A DNA stretch of 64,000 nucleotides from Microcoleus sp. bin48.metabat.b7b8b9.023 (GTDB taxonomy: Bacteria > Cyanobacteriota > Cyanobacteriia > Cyanobacteriales > Microcoleaceae). The notes under the pieces are model-generated. The model did not search any database and was not told where the DNA came from. It saw nothing but the letters and a program-made list of their open reading frames with translations. The stretch is from contig NZ_JAAFKG010000004.1 in NCBI RefSeq assembly GCF_013299185.1, forward strand, positions 124,001-188,000, read 5' to 3'. Of the stretch, positions 1 through 64,000 are shown piece after piece (within the stretch, counting starts at the first letter, position 1; every line of letters begins with the position of its first letter). A program made the translations under genes and the position numbers.

Positions 1-41
1 CTGGCGTAGTATTCCCGAACCCAAAGCACTACAAAGCGCAT

Positions 42-1233
42 GGGAGCATCTCAATTATGCAATAAGTAGAAATACTTACAATGGTAATATGCAAGAATTA
101 TGTAAAATGTAAAAACACACTTACGAGTCAGAAAAATATGACCCCAGAAGAAACTCAAGAAATCCAAAAATGTCTAGAAACGGTATCCTCTATCTTACTC
201 CAGAATACACCATCAGAACAGCTAAAAGACTTTGGCAGTATTGAATTAGCCGTTAGAGATCATGTCCTCAAAGAAGTAGCTCCAGAAATTGGAAAATTTT
301 TTAAGCAGCAGCAGTCAGACAGAAGCAGGCAGAGCCAGAGAAATCCAGACCTGCATGGGTAAATGGCGAGTAACAGAACAACAAAGTAAAAAACTTGGAC
401 TCAAGAAAGGGACAAGATTAAGCCCTCACGCCGGAAAAATGCTGCCTAATATTGAGCGCTAACGTATCTTATGCCAATGCGACCAAAGACTTACAACAAC
501 TCACAGGAATATACGTATCCCACAGTACGCAACAACGGCTAGTACATCGACAAGAATTTGTGGAGACTGTAGCACAGAAAACTGTCACCGCTTTGAGTTT
601 AGATGGAGGCAAGGCAAGATTAAGAACCGACTTAGGAGAAGCCAGTGAATGGCGAGACTACAAAGCCGTGGCGTTGCATAATCAACAGTGTGCCGCTTTC
701 TTTCAAGATAATAACAAGCTATTGGATTGGGTGAATCTACAGCCTTTAAGTGAGCCAATTACTTGTTTGGGTGATGGACATCCAGGGGTCTGGAATTTGA
801 TAGCTGGGATTGCTTCATCCGAGAAACGTTTAGAGATTTTGGATTGGTATCACCAAACATGAAAACCTGTACAAATTGGGTGGTTCTAATCAACGTTTGC
901 GAACCGTGGAGACTCATCTGTGGCGTGGTCAAATTGATGGGGCAATCGCTGCTTTGGCTGACTGGGATACACCTCACGTCAAAAACTTTCTGGATTATTT
1001 AGAACGACATCGATGTAGAATTCCTGATTATCAGGTGATGCAGTCTAAAAAAATCACAATTGGTTCTGGTGCTGTCGAGGCGACAATTAAACAAATTGGA
1101 CGGAGAATTAAAATATCCGGAGCACAATGGAATCGTGACAATCTGGCTCAAGTTCTGAAACATCGTTGTGCTTATTTAAATCTCGCTTTGGCCTGAATAG
1201 TATTTATACTCATTACATATTTGAGATGCTCCC
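42..1233 (+). mobile_element. ISKra4-like insertion sequence with intact ends and target duplication
   Basis: The 1192-bp element begins GGGAGCATCTCAATTATG and ends with its inverted counterpart, 17 of 18 positions matching. It is flanked by the direct 8-bp repeat AAGCGCAT at 34-41 and 1234-1241, as expected for a target-site duplication. It interrupts a tnpB gene, and removing it with one target copy restores that frame. The internal transposase is frameshifted, so the copy is not autonomous, but its ends look mobilisable if an active relative exists in the genome. Confidence 0.85.
139..1196 (+). pseudogene. Frameshifted ISKra4-family transposase
   Basis: Fragments in different frames (about 139-362, 363-473, 452-862 and 876-1196) together resemble one ISKra4-family transposase. 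Recognisable pieces are the segment around SANVSYANATKDL and STQQRLVHRQEF, the central LSLDGGKARLRT region, CLGDGHPGVWNL, and a C-terminal part with GSGAVEATIKQIGRRIK. At least three frame disruptions are needed (near 360, 465 and 865), so it is inactive. Family assignment rests on recalled motifs. Confidence 0.7.
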
Positions 1234-1755
1234 AAGCGCATTTTCTAAAGCTGAAGAGATTATCAAGAGTTCTTGCTAGAAAGGTGAAAGGTTCCAGCAA
1301 TAGATACAAAGCCAAAATCCAACTGGCAAAACACCATGCAAAAATAGCAAACCTCAGAAAGAATACTCTACATCAAGTCACTACTTACTTATGCAAAAAA
1401 CACGCAAGGATAGTAGTAGAAGACTTGAATATTGGAGGGATGCTAAAGAATCACAAGCTAGCACAGGTAATAGCTGATTGCGGATTTCATGAATTTAAAC
1501 GCCAGCTAGAATACAAAGCGAAAAAGTTTGGCTGTGAAATTGTCGTTGCTGACCGCTGGTTCCCGTCGAGCAAAACCTGTTCGAGTTGCGGGCATATTCA
1601 AGATATGCCACTCAAAGAAAGGGTTTATAACTGTGGAAGTTGCGGTCATTCGATGGACAGGGATTTAAACGCAGCCATCAATTTATCACGGTTGGCTTTC
1701 ACGGTGAAAGCTTACGGAGGGATAACCGCTCCCATGCTCCCGACGAAGTAAGAAG

Positions 1756-1782
1756 CAAATGTCTAGACTTGTCTAGTATTTG
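1756..1782 (+). other. Subterminal hairpin at the right end of the tnpB element
   Basis: An imperfect palindrome (CAAATGTCTAGAC, 2-base loop, GTCTAGTATTTG) lies just past the tnpB stop codon. IS200/IS605 elements carry such hairpins near their ends, and the guide RNA of TnpB normally runs through this zone. The same hairpin recurs inverted at 63739-63765 beside the second tnpB relic. Confidence 0.5.
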
Positions 1783-1932
1783 TGTAGCAGCAAGACTAAA
1801 CTAGAAACAAGACGATCGCAAATTTGAGCCTTAAATTTATCTGCTTTGGCCGCCGTGTCTGCCCGAGCAGAAAATTCATCGCCTGCAGCGAGCTAAAACA
1901 AAAAAAAGCGGGACTCGCGCGCCGACTATTTC

Positions 1933-3876
1933 ATGAACAAATCGCTGACTCGCCAAATCACCGCAGGCATCGGCATCGCCTTGGGAATGCTAATTTTTAA
2001 TGCGGCAACTTCCTACCGCAATACTCTGAAGTTAGTCGAAAATGAAGCCTGGGTGAGTCACACTCACCGAGTGTTAACTGAACTCGAAGTCACACTTTCG
2101 ACGGTAAAAGATGCTGAAATTGGACAGCGCGGCTATTTGCTCACGGGAGAAGAACGGTATTTGGAACCATATTACAGCGCGATCGCTGGTGTCAACGTAC
2201 AAGTAGTCGGATTGCAGGAGCTAATAGTTGACAAGCAGCAGCAACAGCGAACTCGTCAATTAAAAATTGCGATCGACTCTAAATTAGCCGAACTTGAGGA
2301 AACCATCAATCTGCGGCGCAAAAAAAACTTAGCAGCAGCCATGCAGCAAGTAAAAACCGATCGGGGAAAGCAAATCATGGATGGGATTCGACAGCAGGTA
2401 GCTGTGATGATTGTGGCAGAAAATCAGCTATTGCAGCAGCGCGCCCGAGAATCCCAAGCCAGCGCTAATCTGACAATCGTGACTTTTACCGTTGCTGCTG
2501 TAGTAGATTGGCTGTTGCTGGTGTTGGTTTACTATTTGGTGCAGCGCGATCGCATTTTGCGCGACAATGCCCAAATCAAGCAAAATCAACTTTTAGAACA
2601 ACTAGAACACGATCGCAATTCCCTGCAATTAACCGAAGAACGTTTCCGCCTCGCCATTGTTAACGCTCCACTGCCAATTATGCTGCACGCTGAAAACGGA
2701 GAAGTTTTGCAAATTAACTCCGCTTGGACAGAATTTTCAGGCTACAAATCCTCAGAAATTCCTACAATTGAAGATTGGACAGAAAAAGCTTACGGCAGCC
2801 GCAAATCCCTAGTGCAAGCAAATATTAATTGGCTGCACAAATTAAACTCGCGCCTTTCTGAAGGTGAATATATAATTACCACAGCCAGGGGTGACAAACG
2901 AATTTGGGACTTTTATTCTGCACCTTTAGGCAAGCTTTCCGACGGCAGAAGTTTAGTAATTAGTACCGCCATTGATATCACTGCACGCAAACAAGCAGAA
3001 GCGGAAATTCGGATGCTTAACGCTACGTTAGAACAGCGAGTCGAACTCCGCACCAATCAACTGCAAGGAGCTAACGAAGAATTAGAAGCTTTCACCTATA
3101 CCGTCGCCCACGATTTGCGCGCGCCCTTGCGGGGAATGCAGGGATTGGCTGAAGCTTTGTTAGAAGATTACGGCGAAATCCTTGACGAACTCGGTCAAGA
3201 ATATGCCCAGCAAATTGTAAATTCTGGGCAACAATTAGAAGATTTGATCCAAGATTTGCTAGCATACAGCCACCTGAGCCGCACTGATTTATCGCTGCAA
3301 GTTGTAGAGTTAGAATCTGCTGTCGCTGAGGCAATTGCTATGGTACAAGCCGATGCTAAGTCCAACGGTGCTCGCATCAGCGTGCGATCGCCCTTATTGC
3401 GGGTAATTGCCCATCGCGTTACTTTAGTTCAAGTCATCGCAAATTTGCTCGCCAATGCTATAAAATTTGTGGCAGGCGCATCGCCGCAAGTGCAGATATG
3501 GGCTGAGGAAATTCAACTGCCTCCAGAAGGAGAGACAGACAGACAGACTGCGGGAGAATGGAAAAGGGGGACAGTGGAAAAGTGGGAGCATTCGCAGTTA
3601 TTGATTAGCACTGGCCAATTGCCTGTTATCAAAGCCAACGAAGACGATCGCATCATTCGTCTGTGGGTAGAAGACAATGGCATCGGTATTGCTCCTGAAC
3701 ATCAAAAACGGATTTTTCGCGTCTTTGAACGGCTTCACGGTATCGAGTCCTATCCCGGAACTGGTATAGGATTAGCTATTGTACAAAAAGCAGTCGATCG
3801 CATGGGCGGTCAAGTTGGGGTGGAATCCCAATTAGGACACGGCAGTCGATTTTGGATACAACTGAGGAAAGGATGA
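1933..3876 (+). CDS. CHASE3-PAS sensor histidine kinase
   Basis: Membrane-bound sensor kinase of 647 aa. A transmembrane segment at about 10-28 and another at 180-203 bracket a CHASE3 sensor domain (VKDAEIGQRGYLLTGEE at 58-75). A PAS domain follows at about 235-352, then the dimerisation/phosphoacceptor domain with His393 in AHDLRAPLR, and an ATPase domain with an N box near 507-518, DNGIGIAP and GTGIGLAIV. The stimulus is unknown. The stop overlaps the start of the next gene (ATGA at 3873), an Rcp1-like receiver, so the two are translationally coupled and very likely a cognate pair. HIP1 sites in and around the gene suggest native DNA. Confidence 0.9.
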   Translation: MNKSLTRQITAGIGIALGMLIFNAATSYRNTLKLVENEAWVSHTHRVLTELEVTLSTVKDAEIGQRGYLLTGEERYLEPYYSAIAGVNVQVVGLQELIVDKQQQQRTRQLKIAIDSKLAELEETINLRRKKNLAAAMQQVKTDRGKQIMDGIRQQVAVMIVAENQLLQQRARESQASANLTIVTFTVAAVVDWLLLVLVYYLVQRDRILRDNAQIKQNQLLEQLEHDRNSLQLTEERFRLAIVNAPLPIMLHAENGEVLQINSAWTEFSGYKSSEIPTIEDWTEKAYGSRKSLVQANINWLHKLNSRLSEGEYIITTARGDKRIWDFYSAPLGKLSDGRSLVISTAIDITARKQAEAEIRMLNATLEQRVELRTNQLQGANEELEAFTYTVAHDLRAPLRGMQGLAEALLEDYGEILDELGQEYAQQIVNSGQQLEDLIQDLLAYSHLSRTDLSLQVVELESAVAEAIAMVQADAKSNGARISVRSPLLRVIAHRVTLVQVIANLLANAIKFVAGASPQVQIWAEEIQLPPEGETDRQTAGEWKRGTVEKWEHSQLLISTGQLPVIKANEDDRIIRLWVEDNGIGIAPEHQKRIFRVFERLHGIESYPGTGIGLAIVQKAVDRMGGQVGVESQLGHGSRFWIQLRKG

Positions 3877-4337
3877 GCCAAAGGCAGACGATTTTGCTGG
3901 TGGAAGATAGCCCCGTTGATATTCTGTTGATGCAGCGGGCGTTTCGCAATCAGATTTTTACTAATACTTCGCTGCAAATTGTCCGAGATGGAGATGCAGC
4001 GGTTTTTTATTTAAATGGTGATGGAGAATACAGCGATCGCGAGCGCTATCCTTTACCTGCGATAATTTTACTAGATTTGAAGTTGCCCAGGCGATCGGGT
4101 CACGAGGTTCTGAGTTGGCTCAAACAGCAGCCACAACTAAAACGTTTACCTGTGGTTGTTCTTACATCTTCGAGGCAAACATTAGATGTCAATCAAGCTT
4201 ACGATCTAGGCGTTAATTCTTATTTGGTTAAACCTGTCGGGTTTGCTTCTTTATCGGACATGATGCAGAGTTTTGGCGAGTATTGGCTCAACCAGACCGA
4301 ACTGCCGGAACCTATAGAATTTTCTGGTTTATCGTAG
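3873..4337 (+). CDS. Rcp1-like single-domain response regulator
   Basis: A 154-aa receiver domain with no output domain. The acidic pocket (VEDSP), phosphoacceptor Asp68 in LLDLKLPR and the conserved Lys120 in LVKPV are present. The long insert after the second helix (FYLNGDGEYSDRERYPLP) is typical of the Rcp1 family, partners of phytochrome-like kinases. The ATG at 3873 is chosen because it overlaps the kinase stop as ATGA and has GAGGAAAGG just upstream; a start at 3852 would be inside the kinase frame without such support. It presumably receives phosphate from the kinase encoded just upstream. Confidence 0.9.
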   Translation: MSQRQTILLVEDSPVDILLMQRAFRNQIFTNTSLQIVRDGDAAVFYLNGDGEYSDRERYPLPAIILLDLKLPRRSGHEVLSWLKQQPQLKRLPVVVLTSSRQTLDVNQAYDLGVNSYLVKPVGFASLSDMMQSFGEYWLNQTELPEPIEFSGLS

Positions 4338-4689
4338 CGCTATCCCAATTTTTAGGGTTTATTTCCTCGTTGTCAGACTTTTCCTCGTAACGAGAGATTT
4401 GAGATACTTCGACTTGGCTGTACAAGTTTGAGATTTACTTGTAGCGCCGTGAATCTGGGAGTTTGAACTTTGGTCTAAGATTTTGTAATCTCCACTTCTG
4501 CTGTCGTGGGCTTGTATCCATTTTTGGGTGGTCATCAGTCATTCCCAATTCTTTAATCTCAAATATAATCAAATCAAAACTGGTAGAAGTTGGTTTTGAG
4601 GTGGCGAGTCCTGTATCATCTGTTCCTGTGCGATGAATCCAAGATTGACGGGAGGCTAATCAACCTCGAAAATCGTAAGGCTGGGATTT

Positions 4690-4789
4690 TTACCAGAAAG
4701 AATTGGTTGAAAGCCCGCCCGCGTTTGACGGAGAAATTAAAATTAGACTATTCATTACTCCAATCCTCGGACTTAAGGGTAGAGGTTGC
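4690..4789 (-). repeat. Composite dispersed repeat, copy 1 (inverted)
   Basis: The reverse complement reads CTCTACCCTTAAGTCCGAGG, then ATTGGAGTAATGAATAGTCT, and later CTTTCAACCAATTCTTTCTG. It matches the copy at 36467-36571 over about 100 bp and shorter copies at 33884-33965 and 61157-61197. Each copy has a CAGTTGA heptamer array just upstream in its own orientation. Confidence 0.75.
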
Positions 4790-4804
4790 CCTCAAAAGTC
4801 AAAA

Positions 4805-4835
4805 GTCAACTGTCAACTGTCAACTGTCAACTGTT
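4805..4835. repeat. Heptamer array (GTCAACT)n
   Basis: Four tandem GTCAACT units plus a partial one. This is the same heptamer (read as AGTTGAC/CAGTTGA on the other strand) as the arrays at 24165, 33833, 36425, 40985, 52659 and 53310. It resembles the STRR heptanucleotide repeats of filamentous cyanobacteria. Confidence 0.85.
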
Positions 4836-5083
4836 GAAGCAAGGCATTGACTAATATAATACCCACAAGGTTCGAGAGAAGACATTAGGTTATGTATCTG
4901 TTAGCAAATACTGGGAAAAAACTACCGACAGCATAATCTGTGAGATATAATAAAATACAAGCAAATACAATGAAAAAAATCCGAGGATAGTTAATTAGCA
5001 CTAAATATTGAAATAACGGGATTCCTCAATAACATATTCTTAGATTCAAGAATGTTTGTGCCAATACAAAAAGCCCAAAAACC

Positions 5084-8011
5084 ATGCTGTCTATTCTGTT
5101 GATCGACGACAACCCGAACGATCGCCTGATGATCGAGCGAGAACTGAGAAAAACTTTGCCCGATTTAGAAGTTAAGTCGGCGATAGATGCCCCAAGTCTC
5201 GAACAAATCCTGGTCGTCGGGGGTTTTGACATGGTAATTACCGATTACCAAGTGCGCTGGAGCGACGGATTAACTATTCTGAAAAAAGTTCAAAGCCAGT
5301 ACCCAAATTGTCCGGTAATTATGTGTACCGACAGCGGCAGCGAACAAGTGGCAGTCGAAGCGATGAAAGCGGGTTTGAGCGATTACGTGTTCAAAGGGCG
5401 GCACTTCAATCGGCTGGCGTCCGCCGTGCGCGAAAGTTTGGAAAAACAGCAGTTGCGGGAGAATTACGCGAGAACTTCGGCGCAGTTGGCAATTTCTGAG
5501 GAAAGGCTGAGGGTGGCTATCTGCGCCTCGCAAATGGGAACTTGGGATTGGAATATATTAACTGGCGAGGTGGTTTGGTCGGAGGGACACGAACTGTTAT
5601 TCGGGTTGGAAAAAGGCAGTTTTTCGGGAAGTTATGAAGCATTTTTTGCCTGCGTTCACCCAGACGATCGCGATTCTATTGCTCGCGCGATCGCCTTTTC
5701 TTTAGATAACAAGATAGAATACCAGCACGAATTTAGAGTGATTTGGCCCGACGGCAGCTTGCACTGGATCGCGGCTAGGGGCAAGTATTTTTATGATGGT
5801 ACTGGTAAATCGGTGCGATCGATCGGCGTGGTTTGGGATATTACCGATCGCAAGTTATCCGAAGCCAGAATACAGGAAAGCGAGGAAAATTTGCGCTTTG
5901 CCCTGGAAGCAGCTAACACGGTTGCTTTTTCTTGGGATTTTGTTTCCGCCGAAATCCGCCGTTTTTCCAATGCCCAAACAGAGATAGGTTTTCTCCCGGA
6001 GAGCGCCGTTGGTACTTTGGAGGAAAAAAAGAATGCGGTGCATCCAGACGATCGCGACAGCTTTTTTGCAGATTTGGATGCCGCACTCAACGGCTCGGGA
6101 GTTTACGACTCGCAACACCGCCAAAAGCGCCCCGACGGTTCGGTGATTTGGCTTCACGACAAAGGGCGGGTGGTTTTTGACGCATCCGGTAAACCTGTGC
6201 GGCTGTTCGGCGTTGCGATCGACATTACCGCTCGCAAACAGTTAGAATACGATCGCTCCCAAGCTTTGGCGCGCGAGCGATCGTATTTGCACCGCCTGCA
6301 AAAGTTAACCTCCGCCTCAGTTGCGCTCCACTCCATGCTTTCGGTAGCAGACATCGTTCAGTTAGCAGCAGATAGCGCCCGCTCCATTCTGGAAGTCCAC
6401 CAAGCAGCCGTCAACCTCAGCCCTTCCGCCCAGTGGGATGTTGGAATTAGCAAGTTTTCCCTATCCGAAAAATACGCCCAGTGGCAAGATTACTGCGAAG
6501 AGCCAGACGGTACGGGCATTTATCAGGAAGTTTGCCGGCACCAACAGGCGATGCGGATGACTCAAAGCGAGTTAGAGGCTCACCAGGCGTGGCGGAAGTT
6601 CGGCAAGGCTGCCGACAAGCACCCGCCGATGCGGGGCTGGCTGGCGGTACCGCTGACGGCTCGCGATGGCAAAAATATGGGATTGATTCAGTTGTCGGAC
6701 AAGTATGAGGGGGAGTTTGGGGAAGATGACGAAAATATTTTAATGCAGTTGGCTCAGGCAGTTTCGGCAAGCATCGAAAACGCGCGGCTTTATGAGGAAT
6801 CTCAGCAAGCAAATCGGATGAAAGATGAGTTTTTAGCAACTCTTTCTCACGAGTTGCGATCGCCCTTAAACGCGATTTTGGGCTGGGCGCAACTGCTGCG
6901 ACACCGCAGTTTTAGTCCGGCTGCTACTGCTCGGGCTTTGGAAACAATCGAGCGCAATGCTAAATTGCAAACTCAATTGATTGAGGATTTGCTGGATATT
7001 TCGAGAATTATTCGCGGCAAATTGACTTTAAATCCTTGTCCCGTAAATTTGATTTCGATGGTGGAAGGAGCGGTAAATACGGTGCGGTTGGCGGCCGATG
7101 CTAAGTCGATCGACGTGGAGTTGGCAATTCTAGATTTGGGCTGGGATACTGCTGAATTTTGCCCGCTCAAAGAGGTTTCTGGCGATCGCGAATCTCCGTT
7201 AAATCCGAGATTTTTGGTATCGGGAGACCCCGGCCGCTTGCAGCAGATAATTTGGAATTTGTTGACGAATGCGATTAAGTTTACGCCGCGCGGCGGGCGA
7301 GTGGAAATCCGCTTGGAGCGATTTGATTCGGAGGTTGAGCTAACTGTTACCGACACCGGAATTGGGATTGCTGCGAATTTTTTGCCTTACGTGTTTGAGT
7401 CTTTCCGGCAAGCGGATGCTACGATTACTCGCAATTATAGCGGTTTGGGGCTGGGTCTGGCGATCGTCCGGCAGTTGGTGGAACTCCACGGCGGCAGGGT
7501 TTGGGCCCAGAGTCCGGGACTGGATATGGGTTCGACTTTTACTTTCCGCCTCCCTTCGATTCCGGTAAATTCGATCGCCCGTGAGGAAGCGTCGCTGTTG
7601 GCTGGCGGTGGTAATTTACAGGGAGTCAAGGTTTTGGTGGTTGATGACGAGGTGGATTCGCGGGAATTTATGATGTTTGTCTTGAGCGATTGCGGGGCGG
7701 CTGTCAGGGCTGCATCCTGTGCTGCTGAGGCGTTTGAGGTGGCTTCGGAGTTTGTGCCGGATGTTTTGGTCAGCGATATCGGAATGCCTGAGGAAGACGG
7801 CTATTCGCTGCTGTTAAGGCTGCGTTCTCTGGCAACCCAAAGCGGCAGGAAGTTTCGGGCGATCGCCCTGACGGCCTATGCTAGAGATGAAGACCGCGAT
7901 CGGGCTTTGAAAGCTAGTTACGATCGGCATCTGACTAAACCCGTACAGCCCGATGTCTTGGTGGAGGCTGTAGTCAGTTTGAGGCGTGCCGGCGCTAACA
8001 ATTTAAAATAA
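5084..8011 (+). CDS. Multi-domain hybrid histidine kinase (REC-PAS-PAS-GAF-kinase-REC)
   Basis: A 975-aa soluble hybrid kinase with no membrane segment. Order: receiver at 1-120 (Asp54 in VITDYQ), two PAS/PAC units at about 150-255 and 275-385, a GAF domain at about 405-575, phosphoacceptor His589 in LSHELRSPLNAILGWAQLL, ATPase at about 700-830 (NLLTNAIKF, DTGIGI, GLGLGLAIV), and a C-terminal receiver at about 848-965 (VVDDEVDSREF, VSDIGMPEEDG, LTKPV). Receivers at both ends suggest it takes input from another kinase and relays phosphate onward. No output domain is fused and no obvious partner adjoins it. The start is the first ATG of the frame, and the receiver begins directly after it. Confidence 0.9.
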   Translation: MLSILLIDDNPNDRLMIERELRKTLPDLEVKSAIDAPSLEQILVVGGFDMVITDYQVRWSDGLTILKKVQSQYPNCPVIMCTDSGSEQVAVEAMKAGLSDYVFKGRHFNRLASAVRESLEKQQLRENYARTSAQLAISEERLRVAICASQMGTWDWNILTGEVVWSEGHELLFGLEKGSFSGSYEAFFACVHPDDRDSIARAIAFSLDNKIEYQHEFRVIWPDGSLHWIAARGKYFYDGTGKSVRSIGVVWDITDRKLSEARIQESEENLRFALEAANTVAFSWDFVSAEIRRFSNAQTEIGFLPESAVGTLEEKKNAVHPDDRDSFFADLDAALNGSGVYDSQHRQKRPDGSVIWLHDKGRVVFDASGKPVRLFGVAIDITARKQLEYDRSQALARERSYLHRLQKLTSASVALHSMLSVADIVQLAADSARSILEVHQAAVNLSPSAQWDVGISKFSLSEKYAQWQDYCEEPDGTGIYQEVCRHQQAMRMTQSELEAHQAWRKFGKAADKHPPMRGWLAVPLTARDGKNMGLIQLSDKYEGEFGEDDENILMQLAQAVSASIENARLYEESQQANRMKDEFLATLSHELRSPLNAILGWAQLLRHRSFSPAATARALETIERNAKLQTQLIEDLLDISRIIRGKLTLNPCPVNLISMVEGAVNTVRLAADAKSIDVELAILDLGWDTAEFCPLKEVSGDRESPLNPRFLVSGDPGRLQQIIWNLLTNAIKFTPRGGRVEIRLERFDSEVELTVTDTGIGIAANFLPYVFESFRQADATITRNYSGLGLGLAIVRQLVELHGGRVWAQSPGLDMGSTFTFRLPSIPVNSIAREEASLLAGGGNLQGVKVLVVDDEVDSREFMMFVLSDCGAAVRAASCAAEAFEVASEFVPDVLVSDIGMPEEDGYSLLLRLRSLATQSGRKFRAIALTAYARDEDRDRALKASYDRHLTKPVQPDVLVEAVVSLRRAGANNLK

Positions 8012-8034
8012 TTCAATTAATCATTAGTAATTAT

Positions 8035-8316
8035 GTTAGTAGTGAGTACTTTAGCCCGCATCAAAATCCTAGGAATAAAGTCCTCGATACAAACCTCAAT
8101 CAAATTCGTTCGTAGTGAGGACTTTAGTCCGCATCAAAATCTAGGAATAAAGTCTGAACGATCGAACCTCAATCAAATTGGTTCGTAGTGTGGACTTTAG
8201 TCCGCATCAAAATCTCACTAATAAAGTCCGAACGATCAAACCTCAATCAAATTGGTTCGTAGTGTGGACTTTAGTCCGCAGATATGTTGCGGACTAAAGT
8301 CCACACTACAAACCTT
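8035..8316. repeat. Four tandem 73-74 bp hairpin-repeat units
   Basis: Units start near 8035, 8108, 8181 and 8255, each opening with GTTCGTAGTG(A/T)GGACTTTAGTCC or a variant. The last unit continues into the inverted sequence GCGGACTAAAGTCCACACTACAAACC, giving a strong hairpin at about 8255-8316. Related GGACTTTAGTCC hairpins occur at 45535-45570, 48445-48650 and 49915-50310. It occupies most of the gap after the hybrid kinase gene and may also end its transcript (inference). Confidence 0.85.
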
Positions 8317-8390
8317 TTATAAAATGCCGATCGAATGATTGGTTTGTGTTAATATGCTAAAATATCCAAAAACCACGCAATAAATAAGAA

Positions 8391-8888
8391 GTGGACAAAC
8401 TTCAGACAGACATAGAAGCAATTTGCTCTCAGATTGAGGCCTTGCGCCGCGAACGCCAACAGCTTAGCACTGGCGCGATCGCCCCAGCGGGGGATTCGCC
8501 CCAAGCCATCGCTGATGCTTACCGCCGTCACGCGAGGGAAACAGCACAAGTGTCGGCAGAAGTCAAGGGAATAGATGATGCGATCGCAGCTCTGTCTGTT
8601 CAACTGAATCAGAAACAACAGCTATCGGTAAACTTGCAAAGAATGAGTCCAATGGAGCAGCAAGTTGAAGAGGGAAGAGAGCTCGCTCGCGGACACGCGG
8701 AACGGATTAACGAACTGGCAGCCCAATTGGCGGGAGAAGTGAAGGAACTTAAAGCCATTGCCGACCAAATTAGCCCCAGCTACTGGCAGGTTTATTACAA
8801 GCCTTTTATTACGGGTTTTAAGAGTATTTCTGTACCCTACGTGCGATCGGACGGGGATGTTTGGACTATTGTCAATCGAGTAGTTTAG
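8391..8888 (+). CDS. Coiled-coil protein of unknown function
   Basis: A 165-aa protein starting with GTG. Residues 1-125 are mostly heptad-like charged and leucine-rich helix (for example LQTDIEAICSQIEALRRERQ, MEQQVEEGRELARGHAERI), predicting a coiled coil. The C-terminal 40 residues are aromatic (SYWQVYYKPFITGF). There is no signal peptide or membrane segment. Composition and HIP1 content match the surroundings, so it is probably a real gene. I do not recognise a family. Confidence 0.65.
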   Translation: MDKLQTDIEAICSQIEALRRERQQLSTGAIAPAGDSPQAIADAYRRHARETAQVSAEVKGIDDAIAALSVQLNQKQQLSVNLQRMSPMEQQVEEGRELARGHAERINELAAQLAGEVKELKAIADQISPSYWQVYYKPFITGFKSISVPYVRSDGDVWTIVNRVV

Positions 8889-8952
8889 AGAGGCTGCGGG
8901 ATCAGAAATTGGAACCACTCAAGACATTTTTTTCTGTCCCTCTTCCTCTACT

Positions 8953-9318
8953 TCAACCGCGCAGCAGTTGCTTAATGGTACCCACCAATTCCTGAGGGTG
9001 AAAGGGCTTGGCGATGTAAGCGTCAGCTCCTTGTTTCATTCCCCAGTAGCGATCGAACTCTTCGCTTTTGCTCGAACACATTACCACGGGCAAATTCTGA
9101 GTTTTGGGGTCGCTCTTGAGCCGGCGACAGACTTCGTAGCCGTTCATCCGGGGCATCACGATATCCAGAACGACTAAATCCGGGCGGTTGGCTTTGATTT
9201 GCTCCAGAGCTTCTACGCCATCACTAGCTACGGTGACGTTGAGTCCTCTACCTTTGAGCAAGTCGGCGATCATCTCCCGCAGAGTGACGCTATCATCAAC
9301 AACCATAACTGTACTCAT
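8953..9318 (-). CDS. CheY/PilH-like response regulator
   Basis: A single receiver domain of 121 aa with VVDDSVTLREM, phosphoacceptor Asp in LVVLDIVMPRMNG, and the conserved Lys in IAKPFHP. It resembles the PilH/PixH regulators used with type IV pili or phototaxis, but a lone receiver does not identify the pathway. The start at 9318 is chosen because the receiver fold begins there; an upstream in-frame extension to 9459 has low-complexity VNVNANVNVNV sequence. No chemotaxis genes adjoin it. Confidence 0.85.
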   Translation of the reverse strand: MSTVMVVDDSVTLREMIADLLKGRGLNVTVASDGVEALEQIKANRPDLVVLDIVMPRMNGYEVCRRLKSDPKTQNLPVVMCSSKSEEFDRYWGMKQGADAYIAKPFHPQELVGTIKQLLRG

Positions 9319-9996
9319 AGAATAATCCCTACCAAGTTTCTGGGTTGAAACGTTCACATTAACGTTTGCATTAACGTTCACCTTCAAAGGTGTCTTTTCC
9401 TGATTGAGATTGCGCTCTGCTAGATGTAGTTTACCCACTTTTGCTGATTTCCCAATCATTTTTTAAAGAATTACCGCGAATCAAATATCCGCGCAATCTC
9501 GGTTGACACACGAGGCTATGTCCGTTAGTCTATCATTTTCTTTCTCAAATGGTACGTTTTTGAACCTCCCCACGTCTGAAGCCGGGGGATTCTTGCCCAC
9601 CAATCAAGGATCTAAGGGGACAATAAGAGTATCCCCCTACTCACTCAAACAGCTCTAAGCTGAGATTGCGTATACTTTCTGAGTCCTTCGTGTGTCTAAG
9701 TTTGAACGCTCCATACCCTGCCATTATTTGCCCTTTAACTATTCCAACTCTAGTTGGATCTGTCCGTTGCTGGGATTGCGACCTACTAGGGTACTTCAAT
9801 CCGCTCTTATGTTATTCCTACTCACTTTTCGCTTCTGTTGATTATACACGGCGGTTGAAACCGCTACCGACTTATCCCCATGTCGCGCCGCCCGGGGCAC
9901 GGGAGGCTCGTCTTTCGGTCAAAAAATGATGGTGCAGGTTGGTTGTGCATTTCGGGTAGAGGAGGGCGGCACGGCGCCGCTGGGATCGAAATTTGT
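9319..9996. other. Intergenic region with AACGTT-rich leader and a probable transposon remnant
   Basis: 9350-9385 holds three spaced AACGTT motifs just upstream of the response regulator. 9565-9600 contains CCCCACGTCTGAAGCCGGGGGATTCTTGCC-like sequence, a hairpin form often found at the ends of IS200/IS605 elements in cyanobacteria. The following 250 bp have short open frames on the minus strand but no recognisable transposase. 9850-9870 carries GCGGTTGAAACCGC, the palindrome amplified at 34469. I read it as a degraded IS200/IS605 end. Confidence 0.35.
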
Positions 9997-12342
9997 CTAA
10001 TTTTGATTTTTTGTACCTAAAGCCGATAGTTTTTGGTCGTAGAGCGTGTCTAAACCGACCGAGCGCTGCCGGTAACTGTTAGGATCGTTTTTGCAGCCGT
10101 TAGCCACGATTCCCAAAACCGAAGCTCCAGAAATTTTTAATTCTTCTAAAACTTTGCGAACTTGCGCTCGGTCTGTTTTGGCAATTTGCACGACCATAAT
10201 CGTAGCGTCGGTGTGAGCTGCGATCAAGTGGGCGTCTGCCAAGCCGGCTAGCGGTGGGGTGTCATAAATCACTAAGTCAAAAAATGCTTGAAACTGCTCC
10301 ATCAGATACTGCATCTTTTTGGAAGAAAGCAGCTTGATCGGATCGGGCGGAATTTGTCCTGCGGTGAGTACGAACAAATTGTCTTGATTCAAAGCTCGCT
10401 GAATCGCGTCGTTGAGGCTGAGATCCGTGGAAATGGCATCGGCTAGCCCGCGCACGTTCGGCAGTCCTAGCTTAGTATGCAGTTGCGGGCAGCGCAAATC
10501 TGCATCTACTAACAATACTCGCTGTCCGACTGCTGCTGCTATGGCAGCCAGGTGCAAAGCTACTGTAGATTTGCCGTCTCCAGCCACGGCCGAGCTCACT
10601 AAGAGCGATCGAATTGCCGTACCTGCACTGAGCAAGTGAATATTAGTGTAGAGCGATCGAAATGCTTCTAAAAATTGATAGTCCAACTCCCTAAAAATAC
10701 TTTGCCCCCCGATGAGCGTCGGAGGAGTAGGTTCAGTGTCGAGGGATTCGAGAACTTGCACTTGCGACTTCGACGACGAGCGAGCCGAAGTTAGTTTCCT
10801 CTGCCTCGCTGGCGGTCTGCGCCTGACTTTTTTGCTAAACGGAATCACCCCGATCACCGGCAATTTTGTGGCGATTCTCAGCGCTTCTGGAGTGTGGAAA
10901 ACAGTATTTAGCACCTCTACGAGCAAGCCGACTGCTATGCCCAGCAGACTGCTTAAAATTACTGCCAATGCTAACTGTCTTTTGGTTTGTTTGACTGTAG
11001 ATGGGATCGGCCTGTTGAATTTGTCTAGTGGAATTTCCGGAGGATTGATCAGCACCCAGGGTATTTGCTGCTGAGCTGCATCAATCCGCAAGGCTTCCCG
11101 TTTTGCCAAAAAGTCCGACAAACTCTTAGTAACAACTTGTTGTTCCCGCACTAAATTGTCGTATTGTCTCGTTGTTACTGAGAAATTTCTAATTTTTTGG
11201 TAGAGAGCCTTTTGCAAAGCAGTCATTTCGCGATCGCGCGCCTCAACTTCTTTGATTTGGCTTGACAAATTTCCCATCACCACTTCTTTTGCTTGTTGAG
11301 TCGCTGTTAAAACCAGTTCTTCCCGGCTTTTTCGCAGTGCTAAAACAGGCAAACTGTCATCTCTATACTGAGCTAATTTCAGGGACAAGTCTGAGTCTAT
11401 TTTCTGGATTTGAGATAACAGTCCGCCGTAAGCTTGTCCTTGGGTCATCAATACGCCAATGGGGTTATTTTTATCCAGTAAATTTTGATAGCTTTGGTAG
11501 AGATTACGCATCCCTTTTAACTGTACCTGGAGTCCTACTTGCTGTCCCCGAATGCTTTGAACTTGTTCTGACAGAGATTTTCCCTCTAGCTGCGGCTCAA
11601 ACAAGTTGCTATTCTGGCGCAGTCTTTGGACTTGCAGTTGCAAAACTTCGACTCTTTCTCGGAGCTTGGGCATCTCCATGTCTATAAATTTAATACCTTG
11701 ATTGATGCCCGTCAGCCGCTGCTGCAAGCTATATTCTAGATAAGCTTTAGAAACCTTATCCAATACACCGTAAATTTTATTTGGGTCTGGATCTTTGTAG
11801 CGAACTTCTAAAATTTTTGTGCCTTGCTGTTTGCCATCTCTTCCGTAGCTGACGCGGCTGATCGACAGTTTTGTCATCAGTTCGCTGTAGGTTAGGTTGG
11901 GATTCCAAGCTCGCAAATCTTGAAGCACTGGCTGCATCATTTTGGGGCTGCGTAAAATCCTAATTTGGGTTTCGTAATCTACTAAACTAATTCCTTCTAT
12001 ATTAATTTTTGCTAAGTCGGCAGCGACGGTATTGTCTAATTGTTTGGATAGCAAACCTTCAGCGGTTGCTGGTTCTACTAACAGAGAAAATGAGCCTTCA
12101 TACTCCAGCGTTATCCGTTTAGAAGCGGTGACGATCCCTGTTCCTGCGAGGGCGCTCAAAGCAATTGTGGCTGCTGCCATCACCAGGATACGGCGGCGCA
12201 GGACTCCTAACAGCCACGACAAGTCTAGCTTTTCTTCCTCTGTCTCCTCGACGAACCTATCTCTGTAGTTCTGAGCCGAGAAGTCGGGCAGTTTGCCATT
12301 AGATTTGGGTGTGAAGGGTTGGTAATCTTGTCTGCTATCCAT
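9997..12342 (-). CDS. Wzc-like exopolysaccharide copolymerase / tyrosine autokinase
   Basis: A 781-aa inner-membrane protein controlling polysaccharide chain length. An N-terminal Wzz domain has a membrane helix at about 50-72, a long coiled-coil periplasmic part, the NRPIPS motif, and a second helix at about 455-478. The cytoplasmic BY-kinase domain has Walker A AGDGKST (587-593), Walker A' VLLVDADLR (about 609-617) and Walker B LVIYDTPP (about 690-697). The tail carries only two tyrosines (about 757 and 768), not the dense cluster of classical Wzc, so trans-phosphorylation may be reduced. A Wza-like exporter gene lies 136 bp upstream on the same strand, probably in one operon. Confidence 0.9.
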   Translation of the reverse strand: MDSRQDYQPFTPKSNGKLPDFSAQNYRDRFVEETEEEKLDLSWLLGVLRRRILVMAAATIALSALAGTGIVTASKRITLEYEGSFSLLVEPATAEGLLSKQLDNTVAADLAKINIEGISLVDYETQIRILRSPKMMQPVLQDLRAWNPNLTYSELMTKLSISRVSYGRDGKQQGTKILEVRYKDPDPNKIYGVLDKVSKAYLEYSLQQRLTGINQGIKFIDMEMPKLRERVEVLQLQVQRLRQNSNLFEPQLEGKSLSEQVQSIRGQQVGLQVQLKGMRNLYQSYQNLLDKNNPIGVLMTQGQAYGGLLSQIQKIDSDLSLKLAQYRDDSLPVLALRKSREELVLTATQQAKEVVMGNLSSQIKEVEARDREMTALQKALYQKIRNFSVTTRQYDNLVREQQVVTKSLSDFLAKREALRIDAAQQQIPWVLINPPEIPLDKFNRPIPSTVKQTKRQLALAVILSSLLGIAVGLLVEVLNTVFHTPEALRIATKLPVIGVIPFSKKVRRRPPARQRKLTSARSSSKSQVQVLESLDTEPTPPTLIGGQSIFRELDYQFLEAFRSLYTNIHLLSAGTAIRSLLVSSAVAGDGKSTVALHLAAIAAAVGQRVLLVDADLRCPQLHTKLGLPNVRGLADAISTDLSLNDAIQRALNQDNLFVLTAGQIPPDPIKLLSSKKMQYLMEQFQAFFDLVIYDTPPLAGLADAHLIAAHTDATIMVVQIAKTDRAQVRKVLEELKISGASVLGIVANGCKNDPNSYRQRSVGLDTLYDQKLSALGTKNQN

Positions 12343-12478
12343 ATTCAGCCTGGGTATTCTTGAGGTTTATATTTTTGATGTTGATATTTTTGAAGCTGCC
12401 ACGCCGCGACGCCAGAAATTCTATTGTTTAATTTATTCTAGCCTTTCGCAGGAATTATCCACCTCACCAGCAACATTC

Positions 12479-13957
12479 TTACCTAAATAAACTTCGGAGA
12501 ACGTTTATAAAATTTAACACTCCGGTAGCTGGTGCGACAGGCCCGACGATCGCGTTCATGCGGTCTATGAAGTTGACGATACCGCTGCGGGATACGATAA
12601 TCATGTCGTTGTTCCGAAGTTGAGGATTGACTTCTTCGTTAATGCCTTGAGTTAAATCGACTTCGATCGTCCGTTTAGTAGCAGTACCGTCCTGATTGAG
12701 GCGGACTAGCTCAATTTTATTCCTTCTAGCTCTCGTATTCTCGTAGCCAAAAAATCCTCTGGAAACTAAAGCTTGATTGAGGGTGGCATTAGGTGGCAGC
12801 CTCAAGGGATCGAGAGATGTTCTGACTTCTCCTACTACATAAACGTTAATGCCGGAAGGAGCAAAGTTAGTGCTAGCCAGCACGCCAGCTTCTGCGGGGT
12901 TGACGATAGTTGCTTTGGGAACGATGATGGTGTCTCCCTGCTGGAGGATGGTATCTTGGGCGCCGTCGCCAGACTCTAGGAATTGCCACAGGTTGACTGG
13001 AATGATTTGTTCGCCTTTTCTGGTGACGCGGCGCACTTGAATTTGGCGGATGTCGGCTTCGGAGGTAATTCCGCCCGCAAGCTGGATGGCGCGAATGACG
13101 GTGGGAAATCCTTCTCGGCTGAGGTCGCTATTGGTGTTGCCGCCGATGACTACGTAAGCCCCCGGGCGGGTTACTTGGCCGACGATGGAGATCGATCGGG
13201 GTTTTTCCGGCGGCGGCGAGAAGTTGGCGATCGCAAATTGGCGCGCCTCTGCTTGGTTGAAGTTCGCGACGGTAGGGATCACAATCGTGTCTCTGTCTTG
13301 CAAAATGATATCTTGAGAAATGTCTCCTTCTTGCAAGAATTTCCACAGGTTAACGCTAAGCACTTGGTCGGGGCCGTCGGGTTGGGGACGGCGGACGCGG
13401 ATGTTGCGGATGTCGGCGACGCCAGTGACACCTTCTGCGAGTCTGAGGGCTTGGGTGACGGTTGGGTACTGGACGCTGGGCGCGACCCCCGGGCCTGGAG
13501 TGAGGGTAATCGTGAAGTTTCCGGGTCTGGTGACTTCTCCGATGACGCCGACGTTGAGGGGGCGGGCGGCGATGAGGCTGACTGTAACTATCGGATCTTT
13601 GAGGATGCGGCGGTAGGCGTTGCGGATGATGGTGGTGGCTTCGACTAAGGTACGGCCGCGGATCGAGATCAGACCGATCAGCGGGAGGTTAACAGAACCG
13701 TCTGAGAGGACTTCGTAGCCACGGGTGAGCTCTGGTACTTCGAGTATTTCTACTTGGATGCGATCGCCACCACCGAGTTTGTAGCTTTGGGGCGATCTTC
13801 TAACGCCGACAGGTGTTGTGACTGCGCCAGGACGCAATGGTAGTTGCGCTGTTGCACCAATCGGGAACCCGAGGGAAATACTCGCGCAGGCGATCGTCCA
13901 CAACGTCAAACCCAAGACTGGCGGGTTTACTTGTTTGGAAAAATCAGTGTTAACCAC
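12479..13957 (-). CDS. Wza-like polysaccharide export protein with SLBB domains
   Basis: 492 aa, GTG start. A hydrophobic signal segment at about 15-38 ends at ATAQ, with no good lipobox. A Poly_export domain follows (LGGGDRIQVEILEVPELT), then SLBB domains at about 138-225 and 255-345 that are clear internal duplicates (VTQALRLAEGVTGVADIRNI against VIRAIQLAGGITSEADIRQI), and a third divergent one near 372-460. It would form the outer-membrane channel for the polymer handled by the Wzc-like kinase encoded just downstream. Length exceeds E. coli Wza, as is common in cyanobacteria. Confidence 0.9.
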   Translation of the reverse strand: MVNTDFSKQVNPPVLGLTLWTIACASISLGFPIGATAQLPLRPGAVTTPVGVRRSPQSYKLGGGDRIQVEILEVPELTRGYEVLSDGSVNLPLIGLISIRGRTLVEATTIIRNAYRRILKDPIVTVSLIAARPLNVGVIGEVTRPGNFTITLTPGPGVAPSVQYPTVTQALRLAEGVTGVADIRNIRVRRPQPDGPDQVLSVNLWKFLQEGDISQDIILQDRDTIVIPTVANFNQAEARQFAIANFSPPPEKPRSISIVGQVTRPGAYVVIGGNTNSDLSREGFPTVIRAIQLAGGITSEADIRQIQVRRVTRKGEQIIPVNLWQFLESGDGAQDTILQQGDTIIVPKATIVNPAEAGVLASTNFAPSGINVYVVGEVRTSLDPLRLPPNATLNQALVSRGFFGYENTRARRNKIELVRLNQDGTATKRTIEVDLTQGINEEVNPQLRNNDMIIVSRSGIVNFIDRMNAIVGPVAPATGVLNFINVLRSLFR

Positions 13958-14269
13958 AGACTACTTATTTTATTTGAGGATCATTCACCAGTTTAATCGC
14001 CGATCGTTGAAAAGCAATGTCGATCGCAGATACAAAGAAAAAAATCATCAAATTTTCTTCCCCTCCCCCTCCCGGCAATTATCTAGAAGGCAGAATAAAA
14101 AAACCTCGGCATTCCCCAACCCCTCTCCTCATACCCAACCAACCAACACTTTAGAGCAGCAGCAGCTTATATAGAAAGATCGCCAGCGACAAATGCCTCG
14201 GTTTATTGTTATTTTGGTGGAATTAGCCCGCTGCTAAATTGATATTTTTCTCAGAGAGGGTAGATATTT
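13958..14269. other. Divergent promoter region of the exopolysaccharide locus
   Basis: 312 bp between the minus-strand exporter gene and the plus-strand polymerase gene; it must hold promoters for both directions. It has a pyrimidine-rich run near 14060-14075. I could not assign -35/-10 boxes with confidence. A good ribosome site (GAGAGGGT) precedes the ATG at 14270. Confidence 0.45.
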
Positions 14270-15688
14270 ATGGCGAGAATGATTAAGGAACTCATGCTCA
14301 GCAATAATTTGTTGCTGATGATATTGGGTGTCAGTGGCTTGGCGATCACTCTGTTGATATTTCAGATTGCCAGCAAAAAACAAATTGGTATTACTTTAGA
14401 AAAGTGGTTTGCCGTTCTGTACATTTTCATGTCTACTCATGTTAATGTACCTCCTTTTAATTATATGCACTTTATCAATATCACTGACCCTGAGGGTGGA
14501 GTAATTAAGCAGCTTCCTTATATATTTTATCCCTGGATGGTTTTTATTTTATGTGGAAGATTTATTAATTTTTGTAAACACCAACTTGTCGAAGGATTGT
14601 TATTTGTGGTGCTGAGAAATCCGGGTTTTTCGCTATATTGTTGGCTACCAATAACATCGACACTGTGGTCGCTAGTTCCTGATATTACGCTGAAAGCGGG
14701 GATAGCATTTACAGGTTTTACGGTTGTGAGTTTTTATATAGGTGCGCGATATGAGTGGCACGAACTATCAGCCCTAGTGCGATGGGGTTATACCTCGGTG
14801 GGTATAGTTAGTTTTTTGCGCTACCCGAATGTGACACGGGAATTGTCAGGAATTACCAGTCACAAAAATTCTCTGGGCAGCATGATGGTAGTAAGTACAG
14901 CACTTTGGTACCTGCACTATTCCCAAGGTGCGAAAACTCAGAAAGAACGCTGGATAGCTCTGGCATTCATGTTTTTTTCCTTTTATTTGGTTAGAACTAC
15001 TAGCTCTGGGGGTTCTTTAGTTAATAGTTTGATGCTCATAGTTGTAGTATCATCCTTAAGCTTTTTGAGCAAGTTAAAGTTTCAATGGGCATTTACTTGT
15101 ATTGTCGGCTTTACGATCTTCGGTATCATAGGTAGCGTTTATATAATGGACAATTTGGAATCCATTGTTGTCGGAGGTTTAGGAAAAGATTTGACTTTGA
15201 CAGGACGCACGGAGTTCTGGCCGCAATTAATCGCGGCAGCCAACCAGCGTCCTTGGTTTGGCTATGGATTTGAGGGATTTTTTCAACAAGCATTAATAGG
15301 AAAGGAGACCCCAGCTTATTATATATATACTACGAGTGGATTTCAACCTAAAACTGCTCATAATGGCTCCATAGCAGTCTTACTCTCTTTCGGCTATCCA
15401 GGACTGGCCCTAATCATAATTTCTGTGTTTACAAATCTGATTTTTGCCGTCCGCCAACTGAGCCGCAGCCCGCTATCTCAAGCGGGAATACCGATTATTT
15501 ACTTAGTTTTTATTGTTTTGAACAACCTAACTGAAGGTTCTCTATGTGATATTGGGGATGTCTGGCTTGCCTACGTGTTAATAACAGTTAGACTCAGTAT
15601 CGATAGTGGCAAATCTCCATCCAGCAACCGGCGTATTTCCGGAGGCGATTTGGTGGCGCCATCTTCATCCAGATTGAATCATGATTAA
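14270..15688 (+). CDS. Wzy-like O-antigen/exopolysaccharide polymerase
   Basis: 472 aa with roughly ten to twelve hydrophobic helices across the whole length. A large loop contains LTGRTEFWPQLIAAANQRPW and GYGFEGFF followed by TAHNGSIAVLLSFGYPGL; this H-N-x-(Y/S) pattern with a preceding R-rich loop is the hallmark of O-antigen ligase/polymerase proteins. It would join lipid-linked repeat units in the periplasm. The next gene is the matching flippase, which supports a Wzx/Wzy pathway. The ATG has GAGAGGG upstream. Confidence 0.8.
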   Translation: MARMIKELMLSNNLLLMILGVSGLAITLLIFQIASKKQIGITLEKWFAVLYIFMSTHVNVPPFNYMHFINITDPEGGVIKQLPYIFYPWMVFILCGRFINFCKHQLVEGLLFVVLRNPGFSLYCWLPITSTLWSLVPDITLKAGIAFTGFTVVSFYIGARYEWHELSALVRWGYTSVGIVSFLRYPNVTRELSGITSHKNSLGSMMVVSTALWYLHYSQGAKTQKERWIALAFMFFSFYLVRTTSSGGSLVNSLMLIVVVSSLSFLSKLKFQWAFTCIVGFTIFGIIGSVYIMDNLESIVVGGLGKDLTLTGRTEFWPQLIAAANQRPWFGYGFEGFFQQALIGKETPAYYIYTTSGFQPKTAHNGSIAVLLSFGYPGLALIIISVFTNLIFAVRQLSRSPLSQAGIPIIYLVFIVLNNLTEGSLCDIGDVWLAYVLITVRLSIDSGKSPSSNRRISGGDLVAPSSSRLNHD

Positions 15689-15807
15689 CTTGCAGAAGTT
15701 AAAAATTGCTCGAACTATGATATACTATATTAATGAGCCTGGTTTTTGATTAATCCCCCAACGCTCGAAAAGTATATTTATTTCTGACAAGGACTGAAAA
15801 CTTTCTG

Positions 15808-17142
15808 ATGTTAGATAAGCTAAATGCGGTCAGTCAAAAGCTCGGCCCCGGCCTCCGCCAGGTACTCGGCAACCTGGCTTGGCTGTTGACTGACCAAATT
15901 TTGCAGATGAGTCTGGGTCTGCTGGTGGGAGTGTGGGTAGCACGATATCTGGGCCCGGAACAATTTGGCTTAATCAATTATGCGATCGCCTTTGTTTCGC
16001 TGTTTTCCTCGGTGGCAACAATGGGATTGGGTACTCTGGTAGTGCGAGACATTGCTCGCAATCCCGACTGCAAAGAAGAGACTCTAGGGACTGCTTTTGC
16101 CATACAATTAGCAGGCGGAATCATCACTTTACTGCTCACTGTCACAGTGATTTCAATACAGAATCCCAATGACAGCTTAACTCGTTGGCTGGTAGGGATT
16201 ATCGCCGCCGGCACGATTTTTCAGTCCTTTGAAACAATAAATTTTTGGTTTCAATCTCAAGTTCAATCTAAGTATACAGTTCTCGCTAAAAATTGCGTAT
16301 CATTACTGGTTGCAGGACTCAGAATCGGATTAATTCAACTCAAAGCACCACTGATTGCTTTTGCTTGGATCAGGTTGGGAGAGGTAGCATTAGCCGGATT
16401 GGCGATCGCAATTGTCTATCAAAACAAGGGAAATGATTTAAAGCTGTGGCGAGTCAGTTGGCAGCGAGGTAAAGAACTGCTTCACGAAAGTTGGCCGCTG
16501 GTGCTTTCAGGCTTGGCGGTTTTTATTTATTCCAAAATCGATCAAATCATGCTCGGTTCTATAAATAAAACTGAGTTAGGATATTATGCAGTTGCAGTCA
16601 AACTATCAGAAATATGTGATTTTTTGCCTGTGATCATCGCTTCTTCTATTTTCCCGAAACTCGCACAGTTAAGAGAAAAAAATTATGGCGAATACTTAAA
16701 AAACTTTCAGATTTACTCAGATGCCATGTTATTTTTGTGGTTGGGAGTGGCATTACCAATCTCTCTGCTAGCTCCTTTCATAGTCCAAACTCTCTACGGC
16801 GCTCAATATACAGACTCAGCCAGGGTATTGTCAATCTACGTTTGGGCTCAATTTGGCAGTAACTTCGGCATCGCTAGAAATACCTATTTTGCTTTAGAAG
16901 GTCAACTGCGATACGGTCTTTACTTGACATTTATTGGCTCATTTTTTAACATAGTATTGAACTCTCTACTAATTCCTAAATATGGAGCTTTTGGAGCAAC
17001 TGTGGCAACTTTAATTACTTATTTCTATGTAATTATTTTAGTCAACTTTTTGATTAAAGAACTGAGACCTTTTGGTAATTTAATTCTGAATTCGCTGAAT
17101 TTATACAAGGCTGCATCCAGGCTGATAGGATTGATCAAATGA
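15808..17142 (+). CDS. Wzx-like polysaccharide flippase
   Basis: 444 aa of the MOP/polysaccharide-transport superfamily, with about twelve to fourteen membrane helices. Typical family features are WLLTDQILQMSLGLLVGVWV at the N terminus, ARYLGPEQFGLINYAIAF, and the KIDQIMLGSINKTELGYYAV segment. It moves lipid-linked repeat units across the inner membrane. The stop overlaps the next start by four bases (ATGA at 17139), indicating coupled translation. An AAGGA lies rather far (about 15 bases) from the ATG. Confidence 0.9.
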   Translation: MLDKLNAVSQKLGPGLRQVLGNLAWLLTDQILQMSLGLLVGVWVARYLGPEQFGLINYAIAFVSLFSSVATMGLGTLVVRDIARNPDCKEETLGTAFAIQLAGGIITLLLTVTVISIQNPNDSLTRWLVGIIAAGTIFQSFETINFWFQSQVQSKYTVLAKNCVSLLVAGLRIGLIQLKAPLIAFAWIRLGEVALAGLAIAIVYQNKGNDLKLWRVSWQRGKELLHESWPLVLSGLAVFIYSKIDQIMLGSINKTELGYYAVAVKLSEICDFLPVIIASSIFPKLAQLREKNYGEYLKNFQIYSDAMLFLWLGVALPISLLAPFIVQTLYGAQYTDSARVLSIYVWAQFGSNFGIARNTYFALEGQLRYGLYLTFIGSFFNIVLNSLLIPKYGAFGATVATLITYFYVIILVNFLIKELRPFGNLILNSLNLYKAASRLIGLIK

Positions 17143-18356
17143 TTGAAATTAAACCCAAGCTCGAACACCGATCGCACTGTCCCTCTTCTGGGCAAATACT
17201 CAAACCTGTCAAAGTATTGTGGCAAGGTTCCCGCATCTGTGTTGTGTCTGAGTCTCCAGGAGGTGGCGAAATCATTGACGAGTTGAGAATTGGTCACGCG
17301 GCTAAAACTGCTTACAGCATTAACTTAGCTGAAGGAACAACTTTTAGCGATGACAAATATGCGGAAGAATTTTTAGCAAAACCCTTGCTCAAATCTCTCC
17401 AAAATCCTCAAAACGAACACCTAGAAATTACTCAAGAAATCTTCAAATCTTGCGATCGGGTGATCGTATTAAACTGCATTGATTATCTGTACGGACACAG
17501 CCTTTTAAAGTTGCTCAACGCACAGAGGCATTTAGAATCTCACCCAGAATTTGGTTTGATTGTCATTGTCCAAAAATTTATGAGGTGGATGGTTCCCGAA
17601 GGAGTTGCTGAAGTCTGGACAGTACCTATATCGCTGAAAAATGGTCAGTCTCACTATCCCAGTTTTGACGCTTTTGTCAGCAAACAGTTAGAACGTTTCC
17701 AGGAAGTTTACATCAGTGAAGCCTATTCTCACCCCAGTCAATTTGATATTAGTAAATTTACGGGGGTTGCCAAACACGATTTTGATAAGGAAGAATACAA
17801 AATTACTTTTGTTTGGCGGGAAGATCGGCTGTGGTGCCGGCATTTGCTTGTCAAAATTTTCCGAAAAATTAACTTGCTACAAATTCCTTTAAGTATTCAA
17901 AATTGGAAAGTGCGGAGGTTGTTTGCAAAAATGCGAAAGTTGCTACCGGAAGCTAAGTTTGCAGTTGTAGGTTTAGGCAAAAACACTAGCTTTCCAGAGT
18001 GGGTAGAAGATTTCAGAGTGGATAAGTTCGATGAAAAAACTGAGAGGGAAATGTGTCAGGTTTATTCAGAGAGTCGCTTGGTGATTGGGATTCACGGTTC
18101 CAATATGTTACTGCCTTCGGGACACGCTGGTATGACGATCGATATGATCGATGAAAGGTGGGGCAACTTTGCTCAAGATATTTTATATCAAGAAACAGAC
18201 CCCAGACTGTCTTCGTTTCGCTATCGATATCTGCCGCTGGCGACTAGCTTAAAAAACTTAGCGCATATTGGTTCTGAAATGATTATCAAGCGCTTGGATT
18301 TCTATTTTCACATGACGGGCGATTCCCTTAGGGATAGCTTCGCTTCACGGCTTTAA
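17139..18356 (+). CDS. Unrecognised exopolysaccharide-locus protein, possibly a glycosyltransferase
   Basis: 405 aa, soluble, translationally coupled to the flippase gene. I do not recognise a family with certainty. The C-terminal half (FAVVGLG, FDEKTEREMCQVYSESRLVI, GIHGSNMLLPSGHAGMTIDM) has the layout of a nucleotide-sugar-binding domain in GT-B-type or GT61-like transferases, where an HG(A/S) motif precedes a Leu/Pro-rich loop. The final dozen residues (GDSLRDSFASRL) are encoded by a palindromic repeat, CCCTTAGGGATAGCTTCGCT, that appears to have entered the 3' end and supplied a new stop. Position in the locus favours transfer of a sugar. Confidence 0.6.
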   Translation: MIEIKPKLEHRSHCPSSGQILKPVKVLWQGSRICVVSESPGGGEIIDELRIGHAAKTAYSINLAEGTTFSDDKYAEEFLAKPLLKSLQNPQNEHLEITQEIFKSCDRVIVLNCIDYLYGHSLLKLLNAQRHLESHPEFGLIVIVQKFMRWMVPEGVAEVWTVPISLKNGQSHYPSFDAFVSKQLERFQEVYISEAYSHPSQFDISKFTGVAKHDFDKEEYKITFVWREDRLWCRHLLVKIFRKINLLQIPLSIQNWKVRRLFAKMRKLLPEAKFAVVGLGKNTSFPEWVEDFRVDKFDEKTEREMCQVYSESRLVIGIHGSNMLLPSGHAGMTIDMIDERWGNFAQDILYQETDPRLSSFRYRYLPLATSLKNLAHIGSEMIIKRLDFYFHMTGDSLRDSFASRL

Positions 18357-18394
18357 TTGACTTCACACTTTAAATATAACAGGAGATAGACACG

Positions 18395-19456
18395 ATGAAT
18401 GACAGCGGTTCTGTTTATATAGTTACTGGAATGTGCTGCGATGAAGAAGGCCAGGAAAGTAAATATCCCCAAGGATCGGATGCTAAATCTTCTTCGGAAA
18501 AATTTCAATCAGTTTACTGGCGGTGTGCGGTGGTATATTTTGCTTCCAGCGTTAGACATAACCCAACAGCTCAGCATATTTTATTTACGAATGCCGATCG
18601 CATTCCAAATATTGAAAGCTTTAACACCGTTGAGTTTTTTGACAAAATTGGAGTTAAGGTTGTCCAGATTCCATTTACCTATCAGCCGCCAATGGAATAC
18701 TACCCCGCATTCAGAAGTACCTTTTTTAAGTTTGACATTATTCAATATTTGAAAAATCATTCAGAGTTAAACGATCGCTGTATAGCTTTAGACTCTGACT
18801 GCGTGTGGGTAAACTCCGCCGATCGCATAATTGCCGATATTGAAAAACAAGGTTTGGCTACCTACGATTTGTACGAGCCTGAAGACAAAAAAATCAGCGG
18901 TTTAACCAGGCGAGAAATGCAGAAAATTTATGAGGAATTAGGCTATAAAGTAGATGAGCCTCCCAAGTATTTTGGTGCAGAATTTATCGTAGGAAGTGGC
19001 AAACACATTAAAATATTGTCCGACGAAGTAGACTCGATCTGGGAGACTTGCTTGCAAAGATTTGCCGAAGGAAAGACAAAATTAAATACAGAAGAGCAGA
19101 TGCTCACCTACATTTACAACAAGCTGGGATATGCTCGCAGCAGCGGCAATGCTTATTTTAATCGAGTGTGGACATCGCCGATAATCCATACGGCAACTGA
19201 GGCTGATTTAAAAATGGATATATGGCATTTGCCAGCAGAAAAAGGATACGGAATTAAGCGAATTTTTGCACAAGTTTCTAATCCCCAATCAGATTTTTGG
19301 AATTTGCCTTTAGGAGAGCAGTTTACTAAATATGTTGCGGGTTATGTTGGCATACCACAACGCAATATTTCTAAGACTGTCTTGGATGTTTTTGACAATA
19401 GAATTTCTGGGATCAAAAGGAGATTGTCAAAAGTCAAAAGTGTTGTCAGCAATTAG
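18395..19456 (+). CDS. Putative GT-A-type glycosyltransferase
   Basis: 353 aa with AGGAGATA well placed before the ATG. A DxD-type metal/nucleotide-sugar motif lies in CIALDSDCVWVNSADRI at about 129-145, after a region handling TNADRIPN. Downstream, FGAEFIVGSG and LNTEEQMLTYIYNKLGYA resemble acceptor-side motifs of GT8-like or related retaining transferases. There is no membrane segment. It sits between the unrecognised 405-aa protein and a GT2-like gene, all in one direction, so a role in repeat-unit assembly is likely. Acceptor and donor are unknown. Confidence 0.65.
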   Translation: MNDSGSVYIVTGMCCDEEGQESKYPQGSDAKSSSEKFQSVYWRCAVVYFASSVRHNPTAQHILFTNADRIPNIESFNTVEFFDKIGVKVVQIPFTYQPPMEYYPAFRSTFFKFDIIQYLKNHSELNDRCIALDSDCVWVNSADRIIADIEKQGLATYDLYEPEDKKISGLTRREMQKIYEELGYKVDEPPKYFGAEFIVGSGKHIKILSDEVDSIWETCLQRFAEGKTKLNTEEQMLTYIYNKLGYARSSGNAYFNRVWTSPIIHTATEADLKMDIWHLPAEKGYGIKRIFAQVSNPQSDFWNLPLGEQFTKYVAGYVGIPQRNISKTVLDVFDNRISGIKRRLSKVKSVVSN

Positions 19457-19474
19457 CATAGTGGAGTTGGGTAA

Positions 19475-20401
19475 ATGTTCGATCGACCGTTAAAAACCCC
19501 CGTTGCATTTATTATTTTCAAACGTCCCGAAGAAACTCAGAGAGTATTCGCAGAAATTCGCAAAGTCAAGCCGTCAAAATTGTTAGTAGTTGCTGACGGG
19601 CCGCGGCCGGACAAGCCGGGAGAAGACGCGCAATGCGCTGCTGCTCGCGCAATTGTTGAGCAGGTAGATTGGGAATGCGAAGTTTTGCGGAACTATGCTG
19701 AGACTAATTTGGGCTGTCGCGATCGCGTTTCTAGCGGGTTGAATTGGGTGTTCGATACGGTGGAAGAGGCGATTATTATTGAGGATGATTGTTTGCCTGA
19801 CACTACATTTTTCTACTTTGCCGAAGAGTTGCTGGAACGTTACCGATACGACGAACGAATTATGTCGATATCCGGTCAAAACGTGCAGTTTGGCAAGCAG
19901 CGAACTGATTTTAGCTACTACTTTTCTCGCTACACTCATTGCTGGAGTTGGGCGAGTTGGAGGCGAGCTTGGCGACACTACGATCTAGATATGAAGCTGT
20001 GGCCTTCGGTGCGAGATGGCAATTTTTTGATGGATGTATTGGAAGATGCTCATGCTGCTAAAATCTGGACTAAAACTTGTCAGTTGTGTTACGACAAAGC
20101 TATTGATACGTGGGATTTTCAGTGGACATTTGCGAGTTTTATTCAAAATGGTTTGAATATTTTGTCTAATGTCAATTTGGCTGCAAATATCGGACACGGA
20201 ACGGGGGGAACTCACACGGATGATGTCAACAGTCCCTACAACAATATGTCTGTGGAACCGATCGCCTTTCCTCTAAAACATCCTCCGTTTGTGATTCGCG
20301 ATGCCCAAGCGGATCGCTTTACTCAAGAGAGTTTATATGATTACGATCCGAAATTGGTCAAGAAAGTCCAGCGAAAACTTAAACAAATTTTGAAAATCTA
20401 A
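19475..20401 (+). CDS. GT-A-fold glycosyltransferase
   Basis: 308 aa, 18 bp after the previous gene, with GGAG upstream of the ATG. The N terminus (TPVAFIIFKRPEETQRVF) and IIIEDDCLPDTTFFYFAEE with an acidic EDD motif at about 103-105 are typical of a GNT-I/GT2-like family common in bacterial polysaccharide loci. The acceptor-side block FSRYTHCWSWASWRRAW and DTWDFQWTFASFIQNGLNI are also characteristic. It likely adds one sugar of the repeat unit on the cytoplasmic side. Confidence 0.8.
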   Translation: MFDRPLKTPVAFIIFKRPEETQRVFAEIRKVKPSKLLVVADGPRPDKPGEDAQCAAARAIVEQVDWECEVLRNYAETNLGCRDRVSSGLNWVFDTVEEAIIIEDDCLPDTTFFYFAEELLERYRYDERIMSISGQNVQFGKQRTDFSYYFSRYTHCWSWASWRRAWRHYDLDMKLWPSVRDGNFLMDVLEDAHAAKIWTKTCQLCYDKAIDTWDFQWTFASFIQNGLNILSNVNLAANIGHGTGGTHTDDVNSPYNNMSVEPIAFPLKHPPFVIRDAQADRFTQESLYDYDPKLVKKVQRKLKQILKI

Positions 20402-20551
20402 GTAAAAATGCTGTTTTTTAGAGATTCTACTTTTTGAATGAGTCGGGGATTTGGGTATTTGGTTGGGGATTTTTAAGGATTTAACCACAGAGGGCGCAGA
20501 GGGCGCAGAGAAAGAGAAGAGGAGAAGGGATTTGATAATGAGGATGTTTGG

Positions 20552-21802
20552 ATGAAAGTTTTGCTGGTGAGTAATTACGATCTTAAAGGTGGTGCTGCGA
20601 GGGCGACTTATCGGCTGCACAAGGGCTTGCAAAGTATCGGGGTGAATTCCGAAATTTTGGCTGGTTATAAGTTTAGTGATGATGAAACTGTGCGGTTGAT
20701 GCCGACAAGGTTAGGAGAAAAGTTTAAGAGTCTCCGAGGAAAATTAAATAGATTGCCGTTAAAAGTTTATCCCAAACTAGGTCAGGTAATTTTTTCGCCG
20801 CAGTGGGTTCCTGATTCTTTGGCCTCGGAAGTTGCCAAAATTAATCCGGATGTAATTAATTTGCACTGGGTTTGTGAAGGTTATATGCAGGTTGAAACCC
20901 TGGCTAAGTTTAATAAACCGGTGGTTTGGACGCTGCACGATATGTGGGCGTTTACGGGTGGATGTCATTACAGTGAAAATTGCGATCGCTATCTTAATGC
21001 TTGCGGTGCTTGTCCGCAACTGCACAGCAGTAAGGATGCTGATATTTCTCGTTGGATTTGGCAGCGAAAAGCTGAGGCTTGGCAAAATTTGAATCTGACT
21101 TTGGTAACTCCGAGTCATTGGTTGGCTGAATGCGCGAAATCTAGTTCTTTGTTGAAAAATTATCCAGTGAAAGTGATTGCAAATGGCCTTGATGCTGAAC
21201 TCTACAAGCCGCTGAACCGCCCGCAGGTTAGGGATAGTTTAAATTTGCCTCAAGATAAACAGTTGGTGTTGTTTGGGGCGATGCAGGGTACGGGCGATCG
21301 CTGGAAGGGCTTTCCGTTGCTGGTTCCGGCTTTGCAAAGCCTCAGTCAGTCGGGTTGGCAAGATAAGATTGAACTGTTGGTTTTTGGATGTGCTGAGCCT
21401 GAAAGCCCGATCGATGTTGGTTTCAAAACTCATTATTTAGGCAGGTTGGATGATACTACTTTGTCAAAGGTTTATGCCGCGGCGGATGTGATGGTTGTAC
21501 CTTCGCGCTATGAAGCTTTTGGGCAGACGGCATCGGAAGCACTGGCTTGCGGTACGCCTGTGGTGGCTTTTGATGTGACGGGATTAAAGGATATTGTCGA
21601 TCGGCACTACAATGGCTATTTAGCCCAACCCTATGATAGCGAGGATTTAGCGCGAGGGATTGCTTGGGTGCTAGAAGATGGTGAGCGGCACCAAAAGCTT
21701 TGTCGCCATGCACGAGAGAAAGTTGAAGCCAAGTTTACCTTAGAAGTACAAGCTCGCGAGTATCAAAATCTTTATCAAGAAGTTATCCTTCCTCCCAAGT
21801 AA
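20552..21802 (+). CDS. GT4-family glycosyltransferase (WcaC-like)
   Basis: 416 aa GT-B enzyme. The N-terminal domain shows KGGAARATYRLHKGLQ and WTLHDMWAFTGGCHYSENC, the signature of WcaC-like transferases. The C-terminal domain carries the EX7E motif in YEAFGQTASEALACGTPVVAF. GAGG lies upstream of the ATG. A 150-bp gap before it contains the short GGGCGCAGAG repeat. It presumably uses a nucleotide sugar to extend the lipid-linked oligosaccharide. Confidence 0.88.
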   Translation: MKVLLVSNYDLKGGAARATYRLHKGLQSIGVNSEILAGYKFSDDETVRLMPTRLGEKFKSLRGKLNRLPLKVYPKLGQVIFSPQWVPDSLASEVAKINPDVINLHWVCEGYMQVETLAKFNKPVVWTLHDMWAFTGGCHYSENCDRYLNACGACPQLHSSKDADISRWIWQRKAEAWQNLNLTLVTPSHWLAECAKSSSLLKNYPVKVIANGLDAELYKPLNRPQVRDSLNLPQDKQLVLFGAMQGTGDRWKGFPLLVPALQSLSQSGWQDKIELLVFGCAEPESPIDVGFKTHYLGRLDDTTLSKVYAAADVMVVPSRYEAFGQTASEALACGTPVVAFDVTGLKDIVDRHYNGYLAQPYDSEDLARGIAWVLEDGERHQKLCRHAREKVEAKFTLEVQAREYQNLYQEVILPPK

Positions 21803-22090
21803 GTAAAACTAATTAAATTGACAACTTGTAGGGTATTTATAATGCCGATTTTTCGGTGTGTATTAGTATATTTTCGGACACCGGACGTGTTGATTGTTAC
21901 CATTACTCCGTCAGGCAATTAGAGTCTGGGCAAAGCTGGAAAATCAAAAAATAAACGATCGACTAAATATCTTGATACTTGCGACAGATTAAGTTAATAA
22001 TTGAATAGGACTCGCCTGCGATCGGCATTGTCGATCGCGCGAGGACAGTTTTATACCAATTTTGCACAAACAGCCCAATATTTGATATAG

Positions 22091-22999
22091 ATGGAGCAGA
22101 TAAGTATAGCAGTCCTGATGACTTGCCATAACCGCAAGTTAAAGACTTTGGCCACTCTAGAGTCGCTGTTTAAGCAAAAATTAACAAAGGAAATTGCACT
22201 CAATGCTTATCTGGTAGATGATGGTAGCACTGATGGCACAGCAGAAGTAATACAGCAAACATACCCTCACGTCAAGATTTTTTCGGGAGATGGTAACTTA
22301 TTTTGGAATGGAGGAATGCGGGTTGCTTTCAGCGAAGCTATGAAAGACGATCCGGACTACTATGTCTGGCTCAACGACGACACCGTGCTAGAACCAGAAG
22401 CTTTCAACGACTTGCTCGCCACCAGTAGCGAGCTAATTAAAAAAGGAGAAAAAAAGGCGATCGTTGCCGGCTCTACTCGCGATCCAGAAACCGGTGATTT
22501 TACATACGGCGGTATAGTCAAGATTACCCCATTACTTCCCTTTAAATTTCGCTTCCTTCAGCCAACAAAATTACCTCAACCTTGTGACAGCATGAATGGT
22601 AATTGTGTATTAATTCCCCGCAGCGTAGTTCAACTGGTTGGCAATCTCGATCCAGCTTTTATTCATTATCTATCAGATTGGGAATACGGCCTGCGCGCCC
22701 GACAAAAAGGCTGTACAGTTTGGATAGCTCCAGGCTATCAAGGAACCTGTTCTCTCAATCCGCAGTCAACCACAACAGCCGCTGCCAATATGAGTGAAGG
22801 CTTGAAAAAAATGAACCAACCCAAGGGTTTAGCTTTTAAAGATGCTACCCTTCAACCCTGGGAAGAATGGAAAGTTTTTGCTCGCCGTCACGGTGGTTTA
22901 TTCTGGCCAGTGTATTGGTTGCTACCTTACAGAAGGTTAGTTTGGTTTTCAGTTTTAAGCAAGCTGGGATTCACTAAAAATAAAACTGAAGGTGAATAG
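22091..22999 (+). CDS. GT2-family glycosyltransferase
   Basis: 302 aa, rhamnosyltransferase-like. It starts ISIAVLMTCHNRKLKTLATL, followed by YLVDDGSTDGTAE and the metal-binding region WLNDDTVLEPEAF. The region around NGNCVLIPRSVVQLVGNLD and HYLSDWEYGLRARQKGC is the usual acceptor and catalytic-base region. A 288-bp gap precedes it and no strong ribosome site is seen, so it may begin its own transcript. The stop is followed one base later by the next start. Confidence 0.88.
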   Translation: MEQISIAVLMTCHNRKLKTLATLESLFKQKLTKEIALNAYLVDDGSTDGTAEVIQQTYPHVKIFSGDGNLFWNGGMRVAFSEAMKDDPDYYVWLNDDTVLEPEAFNDLLATSSELIKKGEKKAIVAGSTRDPETGDFTYGGIVKITPLLPFKFRFLQPTKLPQPCDSMNGNCVLIPRSVVQLVGNLDPAFIHYLSDWEYGLRARQKGCTVWIAPGYQGTCSLNPQSTTTAAANMSEGLKKMNQPKGLAFKDATLQPWEEWKVFARRHGGLFWPVYWLLPYRRLVWFSVLSKLGFTKNKTEGE

Positions 23000-23000
23000 C

Positions 23001-24161
23001 ATGGTTGATGGAGATGATTTGCGCGTCGCTTGGCTGGTTCCAGAAGTAGAATTGGGTGCATATTGGCAGCCTGTATTAAGAGAATTTACAAAGGTATATA
23101 AAAATACTGTATTTTATACTGGTCGCGTTTGGTCGGGGTTCGATCCGACGCTACCGGGAGCATCAGCAATTAAGTTGGTAGGAGAGACTAAATTTGTCGA
23201 GACAGAAAAGATCGAAACAGGATACGATCGCGGTTTCATCGCAGTGTCGCCTAGCATCATCGGTCATTTGCTCAAATTTAGGCCGCAAGTAGTTTTTCCT
23301 CAAGCTTTTTCTTTGTGGACTGTCTTGGTAATTCTCCTCAAACCGTTTTGTCAATGGCGAGTTGCAATTATTTATGACGGGAGTTCCCCAAACACAGATT
23401 TTCGAGATTCGAGTTTTCGGACATTCGCCAGACGCATTTTAGCTAAGTTTGCCGATGCTTTTGTTTCTAACAGCCAAGCTGGAAAAAGATATTTGGTGGA
23501 AGTTCTCGATGCACCCGAAGAGCAAGTTTTTACGAGAACTTATTTAGTTCCCGATGCAGAAACGCTGCTGAAACCTTTGACCGCAACCAAGCCGCTAAAT
23601 TTAGATATCAAACACCCAGTTTTTTTATATGTGGGACGGATCACAGCTAGAAAAGGAATTAAGACGCTGTTAGAAGCTTGTGCCATGCTCAAAAAGCAAG
23701 GATATTCTGATTATACTTTACTAATTGTTGGCAAGGGCGACCAGCGAGAGGAGTTGGAAGCTTTTATTAAAAAGCAAGATTTCCCGGAGCAAGTAAACTG
23801 GGTGGGATGGGTTGACTACAAAAGTTTGGGAACTTATTTTCAGTTGGCTGATATTTTTGTTTTTCCTACTTTTGAGGATGTCTGGGGTATGGTTGTACCG
23901 GAAGCAATGGTGTTTGGAAAACCTGTATTGTGTTCTAATGGTGCAGCTTCCTGTGAGTTAATTGCGTCTGGGGAAAACGGTTATATTTTCGATCCTAACA
24001 ATGCCCAGGAGTTGGCAGAAAAGATGCAGATTTTTTTAGATAGTCCCGATTTAATTGAGTCTATGGGAGAGTGTTCGCGACAGCTAATTTCTCAAAAATC
24101 TCCGGAAACAGCAGCTAAAGCTTATGTCGAAGTTACATCTTTTCTAATGGGGAAGAGGTGA
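23001..24161 (+). CDS. GT4-family glycosyltransferase
   Basis: 386 aa. The nucleotide-sugar half has FLYVGRITARKGIKTLLEA, LIVGKGDQREELEAF, and FPTFEDVWGMVVPEAMVFGK; the first acidic residue of the EX7E motif is Asp here, a tolerated variant in this group. The ATG at 23001 is preferred over the GTG at 22992 because GAAGGTG lies at a suitable distance. The start follows the previous stop by one base, so the two genes are co-transcribed. Confidence 0.87.
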   Translation: MVDGDDLRVAWLVPEVELGAYWQPVLREFTKVYKNTVFYTGRVWSGFDPTLPGASAIKLVGETKFVETEKIETGYDRGFIAVSPSIIGHLLKFRPQVVFPQAFSLWTVLVILLKPFCQWRVAIIYDGSSPNTDFRDSSFRTFARRILAKFADAFVSNSQAGKRYLVEVLDAPEEQVFTRTYLVPDAETLLKPLTATKPLNLDIKHPVFLYVGRITARKGIKTLLEACAMLKKQGYSDYTLLIVGKGDQREELEAFIKKQDFPEQVNWVGWVDYKSLGTYFQLADIFVFPTFEDVWGMVVPEAMVFGKPVLCSNGAASCELIASGENGYIFDPNNAQELAEKMQIFLDSPDLIESMGECSRQLISQKSPETAAKAYVEVTSFLMGKR

Positions 24162-24164
24162 AGT

Positions 24165-24198
24165 CAGTTGACAGTTGACAGTTGACAGTTGACAGTTG
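24165..24198. repeat. Heptamer array (CAGTTGA)n
   Basis: Four CAGTTGA units plus a partial one, starting four bases after the stop of the upstream glycosyltransferase gene and 112 bases before the next start. The rest of the gap holds GATGCCCAATTCCC-type short repeats. Confidence 0.85.
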
Positions 24199-24309
24199 TT
24201 ATTGGTTAGCAATAACTTCCCCATTCTACCTCCAATGCCCTGTTTAGTCGATGCCCAATTCCCAATTCCCGATGCCCAATTCCCTCTTTGCCAAATTACA
24301 AAATAACAA

Positions 24310-25563
24310 ATGAAAGTTCTATTATCTGCGTTTGCTTGCGAACCAAATCTAGGCTCTGAAGAGGGAGTTGGATGGAATACTGTTATCCAATCTGCCAAAC
24401 ATCACGAAAGTTGGGTATTTACTCGGACGTTTTGTCGATCGTACATTGAAGCAGAACTAGAACGCAATCCAGTGCCTAACCTGCACTTTGTTTATTTCGA
24501 TCCGTTTGGGTGGAGCGAAGATTGGAAGGGGAGACAGGGATTGCTGCAACTCCACTACTATCTGTGGCAACTCTGGGCTTATTTTATCGCTCGAAAGCTC
24601 GATCGCGAAATCGGTTTTGACATAGTACACCACGTAACTTATGTTAAACATTGGTCGCCAAGTTTCCTCGCACTGTTACCACATCCTTTTATTTGGGGGC
24701 CTGTCGGGGGTGCAGAAGCAGCACCAAAGCCTTTTTGGCAAGATTTTAGCCGCCGGGGCAAAATTTATGAAACACTGCGAGCATTAGCTCAAAGCGTAGG
24801 AGAACGCGATCCGTTTGTGGGGCTGACAGCGCGCCGCAGTGCCGTCGCCCTAGCAACTACCGAAGAAACAGCAGCTCGACTGCGATTTCTCAAAGCAAAA
24901 AATGTGAAAATTTTCTCCCAAGTCGGTTTGTCCCAGCAGGAAATTGAGGAACTAGAAAAATTTCCAACCCCGCCCGATCGACCAATTAGATTTATTAGTG
25001 TCGGTCGTCTATTACACTGGAAAGGAGTACACTTGGGACTCCGTGCATTTGCGGAGGCGAAGGTGGAAGAATCGGAATACTGGATTGTGGGAGACGGCCC
25101 GGAAAGGCAGCGTTTAGAAGCTTTGGCAACAGAATTAGGATTGGCAAATAAAGTATTATTTTGGGGAGCTTTACCGCGTACTGAAACTCTTGCAAAAATG
25201 GGCGAGTCTCATGTTCTCCTCCATCCGAGTTTGCACGACTCGGGAGGTTTTGTTTGTACTGAAATGATGGGGGTTGGGCGTCCTACGATTTGTTTGGATT
25301 TAGGTGGGCCCGCGACTCAAGTGACTGCTGAAACTGGCATTAAAGTCAAGGCTACCGACCCAGAAAATGTGACGAAAGGTCTAGCAGAAGCTATAGTGTG
25401 TTTAGCGCACGATCGTGAATTGCGATATCGCTTGGGTCGAGCCGGTCAAAAGCGCGTCAGGGAAATATATGATTGGAATATAAAAGGTAAATTTTTTGCC
25501 GAATTGTGCGAAGAATTGTGCGCCGAATTGTGCGAAGATGTATTCCAAGGCAAATCAGGATAA
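24310..25563 (+). CDS. GT4-family glycosyltransferase
   Basis: 417 aa. The N-terminal domain has ACEPNLGSEEGVGWNTV, often seen in GT4 enzymes of polysaccharide loci, and HHVTYVKHWSPSFLALLPHPF. The C-terminal domain has ISVGRLLHWKGVHLGLRAFA, EYWIVGDGPERQRLEALA and LHDSGGFVCTEMMGVGRPTI, where Asp replaces the first Glu of EX7E. The last residues contain a repetitive ELCEELCAELCED stretch. No good ribosome site precedes the ATG; the upstream spacer is repeat-rich. Confidence 0.85.
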   Translation: MKVLLSAFACEPNLGSEEGVGWNTVIQSAKHHESWVFTRTFCRSYIEAELERNPVPNLHFVYFDPFGWSEDWKGRQGLLQLHYYLWQLWAYFIARKLDREIGFDIVHHVTYVKHWSPSFLALLPHPFIWGPVGGAEAAPKPFWQDFSRRGKIYETLRALAQSVGERDPFVGLTARRSAVALATTEETAARLRFLKAKNVKIFSQVGLSQQEIEELEKFPTPPDRPIRFISVGRLLHWKGVHLGLRAFAEAKVEESEYWIVGDGPERQRLEALATELGLANKVLFWGALPRTETLAKMGESHVLLHPSLHDSGGFVCTEMMGVGRPTICLDLGGPATQVTAETGIKVKATDPENVTKGLAEAIVCLAHDRELRYRLGRAGQKRVREIYDWNIKGKFFAELCEELCAELCEDVFQGKSG

Positions 25564-25621
25564 CTTCTGATTTGTGCGATCGCACAAAACACAGAAAACT
25601 ATATTTTTTAGGCGGTGAAAC

Positions 25622-26695
25622 GTGAGCGTTGCAATTATTACTGGAGCGGCGGGTTTAATTGGATCCGAGGCTTGTAAATTCTTTGCCAAACAAGGTTTCG
25701 ACATCGTTGGCATCGACAACAATATGCGTCAGTTCTTTTTTGGTGCTGATGGTTCTACTAATTGGAACCGCCAACAACTCGAAAAATCACTGGGAACAAA
25801 GTATTACCATTTAGATGTGGACATTCGCGACTATGAAGCGATTACCAATATCTTTCAGCGGTATGGCGAGTCGATCGAGTTAGTAATTCACACAGCAGCC
25901 CAACCCAGCCATGATTGGGCTGCCCGCGCTCCTAAAATAGATTTTACCGTCAACGCTAACGGTACTCTCAATCTTTTAGAAGTAACTCGCTTGTACTGTC
26001 CCAAAGCCGTTTTCATTTTTACTTCTACCAACAAAGTATACGGCGATACGCCCAACAAATTACCTTTAATTGAATTAGAACACAGGTGGGAAATTGAACC
26101 AGGTCACACTTACGAAGGTGGGATTCGGGAAGATATGTCAATCGATCAGTGCCTGCACAGTTTGTTTGGTGCGTCTAAGGTATCCGCTGATATTTTAGTT
26201 CAAGAATACGGTCGTTATTTTAATATGAATACGGCTTGTTTTAGGGGTGGCTGTCTGACTGGGCCCAATCATTCGGGAGCTCAATTACACGGATTTCTCG
26301 CCTACTTGATGAAGTGCGCCGTGACAGGAACTCCCTACACCGTCTTTGGGTACAAAGGCAAGCAAGTCCGCGACAACATTCACAGTGCTGATTTAATTTC
26401 TGCTTTTTATGAATTTTATAAAGCTCCCAGAAGCGCCCAAGTTTATAATACAGGAGGAGGCAGATATAGCAATTGTTCCATGTTAGAAGCCATCCAGATG
26501 TGCGAGGCAATTGCGGAACGCAAATTTAATTGGACATATGCAGAAGGGAATCGGATTGGCGATCACATTTGGTGGATTAGCGACAACTCAAAATTTTCCA
26601 GTCACTATCCTGACTGGAAAATGAAATATAACGTCAAACAAATCCTACAGGAGATTTATGAATGTAACCGCGAGCGTTGGCTGAAACAGGGTTAG
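25622..26695 (+). CDS. NAD-dependent sugar epimerase (CDP-tyvelose/paratose-epimerase-like)
   Basis: 357 aa extended SDR enzyme, GTG start with AGGCGGTG upstream. The NAD site is [10 protein letters not shown], with a following acidic [14 protein letters not shown] supplies the catalytic Thr/Ser region. The usual YxxxK dyad reads FGASK here: the Lys is kept but Tyr is Phe. The downstream [20 protein letters not shown] and [11 protein letters not shown] are characteristic of this epimerase subfamily. It probably supplies an unusual sugar nucleotide to the locus. The last 60 bp of the gene are duplicated just downstream (26745-26806). Confidence 0.85.
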
Positions 26696-26806
26696 AAGGA
26701 TTGAGCAGTAACAACAAGAATTTGCTGGCATTTTTGGTAAAGATTGAATACAACGTTAAACAAATCCTACAGGAGATTTATGACTGTAACGGCTGTTGGC
26801 TTACAG
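26623..26806. repeat. Duplicated 3' end of the epimerase gene
   Basis: Bases 26623-26684, inside the epimerase gene ([14 protein letters not shown]), are repeated at 26745-26806 with few changes ([14 protein letters not shown]) after a 60-bp spacer. The second copy lies directly upstream of the next gene and places AGGAG followed by an in-frame ATG at 26780 there. Confidence 0.85.
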
Positions 26807-26815
26807 AGGTGTTCT

Positions 26816-27622
26816 ATGATCGATCTCGGGAAAAAGAATGTACTAGGCATATTAGTAAATGCCCTGAATTATGAAGCGGCTGTCAGCAAAATTATTGCGG
26901 CAGCCAACGCCGGAAAACCACTTTCAGTTTCGGCTCTAGCGGTGCACGGGGTAATGACAGGGGTTCTTGACAGCACTCACCGCTATCGGCTCAATCACAT
27001 TGACTTAGTATTGCCGGATGGACAACCGGTAAGGTGGGCGTTAAATTTGCTCTACAATACGGGATTGCCCGATCGAGTTTGCGGGCCGAATGCGATGTTA
27101 GAAATCTGCGAACGTGCGGCCGAAGAAGGATTATCTATCTATTTGTACGGTTCTCATGCTTCTGTACTGGAGGCTTTGTCTCGCAATCTCTGCCAACTTT
27201 ATCCCAAGTTAATTATTGCTGGAACTCAGCCTTCTAAATTTAGGCACGTTTCGCCGGAAGAGAAAAAGGAAATTGCGCTGCAAATTCGCAACAGCGGTGC
27301 AGCCATTACTTTTGTAGGTTTGGGCTGTCCGCGACAAGAAGTCTGGGCTTACGAATACCGGGATGACATATCAATGCCGCTGATTGCTGTAGGTGCAGCC
27401 TACGATTTTCATGCGGGTAATTTGGCTAAATCTCCCGATTTTTTATCTAAAATAGGTTTGGAATGGCTGTTTAGGCTGATGAAGGAACCCCGACGCCTCT
27501 GGCAGCGGTATGTTTTGTTGAATCCGCTTTATATCTGGCTGTTTTTGCTGCAAGCTTTCAAATTAAAAGAGTTCGACCCCAAAGACGCTACGCCGCCTGT
27601 GGAAGAAGTATTGTATGGTTGA
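26816..27622 (+). CDS. WecB/TagA/CpsF-family glycosyltransferase
   Basis: 268 aa GT26 enzyme. Motifs include SVSALAVHGVMTGVLDS, LVLPDGQPVRWAL with the catalytic Asp, RVCGPNAMLEICERAAEEG, LYGSHASVLEAL, and VGLGCPRQEVWA. Members transfer ManNAc-type or other sugars to lipid-linked acceptors. I place the start at 26816 (GAGG six bases upstream); an in-frame ATG at 26780, with AGGAG supplied by the duplicated epimerase tail, would add 12 residues. The C-terminal LNPLYIWLFLLQAF is a hydrophobic tail typical of cyanobacterial members. Last gene of the locus. Confidence 0.88.
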   Translation: MIDLGKKNVLGILVNALNYEAAVSKIIAAANAGKPLSVSALAVHGVMTGVLDSTHRYRLNHIDLVLPDGQPVRWALNLLYNTGLPDRVCGPNAMLEICERAAEEGLSIYLYGSHASVLEALSRNLCQLYPKLIIAGTQPSKFRHVSPEEKKEIALQIRNSGAAITFVGLGCPRQEVWAYEYRDDISMPLIAVGAAYDFHAGNLAKSPDFLSKIGLEWLFRLMKEPRRLWQRYVLLNPLYIWLFLLQAFKLKEFDPKDATPPVEEVLYG

Positions 27623-27822
27623 ATTTTCTCTATTGTGTTGTAAATAGTCAGTTTTGACAAATAAAAAGCCACAAGCTGAAAGTAGAAATAATAAATAATT
27701 ATTTTAACTGGCAACTTTAAACTTGTGACGATTTAAATCGAGAATTAATGGGTTGTTTTCTGGGATTTTTGTTTTGCTTGCTTCGTAACTTGCTATTTAG
27801 ATTGCTGAGGAACTAGCAGCCA

Positions 27823-28098
27823 TCATTGTTCGACCGTTTGGGGGACTTGAACTCGACAGCCAGCACAGTTGCAGCCTGAAGTTATGAGGGCGAGGTCTCC
27901 TATTTTGTCAGAGTTGATTTCTGGCAGCGAGGATTGGGTTTCGTCTTGATTTATGTCTGGACTGGCCGATATTTCGCCATTGCGCTCGATGCTGAAATTT
28001 GGGGCAATTGGGGCGCTAGCATTGGCGGGATTTACCGCGAAGAGCATTAAGCTTAAAGAACCGGAGCATCCCAGTACAGTCAGTAGGTTTTTGTTCAC
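27823..28098 (-). CDS. Small secreted Cys-rich protein of unknown function
   Basis: 91 aa from a GTG start. A signal peptide is evident (hydrophobic SLSLMLFAVNP, then NASA cleavage region). The mature part is acidic and Ser/Asn-rich, and the C terminus has a CNCAGCRVQ cysteine cluster that could bind a metal or form disulphides. I do not recognise the family. It is divergent from the following gene. Coding is supported by the signal peptide but not proven. Confidence 0.55.
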   Translation of the reverse strand: MNKNLLTVLGCSGSLSLMLFAVNPANASAPIAPNFSIERNGEISASPDINQDETQSSLPEINSDKIGDLALITSGCNCAGCRVQVPQTVEQ

Positions 28099-28239
28099 GA
28101 TCGCTTTCGAGTAGAGGGGAAAAATATTAGTTTAACAGACTGATTTGAGGCATCGCATAAAATTTAACTTTTATTTGAGATTGCTTGTTTGTATTGAAAC
28201 AAGTTTGGGAATAAGTCTAGTCTAAATTCAGGCTTTTGT

Positions 28240-29703
28240 ATGTTTGTGGGAAAATTAAAAAGGTTCGAGCCGATCGACCGCACGGCTGTATCATTGATTG
28301 TATTGCTGAGTTTCGCGATCGGGTTTTTGCTGGCTGTGGGCGATCGATCTTTACCGAAAGTGCGCGCTTTTAGCTGGGAAAACAAACAAGTAGGGGCGAG
28401 AGATACGGCTTTTGTCCTGACTTTCAGTCGCCCGATGGATCGTGCAAGCGTTGAAGCAAACCTGCACGTCGAGCCTCCTTTGCCGGGAAAATTTAGTTGG
28501 TCGGGGCGGCGGTTGGTATATACTTTGATCGCGCCTCCTGAGTACGATCGCACTTATACAATTTCTTTGCAACAAGCGCGGGAAAAACTAGGTTCTGACA
28601 AACAAGGAAAGGCGATCGCACCGTTTGTCAGTCAATTTAGCACGCCCGATCGAGCTTTTGTTTACACTGGCACAGAAGCCTCAGAAAAAGGGCGGTTAAT
28701 TCTTTACAATCTCACCCGCAAACAAAAAATCATCCTCACTCCTGAAAATTTAGTAGTTAAAGATTATAGAATTTACCCGGCGGGCGATCGCATTTTATTT
28801 TCTGCTAGCGAATGGTCAAAATATCAGCCTGGTTTGTACGAACAATCCTTGTATGCCGTCACTACAGGCAGAAGTTCCGATCCGGCTCAAAAACCTGGCA
28901 GCATTCAGCAGATTTTAGGCAATCAAGACTATGAAAATCTCAAATTCGATCTGTCTCCTGATGGCAAGGCGATCGCGATTCAGCGAGCAAAGAGGGGCAA
29001 TGCAGAGGACATTGGTTTGTGGGTAGTGCGATCGCAAACTTCGGTAGTGCCGCAGCGGTTGTTAAGTCATCCCGCAGGAGAATTTGCGATCGCCCCAGAC
29101 AGCGCAACCCTAGCAAACCCGCAAGCCGACGGCATCGCCATTTTATCCCTAACACCAAACGTCAAACCTTTAGAATTCATACCATCTTTTCGGAGAGTAT
29201 TCAGCTTCACTCCCGACGGCAGAGAATCGGCAATGCTCAAGTACAATAGCGATTTTACGCAGTCAATCTTTTTAGTAACCAACCAGGGATTGCAAAAAGA
29301 ATTAATCCGCACCGCCGGAGAATTCATCAACTGTCAGTTTGACCCCAGAAATCCTCAGCTTTACTGCTTGTTAACCAGGCGCAAGCCAGGGAAAGAGTTT
29401 TCCGAACAACTCACCCTCGAAGCCATTGATTTGAAGACATTTAAAGTAAAACCATTGTTAGTTTTGCCGGATCGGATCGAGACAAAAATGAGTTTGTCGC
29501 CCGATGGGTTAGAATTGCTGTTAGATCGGGTAGTTGTCAAGAAATCAGAACCAGTCGCAGGAGATTTGAGAACAGATGGCGGAAGTGCGATCGACTCTTC
29601 AACTCTCATACTTTTAAACTTAAAAAACGCATCGGCATCTAATAATTCTCCATCGCCCGAAGACTTGCCTTTAAAAGGATTCCGCCCTCGCTGGCTGCCC
29701 TAA
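28240..29703 (+). CDS. Membrane-anchored protein with Big_5-like domain and beta-propeller-like repeats
   Basis: 487 aa. One membrane helix at about 15-32 (VSLIVLLSFAIGFLLAVG) anchors it. Residues about 55-125 resemble an SbsA-type Ig-like (Big_5) domain: FVLTFSRPMDRASVEANLHV and YTLIAPPEYDRTYTISL. The rest has repeated LSPDGKAIAI, FTPDGRESAML and LSPDGLELLLD blades like TolB/WD40-type propellers. This suggests an extracytoplasmic binding or scaffold role. No enzymatic motif. HIP1 sites are frequent, so it looks native. Confidence 0.75.
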   Translation: MFVGKLKRFEPIDRTAVSLIVLLSFAIGFLLAVGDRSLPKVRAFSWENKQVGARDTAFVLTFSRPMDRASVEANLHVEPPLPGKFSWSGRRLVYTLIAPPEYDRTYTISLQQAREKLGSDKQGKAIAPFVSQFSTPDRAFVYTGTEASEKGRLILYNLTRKQKIILTPENLVVKDYRIYPAGDRILFSASEWSKYQPGLYEQSLYAVTTGRSSDPAQKPGSIQQILGNQDYENLKFDLSPDGKAIAIQRAKRGNAEDIGLWVVRSQTSVVPQRLLSHPAGEFAIAPDSATLANPQADGIAILSLTPNVKPLEFIPSFRRVFSFTPDGRESAMLKYNSDFTQSIFLVTNQGLQKELIRTAGEFINCQFDPRNPQLYCLLTRRKPGKEFSEQLTLEAIDLKTFKVKPLLVLPDRIETKMSLSPDGLELLLDRVVVKKSEPVAGDLRTDGGSAIDSSTLILLNLKNASASNNSPSPEDLPLKGFRPRWLP

Positions 29704-30147
29704 ACAAATCTAAACTCCTGATTTTTTCATTGCTTCGTTTCTCTTTTCAGTTAAGGGTTATCATTGCTTCGTTCCTCTTTTCGGACAAAGTTTCGACAAT
29801 AAGGATTGCAAATTAAATAATTTACACAAGTTTGTGGGATGGGCGTCCCGCCCGTCCCACAAGAACCATCAAATTGTAAGTTATTTATTCTCATTCCTAA
29901 GTTAACCGTATTGCAGTATGTAGAGCTGGTGAGTCAGGGGAGCATCTCAGTTTTGGTTGAATAGTGCGACATCGCTGGCGATCGCTTTAGAGAAGCTTTG
30001 CTATAGGGGGGTAAGAACAGTTCACAAAAATGTACCTAAATCTTACTAAATTTGCCCATTAAGTGTGCACTTGATGCTTAAATGAGCAAGTAAACCCCTT
30101 CGGAAGCAGCCGAACTTAAAGAAATCGTTCACAAATTTTAATCAGCT
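29704..30147. other. Intergenic region with hairpin and left flank of a TnpB element
   Basis: Holds a direct repeat TCATTGCTTCGTT(T/C)CTCTTTTC at about 29727 and 29760, a strong GC hairpin at 29832-29862 (TGTGGGATGGGC, loop, GCCCGTCCCACA), a GGGAGCATCTCA segment at 29938-29949 identical to the outer end of the ISKra4-like element at 42, and the presumed left end of the TnpB transposon. Confidence 0.5.
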
Positions 30148-31287
30148 ATGTACGCCATCAAACGAGAACTAAAACTTAATCATAAAGAACGTACCTTGAT
30201 GGCAAGACATTCTGGTTATGCTAGATTTTGCTATAACTACGCCCTATCTCTTTACCAAGGAGTTAAAGAACTCCAAGGCGCTAGTAGTAAAAAAGTGGCG
30301 GCAATTGAACGAGTTTTTACCAACCATGTCAAGAAATTACCCGAATATCAGTGGACTACCACTTTGTCTTCCAGAGTTTATAAAACCACATTCCGGCATT
30401 TCGGTGAAGCACTATCCCGAAGTTTTCAAGGATTAGGAAAATTCCCCAGGTTCAAAAGGAAAAAAGATGGCGACTCTTTTACGGTGGATACTGCTGACTG
30501 GAATCATGCAATTTTGCTCAAACCGCAAAAGTCAATTAAAATTCCCACCTTAGGAACTTTTAGACTGAAAGAAGCTATCCCGTTTCCTTGTATGGCGCAG
30601 ACATTTACAGTCTCCCGAACCGCCGATAAATGGTATGTTTCCTTCGCTATCAAAGCCCAAAAGATTCCACCTTTGTTTCACCCCGTTGTTGAAACGGTAG
30701 GTATTGACTTGGGTGTGTCAACTTTTGCTACTCTTTCCGATGGCAATTATTACGAATCTCCCCGTCCGCTCACCAAAGCGAAAACCAAGCTGAGTAAAAC
30801 ACAGTGGAGAAATCGCAACAAGCAATTGGGTAATAGAAAATTGGGTGTAAAAGCATCCAATAATGCCCACAAGCATTATCGTAGAATCGCCAAAATTCAT
30901 GGGAAGACTGCTAATCAACGTCGAGACTTCTTGCAGAAAACTACAACAGAAATTAGCCAAAAATATGCCCACATTCGCATCGAAGATTTGAACGTAAGTG
31001 GGATGATAGCCAACCATAAATTAGCGGCTGCTATCTCAGATTGCGGTTTCTTTGAATTTCGGCGCGAGCTGGAATATAAGTCGGCTATGTACGGTACGAC
31101 AGTTGAATTGGTTGACCGTTGGTATCCGTCATCAAAAACTTGTTCAAATTGTGGCACTATTCAGTCAATGCCGCTGAAAGAACGAGTTTTTTATTGTCAA
31201 AATTGTAATGCAATTATTAATCGTGACTTAAATGCCGCGATTAACTTGGCTCATTATTCATTCTCTGGTAAGGCCAGTTCGGTCTGA
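30148..31287 (+). CDS. tnpB: TnpB RNA-guided nuclease (IS200/IS605 type), apparently intact
   Basis: 379 aa, full length for the family. The N terminus (MYAIKRELKLNHKERTLMAR, FCYNYALSLYQ) is the usual helix-turn-helix region. The split RuvC residues are all present: Asp187 in GIDLGVSTFATL, Glu279 in RIEDLNVSGM and Asp360 in NRDLNAAINLA. The zinc ribbon has CSNCG and CQNC. No tnpA lies nearby, so transposition would need help in trans. It belongs to a different subgroup from the relics at both window ends. TnpB proteins cut DNA guided by an RNA made from the transposon's right end. Confidence 0.88.
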   Translation: MYAIKRELKLNHKERTLMARHSGYARFCYNYALSLYQGVKELQGASSKKVAAIERVFTNHVKKLPEYQWTTTLSSRVYKTTFRHFGEALSRSFQGLGKFPRFKRKKDGDSFTVDTADWNHAILLKPQKSIKIPTLGTFRLKEAIPFPCMAQTFTVSRTADKWYVSFAIKAQKIPPLFHPVVETVGIDLGVSTFATLSDGNYYESPRPLTKAKTKLSKTQWRNRNKQLGNRKLGVKASNNAHKHYRRIAKIHGKTANQRRDFLQKTTTEISQKYAHIRIEDLNVSGMIANHKLAAAISDCGFFEFRRELEYKSAMYGTTVELVDRWYPSSKTCSNCGTIQSMPLKERVFYCQNCNAIINRDLNAAINLAHYSFSGKASSV

Positions 31288-31400
31288 AGTTAAGCCTGTG
31301 GATAAGAAGGAGCCGACTCCCTTGGTGGAAGCAGGAAGTGAACATCAAATCCGCTATGAGTAGATTTGAGTAGGTTTCATAGAACGGAAAGTAGCACTAA
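31200..31400 (+). ncRNA. Presumed TnpB guide RNA (omega/reRNA) region
   Basis: In IS200/IS605 elements the guide RNA overlaps the 3' end of tnpB and the right end. Past the stop codon the sequence has compact GC-rich structure (GGAGCCGACTCC hairpin at about 31308-31319, then GGTGGAAGCAGG). The exact right boundary, and so the guide, cannot be set by eye. This is inference from position. Confidence 0.35.
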
Positions 31401-31523
31401 GGCAAAAAAGACGTAATTGCCCAAGTGAAATGCACCCGTCCGTCATGCGTAAGTCCTGTCTTAGGTAATCGGAAGCCTCGCTTTTGAAATTCTCAAAGCT
31501 TTATTTCCCTTCCTTCGCTCTTA

Positions 31524-32519
31524 CTATGGCTTTTGTACAACAATTCTGACTGAATCGTATTTTTTGTTGTCGGGAGCCAGAAATGTTTTCAGTAGTAACT
31601 TCCAAGCTTGGAGTTTACTGTTTGCTTTGGGCTTTACCATCCCAGGAGATTGCCTTGAATCGAGCGCATTCAAAATTTTTCTTTCATCCTCGATCCAACC
31701 GTTAGTAAATAGGCGATAGTAGCCATTAAACTCGGTAGAAATTACCTCAAATCCCACCTGTTCGCAGATAGCGCGCAAACTTTCCGGTGTGAAGAAATAA
31801 AAATGCCTTGGCACATCTAGATGGAGCCATGCAATCCCTGATTCTTTTAGCGCCCTACACGAGTTATTTGGTACTTCCATCACCAATTTGCCGCCCTCCG
31901 GGAGCAACTCCATGGTATTGCGGAGTGCCAGTAAAGGATTTATGGTATGTTCCAGTACGTGGTTCATAATAATCATGTCGTATTTTCTCGACGTGATTTC
32001 CGGGGGCAAAGATTCAGCAGTGCCATAATATACATCAAGATTTCGTTCCTCGGCGAAACGCAAAGCTTGTCTATCTGGTTCTACTCCCCAGACTTTGTGA
32101 CCATCCAATTTGAATTCTTCCAGCAGTTTGCCATTGGCGCAACCGATTTCTAATATCGAGTAAGAAGAAGTCCCGAACTGCTGTTTCCACCATTGAGTGG
32201 TGACATCTACTCCCTTATCGAAACGCCAAGCTAGATGCGTCCGCAATTTATCGAAGAAGGAAATAGAAGATGGTGCTTCTGAGTCGGTAAATTCTGCATG
32301 GTGAGTATAGTAATCGTCGATGTCGTAGAAGCTCTCAATTTGATCGAGTTCTGGTAGAGGATGGAGGCATCCAAGTTGTGATTTTTGACACCAGTACAAT
32401 TGAAATGACTCTTTATTTGCAGGTCTTCGCCAATCACCCGGGATGAATAACCAGGGTTTCATACTCTGTCCCGATATAAGGGAAACTACAGTAGGACTTA
32501 AGGGCTTCTGAGTTTGCAT
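31524..32519 (-). CDS. Class I SAM-dependent methyltransferase
   Basis: 331 aa. The SAM site is SILEIGCANGKLLEEF at about 127-142, followed by VWGVEPDRQAL and MIIMNHVLEHTINPLLALRN, then LLPEGGKLVMEVPN, all standard for the Methyltransf_23 group. The first 110 residues include a CQKSQLGCLHPLP segment. Substrate is unknown; enzymes of this group often modify sugars or lipids of surface polysaccharides. Adjacent to a DUF362 gene on the same strand but 337 bp away, so probably a separate transcript. Confidence 0.85.
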   Translation of the reverse strand: MQTQKPLSPTVVSLISGQSMKPWLFIPGDWRRPANKESFQLYWCQKSQLGCLHPLPELDQIESFYDIDDYYTHHAEFTDSEAPSSISFFDKLRTHLAWRFDKGVDVTTQWWKQQFGTSSYSILEIGCANGKLLEEFKLDGHKVWGVEPDRQALRFAEERNLDVYYGTAESLPPEITSRKYDMIIMNHVLEHTINPLLALRNTMELLPEGGKLVMEVPNNSCRALKESGIAWLHLDVPRHFYFFTPESLRAICEQVGFEVISTEFNGYYRLFTNGWIEDERKILNALDSRQSPGMVKPKANSKLQAWKLLLKTFLAPDNKKYDSVRIVVQKP

Positions 32520-32856
32520 TGGAGTTCTCCTTATTTTACAGACTTGATGTACTGATAACCACCGGAGTTGCAGTTTACATCATGAAATCAGTGATCGCAG
32601 TTGAAAATTGTGTGTTCTGATACACAGTAGATGATTACCCTAAAATTATGAGGATTCAGAAACAGATTTCTCCGGCATGGTTGTTAGCTTAGCATCTTAT
32701 TGAAGATAACTCATTGAATTTCACTACTCAGGACAGGTTTTAGTCAGGAATCAGGCTGGGATAGGGTTTGGGCTTTCTGGACAGCTCAAATTTAAACGGT
32801 AGAATGAGGGTTTGGGCCACTGCCCAAAAATGTCGAAATTATCTTAACTTGCTTTG
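32520..32856. other. Intergenic region, nothing recognised
   Basis: 337 bp between two minus-strand genes. No coding potential, tandem repeat or clear hairpin was noticed. It presumably holds the promoter of the methyltransferase gene. Confidence 0.4.
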
Positions 32857-33825
32857 TCACTTGTTCGATAAAAACACACTTGTTCCCTTATTTTCTTTGA
32901 TAAAGCGGATATAAAGGTGCTTGAACACTGACTTAATCACCCGAGGCATCCCAAAGTCGATCGGCATCATATTTTCTGGTAACTTCCAATCGACAACCTT
33001 GAGAGTTTCCGGGCGCAACAGTGGAAAATCGAGTTCCTCCAAATTCGAGCACAGTCCCAATCTCATCGCCGCAGCTACAGTCGGAACCATTGCTGGATCG
33101 ACATTAATAATTTCTACTAAAGTTCGATCCAAAGCAAACACATCACTGGACGCGCCCAAAATTCCTAAAAACTTAGGTTCGCCGCCGCTGGGCCCGTTAC
33201 CTTCGTGACCGATAATCCCATCCAAAATCGTCAAATTTGGGTTAATTGTCCGGGCCGTTTCTACCAGCATTTGACCGAATCTGGCGCTATCTTTGCCAGC
33301 TTCCATGTGCCACCAAGCCTTCATTTTCCCGGGGACGCAGCCGAACAAGTTTTTGACGCCCATGGTGACGGTTAATTGAACGTGAGATTTGAGTTTGGGC
33401 AGATTAATCACCACATCAGCTTCCATTGCTTCTTTGCAAAGTCGGAGATGGTTGAAATCTTGGCTGACTGTTTCGTAGCGTTTTCCTTTAAACTCTACTA
33501 CTGGCAAATTTAGTTCTGCCAACAGTGGCAAATAACCGTTGGCTTTAGCGACACCCATGGCGCTACCAAAAGCGGGACTGTCTCCTAAAAACGGTTTGCC
33601 GCCCGCTTCGATGACCATTTTCGCTACGCAGTAAACTAATTCCGGGCGGGTGACGCATTCTTTGGTAGGGCGAGCACCTGTCAGGAGGTTGGGTTTTAGT
33701 AAAACTCGATCGCCCGATTTGACAAAAGCCGAGATTCCGCCCAAGGGTGCGAGCAGGTTTTCTAAGGATTTTTGGAGTTTTTGGCGATCGTATGAATTGG
33801 CCTGAATTAAACTAACAGCAGACAT
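32857..33825 (-). CDS. DUF362-family protein
   Basis: 322 aa. DUF362 features are SGDRVLLKPNLLTGARPTK, GDSPAFGSAMGVAKANGY, DVVINLPKLKSHVQLTVTMG and NLFGCVPGKMKAWWH. The family function is unsettled. Some members carry Fe-S clusters; this one lacks the ferredoxin-like CxxCxxC extension. The ATG at 33825 has no ribosome site: a seven-unit heptamer array begins eight bases upstream of it, so copy-number changes would alter the 5' leader. Confidence 0.85.
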   Translation of the reverse strand: MSAVSLIQANSYDRQKLQKSLENLLAPLGGISAFVKSGDRVLLKPNLLTGARPTKECVTRPELVYCVAKMVIEAGGKPFLGDSPAFGSAMGVAKANGYLPLLAELNLPVVEFKGKRYETVSQDFNHLRLCKEAMEADVVINLPKLKSHVQLTVTMGVKNLFGCVPGKMKAWWHMEAGKDSARFGQMLVETARTINPNLTILDGIIGHEGNGPSGGEPKFLGILGASSDVFALDRTLVEIINVDPAMVPTVAAAMRLGLCSNLEELDFPLLRPETLKVVDWKLPENMMPIDFGMPRVIKSVFKHLYIRFIKENKGTSVFLSNK

Positions 33826-33832
33826 AATGATT

Positions 33833-33883
33833 CAGTTGACAGTTGACAGTTGACAGTTGACAGTTGACAGTTGACAGTTGACA
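33833..33883. repeat. Heptamer array abutting the DUF362 start codon
   Basis: Seven perfect CAGTTGA units plus two bases. On the minus strand it reads (TCAACTG)n and ends eight bases before the DUF362 ATG. A composite dispersed repeat begins immediately to its right. Perfect identity suggests recent slippage. Confidence 0.9.
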
Positions 33884-33965
33884 AAAGAAGGAAGAGGATT
33901 GGAGTAATGAATCGTGTTCTTTTAATTTCTCCCGATCGGGGTTCCGGCTTTAAACTAATTTTTTT
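33884..33965 (+). repeat. Composite dispersed repeat, copy 2
   Basis: AGAGGATTGGAGTAATGAAT followed by TTTTAATTTCTCCCGATCGG and GGCTTTAAACTAATT. It matches copies at 4690-4789 and 36467-36571 and, like them, follows a heptamer array. Confidence 0.7.
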
Positions 33966-34048
33966 TCGGAATCGGGAATTGGTAATGGGTAATTGGCGAT
34001 CGAGAATTGGCAGGAGAAATGGATTATTAGTATTTTTTTACTTCGTGA

Positions 34049-34107
34049 TTACCAATTACCAAGTACCAATTACCAATTATCCATTACCAATTACCAATTA
34101 CCAAGTT
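34049..34107. repeat. Heptamer array (ATTACCA)n with variants
   Basis: Repeated ATTACCA/AGTACCA/TTATCCA units running to the stop codon of the minus-strand gene at 34107. A second heptamer sequence distinct from CAGTTGA. Confidence 0.75.
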
Positions 34108-34433
34108 TAAGTAGACATCGGCAATCTGCCAGAAGCAGCCCGCTGCATGGTACTAACTCGCAGGGAGTTAGAGAAAATTCCTTGACCTTGAAGTTCCGGG
34201 ATAGCAGGTTTAACTTCCACTTTCACCAACCGGGCCGTGCAGATAAAAACCGTTTGATCGACTAGATGAAAAGTCAACCAAGGTTGATTTAACAAATTTA
34301 GCACTTCCTCTTGAAATTCTTGTGCAGGCATCGGAACAGTAAAGGTTTCCGTGTGACCTTCCACATAATGAAATGTCACTTGAGTGGTGTTCTCTTTATC
34401 TTGAGTTACTTTGCCAAAGGAACCTGCGCGCAT
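34107..34433 (-). CDS. Conserved-looking small protein of unknown function
   Basis: 108 aa from the ATG at 34433; a TTG at 34448 would add five residues. Soluble alpha/beta-looking sequence with QVTFHYVEGHTETFTVPMPA and LTFHLVDQTVFICTARLVKV. I do not know its role. Its end is bordered by a heptamer array and its upstream side by the 33-bp array at 34469. Confidence 0.6.
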   Translation of the reverse strand: MRAGSFGKVTQDKENTTQVTFHYVEGHTETFTVPMPAQEFQEEVLNLLNQPWLTFHLVDQTVFICTARLVKVEVKPAIPELQGQGIFSNSLRVSTMQRAASGRLPMST

Positions 34434-34468
34434 AAATATTGCTCCCAAACTTTAGAGTTGAAAAGATT

Positions 34469-34666
34469 AAGATGGCGGTTGAAACCGCGTCTAAACAAAC
34501 GAAGATGGCGGTTGAAACCGCGTTTAAACAAACGAAGACGGCGGTTGAAACCGCGTCTAAACAAACGAAGACGGCGGTTGAAACCGCGTCTAAACAAACG
34601 AAGACGGCGGTTGAAACCGCGTCTAAACAAACGAAGACGGCGGTTGAAACCGCGTCTAAACAAACG
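34469..34666. repeat. Six perfect-period 33-bp tandem repeats with internal palindrome
   Basis: Exactly six units of 33 bp; the last four are identical and the first two differ by one to three bases. Each contains the palindrome GCGGTTGAAACCGC followed by GTCTAAACAAACG. Because 33 is a multiple of three, several frames stay open on both strands and produce artefactual ORFs. Directly after it comes AAGTCCACCTCCGTGGACTG, another hairpin. A single unit of the same composite occurs at 63119-63190. Confidence 0.95.
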
Positions 34667-34754
34667 AAGTCCACCTCCGTGGACTGAAGAAAATAATGTA
34701 ATTTTAACCGCCGGTTTTCTTCTCCCAAGGGCATTGGCTTATACCTGCGATCGC

Positions 34755-36179
34755 CTAAACATTAGCAGAAGATACTGGCATCGCACTCATTTTCTCCAAA
34801 TCCAGAACTGTTGCCAAGTCTTCTGCACTCATTAAACCGCGTTCCAGCACAATTTGCCGCAAAGATTTGCCGGTTTCGAGAGATTCTTTGGCGACGGCGG
34901 CGGCGTTGAGATAGCCGATGTGAGTATTGAGGGCGGTAACGAGGGCGAGACTGCCTTCTGCGTAGGCGAGACATCGATCGCCATTGGCTTCAATTTTGTC
35001 GAGGCATTTGGTTGTTAGGGCGCTGATGGTGTTGCCCAAAATTTCGATGCTGTGAATCAGATTGTAGGCGATCAGGGGCATCATCACGTTCAATTCTAAT
35101 TGTCCTGCTTGGGCTGCTAGGGCGATCGCGCTATCGTAACCCATAACTTGAAAACAAACCATCGATGTCATTTCTGCCATCACCGGATTGTATTTCCCAG
35201 GCATAATGGACGAACCAGGTTGGACGGGAGGCAGTTGAATTTCCTTGAAACCCGTTTTTGGCCCCGAGTCCATCAAACGCAAGTCGTGGGACATTTTAAC
35301 GCAATCCTGAGCTAGATTTCGGATGGCGCCGGAGACATTGACAAACGGCGCCATACTCTGCATTGCTGCCATTAAATGTGGTGCTGGTTTCAGAGGTTTT
35401 TGGATTAACTCCGAAAGAATTTGAGCGACTTTTTCGCAGTATTCTGGGTGAGTGTTTAAGCCAGTTCCCGCGGCACTTCCGCCCAATCCCAAGGATGTTA
35501 AATCTCCGGAAGCAGTGGCAATTCTGGCACTGTGCTCTCTAAGAATCTGTGCCCAAGCGCGGAAGGTTTCGCCGAGTCGCACCGGGACGGCATCTTGCAG
35601 GTGAGTGCGGCCGGATTTGACGATATTGTGGAATTCTAAGGCTTTTTTGTCCAGGGATGCGATCGCCCCAGACAAAGCTGGAAACAAAGTTTTTTCCAAA
35701 GCCAACAATCCGCCAATCCGAATTGCAGTTGGAATCACATCATTGGTTGATTGACCGTAGTTTACGTGATCGTTGGGACTAACGCGCTTGTAGTTACCTT
35801 TTTCATCGCCCATAATTTCCAAAGCGCGATTGGAAAGAACTTCATTGACGTTCATGTGGTGAGAAGTTCCGGCGCCTGCTTGGTAGACATCAACGACAAA
35901 TTGATCGCGTAAATTTCCCGCTAAAACTTCATCAGCCGCTTTAATCAGTGCTGCGCTGATATCTTCAGGAATGCAGCCGAGTTTACCGTTAGCTATGGCG
36001 GCAGCTTTTTTAATTAAAACGCAAGCATCGACGTAAGTTGATAAAGGCTTAATACCGCTAATTGGAAAATTTTCAACGGCGCGCAGAGTTTGGATGCCGT
36101 AGTAAACAGTAGATGGGATTTGTTTGTCTCCCATCGAGTCGCTTTCGGTGCGGTAGGTGATGGTTGGCTGTTGAGTCAT
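34755..36179 (-). CDS. aspA: Aspartate ammonia-lyase (aspartase)
   Basis: 474 aa, the usual length of the fumarase/aspartase family. It catalyses L-aspartate to fumarate plus ammonia. Family signature GSSIMPGKYNPVMAEM lies in the mobile catalytic loop; other conserved blocks are GAGTSHHMNVNEVLSNRALE, VNYGQSTNDVIPTA and KSGRTHLQDAVPVRLGE. The combination HHMNVNEV and KYNPV favours aspartase over fumarase, though the two are close. No pathway partner adjoins it. Confidence 0.88.
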   Translation of the reverse strand: MTQQPTITYRTESDSMGDKQIPSTVYYGIQTLRAVENFPISGIKPLSTYVDACVLIKKAAAIANGKLGCIPEDISAALIKAADEVLAGNLRDQFVVDVYQAGAGTSHHMNVNEVLSNRALEIMGDEKGNYKRVSPNDHVNYGQSTNDVIPTAIRIGGLLALEKTLFPALSGAIASLDKKALEFHNIVKSGRTHLQDAVPVRLGETFRAWAQILREHSARIATASGDLTSLGLGGSAAGTGLNTHPEYCEKVAQILSELIQKPLKPAPHLMAAMQSMAPFVNVSGAIRNLAQDCVKMSHDLRLMDSGPKTGFKEIQLPPVQPGSSIMPGKYNPVMAEMTSMVCFQVMGYDSAIALAAQAGQLELNVMMPLIAYNLIHSIEILGNTISALTTKCLDKIEANGDRCLAYAEGSLALVTALNTHIGYLNAAAVAKESLETGKSLRQIVLERGLMSAEDLATVLDLEKMSAMPVSSANV

Positions 36180-36424
36180 GTCGTCTGGTTTGCGATAATT
36201 AGGAAGTGTACAATTTTTTGGGTAACACCGCGCTGCGGGTGTTTTTACTGTACCGCACCCGCTGGCGACTGTGCAGTAATCTGTAATTTGCGATCGCCTA
36301 GAATTATCTCACATCAAGCGTGTTTCATCTAAAATCTCAAATCGGAAAATGGAAAATCGACAGTCTCGATCGCCCAAAATTATCTCACATCTCGGGGCTC
36401 CCTCTGCAATCAAGTTGGCGTTCA

Positions 36425-36459
36425 ACAGTTGACAGTTGACAGTTGACAGTTGACAGTTT
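36425..36459. repeat. Heptamer array (CAGTTGA)n
   Basis: Four CAGTTGA units plus a partial one, upstream of composite repeat copy 3. Confidence 0.85.
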
Positions 36460-36466
36460 GAGAACG

Positions 36467-36571
36467 ACCTCTACCCAGAAGTCCGAGGATTGGAGTAATG
36501 AATAGTCTGATTTTAATTTCTCCCGCTCGGGGTTGGGGCTTTCAACCAATTCTTTCTGGTAAGGGCGATCG
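36467..36571 (+). repeat. Composite dispersed repeat, copy 3
   Basis: CTCTACCCAGAAGTCCGAGG, ATTGGAGTAATGAATAGTCT, and CTTTCAACCAATTCTTTCTG in order. It is nearly identical to the inverted copy at 4690-4789 over about 100 bp. Confidence 0.8.
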
Positions 36572-36639
36572 CGCGCAGACAGCCCCAGTTAGCTATAATC
36601 TTACAAGCAAACAAATTTCCATCTTACTGTTAAACTCCC

Positions 36640-37089
36640 ATGAACAAACCAGCAAAAAAAATCAAACACCCGATAAATTATTTGATAATCGGCTTAAGTA
36701 TCTCGATGATTTTTCCGGCTTCAGTAAAAGCTATATCCAGCATTGTTTCCTCGCCAGTAACTTCCGAAAACCCTGCCGTTTTAATGGCTAAGGTTCAGCA
36801 GCGAATCCAGTTCAAAAAAGGTACTCATTCAGCCGAAATCAAAGGAGGAGTAGCGCGAGGCACTGTCAATACTTATTTGATTAAAGCTAAAAAAGGGCAA
36901 AAGATGAAGATCGAGATCCAATCCCTTGAGAAAAATGCTGTTTTTAACATCATAGACCCAAACACAAAGACGATAGTTAAAGAATCAAAAGCCTGGTCTG
37001 GAGAATTGAGCGAAACAGGAGATTATGAAATAGCTGTCGGCACAGAAAGAGGAGGCGCAAGTTACAATATGTCAGTTTCGATTAAGTAA
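36640..37089 (+). CDS. Secreted protein with PPC/lysozyme-inhibitor-like domain
   Basis: 149 aa. Signal peptide: basic start, then YLIIGLSISMIFPASVKA. The mature domain (RIQFKKGTHSAEIKGGVARG, VNTYLIKAKKGQKMKIEIQS, VFNIIDPNTK, GELSETGDYEIAVGTERGGA) is the beta-sandwich pattern of bacterial pre-peptidase C-terminal-like and PliG-like proteins. Probably periplasmic or extracellular; precise role unknown. Confidence 0.75.
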   Translation: MNKPAKKIKHPINYLIIGLSISMIFPASVKAISSIVSSPVTSENPAVLMAKVQQRIQFKKGTHSAEIKGGVARGTVNTYLIKAKKGQKMKIEIQSLEKNAVFNIIDPNTKTIVKESKAWSGELSETGDYEIAVGTERGGASYNMSVSIK

Positions 37090-37453
37090 TATTTTGATGT
37101 TAGATTTAGGTTGTTAAACTTTGCGAGTTAGAACATTACCTAAATTCCCGAAACCCTGTTTTTTAAACTCGCGCAACCGTCTATAGCGATTCTCGCATCA
37201 TTTGTGTAATTATTGTAGGGACTCGATGGCCCGCGATCGCGCTATAGATAAGGGGTAGGCACGGGGGCACTACCCCTACAAATCGATCTGAATCATTTAG
37301 GATTGCCACAGACAATGACGGTGTTAGCAGTACGGCTATCTTACCTCTGCTGCTAACTGCGATCGATCGCAAAAATTGCAGATTATTTCACCAAGCTATC
37401 TGCTGTTTTTGTGGCAAAATAGAGAGTACTATTAATTTTTTTGAGGATTGTTC
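37090..37453. other. Intergenic region with GGGGCACTACCCC-type repeat
   Basis: 364 bp. 37215-37282 holds TTGTAGGGAC through GGCACGGGGGCACTACCCCTACAA, an inverted-repeat element with a relative at 40947-40977. Otherwise no gene or clear signal. Confidence 0.45.
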
Positions 37454-37888
37454 ATGGCTCGTTTAAATCAAATTCTTGTGGTTGGTGCGTTCACCCTTCT
37501 GGCTTTGGCTGGTTGCGACGGCGCCCAGGAAGCTTCCACTCCGAAGACTTCACCTTCACAAATTCCTGCTGCTACTGCTGTAAGCACATCTGACAAAGCA
37601 GCATCTCCCGCTAGCTATGCAGAGTTGCTCAGTGTAGTTACTAATACCAAAGCAGCAGTTCAGACTGGAAACTTTGCCAAAGCCAAAACTGAATTTGACA
37701 AGTTTGAGACTGCTTGGAAGAAAGTAGAAGACGGCATCAAGAAAAAATCGCCTAAAAGCTACGATGCAGTTGAAGAAACTGCCGAGAAAGTAATGGCAGA
37801 ACTGAAAAAAACAAAGCCTAGTAAAGACCAAGTGCTGGCACAATTGCAATCTCTTGAAAAAACTATTAGTAGCATTCCTAAGTCCTAA
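37454..37888 (+). CDS. Putative lipoprotein of unknown function
   Basis: 144 aa. A type II signal peptide with lipobox LALAGC (Cys about residue 21) predicts membrane anchoring. A Ser/Thr/Pro-rich linker leads to a helical domain (LLSVVTNTKAAVQTGNFAKA, FDKFETAWKKVEDGIKKKSP) resembling DUF4363-like small helical domains. ATG at 37454 is chosen, with GAGG eight bases upstream; a TTG at 37448 is less likely. A stand-alone gene. Confidence 0.75.
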   Translation: MARLNQILVVGAFTLLALAGCDGAQEASTPKTSPSQIPAATAVSTSDKAASPASYAELLSVVTNTKAAVQTGNFAKAKTEFDKFETAWKKVEDGIKKKSPKSYDAVEETAEKVMAELKKTKPSKDQVLAQLQSLEKTISSIPKS

Positions 37889-38108
37889 TATCGACTACTA
37901 ACTGCTTGATTCTAGTGTCTTATACGCAGAAGCCGAGTTTTTCAACTCCGTAATTGGTTCTCAACTTGAATACAAGTTAAAAACTCTGGTTTTTCTGGGT
38001 CAGAGTGCATAATTTATGTAATAATTATATGCTCGGACTTACGCATAAACAAGCACTCAATGCTCCCTTCTACTATAACCTCAGTATTCTCAAAACTTGA
38101 ACATTATT

Positions 38109-38393
38109 ATGAATAGAGGATTTCGCAAGTACCACCGCATTATAGGCATTATTGTTGCTTTGCCGATCGTGCTGACCGTTTTGACTGGAATGGCTATCAC
38201 AATCATCCGAGAGTGGCCCCTTGGTATAGAAATTTCATCGAGATTCTTGTTGAAAATTCATACAGGCGAAATCTTTCACTTGCAAGCAATTTACCCAATT
38301 TTAAACGGATTGGGAATGCTCGGCTTGCTTGTGACAGGTTTAAGTATGTCGGGTTTGTTTGGTAGAAGAAAACAGCCAACCTCAAACGATTAA
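38109..38393 (+). CDS. Small membrane protein, PepSY-type helix region
   Basis: 94 aa with two membrane helices (IIGIIVALPIVLTVLTGMAI and AIYPILNGLGMLGLLVTGLS). FRKYHRIIGIIVALPI followed by a short loop and LKIHTGEIFHL resembles the membrane part of PepSY-associated proteins, reduced to a minimum. ATG at 38109 is preferred over TTG at 38097. Function unknown. Confidence 0.65.
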   Translation: MNRGFRKYHRIIGIIVALPIVLTVLTGMAITIIREWPLGIEISSRFLLKIHTGEIFHLQAIYPILNGLGMLGLLVTGLSMSGLFGRRKQPTSND

Positions 38394-38414
38394 AAGTAAA
38401 GATGCGAGACACTA

Positions 38415-38531
38415 ACGAAGAACTTGATGATGACTGTTGAACCGGGTAATTTTAGGGTGAAAAATATTCCCTTAAAAATTAAAACGGATAATCTATACAT
38501 CGTTCCGGTTCATCGTACCGTAACTGTTTAA
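38415..38531 (+). pseudogene. Relic of a MazF/PemK toxin-antitoxin junction
   Basis: Bases 38415-38475 align without gaps to 44307-44367, which covers the antitoxin's last codons and the toxin's first 15. The relic reads MTVEPGNFRVKNIPL against MTIEPGDFWVANIPF in the intact toxin, then diverges and stops at 38531. The complete pair lies at 43925-44648 in the same direction. Confidence 0.75.
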
Positions 38532-38636
38532 CCAAATTTCTGGAGTTTTGTAACAAAAGTTCAAGTTTTGCATCCGGTAAAGTTGTTATATTTGGGTTGC
38601 AAAAACAATTTTGAAGCGGGCGCATTGTCAAATATT

Positions 38637-40517
38637 ATGTCGCGTAACACAGCCATAAATAACCTGTTTAGCCTCCAACAGGCACTAGAAGGAATAATTG
38701 TTGACGATTTAAAAAAGCTCAAAGCATTATTACCCGATCCTCGTAAATTAACCCGTAAAGCGGATCTGGTTGATGGAATTAAATCGCAATTGCGGGGAGA
38801 GAACCTTCGGAAGGTGTGGGCGAAATTAGACGACCTTCAAAAAGCGGCTGTAGCTGAAGTTATACATGGGGAAGATGGTATTTATTTTCCGGAGATATTT
38901 AGCGCAAAATACGGAGAACCAGCAAATCTTGGAACAAGCGATCGCTATGGAAGTAACAGAGAACCATCACTGCTATGCTTGTTTATTTATGGCAGGCAGA
39001 TCCCCTACGATTTAGAAGAAGAATTGCTAAAATTTGTTCCACCACCCGAAGAAGCCACGTTAGATAATGTTGGTGAAACAGTCCAAAATCAGGTTAAACT
39101 CCGCGTTCAAAGATATAACTACAGTACAAAACAAAAGGAGATAGAAGAATACGATATTCCCTTGACTTCTTGTGAAACACAGTTGGCAGCTACAAAGGAT
39201 TTTGCAGCGGTTTTGCGTCTGATTCAGTCGGGTAAAGTTGCTGTTAGCGATAAAACTGGTTTGCCTACTGCTGGAAGTGTAAAGGCGATCGCCTCTATAT
39301 TGCAAGGTGGTGATTTTTATAATGAGGAACAGCGCCAAATTACCCTAGCCAAGGATAGCGACTACGATGATGAAGTATTCGCTGAAATCGGTAGCATCAA
39401 GCCCTTTGCTTGGATAATGATAGCCCAAGGAAGCAAGTTCGCGGAACGATCGGGCAAAAAGCTAGTTTTGACGAAAGCGGGACAAAAAGCTTTACTAGAA
39501 TCACCCGCCAAAGGTTTACAGACAGCATGGAAACGCTGGTTAAAGACAAAAATCTTTGATGAATTTCGCCGCATTGATGCGATTAAAGGACAAACTGGGA
39601 GGGGCGCAAATGGCATGACGGATGTGACGTGGCGGAGAGATGCGATCGTCACTGTGCTCGCAGAATGTCCTGTAGGTAAGTGGGTTATGTTTCATGACTT
39701 TAGTAAATATCTAGTCGCAACGGGCCATAGGTTTGAGGTGACTGAGGAACCCTACTGTCTGTATATTGGTGAAGCTGGATATGGGAACTTATCAGAATTG
39801 GGTGGTTACAGTTGGCCGATTCTGGAAGAACGATATATGCGCTGTTTTTTGTTTGAGTATGCTGCAACTTTGGGAATCATTGATGTTGCATATGTCGATC
39901 CGTTACTCATACCATCCGATTATGACTATCTTTGGGGAACGGACTATCTGGAATTCTTGAGTCGTTATGATGGCTTAGTATATTTTCGTTTGACAGCTTT
40001 GGGGGCTTATTGTTTGGAGTTGACGGATAAGTATACTCCGCCAGTAATTGAGGTTCGTCAAACGCTGCGGGTATTGCCGAATCTAGAAATTATTGCGGCG
40101 GGAGATGGTGTCGAGACATCTGATGCGATCGTCCTTGATGTCTATACTAAGAAAGTTTCGGATGTGGTGTGGCGACTCGATCGCCCAAAAATCTTTGCAG
40201 CCATTGAAAACGGATATCCATTAGCCGAGTTTACAGAGTTTTTGGACGCCCGGAGTATTGAACCGCTGCCGCAAACTGTGCAACAATTTCTGACGGATGT
40301 TACAGAGCGATCGAATAGCGTGCAAGATATAGGTACTGTCAGGTTGATCGAATGTACTACCGCCCATTTAGCATTGCTGATTGCAAATGATTCCCGTACT
40401 AAAAAATTCTGTCAGTTGGCGGGCGATCGCACTTTAGCGGTTCCATTGGGCCAGGAAACGAAATTTCGCACCGCCCTGCGGCAAATGGGTTATGTCTTAC
40501 CCCAGAGCGATAAATAA
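38637..40517 (+). CDS. XPB-associated protein with Helicase_C_3-like domain
   Basis: 626 aa from the ATG at 38637 (an upstream TTG at 38568 is possible; neither has a strong ribosome site). The C-terminal part, LRVLPNLEIIAAGDGVETSD through SIEPLPQTVQQFLTDVTER at about 500-585, fits the helicase-associated Helicase_C_3 domain. The N-terminal half has SAP-like RKLTRKADLVDGIKSQLRGE and winged-helix-like segments. It lacks Walker motifs, so it is no helicase itself. An XPB helicase gene follows on the same strand, the same pairing I recall for mycobacterial XPB, so it likely works with that helicase on DNA. Confidence 0.75.
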   Translation: MSRNTAINNLFSLQQALEGIIVDDLKKLKALLPDPRKLTRKADLVDGIKSQLRGENLRKVWAKLDDLQKAAVAEVIHGEDGIYFPEIFSAKYGEPANLGTSDRYGSNREPSLLCLFIYGRQIPYDLEEELLKFVPPPEEATLDNVGETVQNQVKLRVQRYNYSTKQKEIEEYDIPLTSCETQLAATKDFAAVLRLIQSGKVAVSDKTGLPTAGSVKAIASILQGGDFYNEEQRQITLAKDSDYDDEVFAEIGSIKPFAWIMIAQGSKFAERSGKKLVLTKAGQKALLESPAKGLQTAWKRWLKTKIFDEFRRIDAIKGQTGRGANGMTDVTWRRDAIVTVLAECPVGKWVMFHDFSKYLVATGHRFEVTEEPYCLYIGEAGYGNLSELGGYSWPILEERYMRCFLFEYAATLGIIDVAYVDPLLIPSDYDYLWGTDYLEFLSRYDGLVYFRLTALGAYCLELTDKYTPPVIEVRQTLRVLPNLEIIAAGDGVETSDAIVLDVYTKKVSDVVWRLDRPKIFAAIENGYPLAEFTEFLDARSIEPLPQTVQQFLTDVTERSNSVQDIGTVRLIECTTAHLALLIANDSRTKKFCQLAGDRTLAVPLGQETKFRTALRQMGYVLPQSDK

Positions 40518-41029
40518 TACGCCTGATAGTATTAGTCTCAACAATGGCGACTTTTGTATCTTTCGTTTATAGCCGAGGCCAGATCCCCCTAAATCCCCCT
40601 TAAAAAGGGGGACTTTGAGAAGCATCCTGTCCCCCCCCCCAAATCGTTGCGGGGGCTAGGGGGGAAAAACCCTAATCGCCAGTATTTGTAGGGTGCGTCG
40701 CTGGCGATAAATCCCTAAAAAGATATACAATCTCGATCGCGACGCACCTTTGACATAGACTGGAGCAAATAAACTAAACATTTCTGATCGAGCAAACTTC
40801 TTTCTGTCTTTCTGTCTTTCTGTCTTTCTATCTTTCTTTCTGTCTTCAATCCGTTACATCCGTTACAAAATCCGTTGCCGAACTTCTTTATTCCATTTTT
40901 TTACCCGATCGCGAAGTCGAAGCGCCTTCTTCCTTCTATCAACTAAGAGGGCGGGCACGGGGGCACCGCCCCTACAAACTATCAACTGCCAACTGTCAAC
41001 TGTCAACTGTCAACTGTCAACTGTTAATT
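40518..41029. other. Repeat-rich spacer between the XPB partner and XPB
   Basis: 512 bp. In order: a CCCCCTAAATCCCCCTT-type element with a C-run (40582-40670), a GGTGCGTCGC hairpin repeat (40692-40748), CTTTCTGT tetramer-like runs (40798-40845), a GGGCACGGGGGCACCGCCCC element (40947-40977), and a heptamer array (40985-41022). The two genes may still be transcribed together. Confidence 0.55.
40985..41022. repeat. Heptamer array abutting the XPB start codon
   Basis: About five CAACTGT/CAACTGC units ending eight bases before the XPB ATG at 41030. No ribosome site lies between array and start codon. Confidence 0.88.
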
Positions 41030-42718
41030 ATGAGTTATGTTGCTGAAAATGCTTTGATCGTGCAAAGCGATCGCTCAATTTTACTAGAAGTTCACGCCCC
41101 TACAGCGAAATTAGCACGAGAAGCGATCGCACCTTTTGCGGAATTAATCAAAAGTCCCGAACACATCCACACCTATCGGATCACGCCCTTAAGTGTCTGG
41201 AATGCCCGGGCGGCGGGAATGTTAGTTGAATTGATGATCGCAGCGCTGCGAAAGTATGCTAAATATGATATTCCCGAATCGGTAGCGCAGGAAATTGAAC
41301 TACTCGGTACGCGCTACGGATTGACGGTAATTGAAAGGATTGATGCAGAAAATCCCGATTTACAACTGCGGATTGTCGATCGCCCGCTGACGGAGTTGTT
41401 AGTGCGGGAAGAGCGCGTAAAACCGTTGTTAGGTAAGCGGATCTCGGATCTTTGCTTTCAAGTTGATGCGGGAAATCGCGGTGTACTCAAACAAGCTTTG
41501 CTAGCAGTAGGTTATCCGGCGGAAGATTTGGCTGGATATGTGGAAGGTGCCGAGTTGGCGATTGCGTTGCGCGATCGCACTTTAGGAGGCGACTTACCCT
41601 TTAATTTGCGCGCCTATCAAAAGGAAGCCGTAGAGGCATTCTATCAAGGAGGAGAGGTTAGAGGTGGCAGTGGGACGATCGTCCTACCGTGCGGGGCTGG
41701 TAAGACGATTGTGGGGATGATTGCGATGAGTTTGGTGCAGCAAAAGACGCTGATTCTCACCAGCAGTTTGACTTCGGTGCACCAGTGGCGCAGGGAAATA
41801 TTGGACAAGACGAGTTTAACTGAAGATGCGATCGCGGAGTACAGCAGCAACAGCAAAAAAACGGCTTCTGTAACTCTCTCGACTTACCAAATGCTCAGTT
41901 ATCGATCGACTAAAGATGATGAATTCCCGCACTTCGAGTTATTTAACGCGCAATCCTGGGGACTGATTATTTATGATGAAGTCCATCTATTACCTGCACC
42001 AATATTTCGGATTACCGCTGAATTGCAAGCGCGGCGTAGGTTGGGTTTGACTGCGACATTGATTCGCGAAGACGGGAAAGAAGGCGATGTTTTCACGCTA
42101 ATTGGCCCGAAGCGCTATGACGTACCTTGGCGCGAATTGGAAGGACAGGGATTTATTGCTACAGCCAATTGTACCGAAATCCGCGTCGCCCAAAATGAGG
42201 CCGAAAAAATGGAATATGCCCTCGCGCCCCGCCGCAGCCAGTTTCGGATTGCTGCTGAAAATCCGGGTAAGTTGGATGTGGTGCAAGGTTTGTTGCAAAA
42301 GGAGGCGGGACACCGTATTTTAATTATTGGTGAGTATCTCGAACAGTTAGATGCGATCGCCCGAGTTACCGATTTGCCGCTGATTACGGGGAAGACAAAA
42401 CAGGTTGAGCGCGATCGGTTATACGAAGCATTCCGCCACAAAGAGATTCCCGGATTAATTCTATCTCGCGTGGGCAACTTTGCCGTCGATTTACCCGATG
42501 CCGACGTGTTAATTCAAGTATCAGGTAAATATGGTTCTCGCCAAGAAGAAGCGCAGCGCCTGGGACGGATTCTCCGGCCTAAATCTGATGGACATACTGC
42601 GAGTTTTTATACATTAGTTTCGCTACAAACTTGCGAGGAGGATTTTGCGCGGCACCGCCAACTGTTTCTGACTGAACAGGGCTACAGTTATACTATTGAG
42701 GTTCAAGGCGATGGTTAG
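41030..42718 (+). CDS. XPB/Rad25-family DNA helicase
   Basis: 562 aa superfamily 2 helicase. Walker A PCGAGKT (Lys225), DEVH box at 316-319, the XPB-specific RED motif (346-348 in TLIREDGKEGD), and motif VI QRLGRILRP are present. The N terminus (ALIVQSDRSILLEV, APFAELIKSPEHIHTYRITP, LSVWNARAAG) and the FLTEQGYSYTIEV end match mycobacterial-type XPB as I recall it. XPB unwinds DNA in repair and transcription in eukaryotes; bacterial roles are poorly known. Partner gene upstream. The codon use and HIP1 sites fit the host, so any transfer is not recent. Confidence 0.92.
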   Translation: MSYVAENALIVQSDRSILLEVHAPTAKLAREAIAPFAELIKSPEHIHTYRITPLSVWNARAAGMLVELMIAALRKYAKYDIPESVAQEIELLGTRYGLTVIERIDAENPDLQLRIVDRPLTELLVREERVKPLLGKRISDLCFQVDAGNRGVLKQALLAVGYPAEDLAGYVEGAELAIALRDRTLGGDLPFNLRAYQKEAVEAFYQGGEVRGGSGTIVLPCGAGKTIVGMIAMSLVQQKTLILTSSLTSVHQWRREILDKTSLTEDAIAEYSSNSKKTASVTLSTYQMLSYRSTKDDEFPHFELFNAQSWGLIIYDEVHLLPAPIFRITAELQARRRLGLTATLIREDGKEGDVFTLIGPKRYDVPWRELEGQGFIATANCTEIRVAQNEAEKMEYALAPRRSQFRIAAENPGKLDVVQGLLQKEAGHRILIIGEYLEQLDAIARVTDLPLITGKTKQVERDRLYEAFRHKEIPGLILSRVGNFAVDLPDADVLIQVSGKYGSRQEEAQRLGRILRPKSDGHTASFYTLVSLQTCEEDFARHRQLFLTEQGYSYTIEVQGDG

Positions 42719-42890
42719 TTCGCTTTGCAGGATAGACTTGTTACAATATTAACGCGCTAGTAATTGCCGACTTGATGGTGGAGTTAGATGAGTAAAAGCT
42801 TTAATTTGGAGTTCAGATTTTACTGGTACATTATAGCATTTACTTCGCCCAAACCCGCAATTATGCTCTTTAGTTGAGCAAACTAAACTT

Positions 42891-43738
42891 GGTAGTGCCT
42901 TGAAGGAAAGGATCGAGTAAGTTACTATTAGAGAGAAGTGTTTACCATAGCGTGATATGACAGTAGAGATAGTCCATTGTCCTAATTGTAGCTCAAAAGA
43001 AGTTAGTCGGAACGGTAAAACTCGGCATGGTAAACAAAATTTTAAATGTCGAGATTGTGGTCGTCAATTTGTTTTAAATCCTGAATGGAAGCCTATTACA
43101 GAAGAGCAAAAAGAGTTAATGTCACGGATGCTACTTGAACGTATTTCTCAGGCAGGGATTGCTCGGGTACTTCAAGTGTCAGAAGATACAGTGCAGCGAT
43201 ACGTTAATAGCCAAGCGGCTGCTGTTAAGAAGCAAGTGGACGTGACTCCCAAGGAAAAAAAACGCTTGAATGTTCAGATGGATGAGTTATGGTCATTCGT
43301 TGATAGTAAAGGAAATCAGCAGTGGGTCTGGCTGGCATTGGATGCCCAGACTAGGGAAATTGTTGGTGTACATATTGGGGATCGTAGCGCAGTATCGGCT
43401 CAAGCTTTATGGGATTCAATACCACCAGTGTATCGTCAATGTGCAGTAATTTATACCGACCATTGGAGTGCTTATGATTCTGTATTGCCCAGTAAACGTC
43501 ATCAGAGTGTAGATAAAGATAGTGGTTTGACTAGCTATATCGAGCGGTTTAACTGTACTATTCGACAACGAGTATCTCGACTGGTAAGAAAGAGCTTAGG
43601 CTTCTCTAAAAAATTAGAAAATCATATTGCTGCAATTTGGAGGTTTGTGCATCATTATAATGCTAATTTACAACTCTAAATGCCTACTTTTCTTTGAGTT
43701 CAGTTTATTCTCTCGATCCTTTCCTTCAGGGCACTACC
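42891..43738 (+). mobile_element. IS1-family insertion sequence, intact, with 8-bp target duplication
   Basis: An 848-bp element with inverted ends beginning GGTAGTGCC(T/C)TGAAGGAAAGGATCGAG. It is flanked by the direct repeat CTAAACTT at 42883-42890 and 43739-43746. One uninterrupted transposase gene lies inside. All parts look intact, so it may be active and recent. Confidence 0.93.
42957..43679 (+). CDS. IS1-family transposase (single ORF)
   Basis: 240 aa. N-terminal zinc-finger-like CPNCSSKEVSRNGKTRHGKQ and FKCRDCGRQF, then a helix-turn-helix (ISQAGIARVLQVSEDTVQRY), and a DDE domain with QMDELWSFV, YTDHWSAY and SYIERFNCTIRQRVSRLVRK. IS1 DDE catalysis mediates cut or copy transposition. 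Unlike classical IS1, no frameshift is needed; many cyanobacterial IS1 relatives are single-ORF. Confidence 0.93.
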   Translation: MTVEIVHCPNCSSKEVSRNGKTRHGKQNFKCRDCGRQFVLNPEWKPITEEQKELMSRMLLERISQAGIARVLQVSEDTVQRYVNSQAAAVKKQVDVTPKEKKRLNVQMDELWSFVDSKGNQQWVWLALDAQTREIVGVHIGDRSAVSAQALWDSIPPVYRQCAVIYTDHWSAYDSVLPSKRHQSVDKDSGLTSYIERFNCTIRQRVSRLVRKSLGFSKKLENHIAAIWRFVHHYNANLQL

Positions 43739-43769
43739 CTAAACTTAGCTGCGTGACAAATAAACTAAT

Positions 43770-43892
43770 AGGTGCATCTCAATGAATGCAAATATCCTCG
43801 TAGGGGCGAAGCATTTCGGCAGTAAATCTCTGATTCTGGTTCATAAATTATGTGCCGAAATGCTTCGCCCTTGCCCAAAAGAGATGCACCCT
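43770..43892. mobile_element. MITE-like element with GGTGCATCTC inverted ends
   Basis: About 123 bp with terminal AGGTGCATCTC and GAGATGCACCCT. Inside is a long inverted repeat, GGGCGAAGCATTTCGGCA and TGCCGAAATGCTTCGCCC, which folds into a large hairpin. The ends resemble those of the ISKra4-like element (GGGAGCATCTC), which could have mobilised it (inference). It lies just upstream of the toxin-antitoxin operon. Confidence 0.75.
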
Positions 43893-43924
43893 AAACTGAT
43901 CGACGCTTAAGGAAGGTAATTCAT

Positions 43925-44332
43925 ATGCCAGAAACAATTAATTTTGAGCAAGCTGTGTTAGAGAATCTGCGACAATTGCCAGCAGAGAAACAACAGGAAG
44001 TGCTTGATTTTGCACAATTCCTCGTGCAAAAAGTGGAACACAAAAAGCAGTTACCCAGCGAAAGTTCTGAATCTAACAATTCGCCAACAACCGCACCTAC
44101 CCTCAAGCTATCACTTAGAGAAATTGCTAGATTGCCGATCGCAGAACGCCATAAAATACTAGCACCATATATAACAGCTACAGCCGAAGATTTTTTGAAT
44201 TATCCTGAATTAACCGAGTTTTCGGTACTTGATGGCGAAGAATCTTTAATTGACTCAGCTATTACTCGCAGCCACGAGGCTTTTTTGAACAGCTACGCAC
44301 CCGAAGACGAAGGACTTTATGATGACTATTGA
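43925..44332 (+). CDS. Type II antitoxin partner of MazF/PemK-like toxin
   Basis: 135 aa. The N terminus (LENLRQLPAEKQQEVLDFAQ) is the DUF2281/VapB-like dimerisation pattern; the acidic C terminus (EDEGLYDDY) would wrap the toxin. A GGAAGG ribosome site precedes the ATG. It overlaps the toxin gene by 14 bp, ensuring coupled translation. The operon probably represses itself through the antitoxin, as is usual for the class. A relic of the same junction lies at 38415. Confidence 0.8.
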   Translation: MPETINFEQAVLENLRQLPAEKQQEVLDFAQFLVQKVEHKKQLPSESSESNNSPTTAPTLKLSLREIARLPIAERHKILAPYITATAEDFLNYPELTEFSVLDGEESLIDSAITRSHEAFLNSYAPEDEGLYDDY

Positions 44333-44648
44333 ACCGGGTGATTTTTGGGTAGCAAATATTCCCTTTACAAATGGCGCAGACTTTAAAAAACGTCCCGTAC
44401 TTTTACTGTGGCTGGATGGCGAAGATGTGGTAGCAGCAGCCGTCACCTCTGCAAAACCCCGCAGCCAAACTGATGTATTTCTTAATGATTGGGCAGCTAG
44501 CGGTTTGCGCGTTGCTTCAACAGTACGCTTGTCTAGATTGGATAGTCTGGAAAAGTCTTTGTTACTGGCGAAAATCGGACAAATTTCTCAATCAGATGCA
44601 GAAGTAGTGAAACGAATTTGGGATTTGTACGTTAAGCCTCAATTCTAA
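44319..44648 (+). CDS. MazF/PemK-family toxin endoribonuclease
   Basis: 109 aa; two consecutive ATG codons (44319, 44322). EPGDFWVANIPFTNGADFKKRPVLLL contains the family loop and the RPVL motif; later VRLSRLDSLEKSLLLAKIGQ is the conserved second half. Toxins of this class cut mRNA. The catalytic Arg of RPV is present. It overlaps its antitoxin gene upstream. Confidence 0.88.
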   Translation: MMTIEPGDFWVANIPFTNGADFKKRPVLLLWLDGEDVVAAAVTSAKPRSQTDVFLNDWAASGLRVASTVRLSRLDSLEKSLLLAKIGQISQSDAEVVKRIWDLYVKPQF

Positions 44649-44655
44649 TATTTAA

Positions 44656-44714
44656 GCGATCGCCCTTACAACTCCCTCAACCCATGCCCAACCACAATAC
44701 TTAATAAAAACTTT
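44656..44714. repeat. 59-bp dispersed repeat, copy A
   Basis: CGATCGCCCTTACAACTCCC, CATGCCCAACCACAATACTT and AATAAAAACTTT in order. Copy B at 47140-47198 differs at only a few positions. Both lie just beyond a gene end. Confidence 0.85.
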
Positions 44715-44738
44715 TCTAAATCTAGTAAAATTTGACAT

Positions 44739-45455
44739 CTACCGATATCTGAGTGAAAATCGTCTTATTTCATTAGCAGCTTCTTGGCGTAGATTTATTG
44801 ATTCAAGCCCACCTAGCTCTTGCCACACCACATTAATAGGCATAAGTACGCCATTATTTACTTGAATAACAGGGTATTCACAACCTGGATATTGTTCTCT
44901 AATAACCCAATCACCTTTTACTCTGCGTCGCATAACCTCTCCTACATAGGCAATTAAATTATCGTATAAATCAGCTTGAAGTTTTTCATATCCATAACTT
45001 TCAGCCTTGCTAGATACAATGTCTAAACTTTTGTATGAATAATCCAACTCCTCATCCAAAATATCCAAATAAATTGTTAACTCATTAATTAATTCATCAA
45101 CCTTGTTAACAAGCTGTAATTTATTTTTTGAAAAATACATCCAATGACTTACAGAATTACCGCGATTATTAGCATAATCATCCCTCACCTTCTGTGTCCA
45201 TCGAATCATGTGCAGAAAATATTCTTTAGAGTAAATATCTCCTCTACCAGGAATTGAAAATCCTTTTGGATCGAAAACAAATAGAAATCTATCATTTGAT
45301 AACTCATAAACTTGAGGCCGATCTTTGTATCCAGTGCTATAAGTTTTCTCAAAGAATTTTGTAAACTCCTCATGGAGTCTTCCCTCAGATTCTATTAATT
45401 CCTGAACCTGATTTCTTTTGAGCCGTTTTGCATTAAGAGATTTCTTCTTTCCCAT
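44739..45455 (-). CDS. AT-rich orphan protein of unknown function
   Basis: 238 aa, soluble. Lys-rich start (MGKKKSLNAKRLKRNQ) then a mixed alpha/beta sequence with many aromatic residues (FLFVFDPKGFSIPGRG, SKEYFLHMIRWTQKV) and a C-terminal half with YPVIQVNNGVLMPINVVWQE. I recognise no family. The gene lacks HIP1 sites and is AT-richer than its neighbours, suggesting recent transfer next to the toxin-antitoxin pair. Confidence 0.6.
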   Translation of the reverse strand: MGKKKSLNAKRLKRNQVQELIESEGRLHEEFTKFFEKTYSTGYKDRPQVYELSNDRFLFVFDPKGFSIPGRGDIYSKEYFLHMIRWTQKVRDDYANNRGNSVSHWMYFSKNKLQLVNKVDELINELTIYLDILDEELDYSYKSLDIVSSKAESYGYEKLQADLYDNLIAYVGEVMRRRVKGDWVIREQYPGCEYPVIQVNNGVLMPINVVWQELGGLESINLRQEAANEIRRFSLRYR

Positions 45456-45553
45456 TTTGCTAATAAATTTGAATTCAACTAATACCTATCCAGTCAATTC
45501 CTGAAATACAAAATTTTTGCGGTCAGGAATGCGAGTCCCCATCCATCCCAGGA

Positions 45554-46327
45554 CTAAAGTCCTGACTGTATTTTCTTCTGCCTTATTATACTTAGGATTC
45601 GCAACAAATTCTGATTTAGAATTTCATACCCCTGTACGTTAAAGTGCAGTTCATCGCGTTTATATTGCGGCAAGATTTTGCCCTGACTATCGCCAAGAAT
45701 CGGGAATGTATCAAACACTATAACTTTATCTCCCGCTAAGGTAGCGATGTAGGTATTGACTTCTTGAATTGCCCGACTTATATCATCAGACCAAAAAGGC
45801 TTGCGTTCTAGTGGCACTTCTCCGACCGGGAAAATAGTAGTCACGATTACTACTGCACCTAGATTCTTAGATTCTTCGACAATTCGCTTAATATTTGCTT
45901 GACAATTAGCAACGATCGCATTTCTGCTTTCTGGAAACAAGGGAATGGTTTTCAGATCGTTGACACCAACTTGGATAATTACAATTTTGGGCTTTAAGGA
46001 ACTCACATGATAGGCAAATCTCTCGATCGCCTGAACAGAGGTTTGAGAACCAATTCCCCGGTTAATAAACTCATATTCACCGAGATTGGGTGATGTCCAA
46101 CTGGCGGCCCTGGAGTCACCAAAGAAAACCACTCGGGTTTGCTTGGTATTAGTAGCTGGCTGGGCATTGATGGGATGGTTGGTCAATCCCAGAGGATCTA
46201 AACGAGTTTGATTGAGTTCGCGATAATACTGTTTGGCTCGACCCAAAAGCAGAATATTTAGGAAAATTGAACTTCCTAGGACTAATAAAAGTGCGATCGA
46301 CAGAATAGTAGGTTTGCTCACTGCCAT
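45554..46327 (-). CDS. SGNH/GDSL-family hydrolase
   Basis: 257 aa. An N-terminal hydrophobic segment (ILSIALLLVLGSSIFLNILLL) is a signal anchor. The catalytic blocks are present: Ser in VVFFGDSRAASW, Gly in NRGIGSQTSVQ, Asn in IIQVGVNDLK, and Asp/His in KRDELHFNVQGYEIL. Such enzymes are esterases, often removing acetyl groups from polysaccharide. The start is taken at ATG 46327, since the TTG at 46348 adds only seven residues before it. Its terminal sequence overlaps the GGACTAAAGTCC hairpin near 45550. Confidence 0.88.
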   Translation of the reverse strand: MAVSKPTILSIALLLVLGSSIFLNILLLGRAKQYYRELNQTRLDPLGLTNHPINAQPATNTKQTRVVFFGDSRAASWTSPNLGEYEFINRGIGSQTSVQAIERFAYHVSSLKPKIVIIQVGVNDLKTIPLFPESRNAIVANCQANIKRIVEESKNLGAVVIVTTIFPVGEVPLERKPFWSDDISRAIQEVNTYIATLAGDKVIVFDTFPILGDSQGKILPQYKRDELHFNVQGYEILNQNLLRILSIIRQKKIQSGL

Positions 46328-46389
46328 GTTTTTAGGATTTGAGTGCAATTTGCTCTCACATTTTATGAAAAATTAAGATGGATATACTA

Positions 46390-46720
46390 CAATACGGTTT
46401 ACTTAACGCTTTTGATAAATTTCATCTGACGATTTTTGGATTATAAAGAGGTGAAATAGATCTTAAGAAGATTTTACCGCAGAGAACGCAGAGAACACAG
46501 AGAGGGGAGGGACAAAAGGTTTTTTTACGACATCCAAAACCCTCGCAATACTCTTCCCTCTGCGCCCTCTGCGCCCTCTGTGGTTCAAAACTCTTCTCTT
46601 GATGGAGTGGATTATAATTTAATACGGTTTACTTAACGCTTTTGATGAATTTCATCTGACGATTTTCTGGCAATACAGCCATTTTGGGCAAGTCAGATTT
46701 TTCTTAAGTAAACTGTATTG
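46390..46720. mobile_element. Non-autonomous element with 17-bp inverted ends and 10-bp target duplication
   Basis: The ends read CAATACGGTTTACTTAA and TTAAGTAAACTGTATTG, one mismatch in 17. The segment is flanked by direct GGATATACTA at 46380-46389 and 46721-46730. A second copy of the left 50 bp occurs inside at 46621-46670, so one element seems partly duplicated or nested. The centre holds the CGCAGAGAAC nonamer-like repeats (46482-46510) and their inverted form (46559-46590). No coding frame. Confidence 0.75.
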
Positions 46721-46767
46721 GGATATACTAGCGATATTTAGCTGCACAGGTATCCATTCATCCTCAG

Positions 46768-47103
46768 TTATGTTCCTTCAAATTCTCCCATTGCTCCCAG
46801 CCGAATAGTGATTAACTCTACATCGGTTAACGCTTCATGCGCTCCTTGTCTTGTTCCTTTTGGGGTTGTCCAAAAGCATCCCGCTTCACACACTCGATCG
46901 CCCGTTTTAAGACTACCCGAAACGACGAACACATACTCATCAGCCGGATGAGTATGAACTGGAATAATTGTACCTTGCTTCATCTTCAAGCGATGAATCG
47001 ATCCTTGTGGCACAGGCTCAGCTAATACCACCCAACTTGTCCCAGGAAACACCGATAAATCAGCGAATTGCTGTGTGGATAAGTCTTGAAAATTTTGAGT
47101 CAT
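46768..47103 (-). CDS. Cupin-domain protein
   Basis: 111 aa. Cupin motif 1 is present as IPVHTHPADEYVFVVSGSL (metal-binding HTH-E pattern), with CEAGCFWTTPKGTRQGAH as motif 2. It resembles ChrR-like cupins. The ATG at 47103 has GAGG nine bases upstream; an ATG at 47130 would add nine residues. Substrate or ligand unknown. Confidence 0.85.
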   Translation of the reverse strand: MTQNFQDLSTQQFADLSVFPGTSWVVLAEPVPQGSIHRLKMKQGTIIPVHTHPADEYVFVVSGSLKTGDRVCEAGCFWTTPKGTRQGAHEALTDVELITIRLGAMGEFEGT

Positions 47104-47139
47104 CGGTTTTATCCTCACCGTGCTGTACATCTATTATAC

Positions 47140-47198
47140 CGATCGCCCTTACAACTCCCGCAATCCATGCCCAACCACAATACTTAATAAAAACTTTA
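47140..47198. repeat. 59-bp dispersed repeat, copy B
   Basis: Second copy of the repeat at 44656-44714, in the same orientation, here upstream of the cupin gene start. Confidence 0.85.
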
Positions 47199-47296
47199 CA
47201 AAAGTTACCATGTTGGCCAACACGAGTTAGAGTTATCCTATAAAATCCAGCAATCCTGCAAAGCGTCAACCTTCCCGTCACTTATCTAGTGGTTCG

Positions 47297-48442
47297 ATGA
47301 CTCACATCCAAAGCACCAAAACCGCCACCCCTACTGCAATTTATTCCTTGACAATTGCTCCAGCCTGTGTATTGCGCGGTCAAAACGCCCTCGCACAAGC
47401 CGGAGATGCGATCGCCCGTTTCGGAAAGCGGCCCCTAATAGTCGGCGGTAGCAACTCCCTCGCCACGGCGCAACCCTACCTGCAACCAATCCTCGAACAG
47501 CAGCAATTAGAATCCGCGCAAACAGCCTACGGCAACGATTGCAGCGAAAGAAGCCTCGAAACCCTCCGCGCAGCCGTCCAAACCCACAAAGCCGACTTCA
47601 TCATCGGTGTCGGTGGCGGCAAAGCCTTGGATGCAGCCAAACTTCTCGCCCATCAGTGCCAAATTGCGATCGTCACCATCCCCACATCAGCAGCCACCTG
47701 CGCCGCTTGGACAGCACTTTCTAATATTTATTCCGAACAAGGTGCCTTTCAATACGATGTCACATTAGCCAGATGTCCCGATTTATTGATACTCGACTAC
47801 GGCTTAATTCAAACAGCACCGCAGCGGACATTAGTAGCAGGAATTGGAGATGCGATCGCCAAATGGTACGAAGCATCAGTCAGCAGCGGACACTCCGAAC
47901 AAACTCTGATAATTTCTGCCGTCCAACAAGCTAGAATCCTGCGCGATATCCTGTTCCAAAAATCAGCCGCCGCCCTCAAAGAACCAGGTAGCGAAACCTG
48001 GCAAGAAGTCACAGACGCCGCCGTATTGCTAGCAGGAGTAATCGGCGGAATTGGTGGCGCCCAATGTCGCACTGTCGCCGCCCACGCCGTCCACAACGGC
48101 CTAACTCATCTATTAGCAAGTCACGGCACATTGCACGGCGAAAAAGTTGCCTACGGCATATTAGTGCAACTGCGGCTAGAAGAAATTCTGCAAAACAATC
48201 AACTAGCAGCAACCGCCAGACAGCAACTGCTAAAATTCTACGCCGAGATTGGATTGCCCCAAACTTTAGAAGACTTAGGACTCGGAGACGTTAGCCTCAC
48301 ACAATTGCAGCGCGCCGCCGAAATAGCCTGCTATCCCAATTCCGACATCCACAGACTCCCATTTAAAGTCGTTCCCGAACAATTAATGGCAGCAATGGTT
48401 TCTACCACCGCACCTGTGGGAGAATTGAAAATCAAGAATTAA
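47297..48442 (+). CDS. Iron-containing alcohol dehydrogenase-family oxidoreductase (GldA-like)
   Basis: 381 aa. The NAD site GVGGGKALDAAKLLA and PTSAATCAAWT are family hallmarks, together with metal ligands Asp185 (GIGDAIAKWYE), a His in VAAHAVHNGLTHLL and a His in HGTLHGEKVAYG. Fold and motif order match glycerol dehydrogenase and relatives, but the substrate is not determined by sequence alone. The 3' end is duplicated downstream at 48532-48583. Confidence 0.85.
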   Translation: MTHIQSTKTATPTAIYSLTIAPACVLRGQNALAQAGDAIARFGKRPLIVGGSNSLATAQPYLQPILEQQQLESAQTAYGNDCSERSLETLRAAVQTHKADFIIGVGGGKALDAAKLLAHQCQIAIVTIPTSAATCAAWTALSNIYSEQGAFQYDVTLARCPDLLILDYGLIQTAPQRTLVAGIGDAIAKWYEASVSSGHSEQTLIISAVQQARILRDILFQKSAAALKEPGSETWQEVTDAAVLLAGVIGGIGGAQCRTVAAHAVHNGLTHLLASHGTLHGEKVAYGILVQLRLEEILQNNQLAATARQQLLKFYAEIGLPQTLEDLGLGDVSLTQLQRAAEIACYPNSDIHRLPFKVVPEQLMAAMVSTTAPVGELKIKN

Positions 48443-48650
48443 AACAGTTTGTAGTAAGGACTTTAGTCCTTAAAAGGTTGCCCGAGAAAGGACTTCAGTC
48501 CTTACTACGAACCAGGCAAAATCCGATGTTTTCTACCGCACCACTTGTGGGACAATTAAAAATTAAGAATTAAAACAGTTTTTTAAGGACTACAGTCCTT
48601 AAAAAACTGCGTCAGAAAGGACTGAAGTCCTTACTACAAACCCGAAAAAC
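48401..48650. repeat. Duplicated gene 3' end with hairpin repeats
   Basis: The last ~45 bp of the dehydrogenase gene (48401-48445) recur at 48532-48583 with a period of 131 bp, the copy keeping the AAGAATTAAAACAGTTT junction. Each unit ends in GGACTTTAGTCC/GGACTTCAGTCC hairpins with the flanks GTAGTAAGGACT and AGTCCTTACTAC, forming stems of about 15 bp. Confidence 0.8.
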
Positions 48651-48673
48651 AACTAATAACTGATACACAAAAA

Positions 48674-49858
48674 ATGACTTTGGATTGGATTAGCCCTGCT
48701 GACAGGTTGCAAAAACTACCGCCCTACGTATTTGCCCGTCTCGACGAACTCAAAGCCCGCGCCCGCGAACAAGGACTAGATTTAATAGACTTAGGAATGG
48801 GAAACCCCGACGGTGCGACTCCGCAACCGGTAGTAGAAGCCGCCATCGCAGCTATCCAAAATTCTGCAAATCACGGCTATCCGCCCTTTGAAGGAACTGC
48901 CAGTTTTCGCCGTACAATTACCAAATGGTACAGCCGCCGCTACAATGTTGAACTCGATCCAGAAGGGGAAGCATTACCTTTGTTGGGTTCCAAAGAAGGC
49001 TTAGCACATTTTGCGATCGCCTATATCAATCCCGGCGACTTAGTATTAGTACCGAGTCCCGCTTATCCCGTATTATTTCGCGGCCCAATCATCGCCGGTG
49101 CCAAAGTTCACAACATCATCCTCAAACCAGAGAATGACTGGGTAATTGACCTAGGTTCCATCCCTGACAGCGTAGCCGAACAAGCCAAAATACTCTACTT
49201 TAATTATCCCAGCAATCCGACCGGAGCAACGGCCCCCCGCGAATTTTACAAAGATATTGTTGCTTTCGCGCACAAACATCAAATTTTGTTGGTGCACGAC
49301 TTGTGTTATGCGGAATTAGCCTTTGACGGCTATCAACCGACAAGTTTATTAGAAATTCCCGGCGGCAAAGAAATTGGAGTCGAATTTCACACCATGTCAA
49401 AAACCTACAATATGGCCGGCTGGCGAGTCGGTTTTGTAGTTGGAAACAGCCGGATCATTCAAGGTTTGCGGACGTTAAAAACTAACTTAGATTACGGCAT
49501 ATTTTCTGCCTTGCAAGCAGCAGCAGAAACAGCGTTGCAATTACCAGATAGTTACTTGCACGAAGTGCAGGAACGCTACCGCACTCGCCGCGATTTTATG
49601 GTTGCAGGATTGGCAGAATTGGGGTGGAATATTCCTAAACCTCTGGCTGCAATGTATCTTTGGGTTCCTTGCACTCCGGGCATGAGTTCGACGGATTTTG
49701 CTCTGAATGTTTTGCAAAAAACTGGTGTGGTTGTCACTCCTGGTAATGCTTTCGGCCCTGGCGGTGAAGGATATGTGAGGGTTAGTTTGATTGCAGATTG
49801 CGATCGACTGGGAGAAGCTTTGCGACGTTTGAAACAAGCAAACATTCGCTATCAATAG
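48674..49858 (+). CDS. Class I/II PLP aminotransferase (AlaC-like)
   Basis: 394 aa fold-type I aminotransferase. LPPYVFARLDELKARAREQG and DLGMGNPDGATPQPV match E. coli AlaC-type alanine transaminases. The PLP lysine is Lys243 in HTMSKTYNMAGWR; YFNYPSNPTGA and HDLCYAELAFDG are the usual cofactor regions. Substrate could be alanine, aspartate or LL-diaminopimelate; dapF lies 2 kb away but is not co-transcribed. A convergent gene follows, with a 167-bp repeat array between. Confidence 0.88.
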   Translation: MTLDWISPADRLQKLPPYVFARLDELKARAREQGLDLIDLGMGNPDGATPQPVVEAAIAAIQNSANHGYPPFEGTASFRRTITKWYSRRYNVELDPEGEALPLLGSKEGLAHFAIAYINPGDLVLVPSPAYPVLFRGPIIAGAKVHNIILKPENDWVIDLGSIPDSVAEQAKILYFNYPSNPTGATAPREFYKDIVAFAHKHQILLVHDLCYAELAFDGYQPTSLLEIPGGKEIGVEFHTMSKTYNMAGWRVGFVVGNSRIIQGLRTLKTNLDYGIFSALQAAAETALQLPDSYLHEVQERYRTRRDFMVAGLAELGWNIPKPLAAMYLWVPCTPGMSSTDFALNVLQKTGVVVTPGNAFGPGGEGYVRVSLIADCDRLGEALRRLKQANIRYQ

Positions 49859-50345
49859 TCATTGGTCATTGGTCATTAGTGCATATTATATCCAGTCAAT
49901 TTCCCCTAATAAGATTGGTTCGTAGTGAGAACTTTAGTCCTCTGAATTATAAGGACTAAAGTCCTCACTACAAACCGTACACATGACTGATGATTATAAA
50001 ATTTTAATTTGTTCGCTATCAATAGTCATTGGTCATTGGTCATTAGTGCATATTATATCCAGTCAATTTCCCCTAATAAGATTGGTTCGTAGTGAGAACT
50101 TTATTCCTCTGAATTATAAGGACTAAAGTCCTCACTACAAACCGTACACATGACTGATGATTATAAAATTTTAATTTGTTCGCTATCAATAGTCATTGGT
50201 CATTGGTCATTAGTGCATATTATATCCAGTCAATTTCCCCTAATAAGATTGGTTCGTAGTGAGAACTTTATTCCTCTGAATTATAAGGACTAAAGTCCTC
50301 ACTACAAACCGTACACATGACTGATGATTATAACTTTTTAATTTG
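49845..50345. repeat. Three tandem 167-bp units spanning a convergent gene gap
   Basis: Units start at 49845, 50012 and 50179, with an exact period of 167 bp; unit one starts within the aminotransferase's last codons (TTCGCTATCAATAG). Each unit contains TCATTGGTCATTGGTCATTA heptamers, a hairpin (GTAGTGAGAACTTTA... TAAAGTCCTCACTAC), and ends with the reverse of the next gene's last codons (TTTTAATTTG). Units two and three share CTTTATTCC where unit one has CTTTAGTCC. The junctions carry TTCG. Confidence 0.95.
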
Positions 50346-51479
50346 TTCGATCGCCCAGTTGAACGTTTCCATAACTTGCTGGAGGGCAAATTCGTCTTCC
50401 AAAGTAGATAAAGCCAGACTCGGCGACCTTCTCTCGCCCGGTTCTGTAGGTAGCGAAAGACCGATCGAACTTAGCTTATTTCTCAATTCCAGCCAATTTT
50501 GTTCAGCATTAAATGGCGGTTGGGAACCGTAATCGTCAGCAGAAATCTCCATTCTGCCAGCAATATCTACAGTGAATAACTGATATGGTTTTCTGCCCCT
50601 GTGATGCAACCCGGCCGCGAAACCCCCGTAGGTGTCCCCCGTTCCCCAATGGATTTGAATTTCGGGTTCTTGACTTTTCGCCCAAAGGTATATCGATCTT
50701 GCCATTTGCGCCTCGTCCGCGCCTTGTCTGGCTTTGATTTCCGCAAAAAATGACGATTCATCCCAGCGCCTTCTTTCGCGCATTGCGTTGGATTTTTTAT
50801 GCTGTGCTTCGGCTGTCTGACCGATAACTCTGGGAACCAAGGTTCTCAAACCATCTTCACTTACATATTGCTTAATTTCCAGGGCCAAAACTTCAAGCGG
50901 ATCCATTTGTTCGTTGAGAAATTCCACAACTCGGCGCATTTCAGCGGAAATCTCGTCTGCTACAAATACTAAGCGAATTTTACCGGCTTGCAAATTAGTT
51001 TTAACTTTCTGCCAAAATAGGTCTTCATTAGCATCCGCACCGAGAAACTCTTCAAAAATCTGTTCGGGATCGCGACCCCGATCGCGACAATTGGCTTCAA
51101 ACAGAGCAATAATTGAATCTATTGGCCAGTAAACCAACGCATTAGCAGCATAGTCGATCGACTGACCCAAAACTTTTTGCCGGAGTGCAGCATTAGGAGT
51201 GCGCCTGACATCCACCAAAGTAGGAACTGCATTTTGGTCGAGAAACAAGTGATCCAGCGACCACTGGACGGCACTTTCCTCATCGGTGGACACTGCTGCT
51301 TCCCGTGAAATTAACAGCCACTTCCGCGCCGTCGCCCGATCGATTTGATCTCCGGCAATCAGATTAGGATAAGTTACAAGCAAGTCTTGTAACTGGTCTT
51401 CCGAGTCGTAGGGCTGTTCCATCATTTCTACCAGCCTGTCGTCGTCCTGAATCAGATAAATACCTCCAGCCATGCACAT
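50328..51479 (-). CDS. PD-(D/E)XK nuclease-like protein of unknown role
   Basis: 383 aa. LQDLLVTYPNLIAGDQI, then PTLVDVRRTPNAALRQKVLGQ and SIDYAANALVYWP, follow the layout of a PD-(D/E)XK domain in which an EVK-type motif sits in the second strand. Here that motif reads DVRR, so Glu and Lys are replaced by Asp and Arg. A C-terminal extension includes VLALEIKQYVSEDG and IHWGTGDTYGGFAAGLHHRG. It may be a degenerate or divergent nuclease. No methyltransferase or defence gene adjoins it. Its 3' end is part of the 167-bp array. Confidence 0.65.
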   Translation of the reverse strand: MCMAGGIYLIQDDDRLVEMMEQPYDSEDQLQDLLVTYPNLIAGDQIDRATARKWLLISREAAVSTDEESAVQWSLDHLFLDQNAVPTLVDVRRTPNAALRQKVLGQSIDYAANALVYWPIDSIIALFEANCRDRGRDPEQIFEEFLGADANEDLFWQKVKTNLQAGKIRLVFVADEISAEMRRVVEFLNEQMDPLEVLALEIKQYVSEDGLRTLVPRVIGQTAEAQHKKSNAMRERRRWDESSFFAEIKARQGADEAQMARSIYLWAKSQEPEIQIHWGTGDTYGGFAAGLHHRGRKPYQLFTVDIAGRMEISADDYGSQPPFNAEQNWLELRNKLSSIGLSLPTEPGERRSPSLALSTLEDEFALQQVMETFNWAIEQIKKL

Positions 51480-51786
51480 CCACCTACTTAGTTTTAGATT
51501 TTAGATTTTAGATTTTAGAATTCAGGCTGATTTATTAGTTATTAGTCATTAGTCATTAGTTATTAGTTATTAGTTATTAGTCAATGAATTCAGAAGGTGC
51601 AAGGGATTATTCATTCATCATTCTTCATAATTAAAGAATTAAAGAAAAATTTGGAATTCAAGAATTTTCCTTGTTTGTCAATTCCACAAAAAACTCCTTC
51701 TGACTGATGACTAATCATAACTGACTAATGACTAATGACTAATCACAACAGTCAACTGTCAACTGACAACTGTCAACTGACAACTG
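51480..51786. other. Intergenic simple-repeat region
   Basis: 307 bp made mostly of TAGATTT iterations (51495-51515), TTATTAGTCATTAG iterations (51535-51580), GACTAATGACTAATGAC iterations (51720-51742) and CAACTGTCAACTGACAACTG arrays (51750-51812), the last running into the dapF coding end. No gene is seen. Confidence 0.7.
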
Positions 51787-52644
51787 TCAACTGACAACTG
51801 ACAACTGACTAAGACAACCAGTAAATACTTGCTGTGCTGGCCCAGTCATGTAAATCCGCCCAGAAACTTCTGCCCATTCGATTTCCAAAACGCCACCTGG
51901 GAGTTCAACAGCAGTTGTTCGATCGCACTTTCCGACCAACACCCCAGCCACCACAGCAGCACAAGCACCAGTCCCACAAGCTAGAGTAACACCTGCGCCC
52001 CTTTCCCACACACGCATTTTTATGTAGTCCCGTCGTATAACTTGAATAAATTCAGTATTTGTACGCTGCGGGAAGGCTGGATGGTGCTCGAATTGAGGCC
52101 CCACAGTTTCCAAAGCCACAGCCGAAACATCGTCTACAAAGGTAATGCAGTGAGGATTTCCCATGCTGACGCAGGTAACAGACCAAGATTTATCGGCAAC
52201 TTCGATCGGCACATCTATCACTTTGGCATCTGTTGCAGCCAAAGTTGTCGGAATTTCCGCAGCCATTAGCCGGGGAAGTCCCATATCCACCTTAACCTGA
52301 CCGTCCGATCGCAATTCGGGGCTAATCACACCCGCCAGAGTGTGAATGCGATACTCAGTTTTTGCTTTCTCACCTTCCAAATCGGCGATAAACTTAGCCA
52401 AACAGCGAATCCCGTTGCCGCACATTTCCGGTTCCGAACCGTCGGAGTTAAAAATCCGCATCGTATAGTCAGTGCCGTTTTGACCCGGAAGAGCAAAAAT
52501 CACGCCGTCTGCGCCGATCCCAAAATGTCGATCGCACATGGACACAGCTTGTTCAGGTGTTAAAACTGGTTCTGAGGAGTGGCGGTTGTCAATCAGAATA
52601 AAATCATTGCCCAGTCCGTGATACTTCGCAAATTCGATCGGCAT
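51787..52644 (-). CDS. dapF: Diaminopimelate epimerase
   Basis: 285 aa. It converts LL- to meso-diaminopimelate for lysine and peptidoglycan. The catalytic cysteines are in [11 protein letters not shown] and LACGTGACA; start [15 protein letters not shown] is the usual N terminus, so ATG 52644 is chosen and an upstream 51-codon extension is rejected because it is encoded by repeats. The last residues (SQLSVVS) come from the heptamer array, which has intruded into the 3' end. A further array lies about 15 bp upstream of the start. Confidence 0.95.
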
Positions 52645-52658
52645 AAAAACAAACCTCT

Positions 52659-52691
52659 GTTGACAGTTGACAGTTGACAGTTGACAGTTAA
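52659..52691. repeat. Heptamer array upstream of dapF
   Basis: About four TTGACAG units 15-45 bp upstream of the dapF start on the minus strand, in its expected leader. It is followed by GCAGTTGAC-containing palindromic segments to about 52790. Confidence 0.8.
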
Positions 52692-52899
52692 TAGTTGACC
52701 CAACGACTGCGTTTATCCGCGCTGCCAAAGGGCGATCGGGTAAAGCAGTTGACCCTGCGGCTGCGCGAACCCGCAAGCAGTTGACAGTCGATCGCAAAAA
52801 AATGACTAATGCTGTTCGCGAGCGGGGACGCTCGCACTAATGACCGATGACTAATGACTAATGATTAATGACCAATGACCAATTTACCCATTTCCCACT

Positions 52900-53112
52900 A
52901 TGTCAGAATTTGAGACCGGATTGCCCAGCGTTCGCTTAATACAAAGCTACATCAAAGACAAAGAAAAGTTAGAGATCAAACTCATGACAGGCGACTTGCT
53001 AGCCGGCAGAATTTTTTGGCAGGATCATAGCTGTATTTGCCTCCTCGATGCCTCAGAAACACAAATTCTGATCTCGCGATCGGCCATTGCTTATCTCAAA
53101 CCCAACGCCTGA
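52900..53112 (+). CDS. hfq: Cyanobacterial-type Hfq RNA-binding protein
   Basis: 70 aa. GLPSVRLIQSYIKDKEKLEI and LMTGDLLAGRIFWQDHSCIC match cyanobacterial Hfq proteins, which keep the Sm fold but lack some canonical RNA-binding residues; in Synechocystis Hfq acts with type IV pili and motility (family knowledge). ISRSAIAYLKP is the Sm2-like end. No ribosome site is clear. It is divergent from dapF across a 255-bp repeat-rich spacer. Confidence 0.88.
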   Translation: MSEFETGLPSVRLIQSYIKDKEKLEIKLMTGDLLAGRIFWQDHSCICLLDASETQILISRSAIAYLKPNA

Positions 53113-53301
53113 GGAAACGGGGAGAGGGAAAGAGGGGGAAAATCTTTCCTGTTCCCTCTTCCTTCCATCCGTTACATCCCCTACAGGCTCCCGTCTTCCG
53201 TCTTCCCTCTTCCCTCTGACGAATAACGTTCGATCGCGAGGACAGCACCGATGCCCAATGCCCAATGCCCCATCCCTCCGCTTCGCTTTGGCGAATGCCC
53301 A

Positions 53302-53358
53302 ATGACAACTGACAACTGTCAACTGTCAACTGTCAACTGTCAACTGACAACTGACTAA
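53302..53358. repeat. Heptamer array (CAACTGT/CAACTGA)n before the antiporter stop
   Basis: About seven units ending at the stop codon region of the minus-strand antiporter gene. Preceded by GATGCCCAATGCCCAATG-type short repeats at 53250-53300. Confidence 0.85.
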
Positions 53359-55670
53359 TCGCTAAATAGCTTTTCGCTAACTTGGGCGGTGACAAAAGGC
53401 AGCTTTAAGGCAGGTTGCGGCACCGGAGGCGAGGCCGTCCGCTGCATCAAGCCGAGTTCGTAGAAGCCTCCGCACAGCAGCAAACGATCGCCCTCTTGCA
53501 AATCAGTAGTTCCATCCGGCCAGCGAGTAAACTTCCCTTCCCGGCGGATCGCCCGCACCTGCACCCCATACTGGGTGAGCAAATCTACCTCTGACAGTTT
53601 TTGGCCAACCCAAGGACTGTTGGCTGGTAACCTCAACCACTGACAAGAACTGTCGCCCTCGGGGACAGCAACTTCGCCCTTCGCCAGCAACTCAAAACTG
53701 ATCAGTTCTTCCGGTTCACCCACTACCAAAAGTCGATCGCCCGACAGCAAAGCAGCCTTCCCGTTAGGATAATCAATTTCCTCACCATCTTCGCGGACGA
53801 TCGCCATCACGCTGACCCCTGTCAACTGCCGCAAGTTAGTTTCTTCCAGAGTCATCCCACCGATGGGAGAGCCCTCCGGTAAGTTGTACCAATCGCCGTT
53901 GAGATCTCGAACCGCCACTTTCAAATCCCGCGAAACCGCCAAAGGTTCCCGCGCCGGCCGCAATTCCAGATAGCGGCTGCTGCGAATTTGCTGCACATCC
54001 CGCCCAATAGCCATTGCAGACAAACCCATCCCAGCCAGCAAGTGGGCAGACAGTTCTAAACTAGCCTCAAACTCCGGCTGCACAACTTCCCAAGCCCCGA
54101 GTTGGTAAAGCAGTTCAATATCTTTATCTTTGTTGGCGCGCACCACAATATCCAAATCCGGGACTAATTCTAAAGCCCGCTTCAGACACAAACGAGTGCT
54201 CATCGGATCGGGAAGAGTAATCGCCATTGCTTTGGCGCGTTCTACCCCGGCGGCTTCCAATACGTGCAAGCTAGCAGCATTCCCGTAAATGTAAGGAATT
54301 CCTGACACTCTGCATTCTTGAATTCTGCTTTCCGACTCGTCGATTACCACAATTGAACAGTTGCGGCTTTGCAGCACTTTGACTAAATTTCTGCCAACTC
54401 GCCCGTAGCCACAAACCACAACATGATTTTGTTCCGGCAAAGTTTCAGCTATTTCGACAGGTTGAGATGTTTGGTCAAAATAGCGCTGCAAAGGCCCGAA
54501 ATTTTCCGCCCACTTGAATAACTGTGGCACGCTTCTCAATACAAACGGCGTCAGCACCAAGGTGACTGCTGTCGTTCCTAAAATTAATAGGTAAACGTTT
54601 CGCGAAACCAGTCCCATAGCTTGGCCGGAACTAGCGAGTACAAAGGAAAATTCTCCGATTTGAGCTAAGCCCAAACCTGCGATTAATGCTGTTTTTAGGG
54701 GATAGCCAAATAATCGGACGATCGGCGTTACAATCAAGAATTTGCCGACAAATACTAGAAATACCAGTCCCAAAATTAACTCTAGATGGTTCCAGAGAAA
54801 CACTGGGTCGATTAACATTCCGATGGTAACAAAAAATAAGGATGCAAAAATATCTCGCAAAGGCTCGACATAAGTTAGAGTTTGGTCGGCATATTCCACC
54901 TCCGAAATCATTAAACCAGCCACAAATGCGCCCATCTCGATCGAGAAACCCAGATATTCTGTCAGCAGCGCAATCCCTAAAGCCAAAACCACAACTCCCA
55001 GCAAAAACAGTTCCCGGCTTTCTGTTCTCGCGAGGTAGCGCAGCAACTGCGGGACGATCCAAATGCCCGCTACTACTGCACCCGCAGCAAATAATCCGAT
55101 CCGCACCAGGGCCCAGACTATTGTCATGCCGATCGCCTCTGCGGGCTGGTTGAGGGCCGGCAAAACAGCCAGCATTAGCCCCAAGGCCAAATCTTGAACT
55201 ACCAAGATTCCCAGCATGACTTGCCCGTGGGAAGTACCGCCTTCATTGCGTTCCATCAAGCATTTGAGTACAACCGCCGTCGAGGAAAGCGACAGGATCG
55301 CCCCTAAAAACACCCCTTGGGCAGGGGAATCTACCCAGCCTACACCCAAAGAAATTGCAGTAGTAATGGCGATCGTCAGCACAATTTGCAAGCCCCCCCC
55401 GCCCAGACTAATTGCTTTAACTCGATTGAGTTCGGCGAATGAAAACTCTACTCCCAAAGCAAACAACAGAAAAGCAACACCAAATTCTGCCAGGGTGTCT
55501 ACCTGAATTAATTCTTTAATCAGCCCCAAACCGGCCGGCCCAACTACGATCCCTCCCAGGAGGTATCCGAGAATTACCGGCTGTCGCAACAACGATGCAA
55601 AGAGTCCTCCTGCTGCGGCAGCAGCGAGAACTAGAACTAAGTCAACAATCAGTCGGAAGTCTTCTTGCAC
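53355..55670 (-). CDS. Kef-type cation/proton antiporter with TrkA domains
   Basis: 771 aa. About twelve membrane helices of the CPA2 exchanger (PVILGYLLGGIVVGPAGLGL, FGVAFLLFALGVEFSFAELN, GAFVAGLMISEVEYADQTL) occupy residues 1-390. A TrkA-N/RCK domain follows (HVVVCGYGRVGRNLVKVLQS) and then two TrkA-C domains, the second ending LLLCGGFYELG. The RCK domains would gate ion flow by nucleotide or ligand binding. I choose GTG 55670, the usual N terminus of relatives; the frame is open to 55805, but that part overlaps the divergent acyltransferase gene. Confidence 0.88.
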   Translation of the reverse strand: MQEDFRLIVDLVLVLAAAAAGGLFASLLRQPVILGYLLGGIVVGPAGLGLIKELIQVDTLAEFGVAFLLFALGVEFSFAELNRVKAISLGGGGLQIVLTIAITTAISLGVGWVDSPAQGVFLGAILSLSSTAVVLKCLMERNEGGTSHGQVMLGILVVQDLALGLMLAVLPALNQPAEAIGMTIVWALVRIGLFAAGAVVAGIWIVPQLLRYLARTESRELFLLGVVVLALGIALLTEYLGFSIEMGAFVAGLMISEVEYADQTLTYVEPLRDIFASLFFVTIGMLIDPVFLWNHLELILGLVFLVFVGKFLIVTPIVRLFGYPLKTALIAGLGLAQIGEFSFVLASSGQAMGLVSRNVYLLILGTTAVTLVLTPFVLRSVPQLFKWAENFGPLQRYFDQTSQPVEIAETLPEQNHVVVCGYGRVGRNLVKVLQSRNCSIVVIDESESRIQECRVSGIPYIYGNAASLHVLEAAGVERAKAMAITLPDPMSTRLCLKRALELVPDLDIVVRANKDKDIELLYQLGAWEVVQPEFEASLELSAHLLAGMGLSAMAIGRDVQQIRSSRYLELRPAREPLAVSRDLKVAVRDLNGDWYNLPEGSPIGGMTLEETNLRQLTGVSVMAIVREDGEEIDYPNGKAALLSGDRLLVVGEPEELISFELLAKGEVAVPEGDSSCQWLRLPANSPWVGQKLSEVDLLTQYGVQVRAIRREGKFTRWPDGTTDLQEGDRLLLCGGFYELGLMQRTASPPVPQPALKLPFVTAQVSEKLFSD

Positions 55671-55789
55671 AACTTTATGAAAAAAGTGTAAAGTTATATT
55701 ATAGTGTTTAATGTGTTGACTATGTTGGGGAGCGTTGACTATAGTTGAGTAGCAAGCCCAACTGCCACTCTTGAACAAGGTATTTTCTA

Positions 55790-56881
55790 ATGACAAAGAG
55801 TTCAAATCCTCACAAAAAGCTTAACCTCTTGCAAGTTTATCGAGGGATTGGAGCTTTATTGGTGGTAATGTTTCACGTCAACCAGATGAGCACTGAAAGA
55901 TTAAATCAAGTTACTTTTTTTAATTTATTTCAGGCTGGGTGGAGTGGTGTTGATTACTTTTTTGTATTGAGCGGTTTTATCATGGTCTACGTTCACCGAT
56001 CGGCGATCGGTAAAAAAGACCAGTTAAAATCATTTCTAGTCAAGCGCTGCGTGCGAATTTACCCGATATACTGGATAATTACTCTGACAGTTGTGTTTTT
56101 CTTTCTAGTGATTCCAGGCTTTGCGAATGCTCAAGACTTAAGTTTGGACAAGATAATTCTGTCGCTGCTTTTGATTCCTCAATATGGCAAGCCAATTCTG
56201 GATGTAGGTTGGACTTTAGTTTACGAAATTTATTTTTATGTATTATTCAGCATAGCTATCTGGCTCAAGCCTAAACAGTCTGTGCCTATGCTGTCAGCTT
56301 GGCTATTTGTCACACTTCTACATTTTTCTAAAATAATACAATTTCCCGACGCTTTTTTCTTACTGAATACAGTATTTGGGAATATGAATCTAGAATTTGT
56401 TTTGGGTGGCTTAGCTGCGTATATCGTGCTTAAATATAACAATAAGATTACTAATTACAGATGGATCCTATTTGGGATAGCAAATTTAGGATATGTTATT
56501 TTAGGACTGTTTGTCGCTTGGGGCAACATAGAGTTCGATCGGATCAAGACTTTTGCAGTGCTGGCAGCTATATTAATCGTTGCTGCAACTTCGATCGAGC
56601 TTAAGGATTCTCCGAGACTTCCTTATCTTTTAATTTTCCTGGGCGATGCCTCGTATTCAATATTTCTGCTCCACAGCCCGGTGATATCAGCAACTACAAA
56701 AATTGTACAAAAGGCGAATTTAGGAAAATATTTCGACGGTTTCTTTGCCCCGGCTCTAGTGGCATTGTTTGCCGTAGTTGTCGGCTGCATATTCTACTCT
56801 TTCATCGAAAAACCATTGACAGTTTATCTGCGGAAAAATATTGTTGAAAAAATGTTTCTTCCGAAAACACAAGCAAGCTAA
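55790..56881 (+). CDS. Acyltransferase 3 family membrane O-acyltransferase
   Basis: 363 aa, about ten membrane helices. The catalytic His lies in LLVVMFHVNQMS, and DYFFVLSGFIMVYVHR and FLGDASYSIFLLHSP are family signatures. OafA-like enzymes add acetyl or other acyl groups to surface polysaccharide, so it could modify the polymer made by the locus at 10-27 kb (inference). Divergent from the antiporter gene. A GGTGCGTCGC hairpin lies directly after the stop. Confidence 0.9.
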   Translation: MTKSSNPHKKLNLLQVYRGIGALLVVMFHVNQMSTERLNQVTFFNLFQAGWSGVDYFFVLSGFIMVYVHRSAIGKKDQLKSFLVKRCVRIYPIYWIITLTVVFFFLVIPGFANAQDLSLDKIILSLLLIPQYGKPILDVGWTLVYEIYFYVLFSIAIWLKPKQSVPMLSAWLFVTLLHFSKIIQFPDAFFLLNTVFGNMNLEFVLGGLAAYIVLKYNNKITNYRWILFGIANLGYVILGLFVAWGNIEFDRIKTFAVLAAILIVAATSIELKDSPRLPYLLIFLGDASYSIFLLHSPVISATTKIVQKANLGKYFDGFFAPALVALFAVVVGCIFYSFIEKPLTVYLRKNIVEKMFLPKTQAS

Positions 56882-56955
56882 TTTTAGGGTGCGTCGCTGT
56901 GAGATGTGCGATCGAACTTGCAAATTCGTAAATGCGACGCACCCTACTTTTGATA

Positions 56956-57282
56956 TTACTCGGCTTCATCTCCTGACAAAACTTCCTCTAAATCTCTCGC
57001 TGCGTGCAGAATTCGTACCACCTCAATAAAGTCATCAAAAGACAAATAGAAAATTACATAATTGTCAAAACCCCTAACTGAAAACCTTCGCAAACCATCT
57101 AACCGTGGATTTTGCACTGGATAGAGGCGACCCATTCCCGACATTTGAGCCAACCTCCCCAATGTCTGACGTGCTGCATCAAAAAAATGCAACGCAGCAT
57201 CAAGATTATTTTGAGCAATATAAGCAAAATGTTCGTCTAAATCTTGACTTGCTCTTGGTGTAATGGCAATACGTTTAGTCAT
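56956..57282 (-). CDS. ParE/RelE-family toxin
   Basis: 108 aa. ITPRASQDLDEHFAYIAQNN, GRLYPVQNPRLDGLRRFSVR and NYVIFYLSFDDFIEVVRILH are the ParE pattern; ParE toxins poison DNA gyrase. The gene starts two bases after the antitoxin stop. The upstream gene is its ParD-like antitoxin. Confidence 0.88.
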   Translation of the reverse strand: MTKRIAITPRASQDLDEHFAYIAQNNLDAALHFFDAARQTLGRLAQMSGMGRLYPVQNPRLDGLRRFSVRGFDNYVIFYLSFDDFIEVVRILHAARDLEEVLSGDEAE

Positions 57283-57284
57283 TG

Positions 57285-57527
57285 CTACTTTTCGTCAAGT
57301 TGAGACACCAAGTGAGTACGTTTTTGCTCCCACCAATCATCGGTAATCTCTACAGAATTGCCACTATCCAAACCAGCCAACAATAACGACTCTACTCGCA
57401 ATGCTCTTGCTTGTTCTTGGCGAATTAGGTGCAAGATATATTCCGCTGCATTGCTGTAGCCTCCGATCGCGACTTGTTCGTCAATAAATTTTTGAATTGA
57501 ATCGGGAAGAGGAAGATTGAGAGTCAT
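57285..57527 (-). CDS. ParD-like antitoxin
   Basis: 80 aa. A ribbon-helix-helix N terminus (TLNLPLPDSIQKFIDEQVAI) and SNAAEYILHLIRQEQAR are typical of ParD/CC2985 antitoxins; the C-terminal part (ITDDWWEQKRTHLVSQLDEK) would bind the toxin. The antitoxin gene comes first in the operon, as usual, and two bases separate the pair. Confidence 0.88.
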   Translation of the reverse strand: MTLNLPLPDSIQKFIDEQVAIGGYSNAAEYILHLIRQEQARALRVESLLLAGLDSGNSVEITDDWWEQKRTHLVSQLDEK

Positions 57528-57604
57528 ATTTTTTATCCTTCCTGATGTGCGATCGCCTTTAGCATATTTTCAATATTATAAACCAAATTTAACCTATTTT
57601 CGTT

Positions 57605-57942
57605 TGTGTAGGTGCGTCGCTTTTTTCAATCTCGCTGAAAAATCTAGAAATCTGTGAGCGACGCACCGCAGAGCCTAATTAGTTCGATCGCGCTCTATCT
57701 TGGATGGTGCGTCGCTGGTGTAAAATGTCGATCGCACTTGCAGGTTGTAGAATAATCCGCACCCTATATCCTTAACTAGCTGTAGGGTGCGTCGCAATCC
57801 AGAATCTCGGTAAAAAATCGAAAAATCTAAAAGCGACGCACCGCAGGGTTTAATTAGTTCGATCGCACTTTATTTTCGATGGTGCGTCACTGTGAGATTG
57901 TCGATCGCATTTGGAGACTGTAGAAGAATCCGCACCCTACAA
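57605..57942. repeat. Duplicated pair of GGTGCGTCGC hairpin repeats
   Basis: Four hairpin-like elements with GGTGCGTCGC at one side and GCGACGCACC or CCGCACCCTA at the other (57605-57670, 57705-57770, 57780-57845, 57880-57942). The first pair and second pair are related as a tandem duplication of about 175 bp. The same elements occur at 40692 and 56886. Confidence 0.8.
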
Positions 57943-57944
57943 AT

Positions 57945-59114
57945 CTAATCCTGCATCTCCTCCATATTTGGTCGTATCGGAGAGCGTAGCGATTCTAGCT
58001 GCGACAGCAGGCAAGGCTCAACAAAAATCGACCTCACCGCAATGCGAAAACCGATATAATCATTAGGGAGAATGGGTTTCCCGATGTCTGATGGCCACGC
58101 ACACGCCGTTTGGCGAGCCGCGCTGCGACAAAAGGCTTTCCCATCTTTCGCGGAACCGCCACGCATTACTCGATTGATGATTGCGCGAGGTTCCCAAGAA
58201 CTTCCGTCAGTCGGTGTCTTAAAGTAGTTTTGGGAGTAATCGTCATTGCACCATTCCTGAACATTACCGTGCATACCATAAAGTCCAAAAGCATTAGGAG
58301 GAAATCTGTCCGCTTCCCTTGCTCTAAAGAAGGGACCACCCATATAATAATTGGCTAACTCCGGGGTAATAGTGTCTCCAAAATGAAATGGCGTTGTTGT
58401 ACCAGCGCGACAGGCGTATTCCCATTCTGCTTCACTGAGCAGGCGATATTTTTTTCCGGTGTGCTGCGATAGTCGGTCACAGAATAAGACGGCATCATCC
58501 CACGGTATCTTGTCTACAGTATGTTTTTTACTGTAGTAAGAAGACGGGTTGTTTCCCATCACGGCTTGCCACTGTGCTTGGGTGATGGGGTATTTTCCTG
58601 CAAAAAAAGCGGGTACTGTGACTTCATGCTGCGGACTTTCATGATCCATTCTACCTAATTCTGTTAATGGCGAACCCATCATAAATGTGCCGCCGGGAAT
58701 GTAAACCATTTCCACTATTTCGTTCCCTATGTCTTCGGGAAAGTAGAAAGCAAATGACTTGCGGCAGCTAATTTGTTGTCCATCAGAATCAACTGTAATA
58801 ACATCAAATTCAAATATAGAATCGTTTGGCAAATGTTGTTTTATCTTATCCTCATTTATATCTTTCAGCAGCGAACAGGCAGCTAATTGTACCTGTATTG
58901 ACTTATCCCTTACTGCTCCAATTATCAAATCTAATCCTGCATCTCCATATTTAAGTGCATCGGAGAGTGCGGCGATTCTAACTTCGGCAGAAGGCACGCC
59001 CAAGCGGCTTTTAACACCCGCAACTCCTCCAAGTACCGCAGCATCGCTAGGAATTAAATTTTGACCGCCAAGGACGGCATCGTATTCTTTGGGTCTATTT
59101 TGCTCGCTTGGCAT
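57945..59114 (-). CDS. FGE-sulfatase (formylglycine-generating enzyme-like) protein with HEAT-like N terminus
   Basis: 389 aa. Residues about 30-85 (VKSRLGVPSAEVRIAALSDA, YGDAGLDLIIGAVRDKSIQV) are a HEAT-like helical segment. From about 130, VEMVYIPGGTFMMGSPLTEL, HEVTVPAFFAGKYPIT, EAEWEYACRAG, LYGMHGNVQEWCNDDY and VMRGGSAKDGKAFCRSAARQ form the FGE-sulfatase fold. Many cyanobacterial members with this fold are not sulfatase activators but ligand-binding or kinase-linked proteins, so the role is open. The last 20 codons repeat the HEAT segment's DNA in another frame. Confidence 0.85.
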   Translation of the reverse strand: MPSEQNRPKEYDAVLGGQNLIPSDAAVLGGVAGVKSRLGVPSAEVRIAALSDALKYGDAGLDLIIGAVRDKSIQVQLAACSLLKDINEDKIKQHLPNDSIFEFDVITVDSDGQQISCRKSFAFYFPEDIGNEIVEMVYIPGGTFMMGSPLTELGRMDHESPQHEVTVPAFFAGKYPITQAQWQAVMGNNPSSYYSKKHTVDKIPWDDAVLFCDRLSQHTGKKYRLLSEAEWEYACRAGTTTPFHFGDTITPELANYYMGGPFFRAREADRFPPNAFGLYGMHGNVQEWCNDDYSQNYFKTPTDGSSWEPRAIINRVMRGGSAKDGKAFCRSAARQTACAWPSDIGKPILPNDYIGFRIAVRSIFVEPCLLSQLESLRSPIRPNMEEMQD

Positions 59115-59420
59115 AGCATTTTAACCTCTATAATATCTACAACTGTGGCATTTATCTAATAATTATGTCAAATATTCAAAACTTATAATATGTTTGAACA
59201 ATGTCTTTTTATGTCATGCTGAATATAGCGCAGCGCAAGTCCTAATAGGGCGTTATCCTTTGCGGTGCAAGGGTGCTAAAATTAGATTTTTTGTGTAACA
59301 TTAGCTAGACAAAGGTTAAGGATATCGGGCATGACAGCGACTGTGAATCGAGCTAACTGCGGACAAACTGGCAAAATAGTGGCGAGTGCTATTTTTGGAT
59401 ATAGGCTTTTGAGAACAAGC
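59115..59420. other. Intergenic region before the M23 peptidase gene
   Basis: 306 bp. No repeat array; short in-frame extension to 59331 exists but starts poorly. Presumably holds promoters for both divergent genes. Confidence 0.4.
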
Positions 59421-60269
59421 ATGAAGAAGGCGATTTTGACTGGCCCAATTGTGGCGGGCATTCTGGGTGTGGTATCGCCCGCGCAAGCTTTGCAGGTGCA
59501 GGTGACGCCGCCAAATCCCGAATTAGGAGATACGCTGTCAGTCATCATTCAGGTAGACAGCGGCAGCCCGACTCCAACGGTTTCGGTACAGCAAAAAAAT
59601 TACCCGGCTTTTCCCATGGGCAATAATCGCTTTCGGGCCCTGCTACCGACGACACCACTGGAGAAACCCGGTGCGCGCCTTCTTCAAGTCTCCGGTGACG
59701 GACAAGTGCAGAATTTGAATGTGCAAGTGCGCGATCGAGATTTTCCCACTCAATCCATCTGGCTGCCGCCCGGGAAAGACTCCGAAGGTACAGATGCCGA
59801 ATTCGATCGCGTGGACGCGTTTAAAGCACTGGTGACACCCCAAAAATTTTGGGATGGCAAATTGTTGCGCCCCAACTCCGGCGAAATTACCACTATTTAC
59901 GGCGTGCGGCGGTACTATAATGGGGTATTTGCTAAGGACTACTACCACCGCGGCGTCGATTACGCGGGCGCTTACGGTTCCCCTGTAGTTGCACCGGCCG
60001 CCGGTCGCGTGTCTCTCGTGGGACGCGAATCCCAAGGGTTCAAAATCCACGGTAATGTAGTTGGTATCGACCACGGCCAAGGGGTAGCAAGTATTTTGAT
60101 GCACCTCAGCCGGATTGATGTCAAGGAAGGCGATTTCGTCAAAGCGGGTCAAGTAATTGGTGCTTTGGGGTCAACGGGGGCTTCGACAGGCCCTCACCTG
60201 CACTGGGGACTTTACGTGCACGGGCAGTCGGTCGATCCGGTACCTTGGCGGCTTCAGGGAGTTGAGTAA
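59421..60269 (+). CDS. M23-family (LytM-like) peptidoglycan peptidase
   Basis: 282 aa from the ATG at 59421, which begins a clear signal peptide (MKKAILTGPIVAGILGVVSP, cut after AQA). The mature part has a beta-rich N-terminal domain, then the metallopeptidase: HRGVDY supplies HxxxD zinc ligands and GPHLHWG the HxH ligands. It would cut peptide cross-links of the cell wall. An in-frame start at 59331 is rejected because it would bury the signal peptide. Confidence 0.9.
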   Translation: MKKAILTGPIVAGILGVVSPAQALQVQVTPPNPELGDTLSVIIQVDSGSPTPTVSVQQKNYPAFPMGNNRFRALLPTTPLEKPGARLLQVSGDGQVQNLNVQVRDRDFPTQSIWLPPGKDSEGTDAEFDRVDAFKALVTPQKFWDGKLLRPNSGEITTIYGVRRYYNGVFAKDYYHRGVDYAGAYGSPVVAPAAGRVSLVGRESQGFKIHGNVVGIDHGQGVASILMHLSRIDVKEGDFVKAGQVIGALGSTGASTGPHLHWGLYVHGQSVDPVPWRLQGVE

Positions 60270-60481
60270 GACTTTTTACCGATTTTGACGAATTTAAAAG
60301 TCAATTATGGGGTAAGTTTGTGGCTGGGGTGTGTAGATAACTGTTCTGGGTTATCACTATTGGGTTATGATTTGTAGAAAAATTCTCAACTCAAGCCTCA
60401 AAACTCGAATCTCAAGACGCCAGCAATTGCGTCTTTACAAAACAAAACTGTATTAATGATGCCGTTGAGCGGGAAGCATAT

Positions 60482-61024
60482 ATGAGTATTGAAAAAATTG
60501 TTGAACAGGCTTTGCAAGACGGCTATTTAACGCCGTCTATGGAAGCTGAGGTAGGACGTATCTGTAATACGGCTTCTGAATTGTCGATCGAAGAGTACAT
60601 GGCTCTCGATCGCCTGATGGGAGCTTTGTTGACCGGAGAAGTGGTGGTTTTGCCGCGCAAACAGTTCATCAATGTGATGGAAGAGTTGGTGCTTAGCGAG
60701 GCGATCGCCAGAGTTGCAGAAATTGAGGCGACGAGCAGCGAGCTGAGTCTGGATGTGGGAGATATTGCGGCTTATGCTTTAAATAGGCTTCCCCCTCTGT
60801 ACGCTACGACGGAAGAGGGAGCTCACTTTCAAAGGGCTAGGGCTAAGGAGCAGCTTCACGATTTGATTTCCAAAGAAGTTAACGCAGCGATCGACCGCAA
60901 CTTGGTCAGACCTGAACCGGTAAACCCCACAGCTTTGGGTAAGCCGTCTTCTGGAACCGAAGTTCTGTCAAATCTGAGCAATTGGCTGCAAGCTAACGCC
61001 GTTAATTTTGAGCCACAGCCTTAG
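60482..61024 (+). CDS. ComFB-domain protein
   Basis: 180 aa. The C-terminal part (FINVMEELVLSEAIARVAEI, LSLDVGDIAAYALNRLPPLY) is a late-competence ComFB domain; cyanobacterial ComFB proteins (CdgR) are reported as c-di-GMP receptors affecting cell size and transformation. An N-terminal helical part (MSIEKIVEQALQDGYLTPSM) precedes it. An intrinsic terminator follows at 61059. Confidence 0.82.
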   Translation: MSIEKIVEQALQDGYLTPSMEAEVGRICNTASELSIEEYMALDRLMGALLTGEVVVLPRKQFINVMEELVLSEAIARVAEIEATSSELSLDVGDIAAYALNRLPPLYATTEEGAHFQRARAKEQLHDLISKEVNAAIDRNLVRPEPVNPTALGKPSSGTEVLSNLSNWLQANAVNFEPQP

Positions 61025-61058
61025 TACCACGTCCAAAAGCTCTATTTTGGTTAACTCG

Positions 61059-61089
61059 ATCCCGCTGAATTAAAAAAGCGGGATTTTTA
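61059..61089 (+). terminator. Rho-independent terminator after the ComFB gene
   Basis: ATCCCGCTGAATTAAAAAAG... with stem ATCCCGCT/AGCGGGAT around a ten-base loop, followed by TTTTTAG. It stands 35 bases after the ComFB stop. Confidence 0.8.
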
Positions 61090-61425
61090 GTTTTTGAGCC
61101 ACAAACAGTTGACAGTTGACCGCTTGTCAGTCAGCGAAGCCGAAGGGTTGACCTGGGATAACTACCTCTACCTAGAAGTCCGAGGATTTGATTAGTCATA
61201 TCGTTTCCGGTTGTATCGGAATTATTTAACCGCAGAGGGCGCAGAGAACACAGAGAGATAAATGAGAGATTAATACAGGACGATGCTACCGGATTTGATA
61301 TCACAAGATATCCGTCACAATTGAAAAAAAATAAAGGAATTGTTTGTTTTAGGTAGCAAACAATTCCCTTTTCTTTCTGGCCTCTGCCCTCTGACTGATG
61401 ACTAATGACTGATGACTTGAAACGA
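61090..61425. other. Intergenic repeat region
   Basis: About 336 bp: short heptamer array (61107), composite repeat copy 4, a CGCAGAGGGCGCAGAGAAC repeat (61232-61252), and GACTGATGACTAATGAC iterations (61392-61418). No gene. A 128-codon minus-strand frame at 61131-61517 is repeat-derived. Confidence 0.55.
61157..61197 (+). repeat. Composite dispersed repeat, copy 4 (short)
   Basis: CTCTACCTAGAAGTCCGAGG followed by ATTTGATTAGTCAT, with CAGTTGACAGTTGAC upstream at 61107. Shorter than the other three copies. Confidence 0.6.
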
Positions 61426-62139
61426 TTAATTATTGCTCTCAGAAGAGTCTGCTGAGGGGGCGGCAGTAACTTTTGTTTCTCGTTTTTCACGTTTTTTCCG
61501 TTCAGCTTGGATGACATCTTGAAGCACTATTCGCGCTTGAGCCATTTTTTCCAAATTGCTGCGGTACAAATCTAAATCTTTGCTAACTTTGTCTTCAGGT
61601 AGATGCAAAGCTGCACTGATTTTGCCGATCGCGTCGTTGCGAGTTTCTTGGTTTTTTACCATCTCGGGGTCAGCTTTTTCTAACAGTGAGAACAAACCGA
61701 TCGCAAATAAGCGACTGTACTTAAATTGAGCGTTGCTGGCGATCGCCCCTAAGGACGCTTGCAAATCTCCTGTATCTTCAAAGCTGCTGGAGCGATCGAG
61801 CCACGAGAGCAACTCAGACCCTCCAAGGCGATCGGCCAAGCTTTCCAATCTGTGAGCGTCTTGCTTGTAGCGATCGGGATCGTCTTCTAGGGCTTTGCAC
61901 AAAGCGTTAAAAATCGAAAGTCTGTCTGCTTCTGGGGCGTACCCTAGCATGAATCGATCGAAAGCTGTCACCACGCCCAAAGCATAAATCGGGTCGTATT
62001 GAAAATCTACATTCGCCGAAAGCAAGTGCATTTCTACCATCAACTCTTCTACCACTCGACGGTAAATAGAGTTAATCGGCCGAGTGTGAATCGTATAGAA
62101 ACTTCGCTTAGTATCTGAAACGGTACGGTTCTTGTTCAC
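61426..62139 (-). CDS. thf1: Psb29/Thf1 photosystem II biogenesis factor
   Basis: 237 aa. RTVSDTKRSFYTIHTRPINS and IYRRVVEELMVEMHLLSANV are the family signature. Thf1/Psb29 supports photosystem II assembly and FtsH protease stability at the thylakoid. The GTG at 62139 is chosen by comparison with relatives, which begin a few residues before RTVSDTK; a GTG at 62172 would add eleven residues. The C terminus is charged and coiled. Confidence 0.92.
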   Translation of the reverse strand: MNKNRTVSDTKRSFYTIHTRPINSIYRRVVEELMVEMHLLSANVDFQYDPIYALGVVTAFDRFMLGYAPEADRLSIFNALCKALEDDPDRYKQDAHRLESLADRLGGSELLSWLDRSSSFEDTGDLQASLGAIASNAQFKYSRLFAIGLFSLLEKADPEMVKNQETRNDAIGKISAALHLPEDKVSKDLDLYRSNLEKMAQARIVLQDVIQAERKKREKRETKVTAAPSADSSESNN

Positions 62140-62479
62140 CTGAGTTTTATAGATAAATAATTGTGCCGCCACAGGTGGACCAGCGCGGCATGAGTAAAGT
62201 CGGGGGAGTCGATTGGCGATCTCCCTGGCAAAATTTGCCAGTTTTTTTTAACTGTGCAGCCGAGACTGCGAGACAAAATTTTATCGAGAAGATTTTGCGG
62301 GCGATCGGCAGCAACAATTAATCTGTCGCAATACGATGGCAAAAGCCAAGTATCTTTACAATCATAGCTCTTCTGGGATCGCTCCTAAATCCCATCTTCT
62401 GACTTCCCGGCCCTGTTCGGGCAACCTTTATCACAATCAGATTTTACTGTCAAGCCCAATCCTCAAAAATCCCACGAAC

Positions 62480-63130
62480 ATGACAATTTCTCCTGAATTA
62501 AGAGCTTTAGCCCAATACATGGCGGGCGAATTTGACAACCGAGAACAAGCGCTAGCAGACCCGGCGTGGTACGTCCACCTGCGTTTTTGGCAAAGACCCC
62601 TGCCCGTTGCTCTATTTTCCGAGCCCAGCATTGCCCTGTTTGCCGAACAAGCCAATATTCTAGAATTAGATAAGCCTTACCGTCCCCGCATCGTGCAACT
62701 GAGGCACGTGAAGAGGGCGCCGGAACTTATAGAAGCTCAGTATTATATGTTCAAGGATATCGCAGCCGTCAAAGGAGCCGGTCGCAACCCCGACTTACTG
62801 GCACAACTAAAGGGCGACCAAATCGAACTTCTTCCCGGCTGCACCCTCTCGGTTGCAGTGCAAAATTTAGGCTCAAATCGCTATCGATTTCGGGCGTCTC
62901 TGCCGGAAGGAACTCGTTGCTGCTTTACCTACGATGGGCAAACTTACCAAGTAGACTTGGGATTTGAAGCCGCAGACGAGGAATTTTTCAGCTACGACAA
63001 AGGAATCAGCCCCACGACAGGCAAGGCTATCTGGGGAGCTTTAATGGGCCCTTTTAGATTTGTGAAGCGTCAGGATTTTGCTTCTGAAATATTGGCCAAT
63101 ACGCTTGGGATCGGATCGGACGGCGGTTGA
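62480..63130 (+). CDS. cpcT: CpcT/CpeT-family phycobiliprotein chromophore lyase
   Basis: 216 aa. LAQYMAGEFDNREQALADPA, VHLRFWQRPLPVALF and FFSYDKGISPTTGKAIWGAL are family blocks. It attaches phycocyanobilin to phycobiliprotein beta subunits (Cys-153 type) in light harvesting. ATG 62480 begins the conserved domain; an upstream open frame to 62336 is not supported. The stop codon lies within a dispersed GCGGTTGAAACCGC hairpin repeat, so the final residues (SDGG) are repeat-encoded. Confidence 0.9.
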   Translation: MTISPELRALAQYMAGEFDNREQALADPAWYVHLRFWQRPLPVALFSEPSIALFAEQANILELDKPYRPRIVQLRHVKRAPELIEAQYYMFKDIAAVKGAGRNPDLLAQLKGDQIELLPGCTLSVAVQNLGSNRYRFRASLPEGTRCCFTYDGQTYQVDLGFEAADEEFFSYDKGISPTTGKAIWGALMGPFRFVKRQDFASEILANTLGIGSDGG

Positions 63131-63330
63131 AACCGCGTCTACAGAAACAAAGTCCGCCTCCGCGGACTAAAGAAGAAGATCGCGTAATTTTCACCGCCCG
63201 GTCTTTAACCTGCACCAGACACGTGCAAGTTTGTGTAGACGCGATTTCAATCGCCCGGTCTTCTTCAACCTGCGGAGGCAGGTTTTGTTTGTGTAGAAGC
63301 GGTTTCAACCGCCCGGTTTTCTTAACTTGC
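63119..63330. repeat. Composite hairpin repeat, single-unit copy
   Basis: ACGGCGGTTGAAACCGCGTC, then AAGTCCGCCTCCGCGGACTA, then further inverted GAAGCGGTTTCAACCGCCC near 63297. The order is the same as at 34469-34700, where the first module is amplified six times. Confidence 0.8.
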
Positions 63331-63684
63331 GCGCGGCACCCCCTCTAGAGCTTCTTCTTCTGTTTCAAAGATTTCAAAGACAGAATCCATCATGGTGACT
63401 TCAAACACCAGTTTGGCTTCTGGATGAACATTGCAAATGCGGAAACTGCCCTTAACTTTATCCGCATCGCGCATACCGGCTACCAACGAGGTCAGGCCAG
63501 AACTATCGATAAAGTTTACCTGACCAAGATTCACGACGACATGACGGCTGAGTTTGGAAATACACTCTTGCAACTTGAGGCGGAATTGCCAAGCTGTCGT
63601 GATGTCCAACCGTCCTGTCGGTGCTAAGACGATAACTGTTGTACCGTCAGATAGCGTGTGGGTTTTTTGATCAATATGAATCAC
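63322..63684 (-). CDS. STAS-domain anti-sigma-factor antagonist
   Basis: 120 aa. The STAS fold is clear: VIVLAPTGRLDITTAWQFRL and VVVNLGQVNFIDSSGLTSLV, with the phosphorylatable Ser in IDSSGL. Such proteins switch partner anti-sigma factors by phosphorylation; no kinase or phosphatase adjoins it. GTG 63684 is chosen, with GAGGGAAGGG just upstream; a TTG at 63699 is an alternative. Confidence 0.87.
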   Translation of the reverse strand: MIHIDQKTHTLSDGTTVIVLAPTGRLDITTAWQFRLKLQECISKLSRHVVVNLGQVNFIDSSGLTSLVAGMRDADKVKGSFRICNVHPEAKLVFEVTMMDSVFEIFETEEEALEGVPRAS

Positions 63685-63738
63685 TGACCCTTCCCTCAAA
63701 TTTATGACTATTTATCGCGGTGGTTACTTTCTGCTATA

Positions 63739-63765
63739 CAAATACTAGACTTGTCTAGACATTTG
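63739..63765 (-). other. Right-end hairpin of the second tnpB relic
   Basis: CAAATACTAGACTTGTCTAG followed by ACATTTG: the inverted counterpart of the hairpin at 1756-1782. Confidence 0.5.
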
Positions 63766-63795
63766 CTTCTTACTTCACAGGGAGCATGGGAGCGG

Positions 63796-64000
63796 TTATC
63801 CCTCAGTAAGCTTTCGCGCTTTAGCCAAGCGTGATAAATTAATCGCTGCCTTCAAGTCTCTGTCCATTGAGTTACCACAACTTTCGCTGTTGAAGGTTCT
63901 TTCTTTCAGTGGCATATCTTGGATATGCCCACAGCTTGACTATTGTTTTGCAAGGGCGGAAACCAGCGGTCAGCAATGATTATTTCACAACCAAACTTTT
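63796..64000 (-). pseudogene. Second TnpB relic, truncated by the window edge
   Basis: On the minus strand it reads KFGCEIIIADRWFP, then a frameshift, then NSESCGNSMDRDLKAAINLS before a stop at 63796. The first part of the zinc ribbon is out of frame and one cysteine of the second pair is lost (NSESCG for YNCGSCG). It matches the relic at 1521-1751 closely and in inverted orientation, and both share the right-end hairpin, so they are copies of one element family. Nonfunctional. Confidence 0.8.

Follow-up and report, generated by a model that had tools for sequence, protein, structure and literature searches.

The window analysed here, a stretch of 64,000 nucleotides from Microcoleus sp. bin48.metabat.b7b8b9.023 (genome G000), contains two convergent genes separated by a repetitive gap. 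The plus strand gene (48674-49858) encodes an aminotransferase of the aspartate/LL-diaminopimelate type (NF004611, 792 bits with a cut-off of 628; PF00155). The minus strand gene (50328-51479) encodes a conserved protein without Pfam or NCBIfam family, which is present in 28 of the 29 genomes of the genus. The gap is spanned by a tandem repeat (49845-50349) that TRF describes as 3.0 copies with a period of 167 bp, 99% match and no indels. A separate repeat search placed the copy starts at 49845, 50012 and 50179, with spacings of 167 and 167 bp. The preliminary description, made from the sequence alone, had claimed a 167-bp triplication across a convergent gap with TTCG at its junctions, and both points are borne out. 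The array consists of three head to tail units on the plus strand plus 4 bp (3 x 167 + 4 bp). The terminal TTCG (50346-50349) also opens each unit (at 49845, 50012 and 50179), and this 4-bp overlap is found at every junction, namely AACA-TTCG-CTATC on the left, AATTTG-TTCG-CTATC at both inner junctions, and AATTTG-TTCG-ATCG on the right.

The three units are almost identical. Unit 1 (49845-50011) has G at unit position 93 (49937) and AA at positions 156-157 (50000-50001), whereas unit 3 (50179-50345) has T (50271) and CT (50334-50335) at these places. Unit 2 (50012-50178) combines the unit 3 state at position 93 with the unit 1 state at positions 156-157, and thus looks like a hybrid. Units 1 and 2 therefore differ at one site (99.4% identity), units 2 and 3 at two (98.8% identity), and units 1 and 3 at all three (98.2% identity). 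A chance origin of the array is excluded by the length and identity of the units. An assembly artefact, in which a single unit was wrongly multiplied, is conceivable for a draft genome of 125 contigs. It is extremely unlikely, since three sites vary among the units and the outer two are each joined to their own gene, and since repeats in draft assemblies are more commonly collapsed than multiplied. The three-unit array across the convergent gap is confirmed.

Unit 1 starts within the final codons of the aminotransferase gene and contains its last 14 bases, and unit 3 stops within the final codons of the minus strand gene and contains its last 18 bases. The claim that the unit holds the 3' codons of both genes is therefore correct, and so is the claim that both proteins stay intact. 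In tblastn searches against G006, the closest relative by the two flanking proteins, the aminotransferase aligned over 393 of 394 residues (99% identity) and the minus strand protein over 383 of 383 (98%). Both genes are spared because one original gene end is kept at each end of the array. The minus strand protein has a weak match (46 bits) to the candidate phage-defence model PDC-S11, yet it is found in nearly the whole genus.

Each unit carries one 60-bp palindrome (49917-49976, 50084-50143 and 50251-50310) with 25-bp arms and a 10-base loop. The halves of the palindrome are inward-facing, GTAG-tagged REP-like sequences, with the arm layout GTAG-TGA-GGACT-TT-AGTCC. In unit 1, GTAG is outermost at 49922-49925 on the plus strand and at 49968-49971 on the minus strand, and the core of the left REP in the window is decayed, with GAACT for GGACT. 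The whole dimer is predicted to fold well as DNA (-17.3 kcal/mol, z -8.1) and as an RNA hairpin (z -6.4). For the single REPs, with their 5-bp stem, the predicted values are -1.9 kcal/mol on the right (shuffle mean -0.6) and -0.2 kcal/mol on the decayed left. No Rfam family covered the array at E values up to 0.5, and four matches elsewhere in 47000-53500 stayed below gathering scores; a known Rfam RNA family was thus rejected. Two inverted REPs with GTAG outside, as at 49917-49976, are the arrangement of a REP dimer, or REPIN, and judged from its sequence the element in the unit is of this GTAG-tagged kind.

The element is dispersed over the whole genome. A genome search with the unit returned 207 matches, and every one of those listed from elsewhere in the genome takes in the palindrome. 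The core GTAGTNAGGACTNNAGTCC occurs at 1,768 places in the window's genome (874 forward and 894 reverse), and the reversed control at none. Details of its distribution were obtained from an 839-kb sample, made up of the window and 39 of 40 stretches of the same genome; a 20-kb stretch (L137) was left out, having been chosen as a known array holder. The sampled contigs were picked from those with element matches rather than at random; with 209 cores in 0.839 Mb, the sample comes close to the genome-wide density of 1768 in 7.52 Mb. Most sampled cores (178 of 209) fall outside ORFs of at least 100 amino acids. Core neighbours at distances up to 40 bp, array neighbours included, are oriented head-to-head in 54 cases, tail-to-tail in 36 and head-to-tail in 51. 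The preliminary description was right about the triplication itself, but overlooked that the unit contains a palindrome dispersed throughout the genome, and that this palindrome is a REP dimer linked to a transposase.

The transposase in question is a REP-associated tyrosine transposase (RAYT) of 199 amino acids, encoded at G000:C38:230864-231460 (L148:1402-2001) and identified by NF047646 (97.5 bits, with a cut-off of 80). In front of its gene lies an array of 21 cores, whose end is about 20 bp from the start codon. Six of the 29 genus genomes have a RAYT homologue of at least 89% identity, and in all six (G000 and L166-L170) cores lie within about 150 bp of the gene. They are found on both sides in four of the six, and on one side only in the window's genome, within the 1.5 kb examined. 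Near the RAYT homologues of 65-71% identity, cores were found in none of three cases (3.6 kb examined).

The number of cores follows the presence of the gene. It ranges from 400 to 1879 in the six genomes with a close RAYT homologue and from 2 to 503 in the other 23 (Mann-Whitney p 1.7e-4 for 29 genomes, with kinship ignored). The pairs G020/G023 (499 and 125 cores) and G024/G025 (400 and 57) follow the trend. G006 is an exception: with 503 cores it exceeds two of the six carriers, although no close RAYT homologue is present. The REP family is linked to a cognate RAYT and abundant in the genus genomes that carry it. A similar association between the presence of a particular rayt gene and REP abundance in other bacteria is described in the report on RAYT/REP/BIME systems (PMC2817692). 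The likeness extends to RAYT genes flanked by their own REPs, although there the genes are said to lie always between two inverted REPs, compared with four of six here. Microcoleus is a genus in which the presence of one RAYT gene tracks element number across 29 genomes. A literature search found no paper on this REP family in Microcoleus.

Near-identical units of a REPIN plus flanking DNA, arranged head to tail as in the window, form an ordered tandem REPIN cluster. Tandem REPIN clusters with flanking DNA have been described in Pseudomonas fluorescens SBW25, where clusters also adjoin RAYT genes (PMC3116915). The array in the window belongs to this already described kind. It differs from the SBW25 clusters in that the unit includes 3' codons of both convergent genes, that the units are not separated by an unrepeated spacer, and that the host is a cyanobacterium; the likeness concerns the layout. 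The head-to-head dimer with GTAG outside is shared with the clusters of GTAG-tagged REPs in a further survey (PMC3733652), which lists GTAG-12, 15 and 16 as cyanobacterial families and reports a preference for unidirectional and convergent gaps. Compared with these clusters, the core in the window has a short 5-bp stem and folds weakly when alone; the comparison again concerns the layout. The array is a tidy, well-bounded case of a REPIN amplified in tandem, here in a genus of cyanobacteria.

In its own genome, the array is one of many, and in this respect ordinary, as the sample contains 84 tandem arrays with a period of at least 40 bp, 22 of them with REP cores. Most sampled cores (156 of 209, or 75%) lie in arrays or within 30 bp of one. 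Among the 52 arrays that are mostly noncoding, 19 contain a strong palindrome; 2000 permutations gave 1.06 on average and never more than 5 (run with 84 palindrome loci; the collapsed count is 81). The unit in the window is the longest of the 22 REP arrays, 14 of which have periods of 63-75 bp. With gaps classified from ORFs of at least 100 amino acids rather than from annotation, arrays occupy 21 of the 92 convergent gaps, 21 of the 282 co-directional gaps and 3 of the 98 divergent ones. Convergent gaps are thus enriched over other gaps both in arrays (21/92 versus 24/380, Fisher p 1.1e-5) and in REP cores (18/92 versus 19/380, Fisher p 2.7e-5).

The gap between the two genes was compared in 20 species, the window included; 9 of the 29 genus genomes were left out owing to contig ends or long inserts, and the gap of G027 was read for ORFs only. 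REP halves are present in five of the 20 gaps. Apart from the window, these are the gaps of G007, with two diverged units and a different junction (by eye), G024 and G025, with one unit each, and G011, with two units of which one is broken (by eye). The element is absent from the other 15 gaps, including that of G006, and three units are found in the window only. The preliminary description had held that three copies fixed in divergent species would speak against its reading; with three units in one of 20 gaps, copy number is not fixed and evolves quickly. As the number of units at this one gap varies among related species, it should be possible to follow in strains how the array grew, presumably by duplication at short homology followed by exchange.

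The DNA flanking the gap is about 96-97% identical between the window and G006. By eye, the content of the gap turns over or recombines faster than the flanking genes in this comparison. The gap in G006 (G006:C86; L142, L009) has another hairpin and holds wholly different DNA, which by eye is like the gap DNA of G026 (L014), a more distant relative. Hairpin number also varies in the next gap, the one upstream of the aminotransferase gene, with two in the window, one each in G006 and G026, and at least two in G024; in the window this gap contains a two-copy array with related hairpins (48395-48642, period 129, 81%).

With respect to the order of events, the preliminary description had concluded from a change shared by units 2 and 3 that the last duplication is the youngest. 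The three sites do not bear this out. All four aligned copies from relatives have G at position 93, so the T common to units 2 and 3 is derived. At positions 156-157, however, AA is common to units 1 and 2. These two sites group units 1 and 2 against unit 3, and a simple copying order is therefore not readable from the array. Positions 156-157 sit in a variable codon, with CG in G006, G007 copy 2, L011 and L012, and AC, AG, TG and others elsewhere.

A RAYT-independent tandem duplication of a REPIN-type element together with its flanks is the likely origin of the array. In this scenario, a REP dimer would have been present in the convergent gap at the start, and the element would have been duplicated in tandem without participation of the RAYT, together with flanking DNA that took in the last codons of both genes. 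We infer that replication slippage or recombination at short homology was the engine. The first junction would have used TTCG, or happened to fall on it. The resulting two-copy array, with G and AA in the left copy and T and CT in the right, may then have grown to three units when slippage or unequal crossing-over took place within the repeat. In the middle unit, the 5' portion would come from the right copy and the 3' portion from the left, with an exchange between positions 94 and 155.

We lean towards such a hybrid origin of the middle unit on the pattern of sites, because serial duplication needs about one mutation more by our count. The evidence is thin, as it comes from three sites and the saving is only about one mutation. 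In a serial duplication without exchange, unit 1 would have been copied, position 93 mutated in the copy, the copy duplicated to give units 2 and 3, and CT gained in unit 3. The derived T shared by units 2 and 3 fits this course of events, but it would take a change from CG to AA before the array arose and a later one from AA to CT in unit 3, and units 1 and 2 are the closer pair (one versus two differences). We consider serial duplication possible, but not probable. Seven other three-copy arrays were available for comparison with the hybrid reading. In three (L121, L122 and L136), the differences of the first unit lie to the left and those of the last unit to the right, with one side at the edge of the unit, where array limits are uncertain. 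Two do not fit the hybrid pattern, namely L124:8661, with one site in the wrong order, and L108:18600, with a middle unit divergent at five sites. The remaining two have a single variable site each.

The TTCG overlap may have served in the first duplication, as the preliminary description had proposed. The overlap itself is present at every junction, but its case as the start of duplication is weaker than had been claimed. Junction homology of at least 4 bp arises by chance in about 1.6% of cases (for random breakpoints and equal base frequencies), and this is a single junction, chosen post hoc. To place it among others, we used the 33 of the 84 arrays with a match of at least 96% and no indels, 26 of which are noncoding. 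In 16 of these 26 arrays, the excess at the junction departs from a whole copy number by no more than 5 bp, and in nine of the 16 it is 0 to +5 bp; the value for the window is 4. As no more than 16 of 26 arrays are near a whole copy number, a start at short homology finds weak support genome-wide.

The RAYT could alternatively have made the array itself, by processing circular REP intermediates that were reinserted as tandem units. The genome does encode a RAYT, with the 21-core array ending close to its start codon, and a model of this type is related from earlier work in PMC3733652. The junctions in the window lie inside coding sequence, with 77 bp ahead of the left GTAG and 40 bp after the right one, whereas 16 of the 21 REP arrays with a period of at least 60 bp start or stop within 15 bp of a core. 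We therefore regard manufacture of this array by the RAYT as unlikely.

Selection for the triplication, as a bidirectional terminator, as an RNA stabiliser for the convergent genes or for its promoter-like sites, is a further explanation. The inner junctions bring together TTGATA from the end of the aminotransferase gene and TATAAT from the end of the other gene. The resulting minus strand sequence TTGATA-18-TATAAT (49993-50022 between units 1 and 2, and 50160-50189 between units 2 and 3) agrees with the promoter consensus in 11 of 12 positions, a consensus match only. The site was found post hoc; transcription from it would run leftwards, in antisense to the aminotransferase gene, and cyanobacterial promoters may differ from the consensus. 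Equally good sites occur 34 times on both strands of the 839-kb sample, 20 times in noncoding DNA, which corresponds to 0.05 per 505 noncoding bases. The presence of this sequence at both inner junctions, the strength of the hairpin, the preference of cores and arrays for convergent gaps, and the different hairpins that several other species have in the same gap (by eye) would all agree with selection. The convergent bias is explained equally well by avoidance of promoter-bearing gaps, and the element is missing from 15 of the 20 gaps, that of G006 among them. A consensus scan for intrinsic terminators (a stem followed by a T-run) found none in 49700-50500, with a mean of 0.4 in shuffled sequences, so a plain intrinsic bidirectional terminator was rejected. 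Altogether, selection for three units is very unlikely, and we infer that the array is neutral.

More speculatively, the REP population of the genus might grow mainly in place, by tandem duplication provoked by hairpins, along with unequal exchange and, by way of the palindrome, inversion of loops or ectopic conversion. These processes would outweigh RAYT transposition and could carry gene 3' ends along, and a REP would act as a local duplication hotspot that creates junction sequences such as the promoter-like sites. As a general account this seems rather doubtful to us.

The hairpin loops at the gap (49936-49957; L139:19321-19489) are inverted between species relative to their flanks. The loop of unit 1 in the window matches that of G007 copy 2 at 0.91 as the reverse complement and at 0.45 in direct orientation. 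Similarly, the loop of G007 copy 1 matches those of G024 and G025 at 0.72 as the reverse complement and at 0.37 directly. Template switching in hairpins can invert loops, according to PMC8794818. Loop inversion as a general habit was rejected, since in the upstream gap the related hairpins of the window, G006, G024 and G026 are all oriented the same way. The loop was also rejected as a locus-specific marker. A copy of it with one mismatch is found at G000:C83:34047, and G006, G011 and G020 have one such copy each. As nearly the same loop is found elsewhere, the inversion between the window and G007 copy 2 may have happened in place or by conversion from another copy.

Across the genus, the length of the gap between the two genes varies from 67 bp to about 5.6 kb. 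In G027 (L147:10412-14975), it measures about 5 kb and encodes a dynamin-like GTPase that weakly matches LeoA, a glycine-zipper-like protein that stays below the Pfam cut-off, and a further protein weakly matching JukB. Judged from the encoded proteins, this insert is possibly a defence cassette. The gaps of G003 and G004 also measure about 5 kb, as judged from match positions. The gap of Microcoleus vaginatus HSN003 (L018) contains an insert of about 1.7 kb, by eye with a transposase-like gene between inverted ends.

The window contains other short repeats. The first 35 bases of the 167-bp unit hold heptamers of the TCATTGG/TCATTAG type, which we take to resemble the STRR of filamentous cyanobacteria. 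Unlike in these short tandem heptamer repeats, the heptamers are only a minor part of the unit. Six 33-bp tandem copies (98%) of another palindromic unit are found at 34469-34669. Short tandem runs of heptamers, presumably of the STRR kind, are present at 24165, 33833, 34048, 36425, 40977, 51532 and 53303.
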